64,000 nucleotides of DNA. It comes from Thermomicrobiales bacterium (lineage in GTDB: Bacteria; Chloroflexota; Chloroflexia; Thermomicrobiales; UBA6265). Below are positions 1 to 64,000 of the stretch, one piece after another (the first letter of the stretch is position 1; each line of letters begins with the position of its first letter). A program made the position numbers and the translations under genes. The DNA lies in the NCBI GenBank assembly GCA_019637585.1, contig JAHBVL010000006.1, forward strand, positions 1 to 64,000, written 5' to 3'. Below the pieces are notes generated by a model. The model worked only from the letters and a program-made list of their open reading frames with translations, was not told the origin of the DNA and did not search any database.

Positions 1-41
1 GTTGCGACTGCTGAGCCGGTCATTCCATTCTGTCTACACCC

Positions 42-300
42 GGGATGCGCGGTGGGCGTAGCGGCGGGGCCTGCCTCGCTCGTCGGTCGCTGGGGTTGCG
101 GTGGGCAATGCAGGCATTGCCGCTACATCTGGGATGCGTGGTGGGTGTAGCGGCGGGGCCTGCCTCGCCCGTCGGTCGCTGGGGTTGCGGTGGCCAACGC
201 AGGCGTTGCCGCTACATCTGGGACGGGTCGTGGTGGGTGTAGCGGCGAGGCCCGCCTCGCCCGTCCACGGGGACGAGCAACGCAGGCCTGCCGTAACCGT
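42..300. repeat. Tandem 89-bp units made of inverted GTAG-headed REP palindromes
   Basis: Two near-identical 89-bp units (42-130 and 131-219) are followed by a shorter diverged third (220-300). Each unit has a plus-oriented palindrome beginning GTAGC (58-85, 147-174, 239-265) and a minus-oriented one ending GCTAC (104-126, 192-215). The minus copies fold as GTAGC, then GGCAATGC, CT, GCATTGCC, a perfect 8-bp stem. GTAG-head plus hairpin is the known form of REP sequences, and inverted pairs resemble BIMEs. The cluster lies just past the 3' end of the gene at 318-1184. The same family recurs at 17963-18096. Confidence 0.85.
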
Positions 301-317
301 CAATGCTGTTGCGGTGC

Positions 318-1184
318 TTAGCTCAGGACCTCGACGAACTGTCCCGACACGTAGCCGGTTTCACCCGTTCCGGGGACTTCCACCGGTACCCACTCACCAA
401 CCGAGGCGCCGGTGACCGAGAGCTCGGTGCCTGTCGGGATGACGGTGACGATGGCCGAATCGGCTGCTGGCTGCTCGCGCAGGTTGACATCGCCGGTGGT
501 GACGACAACGGTGCCGATTGCCGCCGGCGCTGTGGTCACCGTGGAGAGTCCGCGCGCCAGGTAGAGATAGACCAGCGTCGAACCATTGGTGCCGCGCAGA
601 ATCGAAACACCGGAGAAGCCGGAGTTGTTTCGCTCCCGGATACCCGCTGCCAGCTCGTCGCCCTGCTGGTTGCCGCCGATCTCGCCGCAGGCGACGATCG
701 ATGGATCGTCGATGCTGGCCCGGATCACAACGGAATGGCGGGTATCGACCAGATTCGCTAGCGATGACTCCACGGTCGTCACGCTGCGCCCCATGAGCGC
801 TGCGGGAGGCACCGCGGTCATTCCCTCATCCGCTTCGACATCGAGAAGCTCGAAAACCGAATCGCCGCTCGCGGTGTCACAGGAGCCTTCGATGATCTCC
901 GCGAAAAATGGTGGCTCGAAACCAGACTCGGCGCCTGTCTGAGCGATGGGAAGGCAAACGGCGTTGCCGCCCACAGATGAAACGCTGCCGCTCGACTCAG
1001 AGGTGCCGCCGGTGCCCGATGTGTCGATCGTCTGGGCTCCACCGACGGCAGTGTCCGCGTTGACGACCGCCGGCCGCAGCACAGCGGCTCCGGCGGCGAC
1101 CATGGACATGGCCTTGAGAAGACTGCGACGCGAAGGCGCGGTGGAAATCGCGCGTGCGAGTGCGTCGAACCGAGGTGCATCCAT
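318..1184 (-). CDS. Tat-exported protein with C-terminal SH3b domain
   Basis: 288 residues, function unknown. The N-terminus has twin arginines (SRRSLLKAM) followed by an alanine-rich hydrophobic stretch, so Tat-type export is likely. The middle is serine/glycine-rich with no recognised domain. The last 65 residues form a bacterial SH3 domain (DVNLREQPAADS near its start, GETGYVSGQF near its end), a fold usually involved in wall or surface binding. The start at 1184 is preferred over an in-frame ATG 117 bases upstream because AAGGAG lies 10 bases before it. Outer-surface binding is inference. Confidence 0.75.
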   Translation of the reverse strand: MDAPRFDALARAISTAPSRRSLLKAMSMVAAGAAVLRPAVVNADTAVGGAQTIDTSGTGGTSESSGSVSSVGGNAVCLPIAQTGAESGFEPPFFAEIIEGSCDTASGDSVFELLDVEADEGMTAVPPAALMGRSVTTVESSLANLVDTRHSVVIRASIDDPSIVACGEIGGNQQGDELAAGIRERNNSGFSGVSILRGTNGSTLVYLYLARGLSTVTTAPAAIGTVVVTTGDVNLREQPAADSAIVTVIPTGTELSVTGASVGEWVPVEVPGTGETGYVSGQFVEVLS

Positions 1185-1263
1185 CGAGTTGTGGCTCCTT
1201 CCGTCACCGTGCAAGCGGGAAGGGCCGGGGGATGCCCAGGGAGCACGTACAAAATCTACGTAC

Positions 1264-1291
1264 ACTCTACACGTCCGTACAGCGATTTCAA
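1264..1291 (-). promoter_or_regulatory. Possible sigma-70 promoter for the SH3b gene
   Basis: On the minus strand TTGAAA (1291-1286) and TAGAGT (1269-1264) are separated by 16 bases, about 80 bases upstream of the start at 1184. The surrounding 1244-1378 stretch is AT-richer than its neighbours and holds several TACGTAC motifs. The match is moderate and unproven. Confidence 0.35.
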
Positions 1292-1399
1292 GATTTTCCA
1301 CGAAGTCAAGAATCGGCCGGAAAATGGGCCAATTTCTGCACCCAGAGTTGCTATAGATCGGAATGCCTACGTACGAACGCAGGTGTCAGAGGGTGTCCA

Positions 1400-1840
1400 T
1401 CAGTCAACCCGCTCGACGGCGGATCGGCACCAGGTGAGAACTTCGTCGGTCAATTGCAGATTCGGCCAGGATTCCGGGCCATACCAGCCCGCTCCACCGA
1501 TGAGGCCGCCGCTCACTGCGGTGGCGAAATAGACGAGATCGATGTGCTCGTGACCTGGCCGGATCTGGGCGAGCTGGACGCCGGCCGGGCGACAGAGCTG
1601 CCTGGGCTGGTCCTCTGCGGCAACCTCATTCAGCTGGTCGCAGGAAAGCCGGATGTGGATGCCGGTTTCTTCGAGAACTTCGCGGACGGCGGCGCGATCG
1701 GGAAGCTCTCCCGGTTCGATATGACCGCCGGGCGGAAGCCAGCGCTGGAGCTTCTGGTGGAAGTGGAGCAGGACCTTGCCATCCGAGACGACGAACACCG
1801 CGACGGTGAAATCGCGGGTTGGCGCGGATGGGTCACTCAT
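1400..1840 (-). CDS. NUDIX hydrolase
   Basis: 146 residues, cytoplasmic. A complete NUDIX box runs from G39 to I61: G39, E45, then R53-E54 and E57-E58-T59-G60, matching GX5EX7REUXEEXGU. The family hydrolyses nucleoside diphosphates linked to another group; the substrate cannot be told from sequence. The ATG at 1840 overlaps the stop of the upstream 2TM-like gene as ATGA, so the two are probably translationally coupled. The open frame extends upstream in the same frame, but that part is a shadow of the neighbouring gene. Confidence 0.9.
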   Translation of the reverse strand: MSDPSAPTRDFTVAVFVVSDGKVLLHFHQKLQRWLPPGGHIEPGELPDRAAVREVLEETGIHIRLSCDQLNEVAAEDQPRQLCRPAGVQLAQIRPGHEHIDLVYFATAVSGGLIGGAGWYGPESWPNLQLTDEVLTWCRSAVERVD

Positions 1841-2637
1841 AGTGCCGGGGCGCCCCGGTCGTGCTGCTGTTCTGCCGCCTGGGATTCCCGGCGGGTCAGC
1901 CAGGCCGATGCCGCGGCTTCGATCCACTGCCACTCCAGCTCGGGATCGATACCGCTGTCGTCCTGGCTGGCGGCACGAGCGGCGGCGGCCAGCGGTCCGG
2001 GAGTTCGTGCAACGACGGTTTCCTGCAGAACACTCGCTTCCTCGACGGGAGCGGCAGATTCCGGTTCGACTGGGGACTCGACGGATTCCGCTGCCGCAAC
2101 CACGTCGTCCGGATCGGGCCAGGAGGTGTCCCAGTCGGCCAGAAGCGCCTCCATGTCCAGCGACGGACTGGGTGGCGTGGGTTGGGCCGCCGGCGCTGCC
2201 GGCGTGTGCTCGATGATGGTCTGCCGGTTCCACTCTTCGGCATAGAGCGCCGAGGCCGCCGATGTCGCCGCCGGATTGGGCGTCGATGGCGTGCGGAAGT
2301 CGATCGAGCTGCTGCTCTGATAGGCCCGTGCCGCCTGCCACTGACGAGCCGAGGCGGGCATCGAGCTCAGCGGATTGTCGTCCTTCAGGATGACGTGGCG
2401 AATCAGCGCCCAGACGCTAACGAGCAGCGCGTGGAAACCGAGCAGGAATGCCCACGGTATGAAGAGATCCGCTGTCCAGAAATCGCCGGGAGATGAGTAG
2501 ATGTTCCATGGAACGAGGATGACCAGCCCGACGAAGAATGCCAGGGCATTCAGCGCCAGGAAGCCAGTTCCCGTCAACCAATCGAAGAGGCCACGGCCAC
2601 CATGGGCCAGGACCCCCGCCGGGCGCGCAGTGTTCAT
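1837..2637 (-). CDS. 2TM-domain-like membrane protein with long acidic tail
   Basis: 266 residues. Two hydrophobic segments lie near residues 22-45 and 52-76, joined by a short loop with tryptophans and aromatic residues (DFWTADLFIPWAF), followed by a histidine-containing end (ALIRHV). This resembles the bacterial 2TM domain. The remaining 170 residues are low-complexity, Ala/Ser/Pro/Glu-rich and probably cytoplasmic and disordered. The start at 2637 is preferred because AGGAAA precedes it; upstream codons in the frame do not look coding. It is coupled to the NUDIX gene by a 4-base overlap. Role unknown. Confidence 0.7.
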   Translation of the reverse strand: MNTARPAGVLAHGGRGLFDWLTGTGFLALNALAFFVGLVILVPWNIYSSPGDFWTADLFIPWAFLLGFHALLVSVWALIRHVILKDDNPLSSMPASARQWQAARAYQSSSSIDFRTPSTPNPAATSAASALYAEEWNRQTIIEHTPAAPAAQPTPPSPSLDMEALLADWDTSWPDPDDVVAAAESVESPVEPESAAPVEEASVLQETVVARTPGPLAAAARAASQDDSGIDPELEWQWIEAAASAWLTRRESQAAEQQHDRGAPAL

Positions 2638-2897
2638 CGTTTCCTGATTCCCTGCCGTATTGACCCAGTTCGATCCGGAGCCACCCGGATGTTGAGTGAG
2701 GACGCCGGTCAGGCACGTCTCGTACCTTTGAACGCGGCAACGGGTCAAACGGTTCCCTCGCCCTGCATTTTACCTGCCGGATGGGTGCTCGCCAACCCCC
2801 GGAAGGGGAATGCTGGTGTGATAGACTGCGACGCTGTAGGACTCTGAATTCCGGGCTTTGCCAGTCGCTGCGAATCCGGCATGCAACGAGAGTAAAA

Positions 2898-3272
2898 ATG
2901 GAAAGTTTCGTCCCGGTATCACCGCGAGAGCGCATGGGAAGCCACACACCGCTGCGCTGTCCCATCTGTGACGGCGAGTTGACGCATACCGCTATTCGGG
3001 ACATTGGTGGCGTCACGGCCGATTTGATCTGGCAGGTCCATGCCGGAGAATGTCCGGTGCATGGCTGGTTTCAGGCAGAGGTCATCTCGCGTCCGCCGCG
3101 TGAGATTTTTCCGGTCACGCGCCCGTTCGGAGCCGCTCGCCGGATGGTGGTCGATGGCGAAGAGCTCTTTTCCTTTTCTACGGTGTGGAACGATGTCCCC
3201 GCGCTGATCAAATTCTCGAAGGTCGATCCGCTCGACCCGCAGTATTGGCGCGTGCGCCGGCAGGCACGATAG
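2898..3272 (+). CDS. Small zinc-ribbon-like hypothetical protein
   Basis: 124 residues if the ATG at 2898 is used; an alternative ATG is at 2934. The N-terminal part carries CPICDGEL and, about 30 residues later, GECPVHGW, a CxxC...CxxH arrangement that could bind one zinc. The C-terminal half is mixed alpha/beta with no recognised motif. It is transcribed away from the 2TM-like gene, with a 260-base gap between starts. Function unknown. Confidence 0.65.
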   Translation: MESFVPVSPRERMGSHTPLRCPICDGELTHTAIRDIGGVTADLIWQVHAGECPVHGWFQAEVISRPPREIFPVTRPFGAARRMVVDGEELFSFSTVWNDVPALIKFSKVDPLDPQYWRVRRQAR

Positions 3273-3358
3273 GAAAGCACCTGTTGTTCGCGCTCCCGGC
3301 GCGAGTTCTGTTCCCCAATCGCCACCCCGCAATGTGTTGACTCGAGGTCGTTCTCAGG

Positions 3359-4657
3359 GTGGATGAGTTTCTGACAACGCCAGTACCAGAGAACCCGGCG
3401 GGGCTGCCGCCCGACCAGTCGTGGCTGGACCGGGGGCGAAGCCTGTCTCCGATCTCGCTCCTGCTGGTCATCCTCATCGCCTACTTCATGATCGAGGTCA
3501 AGGGCGTTCTGATCCTGATCGTCCTGTCGTTCCTTTTCGCCACCATCATCGAGCGTCCGGTCAACCGCCTGCAGCGCCAACACTTGCCGCGGGCGTTGAG
3601 CATTCTCGTGGTGTACACGGTCATCATCGCCCTGCTCGGCGCCGCGACCTACCTCCTCGTTCCGACGATCGCCGAAGAAGCCGAACGTTTCCGAACCGAA
3701 GCGCCCGAATCACTGCGCGAACTGCAGCGCGATTGGCGGACCAGCGACAACGGCATCCTGCGGGGGCCCGGCGCGGATGGTCTCCAATCGCTGATTGCGG
3801 CCATCCAGAAACCGCCTGAAATTCCCCAGGAAGTCGCAATTCCGGTCATCACGGGCATCACCGGGGGCGTCATCGGTTTCGTGACGATCTTCGTGATCAC
3901 CTTCTACTACCTGATGGAGAAACCCTTCACCCAGCGGCTGATCCTGATGCAGCTCAAACCTCCCACGGCGTTGCGTGTCGGCCGGATCTGGGCGGATGTG
4001 GAACAACAGCTCGGACGCTGGATGCGGGGACAGCTGACGCTGATGATCATCATCGGCATCGCCTCCACCGTGGCCTATGGGTTGCTGGATATCCGCTTCT
4101 GGCCGGTGCTCGGACTGATCGCCGGCATCACGGAGGCGATCCCGATCATCGGTCCATGGCTGGGCGGTATTCCGGCTGTTGCCGTGGCGATGACGCAGTC
4201 GTGGGAAAAAGCGTTGATGGTGGCCGGCGTGGCTGTGGCGATTCAGCTGACCGAGAACTGGATTCTGGTGCCGCGCGTGATGCGCGGAGCAGTTGGGCTG
4301 ACGCCATTGACGGTCTTTCTGGCCATTCTGGTCGGTACCGAGTTCATGGGGGTGGTGGGAGCGCTACTGGCGATCCCCATCGCCGCGGCGATCCAGGTGA
4401 TCGTTTCCGATCTGATCAAAGCGCGACGTGCGGAAGACCAGCTGCCGCAGACGGTGTCCAGCTGGCGCTGGCTCGGCGAACGATTGATGCCCGAACGGGA
4501 TCCGTGGAGCCGTCCACCTCCGGCATCTCAGGCTCAGTCTGCCCGAAACGATCTCATGTCCGAGAGAACGCCTCGTTCGGGTATCGTCTGGCCGCCGCAG
4601 CCGGAGAGCGGGGATGTGGCCGATTCTGAATCGGGTGTTGCCCGCGCCACGGAATAG
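3359..4657 (+). CDS. AI-2E family transporter (PerM/TqsA type)
   Basis: 432 residues from a GTG start. It has the family layout: two adjacent N-terminal membrane segments (LLLVILIAYFMI, then ILIVLSFLFATIIE), a third after LPRALSILVVY, a soluble linker, and a C-terminal group of membrane helices including PIIGPWLGGIPAV and VGTEFMGVVGALLAIPIAA. Members export small molecules such as AI-2 or act as ion antiporters; the substrate is not predictable. The last 70 residues are a hydrophilic tail. The start is weakly defined: GAGG lies about 12 bases upstream. No partner gene is adjacent. Confidence 0.88.
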   Translation: MDEFLTTPVPENPAGLPPDQSWLDRGRSLSPISLLLVILIAYFMIEVKGVLILIVLSFLFATIIERPVNRLQRQHLPRALSILVVYTVIIALLGAATYLLVPTIAEEAERFRTEAPESLRELQRDWRTSDNGILRGPGADGLQSLIAAIQKPPEIPQEVAIPVITGITGGVIGFVTIFVITFYYLMEKPFTQRLILMQLKPPTALRVGRIWADVEQQLGRWMRGQLTLMIIIGIASTVAYGLLDIRFWPVLGLIAGITEAIPIIGPWLGGIPAVAVAMTQSWEKALMVAGVAVAIQLTENWILVPRVMRGAVGLTPLTVFLAILVGTEFMGVVGALLAIPIAAAIQVIVSDLIKARRAEDQLPQTVSSWRWLGERLMPERDPWSRPPPASQAQSARNDLMSERTPRSGIVWPPQPESGDVADSESGVARATE

Positions 4658-4685
4658 AGTCGCATTCGAGCACGCTTCAGGCTAG

Positions 4686-4912
4686 GTCATTCTGAGTAGC
4701 CTCTCCAATGTTAGTTGTCATGTTGCGCAACCAATCTCCCGAGTCATCTTGAGCGGAGCGAAAGATCTCTCGTTGATCGAAGGCAGTCCATGACTTGCAG
4801 CGTTTTCGCGAGATTCCCGCTGCGGCGGGAGATTCTTCGCTGGCGCTCAGAATGACATGGCAAGGGAAGCGCTAACAGGACAATTAACGTTGGTCGCGCT
4901 ACTCAGAATGAC
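4686..4912. repeat. Nested inverted-repeat element (MITE-like)
   Basis: The 300-base gap between genes is almost filled by a nested palindrome. The outer arms are a perfect 15-bp inverted repeat: GTCATTCTGAGTAGC (4686-4700) and its complement (4898-4912). Inner arms of about 27 bases (4743-4770 and 4829-4855) are imperfect complements that begin GTCATCTTGAGCGG and end CGCTCAGAATGAC. A related element with 27-base arms is at 23527-23630. No open frame is present inside. Confidence 0.75.
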
Positions 4913-4957
4913 GTTCTCCTCAACACGGCCGGCAATGGTGAGGGCCCGCTCTAGCAG

Positions 4958-5236
4958 TTACTCAGCTGGTGCAGCGGGGCGCCGTTTCGGCGGTCGCACC
5001 AGCAACTCGATTTCCTCGTCGTGGATCTCGAAGACCCAACCGGCGACGGTGACGATGGCCGGTGAGCTGATTTCGCCATGGCGAAGCTCGATTTCGATGC
5101 CCTCAACGACATAATCACGTTTGGCGTCGCGGGAAAAAGGATGGCGAGGATTGCGGTAGACCTCGCGCGTGCCGCCCGCCAGGTCGACGGCCGCGGTTGC
5201 CAGCTCATATGCCCGCTCTTCGGTCAATTCCACCAT
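4958..5236 (-). CDS. Hypothetical protein
   Basis: 92 residues, not recognised. It is acidic at the N-terminus (MVELTEERAYELATAAVDL), has a central beta-rich part (DYVVEGIEIELRHGE, then IVTVAGWVFEIHDEEIELLV), and ends in a short basic Pro/Arg tail. The start at 5236 is chosen because GAGGA lies 10 bases upstream. It is divergent from the M20 gene that begins at 5386. No membrane segment or signal peptide is visible. Confidence 0.65.
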   Translation of the reverse strand: MVELTEERAYELATAAVDLAGGTREVYRNPRHPFSRDAKRDYVVEGIEIELRHGEISSPAIVTVAGWVFEIHDEEIELLVRPPKRRPAAPAE

Positions 5237-5385
5237 CGGTTCTGCGTCCTCACCACTCGGCCAACTCCCTCCTAGGATACGTGCTTTTCCGGAGTGGCTC
5301 ACGAAAGACGCCCCCTTTCTGGTATCGTGCCACCCATCGTTGGAATGGGGGACAGGGGAGAACCCAGACAGGAGTAGCCACGATC

Positions 5386-6591
5386 ATGCCGGTTGCAGAT
5401 GTTTCCTTCAAAGACCAGGTGGAAGAGATTCTGCCAGGGGTCATAGCCGACCGCAGGCACCTGCATCAGCATCCCGAACTGGGGTTTCAGGAGCATGAAA
5501 CCGCAGCGTTCATCACCGAGCGGCTCACCTCGCTGGGTGTCGAGGATATCAGGACAGGTATCGCCAAAACTGGCGTGACAGGACTGGTTCGGGGAACGGG
5601 CAAGGGTCCCGGCGCCGATAAAGTGGTCATGCTTCGCGCCGATATGGATGCGCTGCCGATCCACGAGGACAACGACGTCGAGTACCGGTCGCAGAACGAC
5701 GGGGTGATGCACGCCTGCGGACATGATTCGCACGTGTCGATGCTCCTCGGCACCACCCGCATGCTTGTCGACAATCGCGATCGCTTCGCCGGAACGGTGA
5801 AGGTGCTCTTCCAGCCTGCCGAAGAAGGGGGGGGCGGCGCCAGGATGATGGTCGCCGAGGGAGCCCTGCAGGATCCCGAGGTCCACGCCACATTCGGCAT
5901 TCACATCTGGCAAGGCATCGATCTGGGCGTCGTCACGGCCCGCGAAGGTGTCTCGATGGTCGGGGCGGACGGTTTCAAGATCCATATCAACGGCAGAGGA
6001 GGACATGGCGCCGCGCCGAACCGGTGCGTCGATCCAGTTGTCGTCGGATCGGCGATTGTCAACGCGCTGCAGACCGTCATCTCGCGGGAGAAGGATCCCA
6101 CCGTTCCCGGGGTGGTCACGATCGGATCGTTCCGGTCGGGCGAGGCGTTCAACGTCATTCCAGACACCGCCGATCTCACCGGTACCATTCGCACCGTGTC
6201 GGCCGAACAGGGTGACGCGGTCAAAGCGCGGCTCGAAGCGCTCGTCACCGGGGTGGCGTCAGCGATGGGCGCCACTGCGGAGGTCTCGTTCTCGTTCGGC
6301 GCTCCGGCCGTGATCAACGACCCGGAAATGACGAAGATCGTCCGGCAGGCGGCGGCGGAGGTCGTCGGCACTGAGAACTCGATCGAAGGGGCGTTGATGC
6401 CGGTGTCGGAGGATTACAGTCTCTTCCTCAATGAAGTGCCAGGGTGCTTTTTCTTCGTCGGTAGCCGGAATGAAGCACTCGGTTTGACCTGGGGGCATCA
6501 CCACCAGAAATTCGATATCGACGAAGCAGCCATGGCCATCGGCATCGAAACGATGACCCGGACCGTGTTCGGCTATTTCGATGCACAGTAG
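5386..6591 (+). CDS. M20 family amidohydrolase (N-acyl-amino-acid or hippurate hydrolase type)
   Basis: 401 residues. Metal-site motifs of the M20D group are present: RRHLHQHPELGFQE near residue 24, HACGHDSH with C111 and H113, and QPAEEGGGGA with E146-E147. A dimerisation insert begins near GGHGAAPNRC and the C-terminal metal motif is WGHHHQKFD. Such enzymes cleave N-acyl amino acids or amide conjugates, or process auxin-like amides. AGGAG sits 11 bases before the ATG. A paralogous gene follows 25 bases downstream, so an operon is likely. Cytoplasmic, no signal peptide. Confidence 0.92.
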   Translation: MPVADVSFKDQVEEILPGVIADRRHLHQHPELGFQEHETAAFITERLTSLGVEDIRTGIAKTGVTGLVRGTGKGPGADKVVMLRADMDALPIHEDNDVEYRSQNDGVMHACGHDSHVSMLLGTTRMLVDNRDRFAGTVKVLFQPAEEGGGGARMMVAEGALQDPEVHATFGIHIWQGIDLGVVTAREGVSMVGADGFKIHINGRGGHGAAPNRCVDPVVVGSAIVNALQTVISREKDPTVPGVVTIGSFRSGEAFNVIPDTADLTGTIRTVSAEQGDAVKARLEALVTGVASAMGATAEVSFSFGAPAVINDPEMTKIVRQAAAEVVGTENSIEGALMPVSEDYSLFLNEVPGCFFFVGSRNEALGLTWGHHHQKFDIDEAAMAIGIETMTRTVFGYFDAQ

Positions 6592-6616
6592 CATTGGTTT
6601 TGTTTGACAGGAGTGC

Positions 6617-7819
6617 ATGATGGTTGTAGCCAATCCAACCCTGCGTGGGGAAATCGATGAAATCATGCCGGGCGTCATCGCCGACCGGCGGCACCTGCAC
6701 GAGAATCCCGAGCTCGGATTTCAGGAGTTCAAGACGGCGAAGTTCGTTGCCGAGCGACTCGAAGCGATGGGTGTGGAGGATATCCGGACCGGAATCGCCA
6801 TCACCGGCGTCACCGGATTGATCCATGGCGCCAAGCCGGGAACAGGTCCGGTCGTGCTGGTTCGGGCCGACATGGATGCCCTGCCGATTCTCGAGGAAAA
6901 CGACGTCGAGTACCGGTCGAAAACCGATGGGACGATGCACGCCTGTGGACATGATGCCCACACGTCGATGCTGCTGGGAATCGCCCGGATTCTGATGAAC
7001 CGGCGCAATGAGTTCTCCGGCACGGTGAAACTGCTCTTCCAGCCGGCGGAAGAGGGAGGCGGCGGCGCCCGCGTGATGATCGACGAGGGCGCGTTGGAAG
7101 ACCCGCATGTCGACTATGTGTTCGGTCAGCACGTGGCCCAGCAGTCGCCGATTGGCATGCTGGAGTGCCGGGGGGGACCGGCGATGGCGGCTGCCGACCG
7201 GTTCAGCATCGTCATTCAGGGGAAGGGAGGGCATGGCGCCCAGCCTCACCTCTGCATCGACCCGATTTCGGTTGGTGCACAGATCGTTACCGCGTTGCAG
7301 ACGATCGTTGGACGGGAAATCGATCCCGTGGACAAAGCCGTCGTGACGGTCGGGGCGTTCAATGCCGGAGAAGCATCGAATGTCATTCCCGACACCGCCG
7401 AGCTGCGAGGCACGCTGCGGTCCTTTTCACCCGAGGTGCGCGAGCATATCGGCCGCCGTGTCGGGGAGATCGCCGCGGGCGTGGCTCAGTCGATGGGCGC
7501 GACAGTCGCCTACGAGTACAACCCCGGGTATCCGTCCACGGTCAACGATCCCGGTATGGCCACGCTGGTGCGCGAGATCGCCTCCGATGTGTTGGGGGAG
7601 GAGAACGTCAGCGAGGGCCCACTTCACATGGGCGCCGAAGACTTCAGCTATTTCCTGGAGCAACGTCCAGGGGCTTTCTACTTCCTCGGCAGTGCGAATG
7701 AAGCGCGCGGGCTGACCTGGGGGCACCACCACCCTCGTTTCGATATCGACGAAGCCTCCATGGCCGGCGGCATCGAGGTGATGGTGCAGACGGTGCTACG
7801 GGTGATGGACGGGAGCTAG
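6617..7819 (+). CDS. M20 family amidohydrolase, tandem paralogue
   Basis: 400 residues, clearly similar along its whole length to the preceding protein. The same metal motifs are intact: RRHLHENPELGFQE, HACGHDAH with C110 and H112, QPAEEGGGGA with E145-E146, and WGHHHPRFD near the C-terminus. Two adjacent ATGs exist (6617, 6620); AGGAG at 6609-6613 fits the second slightly better. The pair looks like an old tandem duplication with changes mainly in the dimerisation domain, which suggests different acyl or amino-acid preferences (inference). Confidence 0.92.
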   Translation: MMVVANPTLRGEIDEIMPGVIADRRHLHENPELGFQEFKTAKFVAERLEAMGVEDIRTGIAITGVTGLIHGAKPGTGPVVLVRADMDALPILEENDVEYRSKTDGTMHACGHDAHTSMLLGIARILMNRRNEFSGTVKLLFQPAEEGGGGARVMIDEGALEDPHVDYVFGQHVAQQSPIGMLECRGGPAMAAADRFSIVIQGKGGHGAQPHLCIDPISVGAQIVTALQTIVGREIDPVDKAVVTVGAFNAGEASNVIPDTAELRGTLRSFSPEVREHIGRRVGEIAAGVAQSMGATVAYEYNPGYPSTVNDPGMATLVREIASDVLGEENVSEGPLHMGAEDFSYFLEQRPGAFYFLGSANEARGLTWGHHHPRFDIDEASMAGGIEVMVQTVLRVMDGS

Positions 7820-7900
7820 TTCCAGGGGTTCCGATATCGCCCGACCTGTCCTAACATAACGATACCGGTTTGCGAGACAGCTTCTCTGTAGCGACGCGCC

Positions 7901-10774
7901 ATGGCTCCGCACCGTATCGCCGGCACGACGCCGGGTCTTTCAGCATCCCGTTCTGGACTCTCGCACGAAGCCCCGGCCGGCCCATCCCGGTATGTTGGCC
8001 GCGTGACGGAGCTGGCGCGTGTCCGGGCGGCGATCGATGCGATTTGCCGGGGTGAGGGGCGGGCGTTGCTCGTGGCCGGCGAGGCCGGTATCGGCAAGTC
8101 GCGGTTGATTCGGGAGGGGATGCAGTACGCCACCGCATGCGGCGCGCTCACCGCGCACGCCGAGTGCCCGATCGAGCCCGGAACGCCTCCCTACGAACCA
8201 TGGATCAGAGCATTGCGGGTCATGCCGCGCGGCGAAACGGCATTCCTGCTGGAAGGTCTCTCCGGCTCCGGGGCTGCCACGCCATACAGCTCCTGGCGCA
8301 GCCGCCAGCTGAGCGCGGATGAAGCCAGGTACCGGTTGCAGATCGATATGCTGGCGTCGCTCGAACGGGAACTGGCCGGACGTCCGCTGCTTGTCTGTAT
8401 CGACGATCTCCAATGGGCGGACGCCTCATCCCTCCAACTCTTTCAGTTTCTGGCCAGGCGGTGCGGAGCGCTGCCGGTGGGGCTCATCGGCGGCTTCCGT
8501 TCTGATGAGGGGCCACCGGAGTCGGACGCCGCGGCGGAACTGACGGCGCTGATCGAGGAGGGAAAGCTCGAACGGATCGACCTGACGCCGTTGCTCGAGG
8601 AGGAGAGCCGGCAGCTGATCGCCCAACGACTCCCCGCCGGCGCCCCGCCGGTTCCGCTTCTGCACGCGCAGAGCGAAGGGAATCCGTTCGTTCTCGAAGA
8701 AACGATCAGATTGCTTGCCCATCTGCCGCCTCAGGCGGCGGGGGACGGCGATTCGCCGCTGCCGTTGCCCCCCAGCGTCACGGCGGCGATCCGGATGAGA
8801 CTCGAACGGTTGCCGCCCGAAACGCGAGCCGTGCTGGAGATGGCGGCGGTCGCGGGGAAGACCTTCCACGTCGATCTGGTTGCCCGGGCGTGCGGGATCA
8901 GTGCGGACGAGGCGGCCGGCTGTTGCGAGGATGCGAGCCGGCGGACGATGCTGCTGCCGGTTGACTCGATGGCGACCGGCGCCGCGTATCAGTTCATTCA
9001 CGACCGGTTCCGGTCGGTGGTCATGACCTCCATCCCGGCTGCATCCAGGCGCCAGCTGCACCTGCACCTTGCCCGGGCGATCGAGGCTGCCCCCGGCGAC
9101 CGGCTCGATCCAGAGACCGTGCGGGCGCTGGCCGTCCACTTCCATGAGGGCGGAGAGCCCCGTCATGCCGCGCGCTACTATCGCCAGCTCGGCGATCTGG
9201 CAGTGGGTCGTCACGCGCCCATCGAGGCGGCCGATGCCTATCAGTCGGCGCTGCGTTCCGGTGGTGAAGAACCATATCCGGGACGATCGGAGCTGCTGAT
9301 GTCGCTGGGAAGGGCCTTTTTGTCGTTGGGCAAGCGGGATGCGATCGCCGCATTTTCAGAGGCGGCCGAGCGCTCACTTGCGGAGGGGGATTTTCGGAAT
9401 ACCGGCGTCGCCTCCGACCACCTGGCCCGGGCGCTGGCGGCCGACGAGCAACACGTCGCCGCGCACGCGGCGTTCGATCGGGCGTTGGCTTTTCTGACGC
9501 CGCTCGACCATCCGGAGGCGCCGCTCGACCGGGCCGCGGTTCTGATCCACCTGTCGGAAACGCTGGGACCTGCATTGGGTCGATTCGACGCCGCGATGCG
9601 CGCCCAGCGGCAAGCGCTTCAGCTCCTGCCGGTTGGCCCGGACGGCTCTGCCGGTCGTGCCGAGGCGAGTCTGGCGCTGGGGCGAACCCTGATGCGCGTG
9701 AGCCGCCTGGACGAGGCAACCCGGGTGCTGGAAGAGGCGCTTCCTACCGCCGTGGGCAACAACCACCTGGCGATTGCGGCCGAAATCGAAGCATCGCTGG
9801 CAACCGCCCTGTACTGGCAGGGCAACGTTCACGATTCACGGCGACGGACGCTGAATCGCGAAGCGTATGCCCGGGCATCGGGGGACAACCAGGCGTTCCG
9901 GCATATCCGCGCCTGGCTGGCGCTGGTCGAATCGGCGCTGGGCAATCTCGACCGGGCCGATGAGCTGGTCCGCGAATCGGAACGGGATGTCTCCGCCTTC
10001 GACAGCCCGGAACCGCAAGCATTCGCGCGACAGGTTCGCGGGCATCTGGCTTTTCTCAAAGGCGAATATGCGGTGGCCGCCGAATGCATGCTGGAATCGA
10101 TCGAATCGTTTCGAACCATGGGCGCCACGACCGCGCTCTGGTACATCGGCTATGCCGCGCGGGCCAGCCATCACGCGGGACTCGACCGGGAGCGGGACGC
10201 GTTGGTCGACGCGGCGTGGACCATGGTCGAGCTGCTTCCATCGCCGGCGCTGCCACGCGCGGCGACTCTCGCCCAGCTGGGACTGCTCTCCGCGGACATG
10301 CTCGATGCCGGCAGTGCGGCACGAGTCTACCGGGAGCTGGCGCCCTACCGGGATCAGCTCCACTGGGTGCTGGTCGATCGCGCCAAAGGGACGGTCGCCC
10401 GCTTCCTGGGGCTGACGGACGACGCGATTCGCCATCTCGATGCGGCCATCGCCCTGGCCAGAAGGCACGATCTGACCGCCGAGCTGCGGCTGGCCGCCGA
10501 CCAGCGCTACGCGATCGATGGGCAGGGCGGCATCCTGGTCGCCGCGTCCAGCGCCAGACCACGGGAGTCCGGAACGCTCCCGGCCGGGCTGACCGGGCGC
10601 GAGGTCGAGATTCTCCGATTGGTCGCCGCTGGACGGACGAACCGGCAGATCGCCGTCGACCTGGGAATCGCCGAGAAAACGGTCCGCAATCATCTGACCC
10701 ACATCATGGACAAAACCGACCTGGACAACCGGGCCGCCGCCGCGGCGTTTGCGGTCCGCCACGGTCTGGCCTGA
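7901..10774 (+). CDS. LAL-type LuxR family transcriptional regulator (AAA ATPase + TPR + HTH)
   Basis: 957 residues, typical of the large MalT/LAL group. The N-terminal ATPase has Walker A GEAGIGKS at about residue 60 and a Walker B-like LLVCIDDLQWAD. A long alanine/leucine-rich helical middle (about residues 400-870) looks like TPR repeats. The C-terminus is a LuxR-type helix-turn-helix: LTGREVEILRLVAAGRTN, then AVDLGIAEKTVRNHL. Members bind DNA on ATP and inducer binding. It lies directly upstream of a flavin oxidoreductase, its most obvious target. No strong SD precedes the ATG, so the exact start is uncertain. Confidence 0.92.
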   Translation: MAPHRIAGTTPGLSASRSGLSHEAPAGPSRYVGRVTELARVRAAIDAICRGEGRALLVAGEAGIGKSRLIREGMQYATACGALTAHAECPIEPGTPPYEPWIRALRVMPRGETAFLLEGLSGSGAATPYSSWRSRQLSADEARYRLQIDMLASLERELAGRPLLVCIDDLQWADASSLQLFQFLARRCGALPVGLIGGFRSDEGPPESDAAAELTALIEEGKLERIDLTPLLEEESRQLIAQRLPAGAPPVPLLHAQSEGNPFVLEETIRLLAHLPPQAAGDGDSPLPLPPSVTAAIRMRLERLPPETRAVLEMAAVAGKTFHVDLVARACGISADEAAGCCEDASRRTMLLPVDSMATGAAYQFIHDRFRSVVMTSIPAASRRQLHLHLARAIEAAPGDRLDPETVRALAVHFHEGGEPRHAARYYRQLGDLAVGRHAPIEAADAYQSALRSGGEEPYPGRSELLMSLGRAFLSLGKRDAIAAFSEAAERSLAEGDFRNTGVASDHLARALAADEQHVAAHAAFDRALAFLTPLDHPEAPLDRAAVLIHLSETLGPALGRFDAAMRAQRQALQLLPVGPDGSAGRAEASLALGRTLMRVSRLDEATRVLEEALPTAVGNNHLAIAAEIEASLATALYWQGNVHDSRRRTLNREAYARASGDNQAFRHIRAWLALVESALGNLDRADELVRESERDVSAFDSPEPQAFARQVRGHLAFLKGEYAVAAECMLESIESFRTMGATTALWYIGYAARASHHAGLDRERDALVDAAWTMVELLPSPALPRAATLAQLGLLSADMLDAGSAARVYRELAPYRDQLHWVLVDRAKGTVARFLGLTDDAIRHLDAAIALARRHDLTAELRLAADQRYAIDGQGGILVAASSARPRESGTLPAGLTGREVEILRLVAAGRTNRQIAVDLGIAEKTVRNHLTHIMDKTDLDNRAAAAAFAVRHGLA

Positions 10775-10809
10775 TCGCAGCACCGGCGCTTCACCCCTGT
10801 TTTTCGCGT

Positions 10810-10827
10810 ATGGGAAGAATGTCCCAT
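10810..10827. promoter_or_regulatory. Palindrome, candidate operator before the flavin oxidoreductase
   Basis: ATGGGA and TCCCAT form perfect 6-bp arms around a 6-base spacer, between the regulator stop and the oxidoreductase start (about 92 bases upstream). It may be a binding site for the adjacent LuxR-type protein; this is inference from position only. Confidence 0.35.
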
Positions 10828-10918
10828 GACGTGCAATCGGTCCCTTGCTACCGTCGAGGCACGTCAGCCCCTACGCGATCGCAATTTGATGACTGGCGTG
10901 AAGAAAGGATGCTCCACG

Positions 10919-12322
10919 ATGGTTACAGCAGAGCGGATTGAAAGACCGATAGCCCTGGATGATGTGAACCCGTTTGCGGCCGGAGTTCGGGGGGACGTCA
11001 TCACACCCCACGATGACCGATACGACAGCGCCCGGGCCGTCTACAACGCGATGATCGACAAGTACCCGGCCCTGATCGTTCAGTGCGCCGATGTGGCCGA
11101 TGTGATCCATGGCGTGCGATTCGCCGCCGAGCGGCAGTTGCCGATCGCGGTACGCGGCGGCGGTCACAACGCGGCGGGTTCGGGAACGTGCGACAGCGGG
11201 GTCGTCCTCGACCTGGGTCGAATGAATGAGGTAAATGTCGATCCCGAAAAACGGCGGGTGCGGGTGGGAGGGGGCGCGACGTGGGGTGACGTCAACCACG
11301 CCACGCAGGTCTTCGGCCTGGCGGTGCCATCCGGAATCATCTCCACGACTGGGGTGGGTGGACTGACCCTGGGTGGCGGCTTCGGCTATATCAGCCGGGC
11401 GCACGGCCTGACGATCGACAATCTGGTGTCCGCCGATATGGTGCTCGCCGATGGATCGTTCGTGACCGTCAGCGCCTCCGAGCATCCGGATCTCTTCTGG
11501 GCCATCAGAGGGGGCGGTGGGAATTTCGGCGTGGTGACCTCGTTCGAGTTTGTCGCGCACCCGGCTGGAATGGTGACCGCCGGCGTTCTCTTCTACGAGC
11601 TGGACAAAGCCGAAGCGCTGATGAAACTCTACCGGGAGTTCATCAGAACGGCGCCGCGTGAGCTGGGTCTCTTTTTCGGGTATGTGATGACACCGCCGGC
11701 GCCATTCATTCCCGAAGAGCTCCAGATGAAGAACCTGGCCAAGATCGTTCTCTGCCACAACGGACCGGAACAGGAGGCGAATCGGGTCATCGCGCCATTC
11801 CTGGCCATGGAGCCGGTGCTGAATCTGGTCGGCCCCATGCCGTATGACACCTGGAACAGTCTCTTCGATGGTCTCTTCCCGGCCGGACGGCAGGACTACT
11901 GGAAAGCCGACTATTCACACGATCTCTCCGACGATCAGATCGCCGTCCATCTCGAGCACGGCCCGCGCATGCCGAATCCGTCCTGCGCCATGCATATCTA
12001 CTCGGTGAATGGCGCGGTGCAGGATGTCGGCCCGGACGAAACGGCGTACAGCTACCGGGATGTCACCTTCGCCCACGTTATTCTGGTGACCGAGGATGAT
12101 CCGGCCAAGATGCCAGGTCATATCGACTTCGTCCGGTCGTACTGGAACGGGCTGCATCGCGATTCCGCTGGTGGCGCGTATGTGAATTTCCTCATGGAGG
12201 AAGGAAGCGATCGGGTGCAGGCGACATACCGGGACAACTACCCGCGGCTGCAGCGGACCAAGAAGGAGTACGATCCGGACAATCTCTTCCGGATCAACCA
12301 GAATATCCAGCCGGCAAGCTGA
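10919..12322 (+). CDS. FAD-linked oxidoreductase with berberine-bridge (BBE) C-terminus
   Basis: 467 residues. The PCMH-type FAD domain has RGGGHNAAGSGTCDSG (about residues 77-92), whose histidine is the usual covalent FAD ligand. The second flavin segment reads STTGVGGLTLGGGFG; it lacks the cysteine used for bicovalent flavin, so attachment is probably through histidine only. The C-terminus (NYPRLQRTKKEYDPDNLF) is the BBE domain. Members oxidise sugars, alcohols or specialised metabolites. The ATG at 10919 follows AAAGGA by about 10 bases; two upstream ATGs in frame are less likely. Confidence 0.9.
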   Translation: MVTAERIERPIALDDVNPFAAGVRGDVITPHDDRYDSARAVYNAMIDKYPALIVQCADVADVIHGVRFAAERQLPIAVRGGGHNAAGSGTCDSGVVLDLGRMNEVNVDPEKRRVRVGGGATWGDVNHATQVFGLAVPSGIISTTGVGGLTLGGGFGYISRAHGLTIDNLVSADMVLADGSFVTVSASEHPDLFWAIRGGGGNFGVVTSFEFVAHPAGMVTAGVLFYELDKAEALMKLYREFIRTAPRELGLFFGYVMTPPAPFIPEELQMKNLAKIVLCHNGPEQEANRVIAPFLAMEPVLNLVGPMPYDTWNSLFDGLFPAGRQDYWKADYSHDLSDDQIAVHLEHGPRMPNPSCAMHIYSVNGAVQDVGPDETAYSYRDVTFAHVILVTEDDPAKMPGHIDFVRSYWNGLHRDSAGGAYVNFLMEEGSDRVQATYRDNYPRLQRTKKEYDPDNLFRINQNIQPAS

Positions 12323-12355
12323 GCGACACGACGAACGGGAAGGGGAGCGGCGAAG

Positions 12356-12727
12356 ATGAGTGCAGCCACTGCGCAGGCGATGATCGCGGTCATCGAAGAG
12401 TTCAACGACCGGTGGAACGCCCGTGATATCGACGGTTTGATGGACCTGATCACCGACGACTGCGTTTTCGAGAACACGTCGCCGCGACCCGATGGCGAGC
12501 GGTTTGTGGGGAAAGCCGCGATCCGGCAAGTCTGGTCCGGTGTGCTGCAAACGCCGGGGATGCGTTTCGAAACCGAGGAGATGGTGGCCAGCGGAGACCG
12601 GGTTACAACGCTTTGGGTGTATCACTGGGCGAATGGCGACGGTTCCCACGGGCACATTCGCGGTATCGATCTCTTTACCGTGCGGGACGGTCTGGTAGCG
12701 GCGAAGCTGTCGTACGTCAAAGGGTAG
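12356..12727 (+). CDS. SnoaL/NTF2-like protein
   Basis: 123 residues with a typical NTF2-like start (FNDRWNARDIDGLMDLITDDCVFEN), a conserved GKAAIRQVW helix and alternating beta strands ending DLFTVRDGLVAAKLSY. Such cone-shaped folds act as small enzymes or as binding partners. It begins 34 bases after the oxidoreductase stop and ends at a strong terminator, so the two form a transcription unit. The substrate is unknown. Confidence 0.82.
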   Translation: MSAATAQAMIAVIEEFNDRWNARDIDGLMDLITDDCVFENTSPRPDGERFVGKAAIRQVWSGVLQTPGMRFETEEMVASGDRVTTLWVYHWANGDGSHGHIRGIDLFTVRDGLVAAKLSYVKG

Positions 12728-12745
12728 GACCCGATCGCGAACACG

Positions 12746-12780
12746 CGAGGGCTCGAGCATTGCGCTCGAGCCCTCGTTTT
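12746..12780 (+). terminator. Rho-independent terminator
   Basis: A perfect 13-bp stem (12746-12758 with 12764-12776, arm CGAGGGCTCGAGC) and a 5-base loop are followed directly by TTTT. It closes the oxidoreductase-SnoaL unit and separates it from the convergent gene ending at 12796. Confidence 0.9.
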
Positions 12781-12795
12781 GGTGCTGATTCGGCG

Positions 12796-14910
12796 TCAGC
12801 GTGTGGGTCCTGGCATGAAGCCGATCGGTCCGGGACCACCAACCCCGCTGCTGGGTATCTCGATCCACCCCGAGTCCGGATCGGTGAGGTCGATCAGATA
12901 GCGTGTGCGGCCCTCGTCCCCTTCGCCAGTCAACGAGAGCTGACTGCCATCGGGCGAGAGGTAGACGTTGGCGATCAGCGGTATTTCCGAGAGAAGTCCC
13001 TCAGGAGCCGGCAGATGCGTCATCGACATGACGTCGTTCTCGACGGTGAACACGTAGATGTGTTGCGTTCCCAGTGACATGACCTCAACACGGCCATCTG
13101 CTGAGGCAGAAACGGAGTCTGGACCAATGACCACCCTCTGGCCTGGCTCCGACTGCTGGGATGGCCCATCCGGGATTTCGCCGATCTGCATTCCGCTGAC
13201 GGGATCGAACACTGTGTAGGTCGTCAGGTCTGGTGGCGTGTCCTGCCACTCGAACATCACCAGAGCTCCGGCCGTGGTGATCCAGGTCACCACCGAGCTG
13301 GCGTCCATCCCCGGGAATTCGTGTGTTTGTCCGGTCACCAGATCGATGGAGTAGATGACATCTTCAGCGGTCTGATCGGGATCCGCATCGGAACCGTGGT
13401 CCTCTCTTCCGATGGCAACGATGACGTCCGGATTCCAGGTCGTCTTCACCGATGTGAGGTTCTCGCCTGCGTCCAAGACCGTTTCCGGACTGCCCGATCC
13501 GCCGACTTCGAGCTTCTGTACTGTCGTGCCTGCCAGATAGACGGCGCTGGCGCCACTCTGTACCCACAGGATTGCCGGAGTTGGGGAACTGGCAGACGGA
13601 ATCACGTCGGAGGTTGCGATGACACCGCCGTTTGGCAGGGAGATCACCCCGTATGTGTACGACTCCGGGTAGTTGTCCTCTTCCGTTTCCGCTGCGCTAA
13701 CCACGGCGAGTGCAGAACCGTCAGGGGAGACGCCTAGGGGACTGCTGAACGGCAATGACGGAGGAGAAGTGATGACCTCGGTATCGTCAAACGAAGCGCC
13801 GAGCACCAGAATACTGTCTGGCGCCTCAGCGCCACCAACGTCGCTGAGATAGACGCTCCCGTCAGCGCCGAACGAGCCGCGGTGGGCAAAGCCGATGGCC
13901 AGTGTGCCCTCGTCCGAGGGCTCGGAAATGATCAATGGTACGCCCGAGAGCGGCATGCCCAGCACGTCGGCAATTGGTCGGGTCTCGAATGTTCTCAAGT
14001 CGGCCAGAAGCACGACAGACGGGTCGTCGAGCGATCGCCCTGCTACCCAGGGACTGCCATCGACGCGGAAGCTATCTGTCCTGTACTCGAAGCCGTCACT
14101 TGGAGCAAAGATCAACGTCTGGCCGGTGGCAACATCGACATATCCCAGCTGCCATTTGTTGAGGTCGTCTGGCGGGACCACTGCAATGCTCACGATGCCT
14201 GGCCAGGGACCTCCAGAGACTGAGACGACATCCTCCGCCAACGCGGTCCGTTCTTCGTCCGCGCACCCGATACTGAGCGTACCGCGCCGATCGACGCCAG
14301 TGGAGTCGTGCTGAGTGAGGTAGATGGCAGTCTGTGGGAGCGGCGATGTGCCCTCGCTCAGCTGCGTGACAATTGGGATATCGCCACTCAAATCGCAGCT
14401 GGTAATGGCCGGAATGTCAGCCACAGAGCCCTCGGGAGTTGCTGCGGGGGGCGATGCAATCTGTAGTGCGGCGGCCGGGATTGTTGATGCTTCGCCCGGC
14501 TGATTCGAGCCGGTCCCTCCATACAATCCCTTCCACGAAACAAACCCCACCAATGCAATGAGGAGCGCGAGAGTGGCGTTGGCCGCGAATTGGCTGAAAG
14601 ACCACCGGCCGCGCTTCGAGTTCTCGCGGCCAGGAGGCAAGGGGCGGGACCAGCTTCGTTCGGTTGCCGGTCCGGAGGCGGGGAGGGCGGCTGTCGCCGG
14701 CGCCGCCATCACCGATGCCCAGATCGTGTCCTTCCTCGATCGGGTGGGAGCAGATGCGGCCACTGGTTGGCGGAATGCATCCTGGATTCTCATAAAGGTT
14801 TCCTCCAGCTCGGTGCGAGGAGCCTGCCCTTCTCCGAAAGCGACGCGGTCGCCAAAGTCGAAAAACGCATCCTCGCTCGTCTGATCGTGATTCCTGTCGC
14901 GATCGTTCAT
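12796..14910 (-). CDS. Anti-sigma-like membrane protein with extracytoplasmic propeller domain
   Basis: 704 residues. The first 100 residues are hydrophilic and cytoplasmic. One membrane segment lies at about 108-128 (NATLALLIALVGFVSW). The remaining 570 residues lie outside and have propeller-like repeats with SPDGSALAVV and SPDGSQLSLTG motifs (TolB/WD40-like). The ATG overlaps the stop of the sigma-factor gene as ATGA, giving tight coupling. That context suggests it holds the sigma factor at the membrane and senses an external signal through the propeller. I see no clear zinc-binding anti-sigma (ZAS) motif, so the anti-sigma role is inferred from position and topology. Confidence 0.75.
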   Translation of the reverse strand: MNDRDRNHDQTSEDAFFDFGDRVAFGEGQAPRTELEETFMRIQDAFRQPVAASAPTRSRKDTIWASVMAAPATAALPASGPATERSWSRPLPPGRENSKRGRWSFSQFAANATLALLIALVGFVSWKGLYGGTGSNQPGEASTIPAAALQIASPPAATPEGSVADIPAITSCDLSGDIPIVTQLSEGTSPLPQTAIYLTQHDSTGVDRRGTLSIGCADEERTALAEDVVSVSGGPWPGIVSIAVVPPDDLNKWQLGYVDVATGQTLIFAPSDGFEYRTDSFRVDGSPWVAGRSLDDPSVVLLADLRTFETRPIADVLGMPLSGVPLIISEPSDEGTLAIGFAHRGSFGADGSVYLSDVGGAEAPDSILVLGASFDDTEVITSPPSLPFSSPLGVSPDGSALAVVSAAETEEDNYPESYTYGVISLPNGGVIATSDVIPSASSPTPAILWVQSGASAVYLAGTTVQKLEVGGSGSPETVLDAGENLTSVKTTWNPDVIVAIGREDHGSDADPDQTAEDVIYSIDLVTGQTHEFPGMDASSVVTWITTAGALVMFEWQDTPPDLTTYTVFDPVSGMQIGEIPDGPSQQSEPGQRVVIGPDSVSASADGRVEVMSLGTQHIYVFTVENDVMSMTHLPAPEGLLSEIPLIANVYLSPDGSQLSLTGEGDEGRTRYLIDLTDPDSGWIEIPSSGVGGPGPIGFMPGPTR

Positions 14911-15560
14911 CGCGCTATGTTCCTTTCGGCTTCATCCACAGCGAGGAGATCTCGCAGTCGCGAATAGGCTCGGTGGTTGGCCGTTTTGACGGCCGCGACG
15001 CTCATCCCCAGCAGATCGGCGATCTCCGCGCCCTTCAGTCCCGCTGCCCGCAGCTCGACGATCTTTCGCTGGTTGTCCGGCAGATGGGAGAGCGCCTGGC
15101 GAATGCGAATCCTTTCGGAAAGGGCTTCAGCCGCTTCCTCGGGGGTCTGGCCCTTGTCCATCAGCGCGCCCGCGTCCGCATCATCGAGGGGAGCAAGCAT
15201 GGGATTTCTGCGTACCTCGTCGACCACGACATTGCGGGCGATGGCGATCAACCAGCTCTGGAAGGCATGATCGCCGCGGGGTTCTCGGCTGCCGAAGCTG
15301 GAAATCGCGGCGATGGCCCGGATGAATGTCTGGCTGGTCACGTCAGCGGCGCGCTCTTCATCCCTGAGCCGGCTCATCGCGTATCGCCAGACGTGATCGA
15401 CATACGCCTCGTAGAGCGGAGCGAAGGCGGCGGGGTCGTGCTTGGCCAGCTCGATCTGTCGCGCTTCCCAGGTGCGATCCGGTCCGGCCCGGCTGCTTTT
15501 CGACTCGCTCATCGAACCTGCAATTCTGACTCTGTCGAGCCGGAACGCATCACTCCCCAT
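14907..15560 (-). CDS. RNA polymerase sigma factor, ECF type
   Basis: 217 residues. Region 2 is visible as FAPLYEAYVDHVWRYAMSRL with the following DVTSQTFIRAI and FQSWLIAIARNVVVDEVRR. Region 4 reads LSHLPDNQRKIVELRAAGL, then ADLLGMSVAAVKTANHRA. The start at 15560 has AAGGAT about 10 bases upstream; an internal ATG at 15512 has weaker spacing. It is co-translated with the propeller membrane protein. A perfect TTGACA lies on the minus strand at 15636-15631, but no convincing -10 follows it. Confidence 0.9.
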   Translation of the reverse strand: MGSDAFRLDRVRIAGSMSESKSSRAGPDRTWEARQIELAKHDPAAFAPLYEAYVDHVWRYAMSRLRDEERAADVTSQTFIRAIAAISSFGSREPRGDHAFQSWLIAIARNVVVDEVRRNPMLAPLDDADAGALMDKGQTPEEAAEALSERIRIRQALSHLPDNQRKIVELRAAGLKGAEIADLLGMSVAAVKTANHRAYSRLRDLLAVDEAERNIAR

Positions 15561-15776
15561 CGGTGGTCATCCTTCGCGTATTACGACGCTGGAACCAGCG
15601 CAGTTCAGCAAATCCCGGCCGGGAGCATGCTTGTCAAGTAGACATGATGAATGCTGGAAAGGTTACATCCACAACAGCGGCGTTATCCCGTCCCAGAGGG
15701 CTGGCCGGCGCCGTTTATGATTGTCCGGTCAGGCCGCAGTGCGCGGTATCGAATCACAGTGGAAGGAACGTTCCGC

Positions 15777-17273
15777 GTGCAAATCTCGCTTCAACCGATC
15801 GATCCGTTTTCGGCGCCCTCCGATGCGCTGATCGTGCCCGTTCTCCAGTTCGGCGGCGCGCCCGATTTCGATGTCATCACCCAACCCGAGCTGCGCAGCC
15901 AGCTGGCGCAGCTCGTTGCCGATGCCGATTTCACGGGGAAAGCGGGCAGCACCTTGCTGGTGCAGACGATGGGATTGATTCCTCCGCGACGGTTGGTGCT
16001 GGCCGGCGCCGGTGACCGGGAGAAGCTGACGGCGGAAGGAGTGCGCAAGGCGTGGGGTTCCGCAGTGACCAAAGCGCGCGATGCGGGCGCCAAACAGGTC
16101 GTTTCCTTGCTGCCACCATCGTCGGAAGGTCTTTCCGGCGCCGCGGCCCTGGCTGAGGCCGTCGCCGCGGCCGCATTGGCGACCTACCGCTTCACCGCAT
16201 ACCAGGGAACGGTCAAAAACGAGAAACCGGTCAAGGAGATCGACGCACTGACCTTTGCCGGAGAAGGGGAGGGGCTCGCCGATCAGATTGCCCGCGGCGA
16301 AGCTGTCGCTGCGGCGGTCAATCTGGCTCGCGACGTGACCAATGAGCCCGGCAGCGATCTTCCGCCGATGGCATTCGCCGCTGCCGCCAGCCAGGTCGCC
16401 GAAGAGCATGGTCTGGAGATCACGATCTACGACGCGAATGCCCTGCAGGAGATGGGCGCCAACGCCATTCTGGCGGTTGGCAAGGGAAGCGCCAATCCTC
16501 CCTGCATGATCCATATGGTTTACCGGCCAGAGGGTGCCACTGACTCGACGCCGTCGCTCGGTCTGGTCGGCAAGTGCATCACCTTCGACACGGGGGGCTA
16601 TTCCATCAAACCCGCCGATGGCATGGGGGAGATGAAAGGGGACATGGGCGGCGGCGCGGCCGTTCTGGGTGTGATGGCGGCGCTGAAGGCAGCCGGTGTG
16701 CAGGCGGTGGTCCACGCCGTCATCTGCTCGGCCGAGAACAAGATCTCCGGCGAGGCGTTTCTGCCTGGCGACGTCATCCGCGGCATGAATGGGGTGACGA
16801 TGGAGATCATCTCCACCGATGCCGAAGGGCGGCTGGTGATGGCCGATGGTCTGGTCTATCTGGCCCGGCAAGGGGTGCGGGAGATGGTCGATATCTCCAC
16901 GCTGACCGGCGCCAAGATCATCGCACTGGGCAATGAGACGGTGGCCTTGTTCGCCAACAACGACGATCTCGCCGACCGGATCCTGGGCGCGTCCGAATAT
17001 GCCGCGGAACCGATGTGGCGATTGCCGCTGAGCGAGCATCTCGAATCGCAGATCGAAGCCGAAATCGCCGATATCAAGAACACCGGCGGCCGGGCTGGCG
17101 GTTCGATCACGGCAGCGCTCTTTTTGCAGCACTTCAGCGAAGGGCTGCCGTGGGCGCACCTTGATATCGCCGGATCGAACCGGTCGACGAAGTCCACCGC
17201 CTACGCTCCGAAGGGCTCGAATGGTGTGATGGTGCGCACCCTGCTCGAGTACCTGCGCCGCTCGGGCGGCTGA
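15777..17273 (+). CDS. pepA: Leucyl aminopeptidase, M17 family
   Basis: 498 residues from a GTG start, placed by GGAAGGA nine bases upstream. The M17 catalytic domain has VGKCITFDTGGYSIKP, MKGDMGGGAAVLG, then TDAEGRLVMAD and GGSITAALFLQHF, WAHLDIAG. These supply the two-metal site and the catalytic lysine and arginine. One position differs: NTDAEGR is STDAEGR here, with the metal-binding D and E kept. It removes N-terminal amino acids from peptides in the cytoplasm. The next gene starts three bases after the stop. Confidence 0.93.
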   Translation: MQISLQPIDPFSAPSDALIVPVLQFGGAPDFDVITQPELRSQLAQLVADADFTGKAGSTLLVQTMGLIPPRRLVLAGAGDREKLTAEGVRKAWGSAVTKARDAGAKQVVSLLPPSSEGLSGAAALAEAVAAAALATYRFTAYQGTVKNEKPVKEIDALTFAGEGEGLADQIARGEAVAAAVNLARDVTNEPGSDLPPMAFAAAASQVAEEHGLEITIYDANALQEMGANAILAVGKGSANPPCMIHMVYRPEGATDSTPSLGLVGKCITFDTGGYSIKPADGMGEMKGDMGGGAAVLGVMAALKAAGVQAVVHAVICSAENKISGEAFLPGDVIRGMNGVTMEIISTDAEGRLVMADGLVYLARQGVREMVDISTLTGAKIIALGNETVALFANNDDLADRILGASEYAAEPMWRLPLSEHLESQIEAEIADIKNTGGRAGGSITAALFLQHFSEGLPWAHLDIAGSNRSTKSTAYAPKGSNGVMVRTLLEYLRRSGG

Positions 17274-17276
17274 GGG

Positions 17277-17966
17277 ATGTCGGAGCAACCGATCACCTGG
17301 GCGATGGTCGATCTCGACGCGCTGGTGAACCTGGATGGCGCGGTGGCGTCTTTTCTTTACTCGGTCGCTCTACGGAGCGGGGATGATGCGCCAGCACCGG
17401 GAGGGGCGCTCCATGCCGAGTTCGCCGCGATTCGCGAGCACCAGGCGTTGCTGCCATTTCGGCCCTGGAAAAAGGTCATGTGGGAGAGCCTGAACGTCTG
17501 GTGCGAGCAGCTCGGGTACACCTGGCACGACTCGTATGCCGACGCCCTGGCCATGACCATGCGATCGGCGCTTCCCTTTGCCGACGCGGCGATGGCGTTG
17601 CGGCAGGCGCAGGAAGCGGGAATCATCCTCGCGCTCGTCGCCGAATCGGATCATGATGTTGTCTGCCACTCCCTCAACCATCTGCAGGTCGGGTTCGAAG
17701 AGGTGGTGATCTCTGAAGACGCGGGCGCGTATCGCCCGCGTCCGGATATCTACCGACGCGCACTCGAACAGATCGATGTCGCCGGGGAGGCGATCGTGCA
17801 TGTCTCACCGAATCTGAGCAGAGATCTGTTGCCGGCCCGGGAGGTGGGTTTGCGGACGGCGCTGATCGATCGCGCCGGTCCGTCAGGCGAGAACGACGAT
17901 CGGGCGGAGTGGGTATGGTCGGATATGCGAGGCGTGCGGGAGATCAGCCCGGATTCATCCGCGTAG
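17277..17966 (+). CDS. HAD-like hydrolase, partly degenerate
   Basis: 229 residues. Motif I is DLDAL near residue 12 instead of DxDGT. A cap domain follows with WESLNVWCEQLGY. The motif III region is YRPRPDIYRRAL, where the usual lysine is an arginine. The last motif, SPNLSRDLLPAREVGLRT, keeps one aspartate of the usual GDS...D pattern. The fold is clearly HAD, but activity may be reduced or changed. It follows pepA by three bases, so it is in the same operon. Its stop codon TAG lies inside a GTAG repeat head (17963-17966). Confidence 0.8.
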   Translation: MSEQPITWAMVDLDALVNLDGAVASFLYSVALRSGDDAPAPGGALHAEFAAIREHQALLPFRPWKKVMWESLNVWCEQLGYTWHDSYADALAMTMRSALPFADAAMALRQAQEAGIILALVAESDHDVVCHSLNHLQVGFEEVVISEDAGAYRPRPDIYRRALEQIDVAGEAIVHVSPNLSRDLLPAREVGLRTALIDRAGPSGENDDRAEWVWSDMRGVREISPDSSA

Positions 17967-18096
17967 CGGAAACAACGCTTGCCCAACCCTGCACCCGTGT
18001 AGCGGAAACGCCTGCGTTTCCTTCTGTGGGAGACGACGGTCTCCGAAGACCGGCCATCGCTGTGATGGCGCCAGGCAACGCAGGCGTTGCCGCTAC
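17963..18096. repeat. GTAG-headed REP pair, family 2
   Basis: Three REPs lie between two convergent genes. A diverged plus copy starts at 17963. A plus copy at 17999-18021 folds as GTAGC, GGAAACGC, CT, GCGTTTCC. A minus copy at 18074-18096 folds as GTAGC, GGCAACGC, CT, GCGTTGCC. Both stems are perfect. A further small hairpin (GGAGAC with GTCTCC) lies between them. The same consensus is in the cluster at 42-300. Confidence 0.85.
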
Positions 18097-18115
18097 CGAG
18101 GAAGGTGGACGCAAT

Positions 18116-20407
18116 TCAATCCGCGAACGCGACCGAATAGGCTGGCGATTCCGGTACGGGATCGAACGCACCGCGGTGCAGATCTCTGGGAAGGGAGATG
18201 CAGAAGGCGGTTTCCATGCCGGGTATCGACCGGATCTCCTCCAGCGCTTCTTCCGGGATCGTGTCGTCGACATTCACCACCATCAGCGCTTCTTCGCCGC
18301 GGTGATGCCGTCCCACTTCCATGCCGGCGATGTTCACCTCATACCGGCCGAGGACGGTGCCGACCCGGCCAATCACGCCCGGGACATCCCGATGGTGGGT
18401 GATCAGCATCTCCCCGGAGAGCGGACGATCGAGCGAAAAGCGATCGACGGCGACGATCGCCGCCTGCATGCGATCCCAGACGATGCGGACCTGATGAGCG
18501 ACTTCCTCCGGTTCGCCACTCGCCTCGAAGGAGAAGGAGGGCTGCACGCCGGGATCGTTGGTGCCGGCGTCGACGCGGACATCCATACCCAACTCTCCGG
18601 CTATCAGACGGGCGTTGACCGGCGTGACGCGATTGTGGGTCCACTGATTCAACGCGGCGCTCAATGAAGCGCCAGCCACATGCTCGGCAACGTCTCCCGG
18701 CACGCAGCCATTGACCGTGACCCGGAATGCGGCTGGCGGTGAAGGCTGCAGCACGGCGAGAACGTGTCCAGCGGCACTGGCCACAGTCGTCAGTCGCTGG
18801 AGCTCGGGAGCGAGGAGCGAAGCCGGGGGCAGGTTGACCGCGTTCGGCACCGCCTGACCGGCCAGAGCGGCCAGCACCGAGCTGCTGATCATCTCGCCAA
18901 CGGCCCGCAATGCCTCTTCGCTCGATCCGCCGATGTGGGGCGAAAGCACAGCGTTGGGCAGACCAAACAGCGGACTCTCTCTGCACGGCTCGTGCGGATA
19001 GACATCGACTCCGGCGGCTCTGATCCGGCCTGCCAGGAGCGCGTCGGCCAGCGCGGGCTCGTCGACGACGTCGCCGCGCGAGCAGTTGATGACAATCGCG
19101 TCTTCCCGCAGCAGCTCGATCCGCTCGGCATCGAGCATGTGGCGTGTTTCGCTGGTCGATGGGACGTGGAAAGTGACGACGTCGGAAGTCCGCAGGAGCG
19201 TTTCATAGTCGACAGGCGTGACGCCGAGTTCCCGGAACCGGTCCGGAATGATGTAGGGATCGTAGGCCAGGACGTTCATCTCGAACGCGGCCAGCCGCTT
19301 GGCGACCACCGCGCCCACCCGTCCCAGACCGACGATGCCGACGGTGCGACCCCGCAGGTCGATCGGTTTGAACCGCTTGCGGTCCCAATGGCCGGTGGTG
19401 GTCGATTCATGGGCCGGCACCACCTCGCGGGTGAGGGCCAGGAGCAGGGCGATGGTGTGCTCACCTGCTGAGTAGCGGTTGGCGCCGGGTGCATTGAGCA
19501 CGAGCACGCCAGCTCGCGTCGCGGCGTCGAGCTCGACGTTGTCGACGCCGACGCCGGCCCGGGCGATGACCCGCAGTTTCGGTCCCGCGGCGATGACGTC
19601 GGCGGTGACCTGTGTTTCGCTCCGGACGATCAGCGCATCGGCGTCGGGCAGCGCGGCGAAGAGAGCCGGGCGGTCGGTGCCATCGACATCGACGATCTCG
19701 GCGTGGAGCGCCAGTTGCTCGCGGGCAATCGGATGGACGACATCGGCGATCACAATTCTCGGTTTGGCCGGGGCGGATGCGTCGCCGTTGCCATCGAGGG
19801 AGCTTTCCCGGATTTCATCTGCCAGACGGTCGATGACTTCGGCCAGACCATCGACCCGGATGATGCCGGTGGTTTTCTCCGCGATGGCGCCTTCCGGCGC
19901 GATCAGGTAGCAGAGAATCCCCGACGCGGCGTAGGCGCGGGCATGCCGCAGACTGTCTTCGACAGCCACGGTGCAGCCGCGCTGGAAAGCCGCGGTCGGT
20001 TTGTCGTCGGCGAAGGTGATGTCGACCGGCGGAAAACCGTGGCGCAGCAACCAGGCGCGGGTCATTTCGGCGGAGCTTGCCGAACGAGCGGTGATGATGC
20101 GGACGTTGTTCGGTCCGAGGAGATCGATCACGCTCCGGAGAAAGTCCTGTGCGCCGCGGGCGGCATCGAGGCGCGCGGCGGGGCCGTCGTCGGAATAGAC
20201 CCAGTCGCGGACGGCCTGCGGCACATTCAGCCCGGCGGAATCGACAAAGGCGCGTTCGGGCAAATCGAGACCGAATTGCGCGGATGCAGCAGTCGCCAGG
20301 GGGCGGGGATGCTCGGTCAGCACGCCGTCGAGATCGATTGCCAGGTTGATCGTGCGCTGCGCGACCCGTCCATTTGATTGAGGTCCGAGAGCCAATGACT
20401 TCTCCAT
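18116..20407 (-). CDS. serA: Fusion of HAD phosphatase domain with D-3-phosphoglycerate dehydrogenase
   Basis: 763 residues. Residues about 18-195 form a HAD domain resembling 5'(3')-deoxyribonucleotidase-type phosphatases, with a full catalytic set: D25 and D27 (DLDGVL), T106 (IITAR), K136 (DDKP) and D151 (VEDS). From about residue 215 a complete type I PGDH follows: Rossmann motif VGIVGLGRVG, R444 (NCSRGD), E473 (PHEP) and H491 (SPHIGG), then an intervening domain and a C-terminal ACT domain (GVIGRVGTVLGRYEVNI). PGDH makes 3-phosphohydroxypyruvate, the first step of serine synthesis; ACT usually gives serine feedback. The start at 20407 lacks a good SD, and an in-frame ATG lies at 20461. 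Confidence 0.88.
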   Translation of the reverse strand: MEKSLALGPQSNGRVAQRTINLAIDLDGVLTEHPRPLATAASAQFGLDLPERAFVDSAGLNVPQAVRDWVYSDDGPAARLDAARGAQDFLRSVIDLLGPNNVRIITARSASSAEMTRAWLLRHGFPPVDITFADDKPTAAFQRGCTVAVEDSLRHARAYAASGILCYLIAPEGAIAEKTTGIIRVDGLAEVIDRLADEIRESSLDGNGDASAPAKPRIVIADVVHPIAREQLALHAEIVDVDGTDRPALFAALPDADALIVRSETQVTADVIAAGPKLRVIARAGVGVDNVELDAATRAGVLVLNAPGANRYSAGEHTIALLLALTREVVPAHESTTTGHWDRKRFKPIDLRGRTVGIVGLGRVGAVVAKRLAAFEMNVLAYDPYIIPDRFRELGVTPVDYETLLRTSDVVTFHVPSTSETRHMLDAERIELLREDAIVINCSRGDVVDEPALADALLAGRIRAAGVDVYPHEPCRESPLFGLPNAVLSPHIGGSSEEALRAVGEMISSSVLAALAGQAVPNAVNLPPASLLAPELQRLTTVASAAGHVLAVLQPSPPAAFRVTVNGCVPGDVAEHVAGASLSAALNQWTHNRVTPVNARLIAGELGMDVRVDAGTNDPGVQPSFSFEASGEPEEVAHQVRIVWDRMQAAIVAVDRFSLDRPLSGEMLITHHRDVPGVIGRVGTVLGRYEVNIAGMEVGRHHRGEEALMVVNVDDTIPEEALEEIRSIPGMETAFCISLPRDLHRGAFDPVPESPAYSVAFAD

Positions 20408-20547
20408 GCCAGAAAGCGAAATCGGTGTAGAACGCGCAGGAAATGACGACGACCGCCTCATGTCATGGGCGCAAGGGAGAGGGTAGCACCGGTGTTTCGC
20501 TGCGGCAACGGAAACCCCGTCGTTTTCGAACGTCCCGCCGTGGGATC

Positions 20548-20600
20548 GTAGCGGCGATCCCTTGTGATCGGTCCTGAGCGAAGTCGAAGGATGGCCCGGA
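20548..20600. repeat. Diverged GTAG palindrome and short repeats
   Basis: The 249-base gap before the fusion gene holds GTAGC at 20548 followed by an imperfect hairpin (GGCGATC with GATCGG). The same head also lies within the perfect inverted repeat GGGATCG / CGATCCC. A short GAGCGAAGTCGAAGGA segment and a GGCCCGGAGGGCC palindrome follow. No gene is apparent. Confidence 0.5.
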
Positions 20601-20656
20601 GGGCCATAAATCACACCGCGGCGCCGATTGGCGGCGGGGAACCCAACGTGCGTGAC

Positions 20657-21718
20657 CTAATACCCCCGTTGCTTGTCGAGGATGGGTGACATCTGGTCGT
20701 ATTGGCCCTTGAGGTAGTGTGCGAGGTTGGCCACGAAGATGTCGGTGATCCGTTCGTTTTCCGCCCAGGCGGTGCTGGCGGAATGGGGATTGACCAGCAC
20801 ATTCGGCATCGACCAAAGGGGCGACGTCTCGGGCAGCGGCTCGACTTGGAAGACGTCGAGGGCGGCGAAACCGATATGACCCGTCTGCAGCGCCTCGATC
20901 ATCGCTTCTTCATCGATCACGGCGCCGCGGGCGATGTTGACCAGCGCGACGCCCGGTTTCATGGCGTCGATTTGCCTGCGACCCACCAGCCCATCGGTCT
21001 GGGCCGTCAGAGGACAGGCCAGCACGACGCAATCGCCCTGGCCCAGCGCTTCGTCGATTCCGGAATAGTCGACGTAGACGTCGAAGTCGGGATTCGGCTG
21101 CCGCTGACCGGGAGGCGTGGCGCCGACCGCAACGACCCGCATGCCCAGTGCTTTCGCCAGCCGGGCTACTTCGCTGCCGATCCTGCCCGGACCAACCAGC
21201 GTTAACGTCTGACCGCGCAGCTCGCCGGCGCAGTACCGCTCCCACGACTTCTGCTGTTGCCAGGCTAGCAGCTGAGGAATGATCTTGATGTTGTAGAGGA
21301 GCGCCGCAAAGACGAACTCGGCCAGTGGTGTGGCGTGGATACCGCTCGACGTGGTCACGATGATATCGGTATCGGCGAGACCTTTCTCCCGGATCATCGG
21401 TCCGACGCCGGCTGAGGTGGTTTGAATCCAGCGGACATTCGGGCACTGCTCAAGCACGGGAACGTCGTTCCCTTCCGGGACGTCCCAGAGGATTTCAGCG
21501 TCGGCGGCCATGGCCCGCCACTCCGCTTCTCCCTCTGGCGTCCGCTTCCAGCCTGGTTCGCCGTGATGATCGGCGACAAAGTGAGGCGTCGGCACGAGAT
21601 CGGCGCGGTAGCGGACTTCGACGCGATCGGGATCGAACGAGGCAATGCGCTCGACGAACTCGGCTTCCAATGGCGTGCAGATGAGAACGACGACCCGGTT
21701 CGCGCTGTTGTCTGTCAC
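20657..21718 (-). CDS. D-2-hydroxyacid dehydrogenase
   Basis: 353 residues from a GTG start with GGAG a few bases upstream. The NAD-binding domain has LVGPGRIGSEVA in place of the common GxGxxG. Catalytic positions are visible: R in NIARGAVIDE, E in FQVEPLPETS and H in VNPHSAS. There is no ACT domain. The family reduces 2-keto acids such as glyoxylate or hydroxypyruvate, or oxidises 2-hydroxy acids. It is encoded upstream of the HAD-PGDH gene on the same strand with a 249-base repeat-filled gap, so co-transcription is uncertain. Confidence 0.9.
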   Translation of the reverse strand: MTDNSANRVVVLICTPLEAEFVERIASFDPDRVEVRYRADLVPTPHFVADHHGEPGWKRTPEGEAEWRAMAADAEILWDVPEGNDVPVLEQCPNVRWIQTTSAGVGPMIREKGLADTDIIVTTSSGIHATPLAEFVFAALLYNIKIIPQLLAWQQQKSWERYCAGELRGQTLTLVGPGRIGSEVARLAKALGMRVVAVGATPPGQRQPNPDFDVYVDYSGIDEALGQGDCVVLACPLTAQTDGLVGRRQIDAMKPGVALVNIARGAVIDEEAMIEALQTGHIGFAALDVFQVEPLPETSPLWSMPNVLVNPHSASTAWAENERITDIFVANLAHYLKGQYDQMSPILDKQRGY

Positions 21719-21807
21719 TCCGTCTCCGCCTTTTGCTCACATCCCGTCGCCGAATTGTGCGATTCTAGAGGGTACAAAGGATTTGTGTTCGTCAGGAGTT
21801 ATCGGTC

Positions 21808-22368
21808 ATGGCATTCACGGCGTTTTCGAATGCAGGAGAAATCGTCGAAGCGATCCGCACGGTGCGGCAGGCGCGCAAGTATTCCGGGGACCCGGTTTCG
21901 CCCGAGCACCTCGAAACGCTCCTCCAGGTTGCCCGGTGGACCGGCAGCGCCCGCAACACGCAACCGTGGCATTTCGTGGTCATCGACGATCCCGACACGC
22001 TACGGCAGATCAGCGAGCTCCGTCCGCCGATCAATTGGGTAGCCGATGCTCCCCTGGCGATCGCGCTGGTGATGGATGGGAAGTCGCCGGATTCCGAGAT
22101 TTACGACGAGGGGCGAGTGGCCGAACGATTGCTGATCGCTGCGCGGGTGCTTGGTCTGGGTGGGGGCGTTGCCTGGTATGGCGACGAAGCCCAGACGGCG
22201 GCCGGAAAGCGGATTCTCGGCGTCCCGGACGAGCTATTCAATCGGGGTGTCGTGGTGATCGGGCACGCCACGTCGACCAAGGACACCCGGCCCAACGCCA
22301 ATATCGGGGGGCGCAAGCCGATGTCCGAAGTGGCCAGTCACAATCGATACGGTCAGTCGCTGTCCTAG
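21808..22368 (+). CDS. Nitroreductase family protein
   Basis: 186 residues. It begins with the family pattern EAIRTVRQARKYSGDPVSPEHLETLL and has ARNTQPWHFVVIDD for FMN binding, plus the C-terminal glycine-rich GLGGGVAWYG. It is short for the family, which normally forms FMN-containing dimers that reduce nitro groups, quinones or enones. AGGAG lies nine bases before the ATG. The next gene starts 23 bases later. Substrate unknown. Confidence 0.88.
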   Translation: MAFTAFSNAGEIVEAIRTVRQARKYSGDPVSPEHLETLLQVARWTGSARNTQPWHFVVIDDPDTLRQISELRPPINWVADAPLAIALVMDGKSPDSEIYDEGRVAERLLIAARVLGLGGGVAWYGDEAQTAAGKRILGVPDELFNRGVVVIGHATSTKDTRPNANIGGRKPMSEVASHNRYGQSLS

Positions 22369-22391
22369 ATCAGAAGGGGATTGCACAAACC

Positions 22392-23492
22392 ATGGATACA
22401 TCGGTGTATCAGGCTCGGATCGACAACGTTCAGCGGGAAATGGGCAAGCGAGGGGTCGATCTGCTCGTGGTTGGCCCATCCTCCGATCTTCGCTATCTGA
22501 TCGGCTACGACGCGCATCTCAGCGAGCGCCTCAACCTCCTGATCGTGCCGGGTAAAGGGAAACCGGCATTGGTCGTGCCGGTTCTGGAAGCGCCGCTGGC
22601 TCGGTCGGCGGAGGCGCTGGTCGATATCCATGAGTGGCAGGAAACGGAATCGCCCAGCCAGCTGGCCGGCAACCTCATCCGGGCGCTGAATCCGGGGAGC
22701 ATTGCCGTCAGTGACCAGCTCTGGAGCGGGTTTTTGCTGAAACTGCAGGGTGAGCTGCCCGACGCGTCGTGGGTTTCCGCGCTCGAAATCATCAAACCAC
22801 TGCGGGTGACCAAGGATGACGCGGAAATCGATCTCCTGGCCGAAGTGTCGCGGCTGACGGACGAAGCGTGGGAAGAGTTCATCGAAGGCGGACCGCTCTC
22901 CGGACTCACCGAAACGCAGGCGATGGAACGATTGGCCGGTCTGATGCAGAAGCGGGGTCTGGGCGCCAGTTTTGGCATCTGCGCCAGTGGCCCGAATTCG
23001 GCGTCACCTCATCATCACACCGGCAACCGGGTGATCCAGGTCGGTGATTCGGTTATTTTCGACTGGGGCAGCACGCTCGAGGGGTATCACTCCGATGTCA
23101 CGCGCACGGTATGCATCGGGGAGCCGACCGACGAGTTCCGGAAGGTCTACGACATCGTCCGCCGGGCAAACCAGGCGGCGCTGGACGCTGTCAAACCGGG
23201 AGCGGCGTGTGAATCGATCGACAAAGCCGCTCGCGACCTGATCACCGCCGAGGGATATGGGGAGTATTTCATCCACCGGGTCGGACATGGGCTGGGTATG
23301 GACGTCCACGAAGAGCCCTACCTGGTCGGGGGCAACACCACCCCGCTCGAGATCGGCATGGTCTTTTCCGACGAACCGGGAATCTATATCGAAGGCAGCT
23401 TCGGGGTTCGCATCGAGGACTCGGTTGTGGTCACGCCCGATGGGGGACGTCGACTGAACGAAGCGACGCGTGACCTGACGGTAATGGACTGA
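22392..23492 (+). CDS. M24 family Xaa-Pro aminopeptidase/dipeptidase
   Basis: 366 residues. The N-terminal creatinase-like domain (DLLVVGPSSDLRYLIGY) precedes a pita-bread catalytic domain with the five metal ligands: D in FDWGSTLEGYHSDVTRT (two Asp), H in HRVGHGLGMDVHE, E in SDEPGIYIEG and E in GVRIEDSVVV. It cleaves N-terminal X-Pro bonds. The start at 22392 is used because the open frame upstream runs through the nitroreductase gene. It probably belongs to the nitroreductase operon. Confidence 0.92.
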   Translation: MDTSVYQARIDNVQREMGKRGVDLLVVGPSSDLRYLIGYDAHLSERLNLLIVPGKGKPALVVPVLEAPLARSAEALVDIHEWQETESPSQLAGNLIRALNPGSIAVSDQLWSGFLLKLQGELPDASWVSALEIIKPLRVTKDDAEIDLLAEVSRLTDEAWEEFIEGGPLSGLTETQAMERLAGLMQKRGLGASFGICASGPNSASPHHHTGNRVIQVGDSVIFDWGSTLEGYHSDVTRTVCIGEPTDEFRKVYDIVRRANQAALDAVKPGAACESIDKAARDLITAEGYGEYFIHRVGHGLGMDVHEEPYLVGGNTTPLEIGMVFSDEPGIYIEGSFGVRIEDSVVVTPDGGRRLNEATRDLTVMD

Positions 23493-23526
23493 GGCGCGGG
23501 TCGATATCCTTGCCTTCCTCAGACCC

Positions 23527-23630
23527 GTCATTCTGAACGAAGTGAAGAATCTCTCCGTCGTTGCTGACTATGGCGGCCGTCTCCCTGGAGACTGCTGCGG
23601 CAGGAGATCCTTCGCTTCGCTCAGGATGAC
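23527..23630. repeat. Inverted-repeat element between convergent genes
   Basis: Arms of 27 bases (23527-23553 and 23604-23630) start GTCATTCTGAACGAAG and end CGCTCAGGATGAC; they are near-perfect complements with a 50-base centre. The element is related to the one at 4686-4912. It lies between the M24 gene and a convergent binding-protein gene, where it may also help end transcription. Confidence 0.75.
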
Positions 23631-23676
23631 GGTGCTCTTTCGTGCTGCGCCGCTGCCGGATCTCGCCGCAAAGCGG

Positions 23677-25101
23677 TCAGTCTTCGGTTTCGAGGGGACG
23701 GGAGGGATAGACCTTCCGGATCAGGTCGTCGGGTTCCCGCAGGGTGAGCGCGGCGCCGTCGACGACCATGGAAACGGCGGCTTCGACATCGCCGTTGTCG
23801 TAGAACGCCCCCTTGAATGCCGATTCGAAGAGCCAGATCGCCGAGGTCCAGACATTCGAGGCCGGCAATGGCCGAACGATGCCTATATTGCGCAGGAAGA
23901 CCTGGGCATTGGCCGGCGGACGCTTGATGCCCAGCGTCGAACCAAGACTTGAACCCTTGAGGAATGAGTCGGACTCGGCCAGCGTGCGCAATGACGGCAC
24001 CGTGCGACCCGATTCAGCCAGGATGCTCTGGCCCTTCGGTCCGATGACGAACTCGATGAAGGTCCAGGCGGCTTCTTTGTTCGGCGACGCGCTCCACATG
24101 CCGATGCCGTCGCTGTGCAGCACGTTCGCTTCGACCGCTCCGACGGGCAACGGCGCCACGTCCCAGGACATCAGGGCGTTGTCGCGCAGGAAGCTGGTGA
24201 CGCGCCGGCTCTGAATGAGCATCGCCGCGCCACCTTTGGCGAATCGATTCGTGTCATCCAGCGCCAGCCGTTCCCAACGTGGCGGAACTGCGCCCACCCC
24301 TTGCGGGCCGAGGTTGGTCATCCAGTCGAGACCGGCTCTGGCTTCCGGCGAGTCGATGAGCACCTGGGTGGGGTACTTCGGATCGTCGAAGATCTCGCCC
24401 CCGCCGCCCCAGATCGCTGCCGCATATCGATGGATCGATGGTTCCATGGCCAAACCATAGACCTCGACCCGCTCGTACTTCTCTTTGGAGGTCGTCAGGC
24501 GTTCGGCGACGTCGGTGAAGGTCTCCCACGACCAGCCGTCGACCGGCCGCTCGATGCCGGCGGCGTCGAACATCGCGGTGTTGTAGTAGACGGCCAGACT
24601 GGAAACATTCTGCGGCAAACCACCGAGTGACCGAACCGGAAACGCATCGCTGCGGAAGGGTTCGAGCGCCTGGGTGAAGATCTCTTCTTCGAACAACACG
24701 TCGGACGCGGCCAGATAGCTATCCAGCGGTTCGAGCACACCGCGTGAGGCATAGATGTCGACTTCGCGATAGTTGATGAAAAAGATATCGGGCGGATTCT
24801 GGGAGGTGAACGAGCTGTAGAGCCATTCGGGATATGCGCTGGCCGGCATCTGTTGCCCGTTCGGCGACACGTTCGAGGACTCGATCGGGGTTCGCACAAT
24901 CCGGATGCCAGGATTTTCGGCTTCGAAGGCCGCGACCAACGTCTCGTATGCGGCGAGTTCGGAGCTGTCGGCGAAAAAGCCGAACTTCACTTCGATTGGA
25001 TTGGCTGCCGAGGCAGGGCCAATCACCGCGGCTGCGCCCGCGGCAGGAATGCCTGCGAGAAGGGTTCGGCGAGGGACTCGACGTTCTTCGTGGTTCGACA
25101 T
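23677..25101 (-). CDS. Extracellular solute-binding protein, family 1 (sugar ABC)
   Basis: 474 residues. The N-terminus has twin arginine (RVPRRTLLAGIPAAGAAAV), indicating Tat export, followed by a type 1 binding-protein fold: IEVKFGFFADSSELAAYETLVAAFEAENPGI across its first lobe, then PPDIFFINYREVDIYASRG and a Trp-rich second lobe. It should bind a sugar or oligosaccharide outside the membrane. It is a paralogue of the divergently encoded protein at 25307-26683. No permease gene is on its 3' side. Confidence 0.9.
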   Translation of the reverse strand: MSNHEERRVPRRTLLAGIPAAGAAAVIGPASAANPIEVKFGFFADSSELAAYETLVAAFEAENPGIRIVRTPIESSNVSPNGQQMPASAYPEWLYSSFTSQNPPDIFFINYREVDIYASRGVLEPLDSYLAASDVLFEEEIFTQALEPFRSDAFPVRSLGGLPQNVSSLAVYYNTAMFDAAGIERPVDGWSWETFTDVAERLTTSKEKYERVEVYGLAMEPSIHRYAAAIWGGGGEIFDDPKYPTQVLIDSPEARAGLDWMTNLGPQGVGAVPPRWERLALDDTNRFAKGGAAMLIQSRRVTSFLRDNALMSWDVAPLPVGAVEANVLHSDGIGMWSASPNKEAAWTFIEFVIGPKGQSILAESGRTVPSLRTLAESDSFLKGSSLGSTLGIKRPPANAQVFLRNIGIVRPLPASNVWTSAIWLFESAFKGAFYDNGDVEAAVSMVVDGAALTLREPDDLIRKVYPSRPLETED

Positions 25102-25191
25102 CGGTGCTTTCTCCGCGATCGCGCCGGGCGCTCGTTCTGAATCGGGAGTCGTGCGATGTGTGTCGTCAGTGAACCCGAATCAGGGAAGGTC

Positions 25192-25208
25192 TGCGACATA
25201 GTGTCGCA
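25192..25208. promoter_or_regulatory. Palindromic candidate operator between divergent binding-protein genes
   Basis: TGCGACATAGTGTCGCA is a perfect 7-bp-arm palindrome with a 3-base centre. It lies 91 bases from the minus start and 99 bases from the plus start. A possible -10 for the plus gene, TATGAT, is at 25256-25261. The position suits shared control of both genes; no regulator gene is adjacent. Confidence 0.45.
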
Positions 25209-25306
25209 CGCCGACATCGATTCGGAACAGATGCTCCATTCGCCACTATCTTCGCTATGATGGTGACCGGTATGGAGTTTCATTGCTGTCAGTGAACGGA
25301 GAAGCC

Positions 25307-26683
25307 ATGTCTCGATCGATGCAGGACCGCACACGGATGCGTTTCATCTCGCTGCTCGCGGTGGTGATGCTCGTTGCCACGGCCGCGCTTTCACAGGCCG
25401 CCGTCGCCCAGGGTGGGGAAACGATCCGCTTCGCTTTCTGGGGGGATCCGGCGGAGTTCGACGCCTATCAGGCGGTCGCCGATGGATTCGAAGCGGCCAA
25501 TCCTGGCTACGACGTCGAGATCGACTACACATCCGGGCAGGGAGACTACTACCGGAAACTGGCCACCGACTTCGCCGCTGGCGACCCGCCGGATGTCTTT
25601 CTGACGAACTACCGGAACTTTGGGCAGTACGCCGCGTCTGGAGCGCTCGACCCGATCGAGCCTCATTTGAACGCCTCATCGGTGTTCACCATGGAGGACT
25701 TCTATCAAGAACCGATGGACGCCTTCCGCTACCGGGGTGGTCCGGTGGTCTGCATGCCGCAAAACATCTCGAGTCTGGTGGTCTACTACAACGTCGATAT
25801 GTTCGAGGCGAATGGCGTGCCGCTGCCCGCCGATGGCTGGACCTGGGACACCTTCATCGATGCCGCCGAAGCGCTGACGCAGGATACCGATGGTGATGGC
25901 GTCGTCGATCAGTTCGGCGTGGTTGTCGAACCAAGCATGTACCGGATGGTCTCCTTCATCTGGGGAGCCGGTGGAGAGATCGTCGACGATCTCAACAATC
26001 CGACCCGCCTGACCATCGATACGCCCGAAGCGCGAGCCGGGATCGAGGCATTCATCAGCCTGGGCGTCATGGGATCAAATGTCGTGCCACCGGCAGAAGA
26101 GGTTGCCGCCGAGGGTGATCAGGATCGCTTCATGCGGGGTGGGGCGGCGATGTTCCTGCAGAGCCGGCGTCCCGTGCCGACCCTTCGCGAGATCGAAGGG
26201 TTCACCTGGGATGTCGCGGCATTGCCTGTGATCAACCAGGCGTCGACTGTGCTGCACAGTGATGCCTTTTGCATGGCGGCTGGCGCCAACGAGACTGGAT
26301 CGGCCTGGAAATTCATCGAGTATGCCGCCAGCGAACAAGGACAGCTCATTCTGGCTGCAACCGGCCGCACCGTTCCCTCGATGATCTCAGTTGCTGAATC
26401 CGATGCGTTCCTGCTGGGTATCGCGCCCGACTCGGGCACGCTGACAGGTTCGCCCGTCGCCGCCGAACCCTTGCCGCCGGCCAGCAGCCAGGTTTACCTG
26501 GAGAACATCCAGGTGATGCACCGGTTGCCGTCGATTTCGACCTGGCCCGAGGTGGAGGACGCGTTCAACGCCGAATTCGACCAGGGCTTCTATGAATCGG
26601 TCGATATCGACGCGGCGATAGCCGCCGCAATCGAGAACGCCCAGGCAGCCCTCGACCGTTCAGCGGAAGAAGACGGCGTCTAG
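25307..26683 (+). CDS. Extracellular solute-binding protein, family 1 (sugar ABC)
   Basis: 458 residues. The signal sequence is of Sec type (MRFISLLAVVMLVATAALSQAAVAQ), unlike the Tat signal of its divergent paralogue. The mature part begins ETIRFAFWGDPAEFDAYQ and has PPDVFLTNYRNFGQYAASG, matching its paralogue. The start at 25307 has GGAG five bases upstream. Its stop overlaps the stop of the convergent permease gene by four bases. It is a likely binding protein for the permeases at 26680-28513. Confidence 0.9.
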   Translation: MSRSMQDRTRMRFISLLAVVMLVATAALSQAAVAQGGETIRFAFWGDPAEFDAYQAVADGFEAANPGYDVEIDYTSGQGDYYRKLATDFAAGDPPDVFLTNYRNFGQYAASGALDPIEPHLNASSVFTMEDFYQEPMDAFRYRGGPVVCMPQNISSLVVYYNVDMFEANGVPLPADGWTWDTFIDAAEALTQDTDGDGVVDQFGVVVEPSMYRMVSFIWGAGGEIVDDLNNPTRLTIDTPEARAGIEAFISLGVMGSNVVPPAEEVAAEGDQDRFMRGGAAMFLQSRRPVPTLREIEGFTWDVAALPVINQASTVLHSDAFCMAAGANETGSAWKFIEYAASEQGQLILAATGRTVPSMISVAESDAFLLGIAPDSGTLTGSPVAAEPLPPASSQVYLENIQVMHRLPSISTWPEVEDAFNAEFDQGFYESVDIDAAIAAAIENAQAALDRSAEEDGV

Positions 26684-27588
26684 GAAGACCCCAACACCCC
26701 CTGACCACGGCGGTCCTGGAGAAAGACCCGCTGCATCGTCAGGAAGAGGAGCATGATCGGGGCGATCATCAGGATCGCCCCGGCCATGATCAACGGCCAG
26801 TTGGTCGAATCGAGCTGGTAGAGCATCCGCAATCCCTGTGACGCCACATATTTCTCATGGGTCCGGATGTAGAGCAGTGGCTCGATGAACTGATTCCAGT
26901 AGTGGACCGACGACAGAACCGCGGTGGCCACAATCGCCGGCCGGGCCAGCGGCATGCCGATCTCCTTCCAGAGACGAAACGCGCCCGCGCCATCGAGTCT
27001 GGCGGCGTCGAAATGATCGCGCGGGATGCGCGAAAACGCCCAGACGAACAACAGCACATAGAGGGGCGATGTGCCCATCAGCGACGGCACGATCAGCACC
27101 GCGCGCCGGTCGATCAAACCGGCTTCCTTGTAGACGATGAACCGGGGGAGCCAGATCGCGGTGACCGGCACCATCAGCGTACACACCGACAGAACCACCA
27201 GCCTGGTCCGCCAGATTCGCGGCAGCTGCGAGATGGCGAATCCCGCGAACGATGCGAAGAGAATCGTGAGCGGCGCGGCAAGGGCGACGACGAAGAGCGA
27301 ATTGAGGGCATAGCGTTCGGCGTCGATGGTGTCGAAGACCGCCGGGTAGTTTTCCCACGCCAGCGGAGAAGGAATCCACTCGGGATTCCGCGCCCAGGGC
27401 TGACCGGTGGAGCGGAGGGAGGCGGAAAACGCCCAGAGGATCGGCAGAACAAAGAGGCAGGCAGCAACGGCGCCAGTCAGCCAGACGGCCAATCGACGGA
27501 TTCTCGGCCCGGTCGGCCGGGGCCTCCTCCCCTCTCCCGCGGTCGGGAGAGGGGTCGGGGGTGAGGGATATCCCCCCCGTTCCGTCAT
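26680..27588 (-). CDS. Sugar ABC transporter permease, MalG type
   Basis: 302 residues. Six membrane segments are visible from LTGAVAACLFVLPILWAFSA to IMAGAILMIAPIMLLFL. The EAA loop reads DAARLDGAGAFRLWKEIG then MPLARP, the contact site for the ATPase. No ATPase is encoded nearby, as is common when a shared MsmK-type ATPase is used. The first 20 residues (YPSPPTPLPTAGEG) are encoded by an interspersed repeat; a TTG start further in would avoid this. It follows the other permease by 13 bases. Confidence 0.9.
   Translation of the reverse strand: MTERGGYPSPPTPLPTAGEGRRPRPTGPRIRRLAVWLTGAVAACLFVLPILWAFSASLRSTGQPWARNPEWIPSPLAWENYPAVFDTIDAERYALNSLFVVALAAPLTILFASFAGFAISQLPRIWRTRLVVLSVCTLMVPVTAIWLPRFIVYKEAGLIDRRAVLIVPSLMGTSPLYVLLFVWAFSRIPRDHFDAARLDGAGAFRLWKEIGMPLARPAIVATAVLSSVHYWNQFIEPLLYIRTHEKYVASQGLRMLYQLDSTNWPLIMAGAILMIAPIMLLFLTMQRVFLQDRRGQGVLGSS
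27527..27568. repeat. Interspersed GGGAGAGGGG palindrome inside a gene start
   Basis: CCCCTCTCCC and GGGAGAGGGG form a stem around a short loop, followed by a GGGGGTGAGGG tail. The same element is at 45043-45082. Here it is read as part of the permease N-terminus; in both cases it lies at a gene junction within an ABC operon. Confidence 0.8.
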
Positions 27589-27601
27589 CTCCAGCGAAAT
27601 C

Positions 27602-28513
27602 CTAGTCGCCACCCTGAAACCCCACATTCCAGCGTTTCGCGGCACGGAACTGCGCCCACAGGATGGCTCCGGTGACCACATACATGGAGAGCGTCATCGC
27701 CGCCGCGTACCCAAAGCGGAGATAGCCGAATGCGGTCGTGTAGATGTACATCGGCAGGTAGAGCGTCGCGTATTTGGGATCGCCGCCATTGCCGACGATG
27801 AGCGCTGGAACGAAATTGGCCTGGAAGCTGAACACGGTGTCGCGAAGCAGAACGATCAACAGCGCTGGCGCAATCGTGGGCAAGGTGATGTTCCAGATCG
27901 TACGCAGCATCGAGCCGCCATCGATCGCCGATTGGTCGAGCAGATCGCGGCTGACATTCTGCAAAGCGGCGAGGGAAATGACGAAGCCTTCGCCGATTTG
28001 CCAGATCATCATGAGCACGATGCCGTAAGGAGCCCAGGTCGCGTCGACCATCCAGGAGGGACCATCGATGCCGATCAGGGCCAGGGCGCGGTTGAGTGGT
28101 CCATAGATCGGGTTGAGGATCCAGAGCCAGATCAGCGCCCAGGCCATGTCGGGTATGACCGTCGGCAGATAGACCATCACCCGGAAGAGCGTGGTGCCGG
28201 GGCGGGGTTTGAGCAGCAGAAGGGCCATGACGAATGCGCCGAACAAGCGCAAGGGCACGGCCAGCAGGATGTACCGCAACGAGTTTCCCAGCGCGATGCG
28301 GAAGACATCGTCGTTGAGCATCTCGCGGAAGTTGGCCAGACCGGCGAATCGGGGCGGATTGATCGCGTTGTAGTGGGTGAACGCGATGGCGAACCCAGCA
28401 ATCGCTGGTCCGAGCGTCAGGATCGAAATGCCGATCAGGTAGGGCGCGAGCATCAGACCCAGTTGGGCCCGATCGCTCAGATGCGGTCGTCGAGATGCCA
28501 TGGATTGGATCAT
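27602..28513 (-). CDS. Sugar ABC transporter permease, MalF/UgpA type
   Basis: 303 residues with six membrane segments, starting LGLMLAPYLIGISILTLGPA. The EAA loop reads LLDQSAIDGGSMLRTIWNI then TLPTIAP. The start at 28513 is followed four codons later by another ATG (28501), which is also possible. It is the first gene of the two-permease unit. Upstream lie GTAG-type REPs and the RAYT gene on the same strand, so the promoter is not clear. Confidence 0.92.
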   Translation of the reverse strand: MIQSMASRRPHLSDRAQLGLMLAPYLIGISILTLGPAIAGFAIAFTHYNAINPPRFAGLANFREMLNDDVFRIALGNSLRYILLAVPLRLFGAFVMALLLLKPRPGTTLFRVMVYLPTVIPDMAWALIWLWILNPIYGPLNRALALIGIDGPSWMVDATWAPYGIVLMMIWQIGEGFVISLAALQNVSRDLLDQSAIDGGSMLRTIWNITLPTIAPALLIVLLRDTVFSFQANFVPALIVGNGGDPKYATLYLPMYIYTTAFGYLRFGYAAAMTLSMYVVTGAILWAQFRAAKRWNVGFQGGD

Positions 28514-28550
28514 ACGACGGACGGCGTAGTCAGGAGTCCGGATTACACAC

Positions 28551-28635
28551 GGCGGGCCACAGGTGCCCGAACTACGACTTGGGAAGGTGAGTGTGCAAAT
28601 GGGGAGGCCGTCGGACCACGGGTGCCCGAACTAAG
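28551..28635 (-). repeat. Two diverged units of the 60-bp REP array
   Basis: REP copies at 28551-28575 and 28610-28635 read GTAG on the minus strand (GCCCGAACTAC on the plus strand). They are 59 bases apart, joined by a linker resembling those of the array at 29368-29634. The second copy has lost the GTAG head (CTAAG). Confidence 0.75.
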
Positions 28636-28666
28636 GGCGGCCGATAGCGGGCCATGACGGACAGAC

Positions 28667-28691
28667 GTAGTTCGGGCACCTGTGGCCCGAC
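28667..28691 (+). repeat. GTAG REP immediately 3' of the RAYT gene
   Basis: GTAG, a T, then the arm TCGGGC, loop ACCTGTG and arm GCCCGA. It lies four bases beyond the RAYT stop, in the same orientation as the copy at 29304-29328. Confidence 0.85.
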
Positions 28692-28695
28692 GTCT

Positions 28696-29175
28696 CTACT
28701 CGACCGCGACCAGAGTCCCACCCATGTACGGGTAGTCCTCCCATGTCGCAGCCAAGCCGGCGCGGACGGGATTGTTCAGGATGTACGTGAAGATGCCTTC
28801 GATGTCTTCTGATTCGCGGATCCCGTGGTCGTGGAAACTGGGCTGCCAGAGTCTGCCTGTGCCGCCTGCCTCCCACCACATCCGTGTGGTCAACGATTTC
28901 ATTTTGCCAATGACGCTGATCGCATTTCCGTCTTCGACTTGATAGACGATATGCAGGTGGTCCGGCATGAGACAGTACACGAGGATTCGGGTGCCGTCTG
29001 CGCTCGATTGCGCTTCCAGCCAGTCGCAGATCCTCGACGCGAGCTCCGCATTCGCGAATGGGCGCGAGGATCGGTCGGCCGCACCAATCGTGATATGCCA
29101 GACGGTCCCGTGGTCCTCATATGCATCGGAGGGTAGGCGATGCGGTTGACGAGTGCGGAAGCGTCGTTGGGCCAT
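28696..29175 (-). CDS. REP-associated tyrosine transposase (RAYT, Y1_Tnp/HUH family)
   Basis: 159 residues. The metal-binding HUH motif is H73-x-H75 in YCLMPDHLHIVY, and the nucleophile is Y131 in TYILNNPVRAGL, which matches the catalytic tyrosine of the E. coli RAYT (Y-I-x-x-N-P). The motif LWQPSFHDHGIR precedes it. It should act as a single-strand DNA endonuclease on REP hairpins. It lacks the partner gene tnpB and has no IS200/IS605 ends. The start at 29175 has AGGG about 11 bases upstream; the open frame extends upstream only into REP sequence. Confidence 0.88.
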   Translation of the reverse strand: MAQRRFRTRQPHRLPSDAYEDHGTVWHITIGAADRSSRPFANAELASRICDWLEAQSSADGTRILVYCLMPDHLHIVYQVEDGNAISVIGKMKSLTTRMWWEAGGTGRLWQPSFHDHGIRESEDIEGIFTYILNNPVRAGLAATWEDYPYMGGTLVAVE

Positions 29176-29303
29176 AGGTTGGATTCCCTGGTCAGCGGGT
29201 GTGTTTCGACGTACGAGTATGCCGCAGTTCGAGCAGATGCGCCGGTCCTCGGCGTGGCCAACCGACCAAGTCCCCGTAGATCGAGCGAACCGACCAAGCC
29301 ACG

Positions 29304-29328
29304 GTAGTTCGGGCACCTGTGGCCCGAC
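29304..29328 (+). repeat. GTAG REP upstream of the RAYT gene
   Basis: Identical to the copy at 28667-28691: GTAG, T, TCGGGC, ACCTGTG, GCCCGA. It lies about 130 bases before the RAYT start, in direct orientation relative to that copy. Confidence 0.85.
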
Positions 29329-29367
29329 GTTGACTGCACACTGCCAACTCGTTGGTGGTGGAGAGGC

Positions 29368-29634
29368 GTCGGGCCACAGGTGCCCGAACTACGACTGCGA
29401 CGGGTGGGTGTGCGAGGGGGCGGGAGATGTCGGATCGCAGGTGCCCGAACTACGACTGCAACGGGCGGGTGTGCGAGCGACGGGAAACGTCGGGCCACAG
29501 GTGCCCGAACTACGTCTGCGACGAGCGGGTGTGCGAGGGGTGGAGAGGCGTCGGGCCACAGGTGCCAGAACTACGTCTGCGACGAGCGGGTGTGCGAGGG
29601 GTGGGAGGCGTCGGGCCACAGGTGCCCAAGCTAC
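29368..29634 (-). repeat. Array of five 60-61-bp REP units
   Basis: REP copies start at 29368, 29429, 29489, 29550 and 29610, all with GTAG on the minus strand. Two are diverged (29429, GATCGC in the arm; 29550, one arm mismatch), and the last has a changed base pair before CTAC. Linkers of 35-36 bases are conserved, with a GCGGGTGTGCGAG core. A decayed tail continues to about 29680. It fills most of the 506-base gap between the RAYT start and the next gene. Confidence 0.85.
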
Positions 29635-29681
29635 ATCTGCGTCGGCCGGTGCCGAACGACATCTGCGAGACGGTGCCCGAA

Positions 29682-31502
29682 TCACGTTGTCGCGATCAAC
29701 CCCGACTGGTGGAAGATCCGGCGCAGGATGGCCAGGGTTGAGGCGTAGGTGGAATCCATACCGTAGTACGACATTCCTCGCGCGCCCAGGGTGTGCGAAC
29801 GGGTGTAGGGGGTGTCCGACGCGTAGTGGATGATTCCCAGGTCGAGATGATGGGAGGAGTGCTGGACGAGGTTGATCGCTTCGTCGACTGGATAGCGGTC
29901 GAGGAACAAATCCTCGTAGATGGCGTTCAGGTAGGGTCCCGCTTCCATCTCGACCACGGTGTAGTTCTCCCGATAGTAGAAATCGAGATATCCCTGGTTC
30001 TGGAGATAGGTGCCTTTGACGGTGACCGCTTTCTGGTTGTCCAGCGCTGCTCCATAGACGAGGTAGGGAGCCAGATCGCCGTAGGAGAAACAGTTGTCGA
30101 GCCAGTAGGTGTTGCCGGAGTGCTCGTCGTAGACGACGTTGGCGATCATCACGTCGCCGATGCGGCCATTGAGGGTCGCTGCTTTCCCGAGCACATAGAT
30201 GCCGCGCAGGAGATCGGTGGACATCGCCACCTGGTTCATGATGTGGTAGGCGGCCATGCCCAATGGATAGTTGATATTGATGATGATGGCATCGGTGGCG
30301 CCGGGATTGAGGCGTTCGCCGGGATTGAGCAACCGCGGATCGAGACTCTCCGGATCGAGGCGGGCGAGATCGATGACCTGAACGCCGACATCCATGGCGC
30401 CGAGCGCGCTGATATGGGCAATCCCCCGCTCGATCTCCTCGGCATTGCGCCGGTCACGATCCCGTTCGTTGCCTGGTTCGTTGAAGTAGGTGCGAGCGGC
30501 GAAGTAGAGGAGATTTTCCCACGACGACCGGCTCTCACCCCGATCGAGCGCGTCGAGCTCCGACAGCAGCTCGGCGTGCGCGGTCTCCCGGATGTACTGG
30601 GTCAGCGCTTCTTTGCGGCGCATGGCGGTGCCGGCCAGGATGTTCACCAGACTGTGGGTGTTCGACGAAACGAAGTAGACAGGGCGCTCGTCGAGATCGG
30701 CCTCGCGCAGAAGGTCCTGCACGGGCCGCCACCAATGGCGGGTCGAACGGGTGTACCCGACAAAACTGCCGCTCAGCATGCGCAGCCAGAACCGTTTTCG
30801 CTCCGGCGCCAGCGCCAGGAGCCGTGGCCAGAGTCTGGCTCCCCAGATCGCCTGAAGCCTGAGCCAGTCGGTAGGGCCGATCAGCAGCTCGTCGCCGATC
30901 GAGGCAACCGCCTCCGGACCGGGGATGCCACCGGCGTTCAACTCCTCATGAATCTGGCGAATGCGCTTGATGAGGGGACGGTTGCCCCGCAGGAGCCGGT
31001 GGATCTTGGTCAGCTCGATCTGCAGAGCGACGATCGACGGGATGAGATCGTCGAGATCGGACGTCGATGAGATTTGCGCGGCGAGAATCGATTCGCCATC
31101 CCAGAACCATTTGCGGCGGCGCCCGGGCGACCCGACGACCGTCCACTCGGCGATGTTGCTGAATCCATCGTGCTGAAATGCCTCGATCGTCTGGCCGAGC
31201 ACGATGTCGCGGGCTTCCATGATGCAGTCGGGCAAGCGCTGGATCGAGTAGATCATCGCGTTCATATCGGGTTCGGGTTCCATCGCTCCGGCGTGGAGCG
31301 AAGGCGCGGCCGTCAGATGGGCTGGCTCCAGGCTGGAGATGCCGACCGCTCCCGAGCTCTGCAGGAGGGTGGTGTAGGTCCGGACGTAGAGATCGACTTC
31401 GCGTTTGCCAGCGGTCGTCTCCACCCGATGTGAAGGAACGGAAGAGTGGTGTCTGCTCTCCCGTTCTGCGTCAGTCTTTTCGAATTCGCGTTGCGCCGCC
31501 AT
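29682..31502 (-). CDS. Uncharacterised 606-residue protein
   Basis: 606 residues, not recognised with confidence. No signal peptide or membrane segment is seen. The N-terminal half is helical and charged (KREVDLYVRTYTTLL, ELTKIHRLLRGNRPLIKRIRQ). The C-terminal half has well-ordered features: IYVLGKAATLNGRIGDVMIANVV, then a tract YTVVEMEAGPYLNAI. Both recall nucleoside phosphorylases (GD-turn and the MEA substrate motif), so a phosphorylase-like C-terminal fold is possible. Residue composition matches its neighbours. AGGAT precedes the start by five bases. The gene stands alone, with a REP array at its 3' end. Confidence 0.7.
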   Translation of the reverse strand: MAAQREFEKTDAERESRHHSSVPSHRVETTAGKREVDLYVRTYTTLLQSSGAVGISSLEPAHLTAAPSLHAGAMEPEPDMNAMIYSIQRLPDCIMEARDIVLGQTIEAFQHDGFSNIAEWTVVGSPGRRRKWFWDGESILAAQISSTSDLDDLIPSIVALQIELTKIHRLLRGNRPLIKRIRQIHEELNAGGIPGPEAVASIGDELLIGPTDWLRLQAIWGARLWPRLLALAPERKRFWLRMLSGSFVGYTRSTRHWWRPVQDLLREADLDERPVYFVSSNTHSLVNILAGTAMRRKEALTQYIRETAHAELLSELDALDRGESRSSWENLLYFAARTYFNEPGNERDRDRRNAEEIERGIAHISALGAMDVGVQVIDLARLDPESLDPRLLNPGERLNPGATDAIIININYPLGMAAYHIMNQVAMSTDLLRGIYVLGKAATLNGRIGDVMIANVVYDEHSGNTYWLDNCFSYGDLAPYLVYGAALDNQKAVTVKGTYLQNQGYLDFYYRENYTVVEMEAGPYLNAIYEDLFLDRYPVDEAINLVQHSSHHLDLGIIHYASDTPYTRSHTLGARGMSYYGMDSTYASTLAILRRIFHQSGLIATT

Positions 31503-31574
31503 GCATATCCTGACTGCACTGATCCGGCCGGACCGATCTGTGGCCCTGATTGCAGTATAGACACTGGAACGGGG

Positions 31575-32051
31575 CTATTGTTGACTGGTTCCAGTGTCGC
31601 TGCCCCGCGAATTGATCAGGTGAGCCTGGATTTGCTCGATATCCTTGTCGCCTGCGGTCGAGAGATCGATCGCCATCCAGAAGGTGCGGGACCAGGGATA
31701 GAAGAGCACCGGAAGGAGAATGGCGGCGGTGATCGCAATCACTTGCTGCCAGACGAGGGAAAGGTCGCTGCGGAAGAGAAAGACGAGTACCGCGCCCAGG
31801 CCGATCACTTCGGCGACAACCAGGTTGATGGCATATGCGCCGAGGAAGTAGCCATCTTCACTGGCGAAGATGTAGCCGCAGATCGGGCAGCAATCGCGCA
31901 TCGACCAGGGGTGGGCGAAAACGCCGCGCCCTCCGCACTGGGGACAGCGGAGCAGCAGCGCGCGTTTGAACAGCATGGCGGCGCGCGACCACCCTCGGGC
32001 AGGAAGGTCGCGCAGTTCCTGCTGTTCGACACAGTTCGCGCTTGCCGGCAT
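31575..32051 (-). CDS. DUF983-like zinc-ribbon membrane protein
   Basis: 158 residues. A double CxxC zinc ribbon (RCPQCGGRGVF and CCPICGYIF) is followed by two membrane helices (AINLVVAEVIGLGAVLVFLF and IAITAAILLPVLFYP). This layout is typical of DUF983 proteins. GGAG lies six bases before the ATG at 32051. It is divergent from the MFS gene. The role of this family is unknown. Confidence 0.85.
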   Translation of the reverse strand: MPASANCVEQQELRDLPARGWSRAAMLFKRALLLRCPQCGGRGVFAHPWSMRDCCPICGYIFASEDGYFLGAYAINLVVAEVIGLGAVLVFLFRSDLSLVWQQVIAITAAILLPVLFYPWSRTFWMAIDLSTAGDKDIEQIQAHLINSRGSDTGTSQQ

Positions 32052-32164
32052 AGTCGTCTCCACTTTGCGCCCTGAGTACAATCGCGTCCGCGACTTCACG
32101 GAGCCGGAATCCCTCGGCCGAACCCCATCGGCAAGGGAGCAGGGGATGAAAGGATATCGCTGGC

Positions 32165-33448
32165 GTGGCGGATAACCCTCTCGGGCGTCCCTACCGCGTG
32201 CTCCGGCACAGCGACTATCGCCTGCTCTGGTCTGCCGAAGTTCTCTCGATGATCGGCTCGCAGATCCAGAAGATCGCCGTCACCTGGCAGGTCTACGAAC
32301 TGACCGAGGATGCCTTCAAACTCGGGCTGCTCGGACTGTGCCGTTTCGTTCCGGTCATCCTGTTCGGCATCGCCGGAGGGGTCATGGCCGATCGTGGCGA
32401 CCGTCGCCGCACGCTGATGATGGCGCAGTCCCTCCTCCTTCTCCTGTCGATGATTCTCGCATTGCTGACCATCACCGGGAGCATCACCCTCCTGGCCATC
32501 TACGGGATCACTGTCCTGACCGCCACGGTCGAAGGAGTATCCAATCCGACCCGCCAGGCGCTGATCCCACTACTGGTGCCCAAGAGCGAGTTTCCAGCGG
32601 CGTCGACGATGAACATCCTGGCCATGAATGTGTCGATGGTCGTCGGCCCGGCGATCGGCGGGGTGATTCTCGCGACGCTGGGCGTTGGAGCCGCGTACCT
32701 GGTCGATGCGTTCTCGTTCACCGCCGTGATCGCGTCAGTTCTGCTCATGAAGACCCGGCCGCCCAGAATCCACGTCTCCATGGGTGGGTTCGCCGCGGCG
32801 ATCGAAGGTCTGCGCTTTCTGCGCACCACACCGGTACTCCTCGGAGTGATGGGAGCCGACTTTGTGGCGACCCTCTTCGGCGCCTGCACAACGTTGATGC
32901 CCATCTTCGCCGACGACATTCTCGATGTCGGGCCACGGGGACTGGGTTTGCTCCTTTCGGCGCCCGCGGCCGGAGCGGTGATCGTCGCGTCGTCGCTCAG
33001 TCTTTTCCGGCTTCCCGATCGCGCCGGCCGGGGCATCATGGCCTCGATCGTGGTCTATGGCGCCTGCCTGGTCGGGTTCGGCCTGAGCCGGAACTTCGCA
33101 CTCTCGCTCTTGTTGCTGGCAGGAAGTGGCGCGGCGGACGTGCTGAGCGCCACGTTGCGACATGCCGCGCGCAATCTCCTGACCCCGGACGAGCTGCGGG
33201 GCAGGGTGGCGTCGGTGCATCGCACCCTGGCCGGCGGCGGACCCCAACTCGGCGATTTCCGGGCCGGCGTGGCGGCGTCGATGATCGGCGCTGGTCCTGC
33301 GGTGGCCATCGGCGGATTGGCAACTGTCCTCTCCGCCATGGCGATTTCCGCGGTGCTGCCGGCGATCAGCCGATATCGTTTCTCCGACCCCGCCGAGCCT
33401 CGTTCAGTGGCGGGACCGGAGCCAACGGTCGAATCCGCCGGTTCCTGA
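32165..33448 (+). CDS. MFS exporter, EntS/TSE-like
   Basis: 427 residues from a GTG start with AAAGGA ten bases upstream. Twelve hydrophobic segments are visible. MFS motif A is present as GGVMADRGDRRR after helix 2. The N-terminus (FRVLRHSDYRLLWSAEVLSMIG-like) and the overall order match the group that includes enterobactin exporter EntS and other small-molecule effluxers. The C-terminal tail is short and hydrophilic. Substrate unknown; no biosynthetic genes are adjacent. Confidence 0.9.
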   Translation: MADNPLGRPYRVLRHSDYRLLWSAEVLSMIGSQIQKIAVTWQVYELTEDAFKLGLLGLCRFVPVILFGIAGGVMADRGDRRRTLMMAQSLLLLLSMILALLTITGSITLLAIYGITVLTATVEGVSNPTRQALIPLLVPKSEFPAASTMNILAMNVSMVVGPAIGGVILATLGVGAAYLVDAFSFTAVIASVLLMKTRPPRIHVSMGGFAAAIEGLRFLRTTPVLLGVMGADFVATLFGACTTLMPIFADDILDVGPRGLGLLLSAPAAGAVIVASSLSLFRLPDRAGRGIMASIVVYGACLVGFGLSRNFALSLLLLAGSGAADVLSATLRHAARNLLTPDELRGRVASVHRTLAGGGPQLGDFRAGVAASMIGAGPAVAIGGLATVLSAMAISAVLPAISRYRFSDPAEPRSVAGPEPTVESAGS

Positions 33449-33592
33449 GCGGTCGAAACGATCAGATTTCTGGTGTGAGAGATTCGGACCGTCATTGGCA
33501 GCTGGCGCGGCGTGCGGGAATCGCCTATCCTCACGCGTCGCGAAGTCAGGGAGGGCTGAGGTGGCGGCGCTCGTGGTCACACGCGAGGTGAA

Positions 33593-34711
33593 ATGTCCGT
33601 CGAACCCAACCGTTCACGCAGGCGACCCAACCAGAAGGACAGCGGTGACCCGTTCGGGCCGCTGCCTGTGTGGAACGCGTCCTCTCCCGATCCGAGCCGG
33701 ATAGCACCCGACCGCTCCGGTCCTCCAGTCGATGAGCAACCGGAACTCCGGGCGGCGCCGCAGACCGGCACACTCCTGAAAGCGCTCGGTGTTGTCCTGG
33801 TGCTCTCGGCGCTCGCTGTGGCGGCGATTCTGGCGATATCAGGTGGCGGGGGCAACAGCACGCCGACTCCCACCGCCGAATCGGCGGTCGTCATCGCTCC
33901 CAGCAACGCACCCCTACTGCCGGTGGCGTCGCCCGTCGACGACATCGCGTTCGATCCCGCCAACAGCGGCATCGTGATCTGCATCGATGCCGGGCATGGT
34001 GGCAAGGACATGGGTTTCCAGCGGACCGCCACCAGCAATGTGCCGGCGATGGATGAATCCTATTTCAATCTGGCGATTGCCAAGGAGCTCGAACGGCGGC
34101 TCGTCGAACGCGGATTCACCGTGATCATGACCAGAACCGGCGATACGGAAGTCAATGTCGATGACTTCGATGCCAACAAGGACGGTCAAACCGAAATGGG
34201 AGGCACGGTTGTCGGTGGGACGATGTCGGCCGGGAATCTCGACGAGATCCAGTCACGCATCGATCGATGCAACGATCAGCGGGCCGACCTCCTGATTTCG
34301 CTCCACGTCGATGGCTCGAGCGACCCGGCGGTTCGAGGCAGCCGGGTCTGGTACTCCGCGGAACGGGAGTTCGGCCAGGAGAATCAGGCGTTCGCGGCGC
34401 TGGTTTACGAGCAGCTCGAACAGCAGATGAGAACGGTTGGCTATCCGTGGATTGGGCAGGGCGTGGCGGAGATCGCCGCCGCCGAGCATGCCAGCGAACA
34501 CGCGCAATTGCAGCAGCTTCTGATCGGTCCGGAACGGGCAGAGCTGAAGGAACCGAGCGCCATGCCGGGTGTGGTCGTCGAAGTGCTGACCATCACCAGC
34601 GACGCCGACGCCCTTTTCCTCTCTTCGCCGCAGGGGCTTTCCACGATCGCCGCCGCACTCGATCAGGCGATCGTCCATTTCGTGGAACGGACGCTCCGCG
34701 CCACCGGGTAG
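33593..34711 (+). CDS. N-acetylmuramoyl-L-alanine amidase (Amidase_3), membrane-anchored
   Basis: 372 residues. A proline-rich cytoplasmic N-terminus precedes one membrane helix at about 61-82 (LLKALGVVLVLSALAVAAIL), then a Ser/Thr/Pro linker and the catalytic domain outside. Zinc ligands are visible: H in DAGHGGKDMG, E in the following MDESYFNLAIAK, H in LLISLHVDGS, and the catalytic E in GVVVEVLTIT. It cleaves the lactyl-L-alanine bond of peptidoglycan. The N-terminal segment makes it a signal-anchor protein. Confidence 0.92.
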   Translation: MSVEPNRSRRRPNQKDSGDPFGPLPVWNASSPDPSRIAPDRSGPPVDEQPELRAAPQTGTLLKALGVVLVLSALAVAAILAISGGGGNSTPTPTAESAVVIAPSNAPLLPVASPVDDIAFDPANSGIVICIDAGHGGKDMGFQRTATSNVPAMDESYFNLAIAKELERRLVERGFTVIMTRTGDTEVNVDDFDANKDGQTEMGGTVVGGTMSAGNLDEIQSRIDRCNDQRADLLISLHVDGSSDPAVRGSRVWYSAEREFGQENQAFAALVYEQLEQQMRTVGYPWIGQGVAEIAAAEHASEHAQLQQLLIGPERAELKEPSAMPGVVVEVLTITSDADALFLSSPQGLSTIAAALDQAIVHFVERTLRATG

Positions 34712-34744
34712 TGGGTGGAGACACGGTACCATTGACCAGATGTT

Positions 34745-34759
34745 GTCATTGGCAATGAC
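34745..34759. promoter_or_regulatory. Palindrome before the CapA-like gene
   Basis: GTCATTGGCAATGAC is a perfect 15-base palindrome with one central base, 17 bases before the CapA-like start. It could be an operator or an RNA hairpin near the ribosome site. Confidence 0.35.
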
Positions 34760-34776
34760 TGGAGCCCGCCCCGCAC

Positions 34777-36255
34777 ATGCCCACGCCTGACAAAGGAATT
34801 CCTCCTGGAACTGAGTCGACGGTCAGCCGCCGGCAGGTCATCGGCGCCGCGACAGGCGCCGCCGCTGGTTTGGCGCTGCCATTTCACCTGCGGCACCCGG
34901 TAGCCGGACAGGAGAGTGAGCTCGTTCCAGCCGGCCAGGCCATGGTCACCTCCCCCCGCTTGCCGATGACGGCGATCGGCACCAAGGAGCTTCGCCAGAT
35001 CATCAATGGCGAAATCAGAGACTGGCGGGACGCGGGCGCCCCGATTTCCCAACGGATCGAGCTTATTGCCCTGGAGGGAACGATCCCGTTCAGCAAACAC
35101 CTGCGGGCATCGGCGGCGGACTATGGCGAGCTGGCCAGCATGCTCCTCGCCCGTCCCGGCGCGATGGCGATGGCGCCGGTGGCCGATGTCGACTTTCGGG
35201 TCAATGTTCTGGCGGTCGACGATTTCGATCCGCTCCGGCACACCAGCGTTGACGGGCAGGATTCGATTCGCATCGCCATGGCGGGAGATATCGTTCCCGG
35301 GCGCAATGTGCACAACAAGATGCTGGCCTACGGCGATTTCACACACCCCTTCCGGAAGGTTGCCGCCGAGCTGAATGGCTACGATATCGCGGTGGCCAAT
35401 CTGGAGGGCAACCTGTCGTCGAACATCGAGCCACCTGCCGACGCGCACACCTTTTCGTTCGTGTCCGATCCGGCGATGATCGAGGGTATGGTGCAGGCGG
35501 GATTCGATGCGATGAGCCTGGCCAACAATCACGCCCGGTGGAACTCGGTCGGTTGGGGCGATGCAGCGTTGCTCGATACGATGGACGAGCTGGCGCTGCG
35601 CGGCATGGACTATTTCGGCGCCGGCCGCACCCTGACCGAAGCGCGCAAAGCGTGGGTGAAAGAGGTGCGGGGCGAGCTGGTGGCGATGATCGGCATCGAC
35701 GGCGTCACGGCGAACCTCGAGCGTGTGGAGGGCGAAAACCCGATCCCCGCCGGCGCCGCGGACGAGGCGAGCTTTTCAGGAGCAACTGCGGACGCTGCGG
35801 GCACCAATCCCTATGCCCTCTCTGACGTCCTGGCGGACATCGAGTTTCTGGTCGACCGGCATGATGTGGTGATCCCCTATTTCCATATGGGGGAGGAGTA
35901 CGTGGCGGTCCCTCCCGACTGGGCGATCGCCGGTGCTCGTGCCGCCGTCGATGCGGGTGCGACCATGGTCGTCACCAACCACCCGCATGTCGTCCAGGGC
36001 ATGGAGATCTACAAGGGCAAGCCGATCGTCTATTCGCTGGGGAATTTCATCTTCGACCAGATGTTTGCCGTCGATGTTCGGCAGGGATTCATCCTGGAAA
36101 TCGTCGTGCGCGGCGGCAAGGTGGTGGGTTTGCGGCCGAAGGGGGTCGAGATCGAGGATTTCAACCAGCCTCGCCTGATGGATGCCGGCGAACACGCCTC
36201 GCTGATGAACCGGTTCTGGTGGGCCGCCGACCGGATTGCCGCCGTCCAGCTCTAG
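34777..36255 (+). CDS. CapA family protein, Tat-exported
   Basis: 492 residues. A twin-arginine signal is present (VSRRQVIGAATGAAAGLALPF). From about residue 165 a CapA-type metallophosphoesterase-like domain begins: RIAMAGDIVPGRNVHNK, VANLEGNL, DAMSLANNHARWNSV, then IPYFHMGEEYV, VVTNHPHVVQGME and VYSLGNFIFDQ. These hold the metal-binding D, N and H residues. In Bacillus CapA acts in polyglutamate capsule formation; many homologues have other unknown roles. The first 130 residues after the signal are unassigned. Confidence 0.88.
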   Translation: MPTPDKGIPPGTESTVSRRQVIGAATGAAAGLALPFHLRHPVAGQESELVPAGQAMVTSPRLPMTAIGTKELRQIINGEIRDWRDAGAPISQRIELIALEGTIPFSKHLRASAADYGELASMLLARPGAMAMAPVADVDFRVNVLAVDDFDPLRHTSVDGQDSIRIAMAGDIVPGRNVHNKMLAYGDFTHPFRKVAAELNGYDIAVANLEGNLSSNIEPPADAHTFSFVSDPAMIEGMVQAGFDAMSLANNHARWNSVGWGDAALLDTMDELALRGMDYFGAGRTLTEARKAWVKEVRGELVAMIGIDGVTANLERVEGENPIPAGAADEASFSGATADAAGTNPYALSDVLADIEFLVDRHDVVIPYFHMGEEYVAVPPDWAIAGARAAVDAGATMVVTNHPHVVQGMEIYKGKPIVYSLGNFIFDQMFAVDVRQGFILEIVVRGGKVVGLRPKGVEIEDFNQPRLMDAGEHASLMNRFWWAADRIAAVQL

Positions 36256-36256
36256 A

Positions 36257-36616
36257 TCAGGCCCGGACGATCACCTTCCCACCCCGGGCGACGATCAGAT
36301 AGTCGCGATTCGACCGGCGAAACTGCACCTCGATCTCGCCAACGATATCGACCGTTCTGACATCGGTGAAGACCACCGCCGAGGACGGGGAGATGGCATC
36401 GACCCGGTGAAGGGATGGCCACAGGGTCAGCATCGTCGCGTCCCGGCCATGCGCGTTCTGAATCATCAGCTGGTAAACCGAGGCGCCGGGGAGCTGAAAA
36501 GGCGCCAGGGTTGCTTCGCAGCCGAGGGAGAGCGCGACCAGCTCCACAACCGGATCGGCGAAGGGATGGTGCGTGATGATCGATTGGTTCGGTGAGCCGG
36601 GCGGCAGGGTGGTCAT
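36257..36616 (-). CDS. Hypothetical protein
   Basis: 119 residues, not recognised. Predicted beta-rich: ELVALSLGCEATLAPFQL, then TLWPSLHRVDAI, VVFTDVRTVDIVGEIEVQF, RDYLIVARGGKVIVR. Its stop is one base beyond the convergent CapA-like stop. The open frame extends far upstream, but only as an antisense shadow of the PLP enzyme. The SD is weak (GGG), so the call is moderate. Confidence 0.55.
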   Translation of the reverse strand: MTTLPPGSPNQSIITHHPFADPVVELVALSLGCEATLAPFQLPGASVYQLMIQNAHGRDATMLTLWPSLHRVDAISPSSAVVFTDVRTVDIVGEIEVQFRRSNRDYLIVARGGKVIVRA

Positions 36617-36667
36617 ACGCCCAAGTATGATCGACATGGAATGATGCATGGTTGGGGGAGAGCTGGA

Positions 36668-37642
36668 ATGGCAACAGATGTGAAAATGACACCGGGCGTC
36701 ACACTCGATGATGTGCTGGCCGCACGGGAACGGATCGCCGAAAGGATCGTACGTACGCCACTCCTGGCGAGTGACGCGCTCAGCCAGCGGACCGGCGCGC
36801 GGGTGAAGGTCAAAGCCGAATGCCTGCAGCGGACCGGCGCCTTCAAGGTGCGCGGTGCGCTCAACGCCTGTGCGCTTCTCACCCCGGACCAGCGACGACG
36901 AGGCGTGGTGACCTTCTCGGCTGGGAACCATGGAGCGGGTCTGGCCTATGCGGCATCGCAGCTGGGTGTTGGTTGCACCGTGTTCATGGCCGAGGGAGCG
37001 GTAGCCGCGAAAGTCGCCGCTATTCGGGGTTTCGGGGCCGATGTCGTGATGCGGCCGACCATCCAGGATGCGGTCCAGGCGATGGAGGAACGGTCGGCGA
37101 ACGACGGATCGACCTTTGTTTCCCCATTTGCCGACCCTGCGATCATCGCCGGTCAAGGGACCCTGGCTCTGGAAGTCCTCGAAGACGCTCCCGGCATCGA
37201 ACAGATCATTGTCCCGATCGGGGGTGGTGGGCTGATCGCCGGGATCGCTGTGGTGATAGCGGCGATGAAACCGGAGGTGCGTATCGTCGGAGTCGAGCCG
37301 GTCGGGGCGGCGGGCATGTCGGCGGCGTTGACCGCGGGCAAACCGGTGCGACTGGACAAGGTCCAGACGATCGCCGATGGACTGGCGGCGCCATTCACCG
37401 ATGAACCGAACCTGAGCATCGTGCAGCAGCATGTGGCCGACGTCGTTTTGCTTACCGATGACGAAATCGCGGCGGCGGTGCCCCTGGCTTTGGAAACAAC
37501 CAAACTCGTGGCCGAACCCGCGGCCGCGGCGTCGCTGGCCGCATTGACCACCGGCAAGGCGGCGGTGCCGGTCGGAGCCGAAACGGCGGTCATTTTCACC
37601 GGCGGGAATGTCGATCTGGGGAGGTTGAAGGGGTTTTTGTAA
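36668..37642 (+). CDS. Threonine/serine ammonia-lyase, PLP fold type II
   Basis: 324 residues. The PLP lysine is K60 in RTGAFKVRGA; the phosphate cradle is GGGGL and the asparagine loop is SAGNHGAGLAYA. No regulatory ACT domain is present, so it resembles the catabolic type (TdcB-like) or serine racemase rather than biosynthetic IlvA. It deaminates threonine or serine to keto acids. GGAG precedes the ATG by about eight bases. It is divergent from the small hypothetical gene at 36257-36616. After its stop lies a short run of GTCCG repeats. Confidence 0.9.
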   Translation: MATDVKMTPGVTLDDVLAARERIAERIVRTPLLASDALSQRTGARVKVKAECLQRTGAFKVRGALNACALLTPDQRRRGVVTFSAGNHGAGLAYAASQLGVGCTVFMAEGAVAAKVAAIRGFGADVVMRPTIQDAVQAMEERSANDGSTFVSPFADPAIIAGQGTLALEVLEDAPGIEQIIVPIGGGGLIAGIAVVIAAMKPEVRIVGVEPVGAAGMSAALTAGKPVRLDKVQTIADGLAAPFTDEPNLSIVQQHVADVVLLTDDEIAAAVPLALETTKLVAEPAAAASLAALTTGKAAVPVGAETAVIFTGGNVDLGRLKGFL

Positions 37643-37780
37643 GTCCGGGATCCGTGGCCCGTAGTCCGTAGTCCGGGGTCCGGAGCTTGAGCGGTGAACG
37701 AATGGAATCTCGATTGGATGGTCGAGCGGGTACAATCGGGGAGTGTTTCTCGCTGATAAGAGAATGGTGGTTTGGGGGCC

Positions 37781-39127
37781 GTGAGGCAACGCATTCACGA
37801 GATCGATCGTCGCCGGTTCCTGACGTCTGCCGCGCTTGGCGCAGGCGCGGCCATGGTGGGAGGTCCGGTTCGGGCACAGGGTGATTCGGGCACGCTGCGA
37901 GTCGGGTTCGAAGAGAATCAGCCTGCGTCGCTGGCGGCGATGGAAGCGGCAGCGGCGTTGGTCATGGCCAGGCACCCCGATGTCCGGTTCGAGTTCGAAC
38001 CTGCGCCACCGGGGAGCTTTCTGATCCAGCTGGTGCTCCAGCTGACGATGGGGCGTGGACCTGATCTCTTCATGCTCAGTGGGAGCTTCCTGGGCGAACT
38101 CGCGTCGGCCGGATTTGCGTTACCGCTCGATGACTATCTCGCCTCCTGGGATGGCTGGGCAGAGGTGCCCGAACGCTTTCGCGCCAGCCTGACCTGGAAC
38201 GGCTCAGTCTGGGGCATGCCTCACCAGATGGACAGTCATTTTCTCTACTATCGCCGCGACATCTTCGCCGCGGCTGGATTGCCCGTCGATTGGCAACCAG
38301 CCAGCCCGGACGAGATCCTCGACGTCGCGGCCACGATCAAAGCGGCGCTGCCGGACGTCATCCCCTTCGCCCTCCACGCTGGCGCCAATGCCGGATTGGA
38401 AACGGTCGGTCGGGGGTTCGTCCCGGTTTTGCTGTCGTATGGCGGCGATTTCAAGGATGAGAATGGCCTCTGGATCATCGATGGTTGTGCGATTCGCCAG
38501 ACCATGCATTTCTACGAACGCGCCTATGTGATCGACCAGACCGTGCCGCAGGAGGTGATGACCGACTCGTCGCCGGTCGAGGCGATGCGCGCGGCCATGC
38601 TGGATGGATCGCTGGCGATGATCCACGAGGGGTCGTGGGCGTACGGCGAGTGGCTCTCCGGTGATCCGGAGACCGCTCGGGACCAGATCGCATATGCCCT
38701 GATGCCTGCCAGCGACGGGTCGGGCAATGCTGTTCTGAGTTCGCCGGGCAATACCCTGTTCGCCAACGCCAGAACTTACTTTCCCGACATTGCGTGGGAG
38801 TTCATCGCCGAGATGAACACACTCGAGCAACAGGTCGCGGTAAACGTGGCCGATCCCCACATTCCCTCCCGGCTCGATGCTCAGGCGGCGCTCGGTCAGC
38901 TTGGCGACCCCTTCCTTTCCGCTCTGATGGCCTCAACCGACGCGCTTCGGCTTTTCGATCCCGATCCGGCTGTTCGCGACGTCGTCACCATCATTCAAAG
39001 CGCCACCGGCGCCGTCGCCAGCGGCGAGGCAGGCGCCGACGAGGTCGTCGACCGCTATGCCAGCGAGTTGACGCGGGCGTTTGGGGAAGAGAACGTCGTC
39101 ATGCAGCCCTGCAATGCTGAGGTCTAG
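37781..39127 (+). CDS. Extracellular solute-binding protein, sugar ABC
   Basis: 448 residues from a GTG; a TTG three codons earlier is also possible. The N-terminus has a twin-arginine type signal (DRRRFLTSAALGAGAAMVGG). A type 1 binding-protein fold follows (AALVMARHPDVRFEFEPAP, PDLFMLSG, GMPHQMDSHFLYYRRDIFAAAGLP). A likely -10, TACAAT, is at 37731-37736, without a good -35. It is first in a three-gene operon with two permeases. The sugar is unknown. Confidence 0.9.
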   Translation: MRQRIHEIDRRRFLTSAALGAGAAMVGGPVRAQGDSGTLRVGFEENQPASLAAMEAAAALVMARHPDVRFEFEPAPPGSFLIQLVLQLTMGRGPDLFMLSGSFLGELASAGFALPLDDYLASWDGWAEVPERFRASLTWNGSVWGMPHQMDSHFLYYRRDIFAAAGLPVDWQPASPDEILDVAATIKAALPDVIPFALHAGANAGLETVGRGFVPVLLSYGGDFKDENGLWIIDGCAIRQTMHFYERAYVIDQTVPQEVMTDSSPVEAMRAAMLDGSLAMIHEGSWAYGEWLSGDPETARDQIAYALMPASDGSGNAVLSSPGNTLFANARTYFPDIAWEFIAEMNTLEQQVAVNVADPHIPSRLDAQAALGQLGDPFLSALMASTDALRLFDPDPAVRDVVTIIQSATGAVASGEAGADEVVDRYASELTRAFGEENVVMQPCNAEV

Positions 39128-39145
39128 CGGCCCGCTGTCTTTCAC

Positions 39146-40027
39146 ATGAAGCGCTCCGCGCGACGTTCCTACGTCCTCGCCGTCGCTCCGGCACTGGTGT
39201 TGATGGCGATCTTCTACCTCGGTCCGGCGATCTGGGCGGTCTACATCAGCACGACGCCAATGAGTCTGGTCGGTCCGGATGCGGGTTCGACCCGGTTCAT
39301 CGGACTCGACAACTATCGGGCTATATGGAAACACCCTGATTTCCCGACCTTCGTCTGGAACACCGTCGTCTATACCGCTGGGGTGGCGGTGATCGGAGCG
39401 ACGATCGGCGGACTGCTGATCGCGCTGGTCATCGACCGGGCCCGCAGAGACGGCAACCGTCTGGCGATGGCCGCTTTCGGTGCGGTCGTGCTGGCAGGGA
39501 TCTGTCCGGTTCCGCTGGTGGGCTCGATCTGGGGAATCATCCTGGACTATCGCGATGGCGTGCTGAATGCGCTCCTCACCACCGCCGGATTCGAGCGGGT
39601 CGACTGGCTCGGCAAGCGGCCGATGCTCATGGTGATCGTCGCCGAGGCGTGGCGGACGGTGGGATTGGCGATGATCGTCTTCTACGGCGCGCTGCGGACG
39701 TTACCGGCGTCGGTCGGCGAAGCGGCGATGCTCGATGGTGCGTCGAGCTGGACGCGTTTGCGCACGATCACACTCCCTCAGATCATGCCGACGGCCGGGC
39801 TCGTGTTGCTGATGACGACGATTCTGACGGCCGGCAGCTTTCTGCTCAACGAGATCCTCACTGGTGGCGGCACGGCGCTGCAGACCGAGACACTCGCGCT
39901 CTATTCGTTCCACGCAGCCTTGATCGATTTCCGTATCGCATACGGCGCGGCGCTTTCCGTCGTCATCCTCCTGTTCACGCTTGTTTGTGCGGCTGTCTAT
40001 CTCCGCATTGCCGAGAAGCGGCCATGA
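39146..40027 (+). CDS. Sugar ABC transporter permease, MalF/UgpA type
   Basis: 293 residues, six membrane helices from VLAVAPALVLMAIFYLGPAI onward. The EAA loop is GEAAMLDGASSWTRLRTI then TLPQIMP. It begins 18 bases after the binding-protein stop and its last codons overlap the start of the next permease as ATGA. Confidence 0.93.
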   Translation: MKRSARRSYVLAVAPALVLMAIFYLGPAIWAVYISTTPMSLVGPDAGSTRFIGLDNYRAIWKHPDFPTFVWNTVVYTAGVAVIGATIGGLLIALVIDRARRDGNRLAMAAFGAVVLAGICPVPLVGSIWGIILDYRDGVLNALLTTAGFERVDWLGKRPMLMVIVAEAWRTVGLAMIVFYGALRTLPASVGEAAMLDGASSWTRLRTITLPQIMPTAGLVLLMTTILTAGSFLLNEILTGGGTALQTETLALYSFHAALIDFRIAYGAALSVVILLFTLVCAAVYLRIAEKRP

Positions 40028-40857
40028 TCGCTCGCCCAGCATTGTCCGCATCGCGGTTGACGTCGTGGCTCACGAGTCTGGCGATCGTGGCGATCATCCT
40101 TGTCTTCGGGGCGCCATTTCTGTGGGTCCTCGCCCAGGCGTTCGATGCGGCGACGACCGGCGCGTTGCCCTGGCCTGGCGAACTGACGCTGGCCAACGTT
40201 CGAACGATGTTCGAGCAGGAGATCGTCCGGGTGGCCCTGCGGAACAGCCTGATCGTGGCCGGTGTCAGTGCGGTGCTCGCCACCCTTCTGGCCGGGTTGG
40301 CGGGTTTTGGGTTGTCGCGCATCAGTTTCCGGCGAAAAGCGGAGGTGATGTACGGGATCATCCTCCTCTACGCGTTCCCGCTGACCGTGACCATGGTGGC
40401 GATCTTCGACGTGGCGATTCGTCTTGATCTCACCAACACCCTGCGTGGACTGATTCTGGCCGAGGTGGCCATCATGCTGCCCTTTCTGACCTGGTTGATG
40501 AAGGGGTTCTACGACGCTATTCCTCGGCAGCTCGATGAGGCGGCGCTGATCGATGGAGCGTCGATCTGGCGAAGCTGGCTGGGGGTGATCGCACCCGCTG
40601 CGTTGCCCGGGATCGGGACCGCCGCCGGGCTGGCGTTCGTCATCGCCTGGTCGGAACCGCTGCTGCCGATCGTGCTGATCAGCGATCCCGATCTGACGAC
40701 CGTTTCCCGCTTTTTCTTTGCCGCGGCCACATCATCGACCTCGTTTCAGTCGATTGCCGCTCTGGGAATCGCGTTCCTCGCTCCCGTGCTGCTCGTGATC
40801 CTGCTGCTGCGCGGCGTGATCGGCTCTTCGGTGATGACGTCGATCGACGAGCGCTGA
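40024..40857 (+). CDS. Sugar ABC transporter permease, MalG type
   Basis: 277 residues, six membrane helices (LTSLAIVAIILVFGAPFLWV first). The EAA loop is LDEAALIDGASIWRSWLG then VIAPAALPG, with slight degeneracy in the last part. The ATG at 40024 overlaps the previous stop, so translation is coupled. No ATPase follows; a shared sugar ATPase elsewhere is likely. A strong hairpin lies 30 bases past the stop. Confidence 0.93.
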   Translation: MIARPALSASRLTSWLTSLAIVAIILVFGAPFLWVLAQAFDAATTGALPWPGELTLANVRTMFEQEIVRVALRNSLIVAGVSAVLATLLAGLAGFGLSRISFRRKAEVMYGIILLYAFPLTVTMVAIFDVAIRLDLTNTLRGLILAEVAIMLPFLTWLMKGFYDAIPRQLDEAALIDGASIWRSWLGVIAPAALPGIGTAAGLAFVIAWSEPLLPIVLISDPDLTTVSRFFFAAATSSTSFQSIAALGIAFLAPVLLVILLLRGVIGSSVMTSIDER

Positions 40858-40887
40858 ATGTGGGGAGCCGAGTGGAGGGGAGATGTG

Positions 40888-40934
40888 CCGGATGCGTGCC
40901 GGTGCTGATCACACTGCGCCGGCAACGCATCCGG
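40888..40934 (+). terminator. Strong hairpin past the sugar operon
   Basis: CCGGATGCGTGCCGG (40888-40902) pairs with its near-complement at 40919-40934 with one bulged base. The loop is 16 bases and no T-tract follows, so it may end transcription by another route or protect the mRNA 3' end. Confidence 0.5.
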
Positions 40935-40954
40935 TGAGTCGAGAGTAGCATATG

Positions 40955-41096
40955 GGGCAAAGGGCAAAGGGCAAAGGGCAAAGGGCAAAGGGTGATCGTA
41001 GTTCGGGCACCTGTGGCCCGGCGAAGAGGCGAAGAGGCGAAGAGGCGGAGAGGGAGAGGAGCGTCGCAGTCGTCCTTCGGGCACCTGTGGCCCGGC
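40955..41096. repeat. Microsatellites and two REPs of the RAYT-linked family
   Basis: Five copies of GGGCAAA (40955-40989) are followed by a plus-oriented REP with GTAG head (40998-41022), then an octamer run of GCGAAGAG (41021-41052), then a second REP (41072-41096) whose GTAG has become GTCC. Both have the arms TCGGGC and GCCCG of the 28.5-29.6 kb family. The block fills the gap between two convergent genes. Confidence 0.8.
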
Positions 41097-41123
41097 GGAG
41101 TGAACGGCAGCGGCAGGCGACGA

Positions 41124-42098
41124 TCAACCATTCCCCGCGAGTTGCCCTGAGAAGTGGCAGGCCGAGCGGCGACCTGGACCTGAAGGGAGCAGGAGGGGCG
41201 TCTCCTTCGCGCAAATCGGTTGGGCCATCGGGCATCGCGGATGGAATGCGCATCCTGACGGTGGCGACGTCGGCTTCGGTGGCTCTCCTCGCAGCCGGAC
41301 CCGCTCCGACCGTCGTCCGCGGAGCGTGGGCACCGCCGAGAGGAGCGCTTGAGTGTAGGGGTGATGGGGTTTGGCGTAGAGCGCTTCGGCCGGACCCTCT
41401 TCGACGATCTTGCCGAGATACATCACCAGCACGCGGTCACTCAGGTAGCGAACGACGCCGAGATCGTGGGAGATGAAGAGATAGGCAAGACCGTGCTGGT
41501 CCTGCAAATCCTGCAGCAGATTGAGTATCTGCCCCTGCACCGAGACATCGAGTGCGGACACGGCCTCATCGAGAATCAGCAACCTCGGTTCGATCGCCAG
41601 CGCCCGCGCGATTCCGATACGCTGTCGTTGCCCGCCGCTGAACTGAAATGGATACTGACCGGCCCGCTGGGCGCTCACGCCGACTTCGGTCAGCAGGCGG
41701 TTGACCTGGCTCCTGATCTCGGACTCCGGGTGAGTGCCATGAATCCGGATTGGGTCGGCGACGATATCGCCGATCGTCATGCGTGGCGGAAGCGACGTGT
41801 AGGGGTCCTGGAAAACGATCTGCATCTGTCGTCGCAGCAGGTCGGTGGCGCCGCTGCTTACTGGTTGCCCATCGAAGGTCACTGACCCGGACGTCGGCTC
41901 GTCGAGCCACATCAGCGTTCGCGCCAGTGTCGATTTCCCGCAGCCACTTTCACCGACGATGCCGACCGTCTCGCCGGGGTGGACATCGAACGAGACGCCG
42001 TCGACCGCTCGCAGCGTGGCGGAGGCGCGTCCGAACAAACCACGGCGGATGGGAAAGTGCTTGGTCAGCTCGTGAACCCGCAAGATCGGCTCGGTCAT
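41124..42098 (-). CDS. Oligopeptide ABC transporter ATPase, OppF/DppF type
   Basis: 324 residues. Walker A is GESGCGKST, the signature is FSGGQRQRIGIARALA, and Walker B is RLLILDEAVSALD. The extra C-terminal region CAFHPRCPMAQPIC is the oligopeptide type and, in this family, can bind an Fe-S cluster. It energises peptide uptake with the fused partner encoded just upstream. The start at 42098 overlaps that gene's stop as ATGA. Confidence 0.93.
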   Translation of the reverse strand: MTEPILRVHELTKHFPIRRGLFGRASATLRAVDGVSFDVHPGETVGIVGESGCGKSTLARTLMWLDEPTSGSVTFDGQPVSSGATDLLRRQMQIVFQDPYTSLPPRMTIGDIVADPIRIHGTHPESEIRSQVNRLLTEVGVSAQRAGQYPFQFSGGQRQRIGIARALAIEPRLLILDEAVSALDVSVQGQILNLLQDLQDQHGLAYLFISHDLGVVRYLSDRVLVMYLGKIVEEGPAEALYAKPHHPYTQALLSAVPTLRGRRSERVRLRGEPPKPTSPPSGCAFHPRCPMAQPICAKETPLLLPSGPGRRSACHFSGQLAGNG

Positions 42099-44077
42099 GC
42101 CGCGGCGTCCTCGGTCGATTGGGTATGGAGATGGCACGCCGAGAGGTGGCCCGCTCCGACGGCAACCGGTTTCGGTTCGACATCGCGACAAACGGCCATC
42201 GCGTGCGGGCACCGATCGGCGAAGGGACAACCGGGCAGATGGCGCGAAAGATCGGGCGGATCGCCCGGAATCACCGCCAATCGATCCGTGCCGGGGGCGT
42301 CGACCAACTCGACCGCGTTGAGCAGCGCTTGCGCGTAGGGGTGGCGTGGCCGCCGAATGATCTCGTTGGCCGGTCCCAGCTCGCAGAGTTGCCCGGCATA
42401 CATGACCAGAATGCTGTCGGCAAAATCGGCGAGGAGCGCGATGTCGTGGGTGATGAAGATCATCGCCAGATCGCGCTCGCGTCTGAGTCTGTCGAGCTCG
42501 TCGAGGAGCTGCGCCTGGGTGGTCACATCGAGTGCGGAGGTCGGCTCGTCCAGAATCAACAGCTCCGGCGTGCCGATCATGGCCAGGGCGATCATCACTC
42601 GCTGCTGCATCCCGCCACTCAGCTCGAACGGGTAAGCACGAATGACCCGCTCCGGTTCGGGAATGCCAACCGCCTGCAAGGCGGCGATGGCCGCCGTCCG
42701 GGCCTCCTTCGCCGGAATTTTGCCCGTTTTTCGCGCCGTCTCTTCGAGCTGGTAGCCGACGGTCAGCACCGGCGTCAGGGAGTTGCCGGGATCCTGGAAG
42801 ATCATCCCCATTCGGTCGCCCCGCACGGCGGACATCTCCCTGTTCGAGATGCGAGCGAGATCGGCTCCATCGAAGAGAATGCGCCCATCGACGACACGAC
42901 CGGGTGCGTCGAGCAGCTGCATGATCGAGAACCCCAGCGTCGATTTCCCCGAGCCGCTTTCCCCCACGATCCCCAGAACCTGACCTCGTCCCAGATCGAA
43001 CGACAGATCGTCGACTGCGGTGATCGTGACCTCATCGAGCGGAAACTGGGTGGTCAGCGAGCGGACGGAGAGCAGCGGAAGTCGCTCGCCCGACGGATCG
43101 ATGTCAGGAGTTGACGTCTTTAGCGGTTGCCTGCGAAATGCCCCGAACTTCAACTTGGGATCGAGGAGATCGGCGAATCCATCGGCCGCAAGACTGATGG
43201 TGATCACCGTAATGATGATGGCGATGCCCGGCAGGAGGGCCATCCAGGGATCGAGCATCATGTACTGCCGGCCGTCGGCCAGAATCGACCCCCACGACGG
43301 TGTCGGCGGACTCAACCCGAGCGACAGAAAACTGAGCAGCGATTCGACGATCACGAAGAAGGCCAGATTGAGCAACGCGATCGGTGGCAGCGCCTGCCAG
43401 ACATTGGGCATGACGTACTTCCGCAACACACGCATACGGGAGGCGCCGATCGCGGTCGCGGCGCGGGCATAGTCCTTCGATCGCTCGGTGAGCACCCGGC
43501 TGCGGACCACCCTGGCATAGATGACCCAGCTCGAGATGCCCAGAACCACGATCAGGTGCCAGACCGTCCGGTTCGGCGACACCGCCAGAATGGCGATGGC
43601 GAAGAGCACGAAGGGAAACGCAAGCTGAATGTCCCCCAACCGCATGAGCAGGGTGTCGGCCCATCGCCCATAGAACCCGGCGACGAGTCCGGCGAGAAAT
43701 CCGATCACTCCCCCCACAATCACCGCGCCGAAGCTGATTGCCAGCGAATAGCGCGCGCCATAGATGAGCCGGCTGAGGAGATCGCGGCCGAGTGGGTCGG
43801 TGCCGAGGGGATACTCGGACGTCCCCCCGTCTTTCCACATCGGCGGTTTGAAGTTGTCGCCGAGGTTCTGCTGGAGCGGATTGTGAGGCGCGATGAACGG
43901 GGCGAAGATCGCCATGGCCACAATGATCAGAAACCCAGTCAGCCCGGCCGTGGCCACCTTGCGCTTGCTGAATTGGCGCAGGAACGACTTTCTGCGAACC
44001 GGCAAGGCGGCGGGCGCGCTTGCATCCGGCGCTTGGTCGCTCGAGGTCAGCTCGCCGGTGAAGTCTGGAAAAGGCAT
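42095..44077 (-). CDS. Fused peptide ABC permease (DppC) and ATPase (DppD)
   Basis: 660 residues. Residues about 1-320 are a DppC-type permease with six membrane segments and the EAA loop TAIGASRMRVLRKYVMPNV. From about residue 330 an ATPase follows, with GESGSGKST, the signature LSGGMQQRVMIALAM and LLILDEPTSALD, then the oligopeptide tail CPFADRCPHAMAVC. The fusion would bring one ATPase and one permease into fixed stoichiometry. It lies between the genes for permease DppB and ATPase OppF. The permease and ATPase are separate proteins in most transporters of this type. Confidence 0.93.
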   Translation of the reverse strand: MPFPDFTGELTSSDQAPDASAPAALPVRRKSFLRQFSKRKVATAGLTGFLIIVAMAIFAPFIAPHNPLQQNLGDNFKPPMWKDGGTSEYPLGTDPLGRDLLSRLIYGARYSLAISFGAVIVGGVIGFLAGLVAGFYGRWADTLLMRLGDIQLAFPFVLFAIAILAVSPNRTVWHLIVVLGISSWVIYARVVRSRVLTERSKDYARAATAIGASRMRVLRKYVMPNVWQALPPIALLNLAFFVIVESLLSFLSLGLSPPTPSWGSILADGRQYMMLDPWMALLPGIAIIITVITISLAADGFADLLDPKLKFGAFRRQPLKTSTPDIDPSGERLPLLSVRSLTTQFPLDEVTITAVDDLSFDLGRGQVLGIVGESGSGKSTLGFSIMQLLDAPGRVVDGRILFDGADLARISNREMSAVRGDRMGMIFQDPGNSLTPVLTVGYQLEETARKTGKIPAKEARTAAIAALQAVGIPEPERVIRAYPFELSGGMQQRVMIALAMIGTPELLILDEPTSALDVTTQAQLLDELDRLRRERDLAMIFITHDIALLADFADSILVMYAGQLCELGPANEIIRRPRHPYAQALLNAVELVDAPGTDRLAVIPGDPPDLSRHLPGCPFADRCPHAMAVCRDVEPKPVAVGAGHLSACHLHTQSTEDAAA

Positions 44078-44083
44078 GAGCAG

Positions 44084-45001
44084 CTAGTACTTGACCCGCG
44101 GGTCGAGCGCGGCGTAGGTCAGGTCGACGAGGAAATTGATCAACGTGTAGACGATGGCGATGACCAGCACGGTCCCCTGAATCATCGGGAAGTCACGCTG
44201 GTTGATCGCCTGCAGCGCCAGGGTTCCGACCCCCGGCCAGTTGAAGATCGACTCGATGACGATCGATCCGCCCAGCACGTAGCCCGCCTGCAATCCGATG
44301 AGCGTGACCAGCGGAATCGCCGCCACTTTCATGACGTGAATGCCGAGCACTGTCGTTTCGCTCAGCCCCCGCGCTCTCCCGGCCCGTACGAACCCTTCTC
44401 CCATCGTTTCGATGAAGGCCTGGCGCACCGCCCTGATCTGAAGTGGCATCAGCGAAATGACCAGGGTCGCTACCGGGAGGACGAAGCTTTTCCAGCCGGT
44501 TCTTCCGACCGCCGGCAGCCACTTCAGCTCAACGGCAAAGAGCAGCGCCAAGATGACGCCAAGCCAGAACCCGGGGGTCGCCTGGGCAATCGAGGCCAGA
44601 ACCAGCGCGATGCGGTCGAACCAGCCATTCGGTCGCATCGCCGCGACGATGCCGATGCCAAACGACAGAATCGTCGTCAGCGCCATGCTAATCAGCCCCA
44701 GGGCCAGGGTGTTGGGGAGCGCCTCAAGCACCGTATCCATGACGGGTCGGCTGCCCCGAAAGGAGGTCCCCAGATCGCCGCGGACGAAATCCCGTATGAA
44801 GTTGACATACTGTTCGGGAATCGGTTTATCGGTGCCGAGTTGCTCGCGGGTGATCTTGATCACTGATTCCGGGGTGCCGGGCGGCTCCATCAGGCGGGCA
44901 GGATCACCCGGCACCAGGCGAACAGCAAAGAAGGTCACCGTGACCACGCCGAAAATGACGACGATCATCTGCACTGTGCGCTGGAGGACGTATGAGGTCA
45001 T
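44084..45001 (-). CDS. Peptide ABC transporter permease, DppB type
   Basis: 305 residues. It starts YVLQRTVQMIVVIFGVVTVTFF and has the DppB-type large extracytoplasmic region, then membrane helices and the EAA loop RARGLSETTVLGIHVMKVAA. It pairs with the permease half of the fused protein, whose gene starts six bases beyond its stop. About 90 bases separate it from the binding-protein gene, including a hairpin-forming repeat. Confidence 0.93.
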   Translation of the reverse strand: MTSYVLQRTVQMIVVIFGVVTVTFFAVRLVPGDPARLMEPPGTPESVIKITREQLGTDKPIPEQYVNFIRDFVRGDLGTSFRGSRPVMDTVLEALPNTLALGLISMALTTILSFGIGIVAAMRPNGWFDRIALVLASIAQATPGFWLGVILALLFAVELKWLPAVGRTGWKSFVLPVATLVISLMPLQIRAVRQAFIETMGEGFVRAGRARGLSETTVLGIHVMKVAAIPLVTLIGLQAGYVLGGSIVIESIFNWPGVGTLALQAINQRDFPMIQGTVLVIAIVYTLINFLVDLTYAALDPRVKY

Positions 45002-45042
45002 CGGGGCGAGTCGAACTTCGGTTCAGGGAGCCTCGCCCGCAG

Positions 45043-45082
45043 CTCCCCTCTCCCAGCTTGGGAGAGGGGTTGGGGGTGAGGG
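45043..45082. repeat. Interspersed GGGAGAGGGG palindrome in an operon gap
   Basis: Same element as 27527-27568: CCCCTCTCCC and GGGAGAGGGG arms with a GGGGGTGAGGG tail. It lies between the binding-protein gene and dppB in the peptide operon, where in RNA it may act as a processing or stability hairpin. Confidence 0.8.
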
Positions 45083-45091
45083 CGGTTGACT

Positions 45092-46735
45092 CTAGCCGGC
45101 AAGCGTGGCGCTGCGGAAGATCGTATCGAAATTCGGTAGAACGGTGATGCCTTGCACCGAATCGGCATGGGCGACTGTGAAGTCGCTCTTGTAGAGCGGA
45201 ATGTGGATCACGTTGCTCCACAGATACGCCTGCAGTTCCTCGTAGATACCGGCGCGTTCGGCATCGTCGGTGGCCGCGGCGCCGGCGTCGATGAGACTGT
45301 CCACGGTTGCATCATTGATTCCGACCCAGGCGCCGGGCGACTTGTAGAGCGTAGACAGGGCGCCGTGTGGATCGCCATTGCTGCTCCAGCTGACGTGGAA
45401 GAAGAGTCCCGGCTTGTCTTCGGCGAAGAGCCCGTCGATAAGACCGGCGATGTCGGTGATCTGCAGCTGAACGTTGAATCCCACCTGGGCAAGACTGTCG
45501 GCGATCGCTTCGCAGACTTCCTCGCCTCGCGGCAGGAATCCTGAGATTCCCCACAGGGGCAAGTCCGGGCCGCCATCGGCGAATCCGGCCTCTGCGAGGG
45601 CAGCCTGGGCGGCTTCGAGATCGAGCGCCCAGGCTGGTTCCTGCTGGGTGGCAAAAACCGCGCCGTTGGGGATGTTGCTGATCGCCACCTCGCTGGCGCC
45701 ACCGACCAGACTTTCCACAAGCGCCTGCCGATCGATTCCGAGAATGACGGCTTCGCGCAGTTTGACGTTGTCCCAGGGTTCCCCGGAATCCTGCCTCATC
45801 CAGAGATTGACGTCCTCGAACCCGGTGACGGAAATGGCCGAGAGACCATCCGTCCCTTCGATCACCGGCAGATGCTCAGGCGGCACCCGGTCGATGGCCT
45901 GGGCTTGCCCGGCGAGGAATGCGTTGAGCCGGGTCTGCCCGTCCTGGATGTACTCCCAGACCAGTGTGCCGATCTGCGGGGCGCCATTCCAGTAGTCGGG
46001 ATTGGCTTCCATCGTCTTGACATTCTGCTGGTCGTCGATCAGGCGGAAGGGGCCAGTGCCGTTCGGGAAACCCGCCAGCGTGCCGGCGCCGGCCGAGGGC
46101 GTGGCCGGGTCGTCGGATGGCTGGATGTCTTCAGCAGACAGAATCGGCAACCGGGAAAGCTCATTGAGCATGGGAGCGAAGGGCGTTTCGGTCTTGAGCT
46201 GAACCGTGACGTCGTCGACGATCTCGACGGTCACCGGTACGAAGCGGGAGGCGGTGACGGTCACCTCCGCAGTGGCACCAGTGGCCAGTTCGATAGAGGC
46301 TTTCACGTCGGCCGGGCCGAATGCCTGACCGTTGTGGAACGTGACCCCCTGCCGGAGAACGAACTTCCATGTCAGCTCGTCGATCTGCTCCCAGCTTTCG
46401 GCGAGCCCCGGCGTGAACGCGGCAAAATCAGCCGACTCGATCTGGATCAGGGAGTCGAACAGCTGCTGACCGACCCGGCGCTGGCTTTGCGCGGTCGAGT
46501 TGTACTGGTGCCAGTCGGCCCAGAATGCCTCCGCGATGAGAAACCTGACTTCGCCCTCTGCCTGGGCGCGGAGAGGTGCGGCGATGGCTCCGCCAGCTGG
46601 CGCGGCCGATGCCGCAAGTGGCTTGACCGCCGCTCCCAGACCGAAGAGCGCGGCCGCCTGTGAGAACTGGCGGCGGGTGATCGATCCATTGTTCAGCTTC
46701 TCCGACAGAACCTCGAGGACTTCTCGCTGATTCAC
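45092..46735 (-). CDS. Peptide ABC binding protein, SBP_bac_5 family
   Basis: 547 residues from a GTG start. GGAGG five bases before this GTG makes it better than the ATG four codons earlier, which itself overlaps the SD. A Tat-like signal is present (ITRRQFSQAAALFGLGAAV). The family-specific stretch is LRQGVTFHNGQAFGPADV; it is followed by the large two-lobe fold. It captures oligopeptides outside the membrane. It is the first gene of the minus-strand operon with dppB, the fused dppCD and oppF. Confidence 0.93.
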   Translation of the reverse strand: MNQREVLEVLSEKLNNGSITRRQFSQAAALFGLGAAVKPLAASAAPAGGAIAAPLRAQAEGEVRFLIAEAFWADWHQYNSTAQSQRRVGQQLFDSLIQIESADFAAFTPGLAESWEQIDELTWKFVLRQGVTFHNGQAFGPADVKASIELATGATAEVTVTASRFVPVTVEIVDDVTVQLKTETPFAPMLNELSRLPILSAEDIQPSDDPATPSAGAGTLAGFPNGTGPFRLIDDQQNVKTMEANPDYWNGAPQIGTLVWEYIQDGQTRLNAFLAGQAQAIDRVPPEHLPVIEGTDGLSAISVTGFEDVNLWMRQDSGEPWDNVKLREAVILGIDRQALVESLVGGASEVAISNIPNGAVFATQQEPAWALDLEAAQAALAEAGFADGGPDLPLWGISGFLPRGEEVCEAIADSLAQVGFNVQLQITDIAGLIDGLFAEDKPGLFFHVSWSSNGDPHGALSTLYKSPGAWVGINDATVDSLIDAGAAATDDAERAGIYEELQAYLWSNVIHIPLYKSDFTVAHADSVQGITVLPNFDTIFRSATLAG

Positions 46736-46834
46736 GCTGACCTCCATCTGTTCGTGGCCGAGAACGCCCCTCGTCTGGCCGGCGACGATTGCCGATCGAG
46801 TTTCCTGGGCGTGTAACGATGTTTCTCTAGCTTC

Positions 46835-46863
46835 ATCTTACGAGAGCCTGTCGGGAGCGTCAA
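46835..46863 (-). promoter_or_regulatory. Sigma-70 promoter for the peptide ABC operon
   Basis: TTGACG (46863-46858), 17-base spacer, TAAGAT (46840-46835) on the minus strand, about 100 bases upstream of the GTG at 46735. The -35 box matches 5 of 6 consensus bases, the -10 box 4 of 6. Confidence 0.6.
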
Positions 46864-46954
46864 CGCGCGGAAATCGGCGATAGCGCTCTGCGGTGAATCG
46901 GGGCACAATGCGCCGTCGGAAGATCGTTTCGTCTGCTGCGGAGTTATCGACCTC

Positions 46955-47752
46955 GTGACAAGCCAACCACTGATCGACATCCGGGACGCCCACGCCTGGA
47001 TCGCGGATGGACCCTACATTCTGCGCGATATCACCTGGCGGGTGATGCCGGGGGAGCATTGGGCGTTGCTCGGTCCCAATGGGTCCGGCAAGACAACCCT
47101 TCTCTCATTGGCCGGCGCCCACAGGCATCCGAGCAAGGGTGTCGTGACCGTATTGGGGGAGACGCTCGGGCAAACCAGCCTGTGGGACTTGCGCGCTCGC
47201 ATCGGGGCCGTCGATCCAAACCAGAAGATCCTCGACTGGCTGACGATCGAGGAAATCGTCATGACCGGGCAAACGAACACCATCTGGCCGCAGCAGGGGC
47301 TCGATACCCCTGAGGCGCGAGCGCGAGCGACCGATCTGATTCGAATGGTCGGATGCGACTATCTGCTGGGCAGAACGATCACCACCTGCTCACAGGGGGA
47401 GCGGCAGCGCGTGCGTATCGCCCGGGCGCTCATGGCCGATCCGCCACTCCTGCTGCTCGACGAACCGGCAACCGGGCTCGATCTGCCGGCCAGGGAAGCG
47501 CTGATGGTGGCCATGGCCACGCTGGCGGGGTCACACCCCGAGCTGGGATCGGTCCTGGTTTCCCATCATCTCGAAGAATTGCCGCCGTCCACCACCCATG
47601 CGGCACTGCTCAAAGACGGAGAATTCGTCGCCGCAGGTCGCGTGGATGAGGTGATGACCAGCGAGCTCGTGTCGGCCTGTTTCGGGTTTTCGATCGACGT
47701 GCAGGGATCTGCCAATCGCTGGTCAGCGCGAGCGGCCGCCGCGAGCTGGTAA
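46955..47752 (+). CDS. Stand-alone ABC transporter ATPase
   Basis: 265 residues from a GTG. Walker A is GPNGSGKTT, the signature region is TTCSQGERQRVRIARALM (Q in place of the usual first G of LSGGQ), and Walker B is PLLLLDEPATGLD. It resembles the YlmA/ModF type with no permease beside it. GGAG lies about 12 bases upstream. Its partner, if any, is elsewhere. It is divergent from the peptide operon. Confidence 0.88.
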   Translation: MTSQPLIDIRDAHAWIADGPYILRDITWRVMPGEHWALLGPNGSGKTTLLSLAGAHRHPSKGVVTVLGETLGQTSLWDLRARIGAVDPNQKILDWLTIEEIVMTGQTNTIWPQQGLDTPEARARATDLIRMVGCDYLLGRTITTCSQGERQRVRIARALMADPPLLLLDEPATGLDLPAREALMVAMATLAGSHPELGSVLVSHHLEELPPSTTHAALLKDGEFVAAGRVDEVMTSELVSACFGFSIDVQGSANRWSARAAAASW

Positions 47753-47756
47753 AGGA

Positions 47757-48083
47757 TCAGCTGAGCGTTCCGGCCTCCGCCTCGAAGACGCCGTCGGCGA
47801 CCAGCACCGTCCCTGCCGCGCCGATTGCCGGTCCAGACATCAGCGCATAGGTGTGGTCACGACCGACCGGCGTGAGCAGCGCCTGCGCGGCGCCGACGTC
47901 GGCCAGCGAATCGAAGAGGAGGACAGCCATTCGCTTGTCCTCTCCCAGGTCGAAGAGCGCAAACCCGCGATAGCCGGACGCGCTGCGCGCCGCCGGCACC
48001 AGGTGTTCCCTGACCTTTTCGTTCAGCTCGGCTGCATTCGCGTCATCGATTGTATAGGTAACGACGCTCACTCCCATTGCCAT
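47757..48083 (-). CDS. Small dimeric alpha-beta barrel-like protein
   Basis: 108 residues. The sequence (VSVVTYTIDDANAAELNEKVREHLVPAARSASGYRGFALFDL) has the shape of antibiotic-biosynthesis monooxygenase-like small domains, without certain catalytic residues. The start at 48083 is firm: AGGAGGT lies a few bases upstream. Function unknown. Confidence 0.6.
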   Translation of the reverse strand: MAMGVSVVTYTIDDANAAELNEKVREHLVPAARSASGYRGFALFDLGEDKRMAVLLFDSLADVGAAQALLTPVGRDHTYALMSGPAIGAAGTVLVADGVFEAEAGTLS

Positions 48084-48147
48084 GACACACCTCCTGCTGC
48101 TGAATCGACGACGTACGGTGCTGTGAGGCTCGATCGGTGTGGAGACG

Positions 48148-48717
48148 TCAAGGAACGGTCGCGTATCGTACCGTGAGCTGACCGGTTGCATTCGAGACTG
48201 TCCACCCCCCGCCGTCCGCAAACTCGAGGGGAATGCCGAGTTCGGCCAGCAGCGCGTTGGGTTCGATGAGGAGCGACCGGTTGGCTGTCGGGTTGCGGTC
48301 GATGCCTGGTTTCTCGGCTGCTTTGTCCAGCGCTTTGTCCAGCACCGGGCCGATCATCCCTTCCACCGAGATCTTGCCCAGTGTCCGGATTTCCCGGATA
48401 TCGACGCGAACGGCATTGGCGTTGGTGGCGGTGATGTCCAGAACCGCGGTGGCTTTGGCTTTCAGGAACCGGTTGATGCCGGCGCTGACGGTGACGTCGG
48501 CACCCGATTCGGTGAACTGAGCTTGGTCGAACTCGACCTCGACGGGCACTTTGCCTTTGGCCATCTCCAATGCGGCTTTCACCCCAAGCACCAGCGCGCG
48601 GTCGGAGAGGACCACATCGATAGCGCCGACGACCGGCACGAGAGGGATGTCTCCAGCTGATTCACGCAGCGCGATCTGCAGGTTGTCGACGATGACGTCG
48701 TTGAATTGCGTAGCCAA
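48148..48717 (-). CDS. Hypothetical protein, LmeA/DUF2993-like beta-rich
   Basis: 189 residues from a TTG start with GGAG about eight bases upstream. It is rich in beta strands (VVLSDRALVLGVKAAL, KVPVEVEFDQAQF, ADVTVSAGINRFL, ATAVLDITATNANAVRVDI), like lipid-binding DUF2993/LmeA proteins, but it lacks a signal peptide. The resemblance is weak. It lies 64 bases upstream of the small gene at 47757 on the same strand. Confidence 0.6.
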   Translation of the reverse strand: MATQFNDVIVDNLQIALRESAGDIPLVPVVGAIDVVLSDRALVLGVKAALEMAKGKVPVEVEFDQAQFTESGADVTVSAGINRFLKAKATAVLDITATNANAVRVDIREIRTLGKISVEGMIGPVLDKALDKAAEKPGIDRNPTANRSLLIEPNALLAELGIPLEFADGGGWTVSNATGQLTVRYATVP

Positions 48718-48997
48718 AAGCGGACTCCATGCGATGGGCGAGACTGACCGTCGGGGAGCGTGGTGCGATGTCCATCACGACCACATTGGCAGATGCTAAC
48801 AGATGGACTGAGGGAATCATCCTTCCCGGCAAATCTTGCATTGACATAGTAATTGTGCCACCATGTCACGAACTCCATGGAACGGCGCGTCGATGTCCGG
48901 AACGCTTATGATAGCTCGCGCCGCATCCCGGAGAGGTCGGAGATTTTGCCCGTTCGTTCATGTGGACAAGCCTTGCCGTGGTTCGGTAGGCTGTCGG

Positions 48998-49110
48998 AAA
49001 CGCGACACGTTCGGGCCCACACGGGCCGGAGCCGCTCGGCCAGGCTGGTGCAGAGCGGTTTGCCGAGATATCGGCAGCGCCCGGGCTGGAAACGTCGCGA
49101 GATGACCGGT
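48998..49110 (+). other. Possible structured leader before the SH3b/M23 gene
   Basis: In the 453-base gap, CGCGAC (49001-49006) can pair with GTCGCG (49094-49099), extended by GTT with AAC, closing a multi-hairpin region: GGCCC/GGGCC, CCGCTC/GAGCGG and TGCCGA/TCGGCA around GATA. The fold could be an RNA leader for the wall hydrolase. It does not match a riboswitch consensus I know. The rest of the gap shows no gene. Confidence 0.3.
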
Positions 49111-49170
49111 ATTGCGTCAAGCTCCCGAGGGTTGCAGCCCGGAGGCCGGTCGGAGGGAGGGAAAGCACCA

Positions 49171-50928
49171 ATGACGATGCCAGATCGGCGGGCTCGTTGG
49201 CGGGCGTCAATCGTACTCATCACATTGATTCTGAGCATTGCCCCCTGGGGAGCAGTGCGGCCCCTTCCCGTTTCCGCGGACACGAATCTGACGCTCGGCG
49301 GAGAAGCTCGCGTTTCATACGCAAATGGAGACCAGGTTCGCCTGCGTGACGAGCCCTCGTACAACGGCAATGTGTTGACGTCGGTGCCGGAAGGATGGCT
49401 GGTTGCCGTGCATGACGGCCCGATCGACGACGGGGCCGGTTCGTCCTGGTACGAAGTCACCGCTCGCGGCATGCGCGGCTATATGGTCTCCGACTTTCTG
49501 GCGGATGCGGGCAGCGCGCAGACTGGCGAGGGTGAGGTCACCGCCGCCGCCGAGATGCGGACCACCGCCAATCTCCGTTTGCGGTCAGGCGCGAGTCTGG
49601 ATGCCTCCGTTCTGCTGGTTATTCCCAGCGGCGCCACGGTGAACACGACTGGCGCCACGCAGAACGGTTTTGCGCAACTGACCTACCAGGGCACGACCGG
49701 GTGGGCCTCCACCCAGTACCTGACCTCGAGCGGCAGCACGTCCGGTGCGGCCATGTGGGTGAATGTGAACGGGCTCAACCTGCGTTCGTCGGCAAGCACG
49801 TCGGGCGGTGTGCTGCTTGTGATGCCGCGCGGTGCACAGGTGTCTGTGACCGGAAATGCCCAGAGCGGCTTCACCCCTGTCCAGTACAACGGAACCAGTG
49901 GCTGGGCATATACCGAGTATCTGACGTCGACCAATCCCGGCAGCAGCGCCACGGCCACGCCAGGCGCCGTCATCTCGAATGCCTGGGTGACGGGTGGCGC
50001 GCTCAATCTCCGTTCCGGGCCGAGCACGTCGAACAGCGTCATCCTGGTCATGCCGAACAACGCACAAGTCGGCGTGACCGGCACTGCGCAGAACGGCTTC
50101 ACCCCGGTTCGTTACAACGGCGCGAACGGCTGGGCCTACAGCCAGTACCTGACATCGTCGGGGGCCGGCGCGACCTCCACCCCGGACGGCGGGTTGGTTC
50201 TCGAAACTCGCTACACGACGGCGGGACTCAATCTTCGAAGCGGACCGTCGACAACCTCGACCGTCCTGCTGGTCATACCATCGGGCGCCGCTGTCTCCAT
50301 CACAGGCAGTCAGACCAATGGCTTCTTCCCGGTTCGATACAGCGGAACAAACGGCTACGCCTCCGCCAGCTACCTGACGACCAGCGGGTCGAGCAATCCC
50401 ACCTCCACGCCAGGAAGCGGCAACACCGGGGGCGGTATCGTCTGGCCAGTCCAGGGCAGCACGTGGGAGATCACACAGGGATACAACGGATCGAGCCATG
50501 TGAATTCGGGCTCGCTGTCCCAGTACCTCTATTCCCTCGATATCGCTCGCGCGGACCGGGCGACGGCCGGGCAGCAGGTCTACGCGCCGGTGAGCGGCAC
50601 GGTCCGCTGGACGGAGCGTGCATCCGGAGGCATCACCATCAACATGGGGAATGGTTACGCGGTTGCCATGTTCCACGTCACCGTCGACCGGAGCTGGGAG
50701 ATGGGCGATACGATCCAGCAGGGCCAGTACATCGGCTACATCTCCGGACCAGGCGGCGAAGGGTTCGTCCAGTTCGCGCACCTGCACCTCACCGTCTGGG
50801 CGACCAATGATGGCGGCAACTGGGACCGCACGGCTGTTCCCTTCATCGGCCAGAACGCGATCAGTGGACAGGAGTTCCCCAATATCGGTGGTACCCAGCA
50901 ATGGACTGGCACCTTGTTCAATCCCTAG
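49171..50928 (+). CDS. Wall hydrolase with five SH3b domains and an M23 domain
   Basis: 585 residues with a Sec signal (ASIVLITLILSIAPWGAV). Five SH3b repeats follow (about residues 50-110, 131-188, 200-254, 276-331, 351-407), the last four sharing LNLRS and NGF...YNGTSGWAY patterns, separated by Ser/Thr/Gly/Pro linkers. The C-terminal M23 domain has H443 (GSSHVNSG), D457 (YSLDIA) and H537-L-H539 (FAHLHL), the ligand pattern of beta-lytic-type enzymes rather than the compact HxxxD. It should cut peptidoglycan cross-links. GGAGG precedes the start at 49171. Confidence 0.88.
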   Translation: MTMPDRRARWRASIVLITLILSIAPWGAVRPLPVSADTNLTLGGEARVSYANGDQVRLRDEPSYNGNVLTSVPEGWLVAVHDGPIDDGAGSSWYEVTARGMRGYMVSDFLADAGSAQTGEGEVTAAAEMRTTANLRLRSGASLDASVLLVIPSGATVNTTGATQNGFAQLTYQGTTGWASTQYLTSSGSTSGAAMWVNVNGLNLRSSASTSGGVLLVMPRGAQVSVTGNAQSGFTPVQYNGTSGWAYTEYLTSTNPGSSATATPGAVISNAWVTGGALNLRSGPSTSNSVILVMPNNAQVGVTGTAQNGFTPVRYNGANGWAYSQYLTSSGAGATSTPDGGLVLETRYTTAGLNLRSGPSTTSTVLLVIPSGAAVSITGSQTNGFFPVRYSGTNGYASASYLTTSGSSNPTSTPGSGNTGGGIVWPVQGSTWEITQGYNGSSHVNSGSLSQYLYSLDIARADRATAGQQVYAPVSGTVRWTERASGGITINMGNGYAVAMFHVTVDRSWEMGDTIQQGQYIGYISGPGGEGFVQFAHLHLTVWATNDGGNWDRTAVPFIGQNAISGQEFPNIGGTQQWTGTLFNP

Positions 50929-50962
50929 CACACACCTCTCAACCCGCCCGCTTCTACCCCGC

Positions 50963-50998
50963 GACGAAGGCCAGGTCTCGCACCTGGTCTTCGTCTTT
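50963..50998 (+). terminator. Rho-independent terminator
   Basis: A 14-bp stem with one G-T pair (50963-50976 with 50982-50995) and loop CTCGC is followed by TTT. It ends the SH3b/M23 transcript 35 bases past the stop. Confidence 0.85.
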
Positions 50999-51018
50999 CC
51001 AGGAACAGTCGAGAGCCT

Positions 51019-51027
51019 TGGTACAAT
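51019..51027 (+). promoter_or_regulatory. Extended -10 promoter for the MoxR operon
   Basis: TGGTACAAT (TGn plus TACAAT, one mismatch to consensus) lies 24 bases before the MoxR start, just after the terminator. No -35 is evident. Confidence 0.45.
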
Positions 51028-51050
51028 CCGGCCAGGAGGCGATTCACACC

Positions 51051-52061
51051 ATGACGAGCCTGACCGAGCGGCTCTCCACCACTTCAGAGCGTGGGTCATC
51101 TGCGCTGGACGCGGCGCAGGTTGCCGGCGCGATCCTCGATCAGATCGACCGCGTGATCGTTGGAAAACGGGCGATCGGCCGGTTGCTGCTGGCCTGCGTC
51201 CTGGCGGAAGGGCATGTGCTGCTGGAAGATGTGCCGGGCGTGGGCAAAACGACGCTGGCCCGCTCTCTGGCGGTGGCGCTGGGTGGGCAGTTTCACCGCA
51301 TCCAGTTCACGCCCGATCTCCTGCCCAGCGACATCACCGGTCTGAACTATTTCGATCAGAAAAGTGGTGATTTCCGCTTTCGCGCTGGACCTGTGTTCGC
51401 CAATGTTGTGGTTGCCGATGAGATCAACCGGGCGACGCCACGTACCCAATCGGCGCTGCTGGAAGCGATGGAAGAACGGACTGTGACCGTCGAGGGAGAA
51501 ACGCTGGCCCTGCCCCGTCCATTCCTGGTCATCGCCACGGAAAATCCAATCGAGCTGGAAGGCACCTTTCCGTTGCCGGAAGCGCAGATTGATCGATTCA
51601 TGATGCGCCTGAAGATCGGCTACCCCTCGGAAGATGAGGAAATGGAGATCATCGCCCGGTCGAGCGCCGGGCAAAACAGTGTCGAAAGCGTTGCCACGCC
51701 GGAGCAGATCGAGCGCCTGATCGGGGGGGCTCGCGATGTCCACATTTCCGGCGACGTCACGCGATATATCGCTCGGCTGACCCGGGCCACGCGCGCCCAT
51801 CCTGTCGTGCGACTCGGCGCCAGTCCGCGCGCATCGATCGCGCTGGCTCGTGCGGCCCAGGCGTTTGCCGTGATGAGCGGACGGAGCGCGGTCATTCCCG
51901 ACGATGTCAAAGCCATTGCCCCGCATGTCCTGACCCATCGGATCGATCTGGCGCCGGAGGCGATGTTGCGAGGACGGACCGCGGAATCGGTCGTTTCCGA
52001 GGTGCTGGACAGCGAAGCTGTGCCGGTCGAGGGGTCGATCGGCTTGTCCGGCGATCAATGA
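51051..52061 (+). CDS. MoxR family AAA+ ATPase
   Basis: 336 residues. Walker A is EDVPGVGKTTLA, Walker B is NVVVADEINRATPRTQSALLEAMEE, sensor 1 ATENP, and the C-terminal lid follows. MoxR ATPases act as chaperones that help assemble or activate partner proteins, usually with a DUF58 protein. The stop overlaps the DUF58 start as ATGA. AGGAGG lies about 12 bases upstream. Confidence 0.93.
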   Translation: MTSLTERLSTTSERGSSALDAAQVAGAILDQIDRVIVGKRAIGRLLLACVLAEGHVLLEDVPGVGKTTLARSLAVALGGQFHRIQFTPDLLPSDITGLNYFDQKSGDFRFRAGPVFANVVVADEINRATPRTQSALLEAMEERTVTVEGETLALPRPFLVIATENPIELEGTFPLPEAQIDRFMMRLKIGYPSEDEEMEIIARSSAGQNSVESVATPEQIERLIGGARDVHISGDVTRYIARLTRATRAHPVVRLGASPRASIALARAAQAFAVMSGRSAVIPDDVKAIAPHVLTHRIDLAPEAMLRGRTAESVVSEVLDSEAVPVEGSIGLSGDQ

Positions 52062-53338
52062 CCCGCTTGCTCTCCGGGTTCGATTCCGGGCGTCTACCGG
52101 GCGCCGCGCGTTCACGCAGTCTCTTTTTCACACGCCTCTGGCGATATGCGGCCGGAATCGTTCTGCTGGCCGGGCTGGTCACCCAATCGATGGCCATCGC
52201 GCTGGCCGGGGGACTGGCGATTGCCACGATGCTGGTCTCCAGGGGATGGAACCAGCTGACGCTCGCCGATCTCGAGTTCACGCGGGCGCTCGATGCGAAC
52301 CGGGCGCTGCCCGGCGACATCGTCAACCTCGAGATTTCCCTCACCAACCGAAAACCGCTCCCGACATCCGCATTGCGGATCGACGAAGCGATCGATGAAA
52401 CACTGGCGGCGCATGGATATCGATCGACGTTGAGTGGCGGTTCCGGAAAGAGGCTGGTGCATCTGACGGGCCAATTGAGACCATGGGAACAGCAAACCTG
52501 GTCGATTCCGGTGGAGTGCACGGGCCGTGGCGCGCATCGCATCGGTCCAGCGACATTGCGGTCTGGTGACCCCTTCGGTTTCTTCGCGGCACGAACCGAT
52601 TCGACTGACAACCTCGAGCTGATCGTCTATCCGCGGGTCCATCCACTTGCCGATCTCGAGTTGCCTGGTCAGCGTCCACTTGGCGACCAGCTGGCCGTCA
52701 GAACGCCGATCACCGATCCGATGCGAATCCGCGGATTGCGGGACTACCGACCCGAGGATTCGTTTCGCTCGATCCACTGGAAAGCAACGGCGCGCCATTC
52801 GCGCCTGCAGGTCAAGATTCAGGAACCGGTCACGACCCTCTCGATGATGATCCTGCTCAATCTCGATTCGTTCGAGCATGCCTGGGAGGGTGTCCACACC
52901 GACAACGTCGAGATGTCAATCGAGGTCGCGGCGTCGTATGCGATGTGGGCGCTCGACGCCAGATACTCGGTCGGACTGCGGGCCAACGGCGTGGTGACCG
53001 GATCCGATCAGGCGCTCCACGTACCCGTGGGGCGAGGTCAGTCGCAACAACTGGCGTTGATGACCGGTCTGGCCAAACTGGAGGCATACGCCACCCTCTC
53101 CTTCGCTCAGACGGTGGCGGCGGCCGTCCCGTCGATCCCTCTGGGCTGCACGTTGGTCATGATCACGCCGATGATGTCCGACGACATCGCCCGTCTGCTT
53201 GCCACGACCGTTTCGGCCGGTCGGCGAACGGTGCTGGTGCCGCTGGGTGATGTCGATGTTCCCCAACTGCCCGGGTTGATCGTGCGGGAGTTCTATCCAG
53301 GGTTCGCCGGGTCGGATTCGGCCGAGGCGGCGGCATGA
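52058..53338 (+). CDS. DUF58 domain protein
   Basis: 426 residues. Two membrane segments near residues 28-62 (IVLLAGLVTQSMAIALAGGLAIATML) are followed by a beta-sandwich-like part and the DUF58 core with LRDYRPEDSFRSIHWKATARHSRLQVK. The C-terminal part is von Willebrand A-like. It is the usual partner of MoxR and is coupled on both sides by ATGA overlaps. Precise role unknown. Confidence 0.92.
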   Translation: MTRLLSGFDSGRLPGAARSRSLFFTRLWRYAAGIVLLAGLVTQSMAIALAGGLAIATMLVSRGWNQLTLADLEFTRALDANRALPGDIVNLEISLTNRKPLPTSALRIDEAIDETLAAHGYRSTLSGGSGKRLVHLTGQLRPWEQQTWSIPVECTGRGAHRIGPATLRSGDPFGFFAARTDSTDNLELIVYPRVHPLADLELPGQRPLGDQLAVRTPITDPMRIRGLRDYRPEDSFRSIHWKATARHSRLQVKIQEPVTTLSMMILLNLDSFEHAWEGVHTDNVEMSIEVAASYAMWALDARYSVGLRANGVVTGSDQALHVPVGRGQSQQLALMTGLAKLEAYATLSFAQTVAAAVPSIPLGCTLVMITPMMSDDIARLLATTVSAGRRTVLVPLGDVDVPQLPGLIVREFYPGFAGSDSAEAAA

Positions 53339-54768
53339 GTCTCCGCGTTCTGCGATTCACCACGACCGATTGGGTCCATGCCGGTTTGCTCCTGATGGCG
53401 GAGTCGGCAATCGCCTGGCTGGCGATCAACCTGCTGGTGCAGCCGGTCGATGGCTCCGGCGCCGCGATGTCCGCCAGCACTGTGGCGATGCTGATGGTGG
53501 CGGCGCTGGCGGTGCCCCGTCTCTGCCATGACTGGGGAATCTGGGGATCGCGCTTCAGCGTCGTTCTGGTCGCGGCCGTGTTGCTGACCACAGCGATCGC
53601 GGTCCAGCGAACGTCGTTTCCCGCCTTTGCGCTGTTCGACGCAACCTGGATCGACGAAGCGTTCGCCGCCGTGATTCGGGAGCCAAGCGCTGAGGAGGTT
53701 CCGATCTGGGTGGTGCTGATCAGCTCAGCCATTATCTGGTGGCGCGGCGTCATGCGCGGCAGACCGGATATCGACACCGGACTGGCCCTGCTCCGGGTGG
53801 GGTCGGTGATTCTCGTGGTTCTGGTCGTCGCGCATACCGCTTTCGACCGGGGATTCGACGACAGGCGCCTGTCGGCCGCCGTGCTCCTTTTCTACAGTGC
53901 GACCCTGCTGGCGATCGCCATGTTGCGCCAGGAGATGGTGCCCTGGCGAGCGCCCAAACGCTGGCTGGAAACGGTCTTGCTGCCGGTGGTGATGATCGTG
54001 CTGCCGGCGTCGATCCTGATCGGTCTGCTGACGCGAGATCTCAACGGTATGGTCGACCTGCTCCTCGATCCCGTCATTCTGGTCCTGACCGTCGTGTTCA
54101 GGATCGTGAGTTTCGTCCTCGTCCTCCTGGCCATGATCATTCTGGTGCCAATCGTCTGGTTGATTTCCAAGCTGCCTATTGCCCAGCCAGGGGAAGACAA
54201 TCAGTCGCCGGTCCAGATCGCCCAGGGGACGGTGACGCAAGTTGCGGAGACTGGCAGCCAGCTTCCCAACACGTTCAAGTATCTGGTGGCGACTCTCCTG
54301 ATCATGGCCATCTTTGCCGGGATCGTCAGATTCAGGTTGCGGTTGGGGTTTGTTCCGCTGGAAAGCGACGACGACCGACGCAGCGCCCGGGTCGAGGGAA
54401 GTCTTCTGGACGAACTCAAGGATTGGCTCGGTGGCAGGCGATCGCACCAGTCAACGGGTGACGCCGACTCCCTTGCAGCGCTCCGGAACGACCCTCGCTG
54501 GCGACATACGGTCCGCATTCGAGACCGGTATGCTGATTTTCTTCGCTGGAGCAGCAGGGAAGGGCTTCCGAGACTGGTTTCGACCACTCCCGATGAACTG
54601 CAGGAACGCTGGGAGGGTGAACGCTTCGGCCGCCAAAGCGCGGCGATTGCGACGCTGACCGATCTCTACGACCGGGCGCGCTATGGCGACGTGCCCATGA
54701 CCGAAGCGGATGCGCTGGCCATGGAAGAGGCCTGGCGCGTGCTGCGGGAGGGGGCAACGCTCACCTGA
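53335..54768 (+). CDS. DUF4129-like multi-spanning membrane protein
   Basis: 477 residues. Eight or so hydrophobic segments occupy residues 10-270; the last large one is VFRIVSFVLVLLAMIILVPI. The C-terminal 130 residues are cytoplasmic and have the DUF4129 pattern: RDRYADFLRWSSREGLPRL, TPDELQERW, LTDLYDRARYGDVPMTEAD. In related loci a transglutaminase domain is often present; none is seen here. It shares ATGA with the DUF58 gene and overlaps the hemW start by one base. Confidence 0.82.
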   Translation: MSLRVLRFTTTDWVHAGLLLMAESAIAWLAINLLVQPVDGSGAAMSASTVAMLMVAALAVPRLCHDWGIWGSRFSVVLVAAVLLTTAIAVQRTSFPAFALFDATWIDEAFAAVIREPSAEEVPIWVVLISSAIIWWRGVMRGRPDIDTGLALLRVGSVILVVLVVAHTAFDRGFDDRRLSAAVLLFYSATLLAIAMLRQEMVPWRAPKRWLETVLLPVVMIVLPASILIGLLTRDLNGMVDLLLDPVILVLTVVFRIVSFVLVLLAMIILVPIVWLISKLPIAQPGEDNQSPVQIAQGTVTQVAETGSQLPNTFKYLVATLLIMAIFAGIVRFRLRLGFVPLESDDDRRSARVEGSLLDELKDWLGGRRSHQSTGDADSLAALRNDPRWRHTVRIRDRYADFLRWSSREGLPRLVSTTPDELQERWEGERFGRQSAAIATLTDLYDRARYGDVPMTEADALAMEEAWRVLREGATLT

Positions 54769-55940
54769 TGGCGCCGCTACCCGCTGGAGCGCCCGTTGGC
54801 GTCTACATCCACATCCCGTTCTGCGGGCATATCTGTCCCTATTGCGATTTCAACACCTACGCCAATATGGAGCCGCTCATCCCGGCCTATGTCGATGCAG
54901 TCTGCACCGACATCGCGCGCTTCCCCGGGCGTTTCGGGTCGATGCCGGCAGCGACCATCTTCTTTGGCGGCGGCACACCCTCGCTCGTTCCAGCCGAAGG
55001 CATCGCCCGGATGATCGACGCCGTCAGGAACTCGTTCGACCTGGCTGCCGGCGCCGAGATCACCCTGGAGGCGAATCCGAATCGTCTCGACCAACGCTAT
55101 TGCACCGGGTTGCTCGACGCGGGCGTCAACCGGCTCAGCCTGGGAGCGCAGACGTTCGATCGCCGGGGTCTGCGAACGCTCGGCAGGCAGCACGAAGCGG
55201 AGGATGTGGTGACCGCGATTGTCGCCGCCCGAGCCGCAGGCTTCGCCAATGTCAGCTGCGATCTGATTTTCGGCTGGCCAGGGCAGGCAATGGATGTCTG
55301 GCGCAACGATCTCGACCGGGTGCTCGCTCTGGATGCAGGCGTCGATCATCTCTCGCTCTATAGCCTGATCATCGAACCGGGAACGCCGATGGCCGAAGCG
55401 GTGGCCAGGGGCATTCTCGTGCCCCTTTCCGATGATGAAGCGGCCGACTGCTACGAGATCGCCGTGGAGGTTCTCGGCAAGGCCGGCTGGATTCACTACG
55501 AGATCGCCAACTGGGCGAAATCGGCCGCATATCAGTCGCGTCACAACATGCTCTACTGGCGAAACGGCGAATATGCGGGTTTTGGCGCTGGGGCTCACTG
55601 GCGGATTGGCGATCGTCGCCGCATGAACCATTTGCTTCCCCGGACCTATGTCGACGCCGTCGAGGGAGGGGAGGATTCGGCGTCGAATAGCGAGGAAGTC
55701 TCCGATCGTCTGTCGATCAGCGAAACGATGATGCTGGGGCTGCGGCTCTTGCGGGAAGGTGTGACGGAAGCGTCCTTCCAGGTGAGACATAGCGCATCGC
55801 TCGCCGAATCGTTTCCTCGGCAGCTCGACGCGTTGGCCGCACACGGTTTGATCGACTGGGATGGCGAACGCGTTCTCCTGACGCACCGCGGGTCGATGCT
55901 GGCGAACGATGTCTGCTCTCAGTTCTTCGATGAACAGTGA
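54768..55940 (+). CDS. hemW: HemW family radical SAM heme chaperone-like protein
   Basis: 390 residues. The radical SAM cluster motif is C19, C23, C26 in PFCGHICPYCDF. GGGTPS follows for SAM binding. The C-terminal HemW-type HNMLYW...AGFGAGAH is present. HemW proteins bind heme and carry it to partners; they lack coproporphyrinogen oxidase activity despite the similarity to HemN. The start TGATG overlaps the DUF4129 gene, so it is part of the operon, which is an unusual neighbour. Confidence 0.92.
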   Translation: MAPLPAGAPVGVYIHIPFCGHICPYCDFNTYANMEPLIPAYVDAVCTDIARFPGRFGSMPAATIFFGGGTPSLVPAEGIARMIDAVRNSFDLAAGAEITLEANPNRLDQRYCTGLLDAGVNRLSLGAQTFDRRGLRTLGRQHEAEDVVTAIVAARAAGFANVSCDLIFGWPGQAMDVWRNDLDRVLALDAGVDHLSLYSLIIEPGTPMAEAVARGILVPLSDDEAADCYEIAVEVLGKAGWIHYEIANWAKSAAYQSRHNMLYWRNGEYAGFGAGAHWRIGDRRRMNHLLPRTYVDAVEGGEDSASNSEEVSDRLSISETMMLGLRLLREGVTEASFQVRHSASLAESFPRQLDALAAHGLIDWDGERVLLTHRGSMLANDVCSQFFDEQ

Positions 55941-55998
55941 CCCGGCTTCCATGACACAATGCCGAAGCAATGCACGACCCGATTCGAAAGGAATGACT

Positions 55999-57420
55999 GT
56001 GGCGGCCAACGAGATCTGTTTCATGGATGCGGTCGAACTGCGAGACAAGATCGCCGGCAAGGAGCTCTCAGCTCGCGAGGTGATGTCGGCATTCCTCGGC
56101 CAGATCGAAAAGGTCAACCCGGCGATCAACGCCATCGTGTCGAAGCTGGATGATGATGCCGCCCTGAAACTCGCGGATGACGCCGACGACGTTCTGGCCA
56201 GAAAAGGGCCAGTTGGGCCACTGCATGGGTTGCCGCATGCGGTCAAGGATCTCGCCGATGCGGCCGGTTTTCCGACGACCAAGGGGTCGCCGCTGCACAA
56301 GGACGACTATCCCGCGCAGGATTGTGCGATTGTCGAGCGCATCCGGGGTGCGGGTTCGCTCATCATCGGCAAGACGAACGTGCCGGAATTCGGGCTTGGG
56401 TCCCATTCCTTCAATCCCATTTTCGGTGCGACGAAGAATCCCTACGACCAGACGAAGAGCGCGGGCGGCAGCAGCGGCGGCGCCGGTGCGGCGCTGGCCA
56501 CCGGAATGCTGCCCCTCGCGGATGGTTCCGACTCGGGGGGATCGCTGCGCAATCCGGGCAACTTCAACAACGTCGTCGGGTTTCGCGTGTCGCCCGGGCT
56601 GGTGCCAGCCTGGCCAGGCTCACATCCCTGGATCGGGATCGGGGTCAAGGGCCCGATGGCCAGAACGGTACGGGACACGGCCCTCCTGCTGAGCGTGATG
56701 GCTGGCGCTGATGGTCGCGATCAGCTGGCATATCCGAGCGACGCCTCCAGCTTCACGCAGCCGCTCGATCGCGATTTCAAGGGGGTGCGCGTCGCCTGGT
56801 CGCCCGACCTGGGGGAGCTGCCGCTCGATCCACGGGTTCGGTCGACCCTGGCGAAGCAGCGAGCCACGTTCGAGGCGCTGGGATGTATCGTCGAGGATGT
56901 CGCTCCGCCGCTCTGGGACGCTGACGAGATCTTTCACGATCTCCGGGCCGGCATGCTGGCTGCCGGCAACGCGGAGAATTTCGCACGCGATCGCGATCAG
57001 ATGAAACCAGAAGCGGTCTGGAACATCGAAAAGGGCCTGGCGATGTCTGCGGCGCAGCTGGGACAGGCTATGGCCCGGCAGGAGGCGCTCTTCCAGCGGA
57101 TGCGGGAGTTCATGGAAACGTACGAATTCGTGCTCTGCGCCGTGAACCAGGTTCCGCCGTTTCCTGCCGAGTGGCGCTATCCGGAAGAAGTCGATGGCGT
57201 GCCGATGGAGAACTACATCGCCTGGATGAAGACGGCGTACTACATCACGGTCACCCGCTGCCCGTCCATCTCGGTGCCGGCAGGATTCACCGACGACGGG
57301 TTGCCGGTCGGTCTTCAGATCGCCGGTCGATTCCGGGACGATCTGAGCGTGCTGCAGATGGCCCATGCTTTCGAACAGGCGACGGGGTTCGGGAAGGTGC
57401 GTCCAGCGATTGCCGGGTGA
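55999..57420 (+). CDS. Amidase signature family enzyme
   Basis: 473 residues from a GTG. AAAGGA lies seven bases before this GTG but directly touches the ATG at 55993, so GTG is preferred. The Ser-cisSer-Lys triad is K in HAVKDLAD, S in SAGGSSGGAG and S in GSDSGGSLRNP. The C-terminal VPAGFTDDGLPVGLQIAG is typical. It hydrolyses amides; the substrate may be an aliphatic or aryl amide. It is not gatA-like by context, as gatB and gatC are absent. Confidence 0.9.
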   Translation: MAANEICFMDAVELRDKIAGKELSAREVMSAFLGQIEKVNPAINAIVSKLDDDAALKLADDADDVLARKGPVGPLHGLPHAVKDLADAAGFPTTKGSPLHKDDYPAQDCAIVERIRGAGSLIIGKTNVPEFGLGSHSFNPIFGATKNPYDQTKSAGGSSGGAGAALATGMLPLADGSDSGGSLRNPGNFNNVVGFRVSPGLVPAWPGSHPWIGIGVKGPMARTVRDTALLLSVMAGADGRDQLAYPSDASSFTQPLDRDFKGVRVAWSPDLGELPLDPRVRSTLAKQRATFEALGCIVEDVAPPLWDADEIFHDLRAGMLAAGNAENFARDRDQMKPEAVWNIEKGLAMSAAQLGQAMARQEALFQRMREFMETYEFVLCAVNQVPPFPAEWRYPEEVDGVPMENYIAWMKTAYYITVTRCPSISVPAGFTDDGLPVGLQIAGRFRDDLSVLQMAHAFEQATGFGKVRPAIAG

Positions 57421-57431
57421 GGGCCGGGGGG

Positions 57432-57851
57432 TCAGTCAGGACGGTACGTCTTCAAACCGGGGTGGCGCGAGAGGCGACGGTCGAACGTTGCCAGTTCATG
57501 ATCGTCGCGCATCGAGTGGGCCGCGGCGAGCGCATCCACGAAGCTGATGGCACTTCGCTGTTCCCACAACTGGAGGGCCAGTAACCACGTGAGTGCATTG
57601 TCGGATGAGAAACCCTGAGACAGGACAATGCGTTCAAGTGCGTTGGCGATGTCGGATCGCGGCACGTTGAATGCGGAACTCGACAGCACGTAGATCACTT
57701 CGGCCAATACGGCTTCGCTGGTGGTTGCCTTGATCTGGTCCGATGCGACCCGCCGAAACAGGTCGATGGACACGGCCGCCATTGCGGCGACCGCGTCGTC
57801 TTGCGGTTCCGTCAGTGCGTAGATGAAGTAATTGGTGTCAATGAAGATCAC
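57432..57851 (-). CDS. PIN domain ribonuclease toxin
   Basis: 139 residues. The acidic PIN residues are D5 (FIDTNYFIYAL), E in SEAVLAEVIYVL, D in SFVDALAAA and the final D in ELATFDRRLSR. It would cut RNA with Mg or Mn and be held by the antitoxin encoded just upstream. The start overlaps the antitoxin stop as ATGA. It is convergent with the amidase, 11 bases apart. Confidence 0.9.
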   Translation of the reverse strand: MIFIDTNYFIYALTEPQDDAVAAMAAVSIDLFRRVASDQIKATTSEAVLAEVIYVLSSSAFNVPRSDIANALERIVLSQGFSSDNALTWLLALQLWEQRSAISFVDALAAAHSMRDDHELATFDRRLSRHPGLKTYRPD

Positions 57852-58123
57852 TCTTCGGCAACTCGCCCGTACTTGTCACCAATCGCCTCTTCCCATGCAT
57901 TCCGACGGATAGCGTCGAAATCAGTCAGATCGGCGCCGGGAACCGGCTTGAACTTGCCAAACAGATCCTCAATATCCGTCGAGATGCCCTTGACCGCGAC
58001 GAGACCCTCCTCAACTGTGAACTCGACACGATCACCCGTGTAGACCGCAAGAGCCTCACGGACGGCCCTGGGAACGGTAATCTGCCCTTTGGACGTTAGC
58101 GTCGCGTAATAGATATCCTTCAT
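57848..58123 (-). CDS. AbrB/MazE-type antitoxin
   Basis: 91 residues. The swapped-hairpin DNA-binding domain is TLTSKGQITVPRAVREAL, GDRVEFTVEEGLVAV. The remaining C-terminal part (about 40 residues, FGKFKPVPGADLTDFDAIRRNAWEE) would bind the PIN toxin. AAAGG lies eight bases before the ATG. The pair is probably autoregulated by binding its own promoter. Confidence 0.88.
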   Translation of the reverse strand: MKDIYYATLTSKGQITVPRAVREALAVYTGDRVEFTVEEGLVAVKGISTDIEDLFGKFKPVPGADLTDFDAIRRNAWEEAIGDKYGRVAEE

Positions 58124-58276
58124 TTTGTTGCCTTTCTCTGGCTCGTCAACCATGGACTCGATCCAGCGAGCGGGCAATGCCCGGCGTCCCCGGAATCCAT
58201 CTCGATCCTTGACCCAGATCGCCTTGCCGAACCACAAAGGTAAGGATAACAGATACATCCTTACTTATCAATCGCA

Positions 58277-60991
58277 TCAATGCGAATCGGCGACGGCCTT
58301 CCGCAATTCATACAGCTTGGTGATCGCTTCGATTGGGCTGAGAGACTCGACGTCGAGCGATTTCAACTCCTCGAGCACCGGGTCGGGAGCACCGAACATC
58401 GTGAGCTGAATCTGAGTTTCCCCTTCGGGAATGGGAGCCTTCATTGCGGCGACACGTGAGTCGCGACCCGCCATCGCCTCCAGATCGGCCAGCACCTCGG
58501 CGGCTCGCCGGACGATCGCTTTGGGGATGCCCGCCAGTTCGGCAACGTGAATGCCATACGACCGGTCGGCCCCGCCAGGAACGACCTGCCGCAGAAAGAC
58601 AACGCGATCTCCCTCTTCCAGCACGTCCATCCGGTAGGTCCGCACCCGTGGCAGGATGCCGGCCAGCTCGGTGAGCTCGTGGTAGTGGGTGGCGAAGAGA
58701 GTTTTGCAGCCCAGCCGGGGAGTGTTGTGCAGATACTCCACGACGGCCCGCGCGATGGCCAGACCGTCGTAGGTGCTCGTGCCCCTGCCGATTTCATCGA
58801 GCACGACGAGGCTGCGGGGTGAGGCGTGGTTCAGGATGTTGGCGGTTTCCAGCATCTCCACCATGAAGGTGCTCTGGCCGGTCGCGATGTCATCCTGAGC
58901 GCCGATTCGCGTGAAGATTCGGTCGACCAGCCCAATCCGGGCTCGCTCGGCGGGAACGAACGAACCAATCTGCGCCATCAGGGTGATTAGCGCCACCTGC
59001 CGCAGCCAGCTGCTCTTGCCGGCCATGTTGGGCCCGGTGAGGATGATCACCTGTGCGCCGGTGCTGTCCAGGTGTGCATCGTTGGGCACGTACTCTCCCG
59101 CCCGCAGCACGGTTTCGAGGACGGGATGCCGCCCATGCACGATGTCGATGGCGGTTCCTTCGTCGAGGCTGGGTCTGGTGTAGTTCTGCTCGACGGCGAC
59201 ATCGGCCAGATTCGCCGTCACGTCCAGCTCGGCGAGGATCATCGCCGCATTCAGGAGTCGCGGCGCGGCGCCGGCGACTTCCGCGACCACTCGCCTGAAG
59301 ACATCGGTCTCGATCTCGTTCAGCACGTCTTCGGCGTTGAGGACGATCGTTTCGTATTCCTTGAGTTGGGGGGTGAAGTAGCGCGTGGCGTTGGCCAGGG
59401 TCTGCTTCGGGATGTAGTCGTCCGGCAGAACCGGACCGCCGCCATTTGCCATGCGGTCTCGCTCGGCGGAGGCAAGCGCGGCAGTCGTCATCTCCAGGTA
59501 GTAGCCAAACACCTTGTTGTAGCCGACTTTGAGCGAGCGCACGCCAGTGCGATCGCGCTCGGCTCGCTCCAGATTGGCGATCCAGTCGCGGGCTTCCTTG
59601 GCCCGGCCGCGGTGACCGTCCAGCTCCGGAGCAAACCCGGGTCGGATCGCATTCCCTTTCCCCAGTGTCGCCGGAGGTTCGTCGACGATCGCGCGTTCGA
59701 GCAACGCATGGACATCGGCGGCGTCTGGTAGCGAATCGACATGGGGAACGCCAGTGACGATGCCGGCGACCACCGGCAACAGCGCCAGGGACCCTCTGAG
59801 CTGGCCGAGTTCTCTCGGCGTCGCCGCTCCGGCGAGGGTGCGATTGGCCAGGCGTTCGATATCACCGACCTGGCGCAGCGCGTTGCGCAGCTCGGCACGA
59901 GCTCCTGCCTGTTGGTGAAACCAGGCGACGGTTTCCTGCCGCTTCGTCAGCGCGTCGAGATCGAGGAGTGGTTGTCCGATCCAGCGGCGGAGCAGTCGGG
60001 CGCCCATTGGGGTGCGGGTTTGATCGAGCACGCCGAGAAGACTGTGCCGCCGTTCGCCCCGCGTGCTTTCCAGCAGCTCCAGGTTGCGGCGGGTTTGAGC
60101 GTCGAGCGCCATGAACCCGTCGACGCTATACGTGGCGAGCGACCGTATCTGCTTCAGGCCGGAGAGTTGCGTTTCCGAGAGATAGTGCAGCAGTCCACCG
60201 GCTGCTCGAATAGCGGCCGGTTTTCCCGCACAACCGAAACCATCGAGAGAGTCGACGGCGAAAAAGGCTCTCAGACGCTCCTCGGCCCGATCGGACCGCC
60301 AATGCCAGGCATCGGTTTTGCTGTGGGCGACGGAATCGGGGAGCCAAACCGCGTGCGGGGTGGCGCCATCGTCGAAAAGATCGCCGGGATGAACGATCTC
60401 GGCCGCGTTGAGCCGCATCAGCTCGCGGCCCGCGGCCAGTTCAGCTTCGGCTGGAGAGTCGGCGATGATCTCGGTGGTGGCGAACTCGCCAGTGGTGATG
60501 TCTGCGTAGGCAATGCCGATGCGCTTGCCGTCTGGCGCGATGCCGACAATGAAATTGTTGCGACTGGCATCGAGCATCGACGGTTCGGTCACCGTGCCAG
60601 GAGTGACGACTTGCGTGACGTCTCGATCGACCAGCCCTCGCCCTTTGGTCGCTTCCCCAACCTGTTCGCAGACGGCTACCTTATGACCGGCGGCGATGAG
60701 CCTGGCGATGTAGCCTTCGGCGGCGTGATGGGGAATTCCGGCCATGGGCACCCGCTGCCCTTTGCCCATTTCCCGGCCGGTCAGGACGATATCGAGAACC
60801 GCTGACGCCACATAGGCATCTTCTTCAAAGGTCTCGTAGAAGTCGCCGAGACGGAAGAGGAGGATCGTGTCGGGAAATCGCGCTTTGATGTCCAGGTACT
60901 GGCGACGGAGCGGCACCATCTGCCCCGACTTGGTCTCGCTCCCCGCTGAACTCGTGTTCACTGATTCGTCAACCGCTTTCCGCATACCCAT
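58277..60991 (-). CDS. mutS: DNA mismatch repair protein MutS
   Basis: 904 residues. The mismatch-reading Phe-x-Glu lies in RLGDFYETFEED. The ATPase has Walker A LTGPNMAGKSS at about residue 650, then DEIGRGTSTYDGLAI, and the CKTLFATHYHEL helix. The family size (about 850-900) matches. MutS recognises mispairs and works with MutL, not found here. Two ATGs two codons apart (60991, 60985) are equally possible. The TA pair starts 154 bases past its stop. Confidence 0.96.
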   Translation of the reverse strand: MGMRKAVDESVNTSSAGSETKSGQMVPLRRQYLDIKARFPDTILLFRLGDFYETFEEDAYVASAVLDIVLTGREMGKGQRVPMAGIPHHAAEGYIARLIAAGHKVAVCEQVGEATKGRGLVDRDVTQVVTPGTVTEPSMLDASRNNFIVGIAPDGKRIGIAYADITTGEFATTEIIADSPAEAELAAGRELMRLNAAEIVHPGDLFDDGATPHAVWLPDSVAHSKTDAWHWRSDRAEERLRAFFAVDSLDGFGCAGKPAAIRAAGGLLHYLSETQLSGLKQIRSLATYSVDGFMALDAQTRRNLELLESTRGERRHSLLGVLDQTRTPMGARLLRRWIGQPLLDLDALTKRQETVAWFHQQAGARAELRNALRQVGDIERLANRTLAGAATPRELGQLRGSLALLPVVAGIVTGVPHVDSLPDAADVHALLERAIVDEPPATLGKGNAIRPGFAPELDGHRGRAKEARDWIANLERAERDRTGVRSLKVGYNKVFGYYLEMTTAALASAERDRMANGGGPVLPDDYIPKQTLANATRYFTPQLKEYETIVLNAEDVLNEIETDVFRRVVAEVAGAAPRLLNAAMILAELDVTANLADVAVEQNYTRPSLDEGTAIDIVHGRHPVLETVLRAGEYVPNDAHLDSTGAQVIILTGPNMAGKSSWLRQVALITLMAQIGSFVPAERARIGLVDRIFTRIGAQDDIATGQSTFMVEMLETANILNHASPRSLVVLDEIGRGTSTYDGLAIARAVVEYLHNTPRLGCKTLFATHYHELTELAGILPRVRTYRMDVLEEGDRVVFLRQVVPGGADRSYGIHVAELAGIPKAIVRRAAEVLADLEAMAGRDSRVAAMKAPIPEGETQIQLTMFGAPDPVLEELKSLDVESLSPIEAITKLYELRKAVADSH

Positions 60992-61133
60992 TGTTCGTCA
61001 TCCGATGAAGCGTATCGCATGCCATCGCTTCGATGGAGCCGGACGCGAAGCGCCGCGCGCGGCAATCAGGCTGAGGCTAGACTAACGACAGAGTATCGCC
61101 CGGCCGCGGCCGGATTTGGAGGGGAACACGAGT

Positions 61134-61412
61134 ATGACGAAGTACGCGATTCTGGTGAAATACAGCGACAACCACGATCTCCGGCTGGCCACGCGCCCGG
61201 CGCACCGCGAGTTTCTCCAGCGGATGCTCGACGAAGGCAAGCTGCACGAGTCCGGGCCATTCACCGACGACTCCGGCGCTCTGATGATCTACAACGGCGC
61301 AAGCCAGGCCGACGTCGAGGCGATCGTCGCGAACGACCCCTTCCGCACCACACCCGGGATCGTCGACAGCGCCACGATCTACGAGTGGAAGGTCGTTTTC
61401 CCAGCCGAGTAA
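61134..61412 (+). CDS. YCII-related protein
   Basis: 92 residues. It has the YCII fold pattern: KYAILVKYSDN at the start, RPAHREFLQRMLDEGKLHESGPF with the conserved histidine (H24) and glycine turns, then IVANDPFRT. The start at 61134 has GGAGGGG about ten bases upstream. It ends 15 bases before the next gene. Function of such proteins is mostly unknown. Confidence 0.88.
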   Translation: MTKYAILVKYSDNHDLRLATRPAHREFLQRMLDEGKLHESGPFTDDSGALMIYNGASQADVEAIVANDPFRTTPGIVDSATIYEWKVVFPAE

Positions 61413-61427
61413 CGGAGCTTGAAGGCC

Positions 61428-62153
61428 ATGCGCGTCGCCGTCCTCAGCGATATCCACGGATTCAATCTGGCCCTCGGCGTTGTGCTTGAGGATATCGAGG
61501 CGCAGGGACCGTTCGACGCGATTGTCGTCGCCGGGGACCTGTGCGAGACCGGTCCTGCGCCGCGAGAAGTCCTTGACACGCTCTGGAGCCGGCCGGACAT
61601 CATCGCAATCCACGGCAACACCGATCTCTACCTGGTCGACATTGCCGCGAATGGCACGACCAGGAAAGAAAAGCAGTTCACTGTGGAAGCGATCGGCGAG
61701 GACGGCATCGCCTATCTGGCGTCACTGCCGTTCTCGCATCGCATCGCGCCGCCAGGATCTCGCGGCCCGCACGACGAGCTGCTCGTCGTGCATGCGAATC
61801 CCCGCAACGTCATGGACGCGCTCTATCCCGATCTGACGGACGGGGAGATCCGCCTCCTCTTCGACGGTGAAATCGCGGGCGCGCTCGCGTTCGGGCATAT
61901 CCACATCTCCTATGTCCGGCAGGTGGACGATACCCTGTTGGTCGATGTCGCCGCGGTCGGCAACTCCAAGGATGGGGATGTCAGCTGCCGGTACGGAATC
62001 CTGACCTGGGATGAAGCGGCCCATCGGTGGTCGGCGGAGATTCGAAAGCTTCCCTATCCACTCGAGGAAACCGAGGCGCAGATACGGGCCAGCGGATTGC
62101 CCAAGCCGGAAAAGACTATTCAGAAGCTCCGGGAAGCCGTATACGTCGACTAA
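61428..62153 (+). CDS. Metallophosphoesterase (YfcE-like)
   Basis: 241 residues. Metal ligands are visible: D and H in AVLSDIHGFNLAL, D in VVAGDLCETGP, N-x-H type in AIHGNTDLYLVD, and H in FGHIHISYV. It should cleave phosphodiesters or phosphomonoesters. GGAG and AAGG both precede the ATG at 61428. It follows the YCII gene by 15 bases, so the two are probably co-transcribed. Confidence 0.9.
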   Translation: MRVAVLSDIHGFNLALGVVLEDIEAQGPFDAIVVAGDLCETGPAPREVLDTLWSRPDIIAIHGNTDLYLVDIAANGTTRKEKQFTVEAIGEDGIAYLASLPFSHRIAPPGSRGPHDELLVVHANPRNVMDALYPDLTDGEIRLLFDGEIAGALAFGHIHISYVRQVDDTLLVDVAAVGNSKDGDVSCRYGILTWDEAAHRWSAEIRKLPYPLEETEAQIRASGLPKPEKTIQKLREAVYVD

Positions 62154-62273
62154 GACGCTCCCCGGGGCTGAGCCCTGCCGTCGCATCCCTTGATCTGTTC
62201 AGCAGCCACGAACACTCACCCGACTCCCTGGGTGTCGCGGACGGCGCATCTGCTTTCTCTGCGTATGTGATTG

Positions 62274-62287
62274 GTCAACCGGTTGAC
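62274..62287. promoter_or_regulatory. Perfect palindromic operator overlapping the -35 box
   Basis: GTCAACCGGTTGAC is a perfect 14-base palindrome with a central CG, the form of LacI/GalR-type operators. Its right arm includes most of the TTGACA -35 box (62283-62288). A bound repressor would block RNA polymerase and control the sugar operon that starts at 62424. No regulator gene is visible in the window. Confidence 0.6.
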
Positions 62288-62311
62288 AGGCTGCGCCGTC
62301 CTGCGGATAAT
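62283..62311 (+). promoter_or_regulatory. Near-consensus sigma-70 promoter for the sugar ABC operon
   Basis: TTGACA (62283-62288), 17-base spacer, GATAAT (62306-62311). Both boxes are within one base of consensus. The start point would lie near 62318, giving a leader of about 105 bases. Confidence 0.75.
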
Positions 62312-62423
62312 CGCCGCATCGTCGTCATTCGCATGTTTTCCGCCGCAAGCGGTGGGGCATCTGCATGAACGGCGTCAGTACGGATGGCGCTGGGGCGTTC
62401 CCGGCCGAAAAGAGGAGGTTGGA

Positions 62424-63572
62424 ATGAGAGAGTCGCGGTCGATCAACCGACGTGAAGCAATGAAAATCTCTGTCCTTGGAGCTGGAGCGCTGACGGTCAC
62501 CGCTGCGGGAGGTGGCAGATTCCTGGTCGACAAAGTCGGCGCGCAGGAACTCGATTCGCAGGAGTTCGATCGAGCTGCTTGCTACAACGCCTTCGAGGGC
62601 GCCGAGCCGGTTTCCTACGAGCGGCTGGCTGATCCTCCTTACAAGCTCGCCCTCTCCAATTCCTACATCGGCAATGTCTGGCGAACCCAGATGATCAACA
62701 TGGCTAACGTCTTCGTCACACGGCCCGACGTGGCCCCGCTGATCGCTGACTGGCAGGTGGCGTCGTCTGGCGAGGATGTGGCCGCGCAGATCTCCCAGAC
62801 GGAGAACATGATCTCGGCCGGCGCGCAGGCGATCATCATCAACGCCATCTCGCCGACCGCGTTGACCCCGACGGTCGAACGAGCCCGGCAGGAAGGGATC
62901 GTCGTCGTAGCGTTCGACGCGATCGTCGAAGCATCCGATATCGTCCAGGTCAATGAAGACCAGTTCGAGATGGGCAAGATCTGGGCGGAGTTCCTGATCG
63001 AAAAAGCTGGCGAGTCGGGCAAGATCCTGATGATCAATGGCGTGGCCGGCACCAGCGTCGATTCCGACCGGCAAGCCGGCGCTCGCTCGGTTTTCGACAA
63101 CTACCCCGACATCGAGCTTGTCGAAGTTGTCGGACAGTGGGATCCGGGCACGGCGCAGACCGTCACGGCCAACGCGCTTGCCGCACACGACGACTTCACC
63201 GGCGTCTGGTGTCAGGGCGGGACCGATGGCGCGGTTCGCGCCTTCCTGGCTGCAGAGCGGCCACTGGTGCCCTTCGCTGGCGAAGCGGAGAATGGCTTCC
63301 GCAAGCAGATGCTCGAATTCGCCGATGAGATGCCGGCGATCTCGATCGGACAGTCGCCGGGACTGGTCGCCGTTTCCATCCGCGTGGCGCTGGATCTCCT
63401 CCAGGGCTTCGAAACGCCGTCGCTGATCGCGGTGCCGCTGCCGATTGCCCGGACCGAGGATCTCGAGCCGGGAGTCAACGTCTTCCCGGATGCGCCGGAC
63501 AACTTCTTCACGCCGATCAATATCGACGCCTGCGGCGTCAACTTCACCTTCGAAGAGATCGCGCCAGAATAA
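62424..63572 (+). CDS. Sugar ABC binding protein, RbsB/periplasmic type
   Basis: 382 residues. A twin-arginine-like signal is present (INRREAMKISVLGAGALTV). The fold follows RbsB type: SQTENMISAGAQAIIINAISPTALTPTVERARQEGIVVVAFD in the first lobe, then GKILMINGVAGTSVDSDRQAG. GGAGG lies eight bases before the ATG. It is the first gene of an operon whose next gene is the ATPase at 63690. The sugar may be a pentose or other monosaccharide. Confidence 0.93.
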   Translation: MRESRSINRREAMKISVLGAGALTVTAAGGGRFLVDKVGAQELDSQEFDRAACYNAFEGAEPVSYERLADPPYKLALSNSYIGNVWRTQMINMANVFVTRPDVAPLIADWQVASSGEDVAAQISQTENMISAGAQAIIINAISPTALTPTVERARQEGIVVVAFDAIVEASDIVQVNEDQFEMGKIWAEFLIEKAGESGKILMINGVAGTSVDSDRQAGARSVFDNYPDIELVEVVGQWDPGTAQTVTANALAAHDDFTGVWCQGGTDGAVRAFLAAERPLVPFAGEAENGFRKQMLEFADEMPAISIGQSPGLVAVSIRVALDLLQGFETPSLIAVPLPIARTEDLEPGVNVFPDAPDNFFTPINIDACGVNFTFEEIAPE

Positions 63573-63595
63573 ATTCGATACAGGTCGAAGCAGTT

Positions 63596-63630
63596 GGGGC
63601 GTTTGCCCGCCAGTGGCAAACGCCCCATTC
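63596..63630 (+). terminator. Intercistronic hairpin, partial terminator
   Basis: A perfect 12-bp stem (GGGGCGTTTGCC at 63596-63607 with 63615-63626), loop of 7, followed by ATTCT. With few T residues it may only lower transcription into the ATPase gene, a common way to make more binding protein than ATPase. Confidence 0.65.
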
Positions 63631-63689
63631 TGTTGATCGGCGCATGCGTGGATTTCCGACTATGATTGGCGATCATCCCAGGTGATCTG

Positions 63690-64000
63690 ATGCCAGTGCT
63701 TTCTGCGGAGCGAATCAGCAAGCGGTTTGGCGGCGTCGTCGCGCTCGACGAGGCTTCGTTCTCATGCGAGCCGGGGGAGATTCATGCGCTGCTGGGCGGC
63801 AATGGCGCTGGAAAGAGCACCATGGTCAAAATCCTCTGCGGCGTGCAGCCGGCTGACTCCGGAACGATTACCCTGGCCGGAGAGCCCGTCACCTTCGCCT
63901 CGCCGCGAGCGGCGATCGCCCGTGGCGTGGTGCCGGTGTTCCAGGAACTCTCGCTCGTTCCTGATTTGACCGTGGCGGAGAATCTCTTTCTCAATCGTGA
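63690..64000 (+). CDS. Sugar ABC transporter ATPase, RbsA/MglA type, N-terminal part
   Basis: 103 complete codons, cut by the window edge. Translation gives RISKRFGGVVALDEASF, Walker A LLGGNGAGKSTMVKILCG, and the Q-loop FQELSLVPDLTVAENL. The RbsA type has two ATPase halves; only part of the first is present. It follows the binding-protein gene by 117 bases across a hairpin. Confidence 0.9.
   Translation, partial: MPVLSAERISKRFGGVVALDEASFSCEPGEIHALLGGNGAGKSTMVKILCGVQPADSGTITLAGEPVTFASPRAAIARGVVPVFQELSLVPDLTVAENLFLNR

Follow-up and report, generated by a model that had tools for sequence, protein, structure and literature searches.

Where a gene for a small tyrosine transposase lies among repeated copies of one palindrome, it must be asked whether enzyme and repeats form one system, and the locus bears on two unsolved problems of REP biology, namely how each RAYT distinguishes its own REP and what determines the site to which a REP moves. 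We analysed the window, a 64,000-nucleotide stretch of DNA from a Thermomicrobiales bacterium in which a preliminary description had recognised a RAYT with its own REPs, together with the 3.94-Mb genome to which it belongs. The gene (RAYT1) and the copies of the palindrome (REP1) around it are arranged as follows.

28552..28575, minus strand: REP1 copy, 1 mismatch
28611..28634, minus strand: REP1 copy, 3 mismatches
28667..28690, plus strand: REP1 copy, exact; head-to-head partner of the 28611 copy
28696-28698: RAYT1 stop codon
28699..29175, minus strand: RAYT1, REP-associated tyrosine transposase, 159 aa (NCBIfam, Pfam, AlphaFold2 model, invariant residues)
29304..29327, plus strand: REP1 copy, exact, upstream of RAYT1
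29369..29392, minus strand: REP1 copy, exact; opens the tandem array of 60/61-bp period
29430..29453, minus strand: REP1 copy, 3 mismatches
29490..29513, minus strand: REP1 copy, exact
29551..29574, minus strand: REP1 copy, 1 mismatch
29611..29634, minus strand: REP1 copy, 2 mismatches

REP1 consists of GTAG, a spacer T and a 6-bp TCGGGC/GCCCGA stem around a 7-nt loop, ACCTGTG. This is the hairpin originally proposed, and it is also the minimum-energy DNA fold of the REP1 top strand (-6.3 kcal/mol, z -2.8). Nine copies of GTAGTTCGGGCACCTGTGGCCCGA with at most 3 mismatches surround RAYT1 within 28552-29634, as against 0.02 expected in these 1.1 kb. Four of them are exact, two have 1 mismatch, one has 2 and two have 3; shuffled windows gave no match at the same threshold. 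The earlier count of at least nine around the gene thus holds, and two more copies lie further off in the window, at 40998 and 41072. Five of the copies upstream of RAYT1 (29369-29634) stand head-to-tail with a period of 60/61 bp. The neighbouring gene at 29682-31502 encodes a strong match to a DUF6909 protein of unknown function (692 bits), and on the other side of the locus are ABC-transporter permeases (26680-28513) and a solute-binding protein (25283-26683).

The identification of RAYT1 as a genuine RAYT is supported by a curated HMM, its fold, its guide-binding residues and the flanking REPs, all of which agree with the preliminary description. The protein matches NCBIfam NF047646 (REP-associated tyrosine transposase) with 93.6 bits against a curated cut-off of 80, and its Pfam domain is Y1_Tnp. 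A phmmer search of the PDB finds 4er8, the E. coli RAYT (E 2e-8), which is also the best fold match of the AlphaFold2 model (pLDDT 89.6, pTM 0.83), followed by the ISDra2, IS200 and IS608 transposases. The key residues are H73-x-H75, W110-Q111, D116-H117, R120 and Y131, while M70-P71-D72-H73, H75, Y131, N135, P136 and R138 are invariant across a 32-sequence alignment of relatives. In the alignment with 4er8, WQPSFHDHGIR of RAYT1 pairs with WQPRFWEHAIR, such that W110, Q111, D116, H117 and R120 are the counterparts of W94, Q95, E/D100, H101 and R104, the segment that reads GTAG in the E. coli RAYT (PMC6006769). The gene had been described as a single 159-residue Y1/HUH transposase with H73-x-H75 and Y131; this is correct for the protein and for the locus but not genome-wide, as the genome has four RAYT-like and three IS200-type Y1 genes.

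REP1 is found throughout the genome, where 82 copies occur at up to 3 mismatches, 29 of them exact and the two strands carrying 40 and 42; the reversed pattern, used as a whole-genome control, has no match. A search of 60 further genomes from the order, allowing up to 2 mismatches, found REP1 in none, although a RAYT relative is present in 10 of them. The host assembly is a 33-contig draft and the one genome by which its genus is represented. Two of the three observations that had been named in advance as speaking against a RAYT-REP system, absence of the palindrome elsewhere in this genome and its presence in genomes without this RAYT, were therefore not made. With genes called by a simple codon-based finder, 66 of the 73 copies away from RAYT1 lie outside genes. 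The GTAG side is turned toward a neighbouring gene's 3' end in 45 cases and toward its 5' end in 14 (P 7e-5), and divergent gene pairs have no more than 4 copies between them. The conserved unit extends from GTAG to a CG at +26 and is preceded by a weak RANY. A REPIN (inverted doublet) was considered as the main form of REP1 and rejected on orientation counts, with 50 copies single and the clusters mostly head-to-tail.

These observations make it very probable that we are dealing with a REPtron, in which a chromosomal RAYT (TnpAREP) gene has its own REPs around it. RAYTs characteristically use the tyrosine to cut REP single strands, at a CT/CA close to the hairpin. By analogy, RAYT1 would bind the GTAG-headed hairpin of the REP1 top strand when single-stranded, for example at a replication fork, with the W-Q-x4-D-H-x2-R segment reading the GTAG guide and the enzyme also reading the loop ACCTGTG. 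Y131 would then cut at a short nearby site to give a 5'-phosphotyrosine intermediate, and the REP would be rejoined elsewhere, perhaps with a strand-specific preference for sites immediately 3' to arrays of G-rich heptamers or octamers (see below). On this scheme only the REPs would move, leaving RAYT1 as a single-copy gene. The palindromes might instead be the ends of an ordinary IS200/IS605 element, since RAYT1 shares the Y1_Tnp family and fold of such transposases and the genome has three IS200-type Y1 genes. Yet RAYT1 is single copy, 73 palindromes lie away from the gene, GTAG is placed at the foot of the hairpin, and the NCBIfam IS200 model NF033573 does not match the protein; we rejected this explanation as highly improbable.

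If the locus is a REPtron, the other RAYT-like genes of the same cell bear on how an enzyme finds its own REP. The nearest paralogue of RAYT1 is RAYT2, and the three further genes, each flanked by a different palindrome, are these.

C1:625053-625490: RAYT2, 51% identical to RAYT1; flanked by GTAGAACCCGGCCCTGTGCCGGCG, 25 genome copies
C1:426898-427347: RAYT3, 39% identical to RAYT1; flanked by GTAGCGGCGATCCCTTGTGGTCGCCG (REP3), 47 genome copies
C23, about 330.8-331.3 kb: RAYT4; flanked by GTAGCGGC(AAC/GAG)GCC... (REP4), 150 genome copies

When the four loci were scanned with the four REP patterns, 9, 5, 8 and 13 copies were found on the diagonal (RAYT1 to RAYT4) and none off it. Each of the four families thus has one full-length gene, and the set provides a natural test of specificity outside Proteobacteria. 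RAYT1, RAYT2 and RAYT3 form one clade with two genes of a family-mate (support 100/97); they are sister enzymes whose REPs have different stems and the same loop type. The copies of REP3 are often inverted pairs 119 bp apart. RAYT4 is divergent, falling below the cut-offs of both NCBIfam (65.8 vs 80) and Pfam (22.2 vs 23), and groups with NHxH-type RAYTs in the tree (support 99/99). It resembles subclass 2.4, for which double-foot REPs have been described (PMC6006769) like those at the start of the window, where positions 102-263 hold copies of REP4 (GTAGCGGCAATGCCTGCATTGCC, GTAGCGGCGAGGCCCGCCTCGCC). This is the second family of GTAG-headed palindromes in the window, and some of its copies there have a GT[AG]G foot on either end.

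Among 69 RAYT relatives with usable flanks, 50 have at least 2 copies of a GTRG-headed hairpin of their own within 1.5 kb, a criterion satisfied by 7 of 120 random regions of the host genome. Flanks read backward gave 21 of 69 and are uninformative as a control because palindromes survive reversal, so random regions were used instead. Stems are almost as numerous as loci, with 24 distinct stems in 29 loci of the RAYT1 clade and 22 in 22 loci of the Verrucomicrobiota clade. The loop, in contrast, follows the clade: 25 of the 29 RAYT1-clade loci have the type C(Y)n-GT, and 1 of the 22 in the Verrucomicrobiota clade (Fisher P 2e-9, or 3e-8 when collapsed to distinct stems). These values are to be taken as a guide only, since the loop pattern was chosen with the data in view and the rows include some close relatives. 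In the Verrucomicrobiota clade GNNA-like loops prevail, namely the tetraloops GTGA, GTAA and GCCA, which are also those of most RAYT-flanking GTRG hairpins in L061-L096 (Verrucomicrobiota and relatives). Cleavage of REPs by group 2 and group 3 enzymes has been published, and in the tested members of group 3 (subclass 2.5) the loop bases are essential by SELEX and mutation data (PMC8266576). Loop reading is therefore likely to be the specificity determinant in RAYT1 too.

The least expected result concerns where REP1 is located, which is beside short tandem arrays. Arrays of 7-8-bp units, differing from locus to locus, flank many of the copies. With arrays defined by a period of 5-10, at least 3 units and 85% match, 40 of the 82 REP1 copies have one within 60 bp, compared to 6.1% of random intergenic 24-mers and 7.8% of 24-mers within 150 bp after a stop codon. 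The dispersed copies in the window illustrate the arrangement.

40952..40995, plus strand: heptamer array AAAGGGC x6.3, beside the 40998 copy (GTAG side); its G-rich strand coincides with the REP strand
40998..41021, plus strand: dispersed REP1 copy, 1 mismatch, with a short tandem array on either side
41018..41054, plus strand: octamer array AAGAGGCG x4.6, beside the 40998 copy (tail side)
41072..41095, plus strand: dispersed REP1 copy, 3 mismatches

Under a slightly looser rule, the 73 dispersed copies have arrays on the GTAG side in 43 cases and on the other side in 21. For those on the GTAG side the G-rich strand coincides with the REP strand 41 to 2 (P 2e-10, approximate because copies within one cluster are not independent), whereas on the tail side the two orientations are equal (10 to 10). 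In nine cases the neighbouring gene runs in the opposite direction; compared by hand, eight of these keep the match of G-rich and REP strands, and gene direction therefore does not explain the orientation of the arrays. Xanthomonas and Nostoc are known to carry G-rich heptamer repeats, generally without association with mobile elements (PMC4692102), and our searches of the open-access literature brought up no account that links REPs to such arrays.

Two rival accounts were weighed, one of the arrays and one of RAYT1 and REP1 as a whole. The arrays could be a by-product of REP1, with forks stalling at the hairpin and slipping so that arrays grow on one side; their polarity would fit, as would the fact that they often start within 5 nt of REP1. 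The hairpins of REP3 and REP4 nevertheless lack such company (0 of 41 and 2 of 109 copies with an array within 60 bp). Furthermore, a 464-kb background sample contains about 49 arrays, mostly heptamers (~400 per genome by extrapolation), of which 47 are without a neighbouring REP1; identical units also turn up at loci that are unrelated. As most arrays occur without it, REP1 does not seem to make them; production by REP1 is the less likely direction, and we regard the by-product account as quite unlikely. Alternatively, RAYT1 could be a domesticated host nuclease and REP1 a set of RNA or DNA signals that no longer move, acting at transcript 3' ends, in supercoiling or in fork processing. The placement of REP1 beyond gene 3' ends with GTAG toward the gene, its rarity between divergent genes, and the mostly vertical inheritance reported for RAYTs (PMC6006769) are consistent with such a role. 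Purging of insertions from promoters would, however, give the same positions, and the 29 exact copies among 82 suggest recent spread, such that we consider domestication rather unlikely.

It is instead quite possible, if somewhat short of probable, that REP1 integrates with strand specificity immediately 3' to arrays of G-rich heptamers or octamers and that a clade-wide C(Y)n-GT loop code sets which REPs can be read. The strand-specific integration is a step that we infer from neighbourhood counts. If true, RAYT1 would have as its target a defined structure, single-stranded or G4-prone G-rich arrays, not shared by the other RAYTs of the cell. The strand-specific neighbourhood of REP1 thereby offers a concrete and testable hypothesis on target choice.

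RAYT1 was compared with the closest known systems. The E. coli TnpAREP/RAYT (b0228, PDB 4ER8; group 2 / subclass 2.2) shares the HUH-Y1 fold and the WQ...H..R segment, and its REPtron likewise has GTAG-headed REPs around a single gene, but the enzymes are 24% identical in structural alignment and E. coli REPs have a bulged long stem where REP1 has a perfect one. Group 3 / subclass 2.5 RAYTs (Pseudomonas, Stenotrophomonas, Marinomonas) are like RAYT1 in length (about 150-160 aa), in WQPSFHDH and in hairpins that are short and perfect, the stem following GTAG after 1-2 nt; they differ in having YI[VI]ANP for YILNNP, and the C(Y)n-GT loop type is on the RAYT1 side. In the tree RAYT1 and its clade are separate from the Pseudomonas and Marinomonas RAYTs, which speaks against membership of this class, though the deep forks are weak. 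Set against the published motif description of subclass 2.7 (PMC6006769), which occurs in Cyanobacteria and few other phyla, RAYT1 (DHLH, WQ, YILNNP) has in common WQ, D at the E100 position and YI[LR][NQ]NP, but has DHLH rather than [ND]HVH and 159 aa rather than a mean of about 213.

In Chloroflexota, GTAG REPs were reported in 2013 as the GTAG-23 repeats of Thermomicrobium roseum (PMC3733652). Like REP1 these are GTAG-headed and clustered, but by description they lie inside GC-rich target palindromes, whereas REP1 lies beside G-rich tandem arrays. The preliminary description of a RAYT-REP candidate in this phylum is upheld for host and system; a first-in-Chloroflexota claim was rejected, and the locus adds one more example. 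The placement of the host in Chloroflexota is supported by two genomes of its phylum (G093 and G216), which are collinear with the Chloroflexota genome L063 at 85-89% nucleotide identity. In L063 and three related Chloroflexota genomes (L149, L153 and L154), syntenic RAYT genes are surrounded by one shared REP, GTAGCGCGGGGGCTTGTCCCCCGC; some of the genes have internal stop codons, a case of vertical inheritance with gene decay. Three features go beyond the accessible literature: four RAYT/REP pairs occur together in a single Chloroflexota genome, the loop type is specific to the RAYT clade, and REP1 stands beside G-rich arrays in a strand-specific manner.
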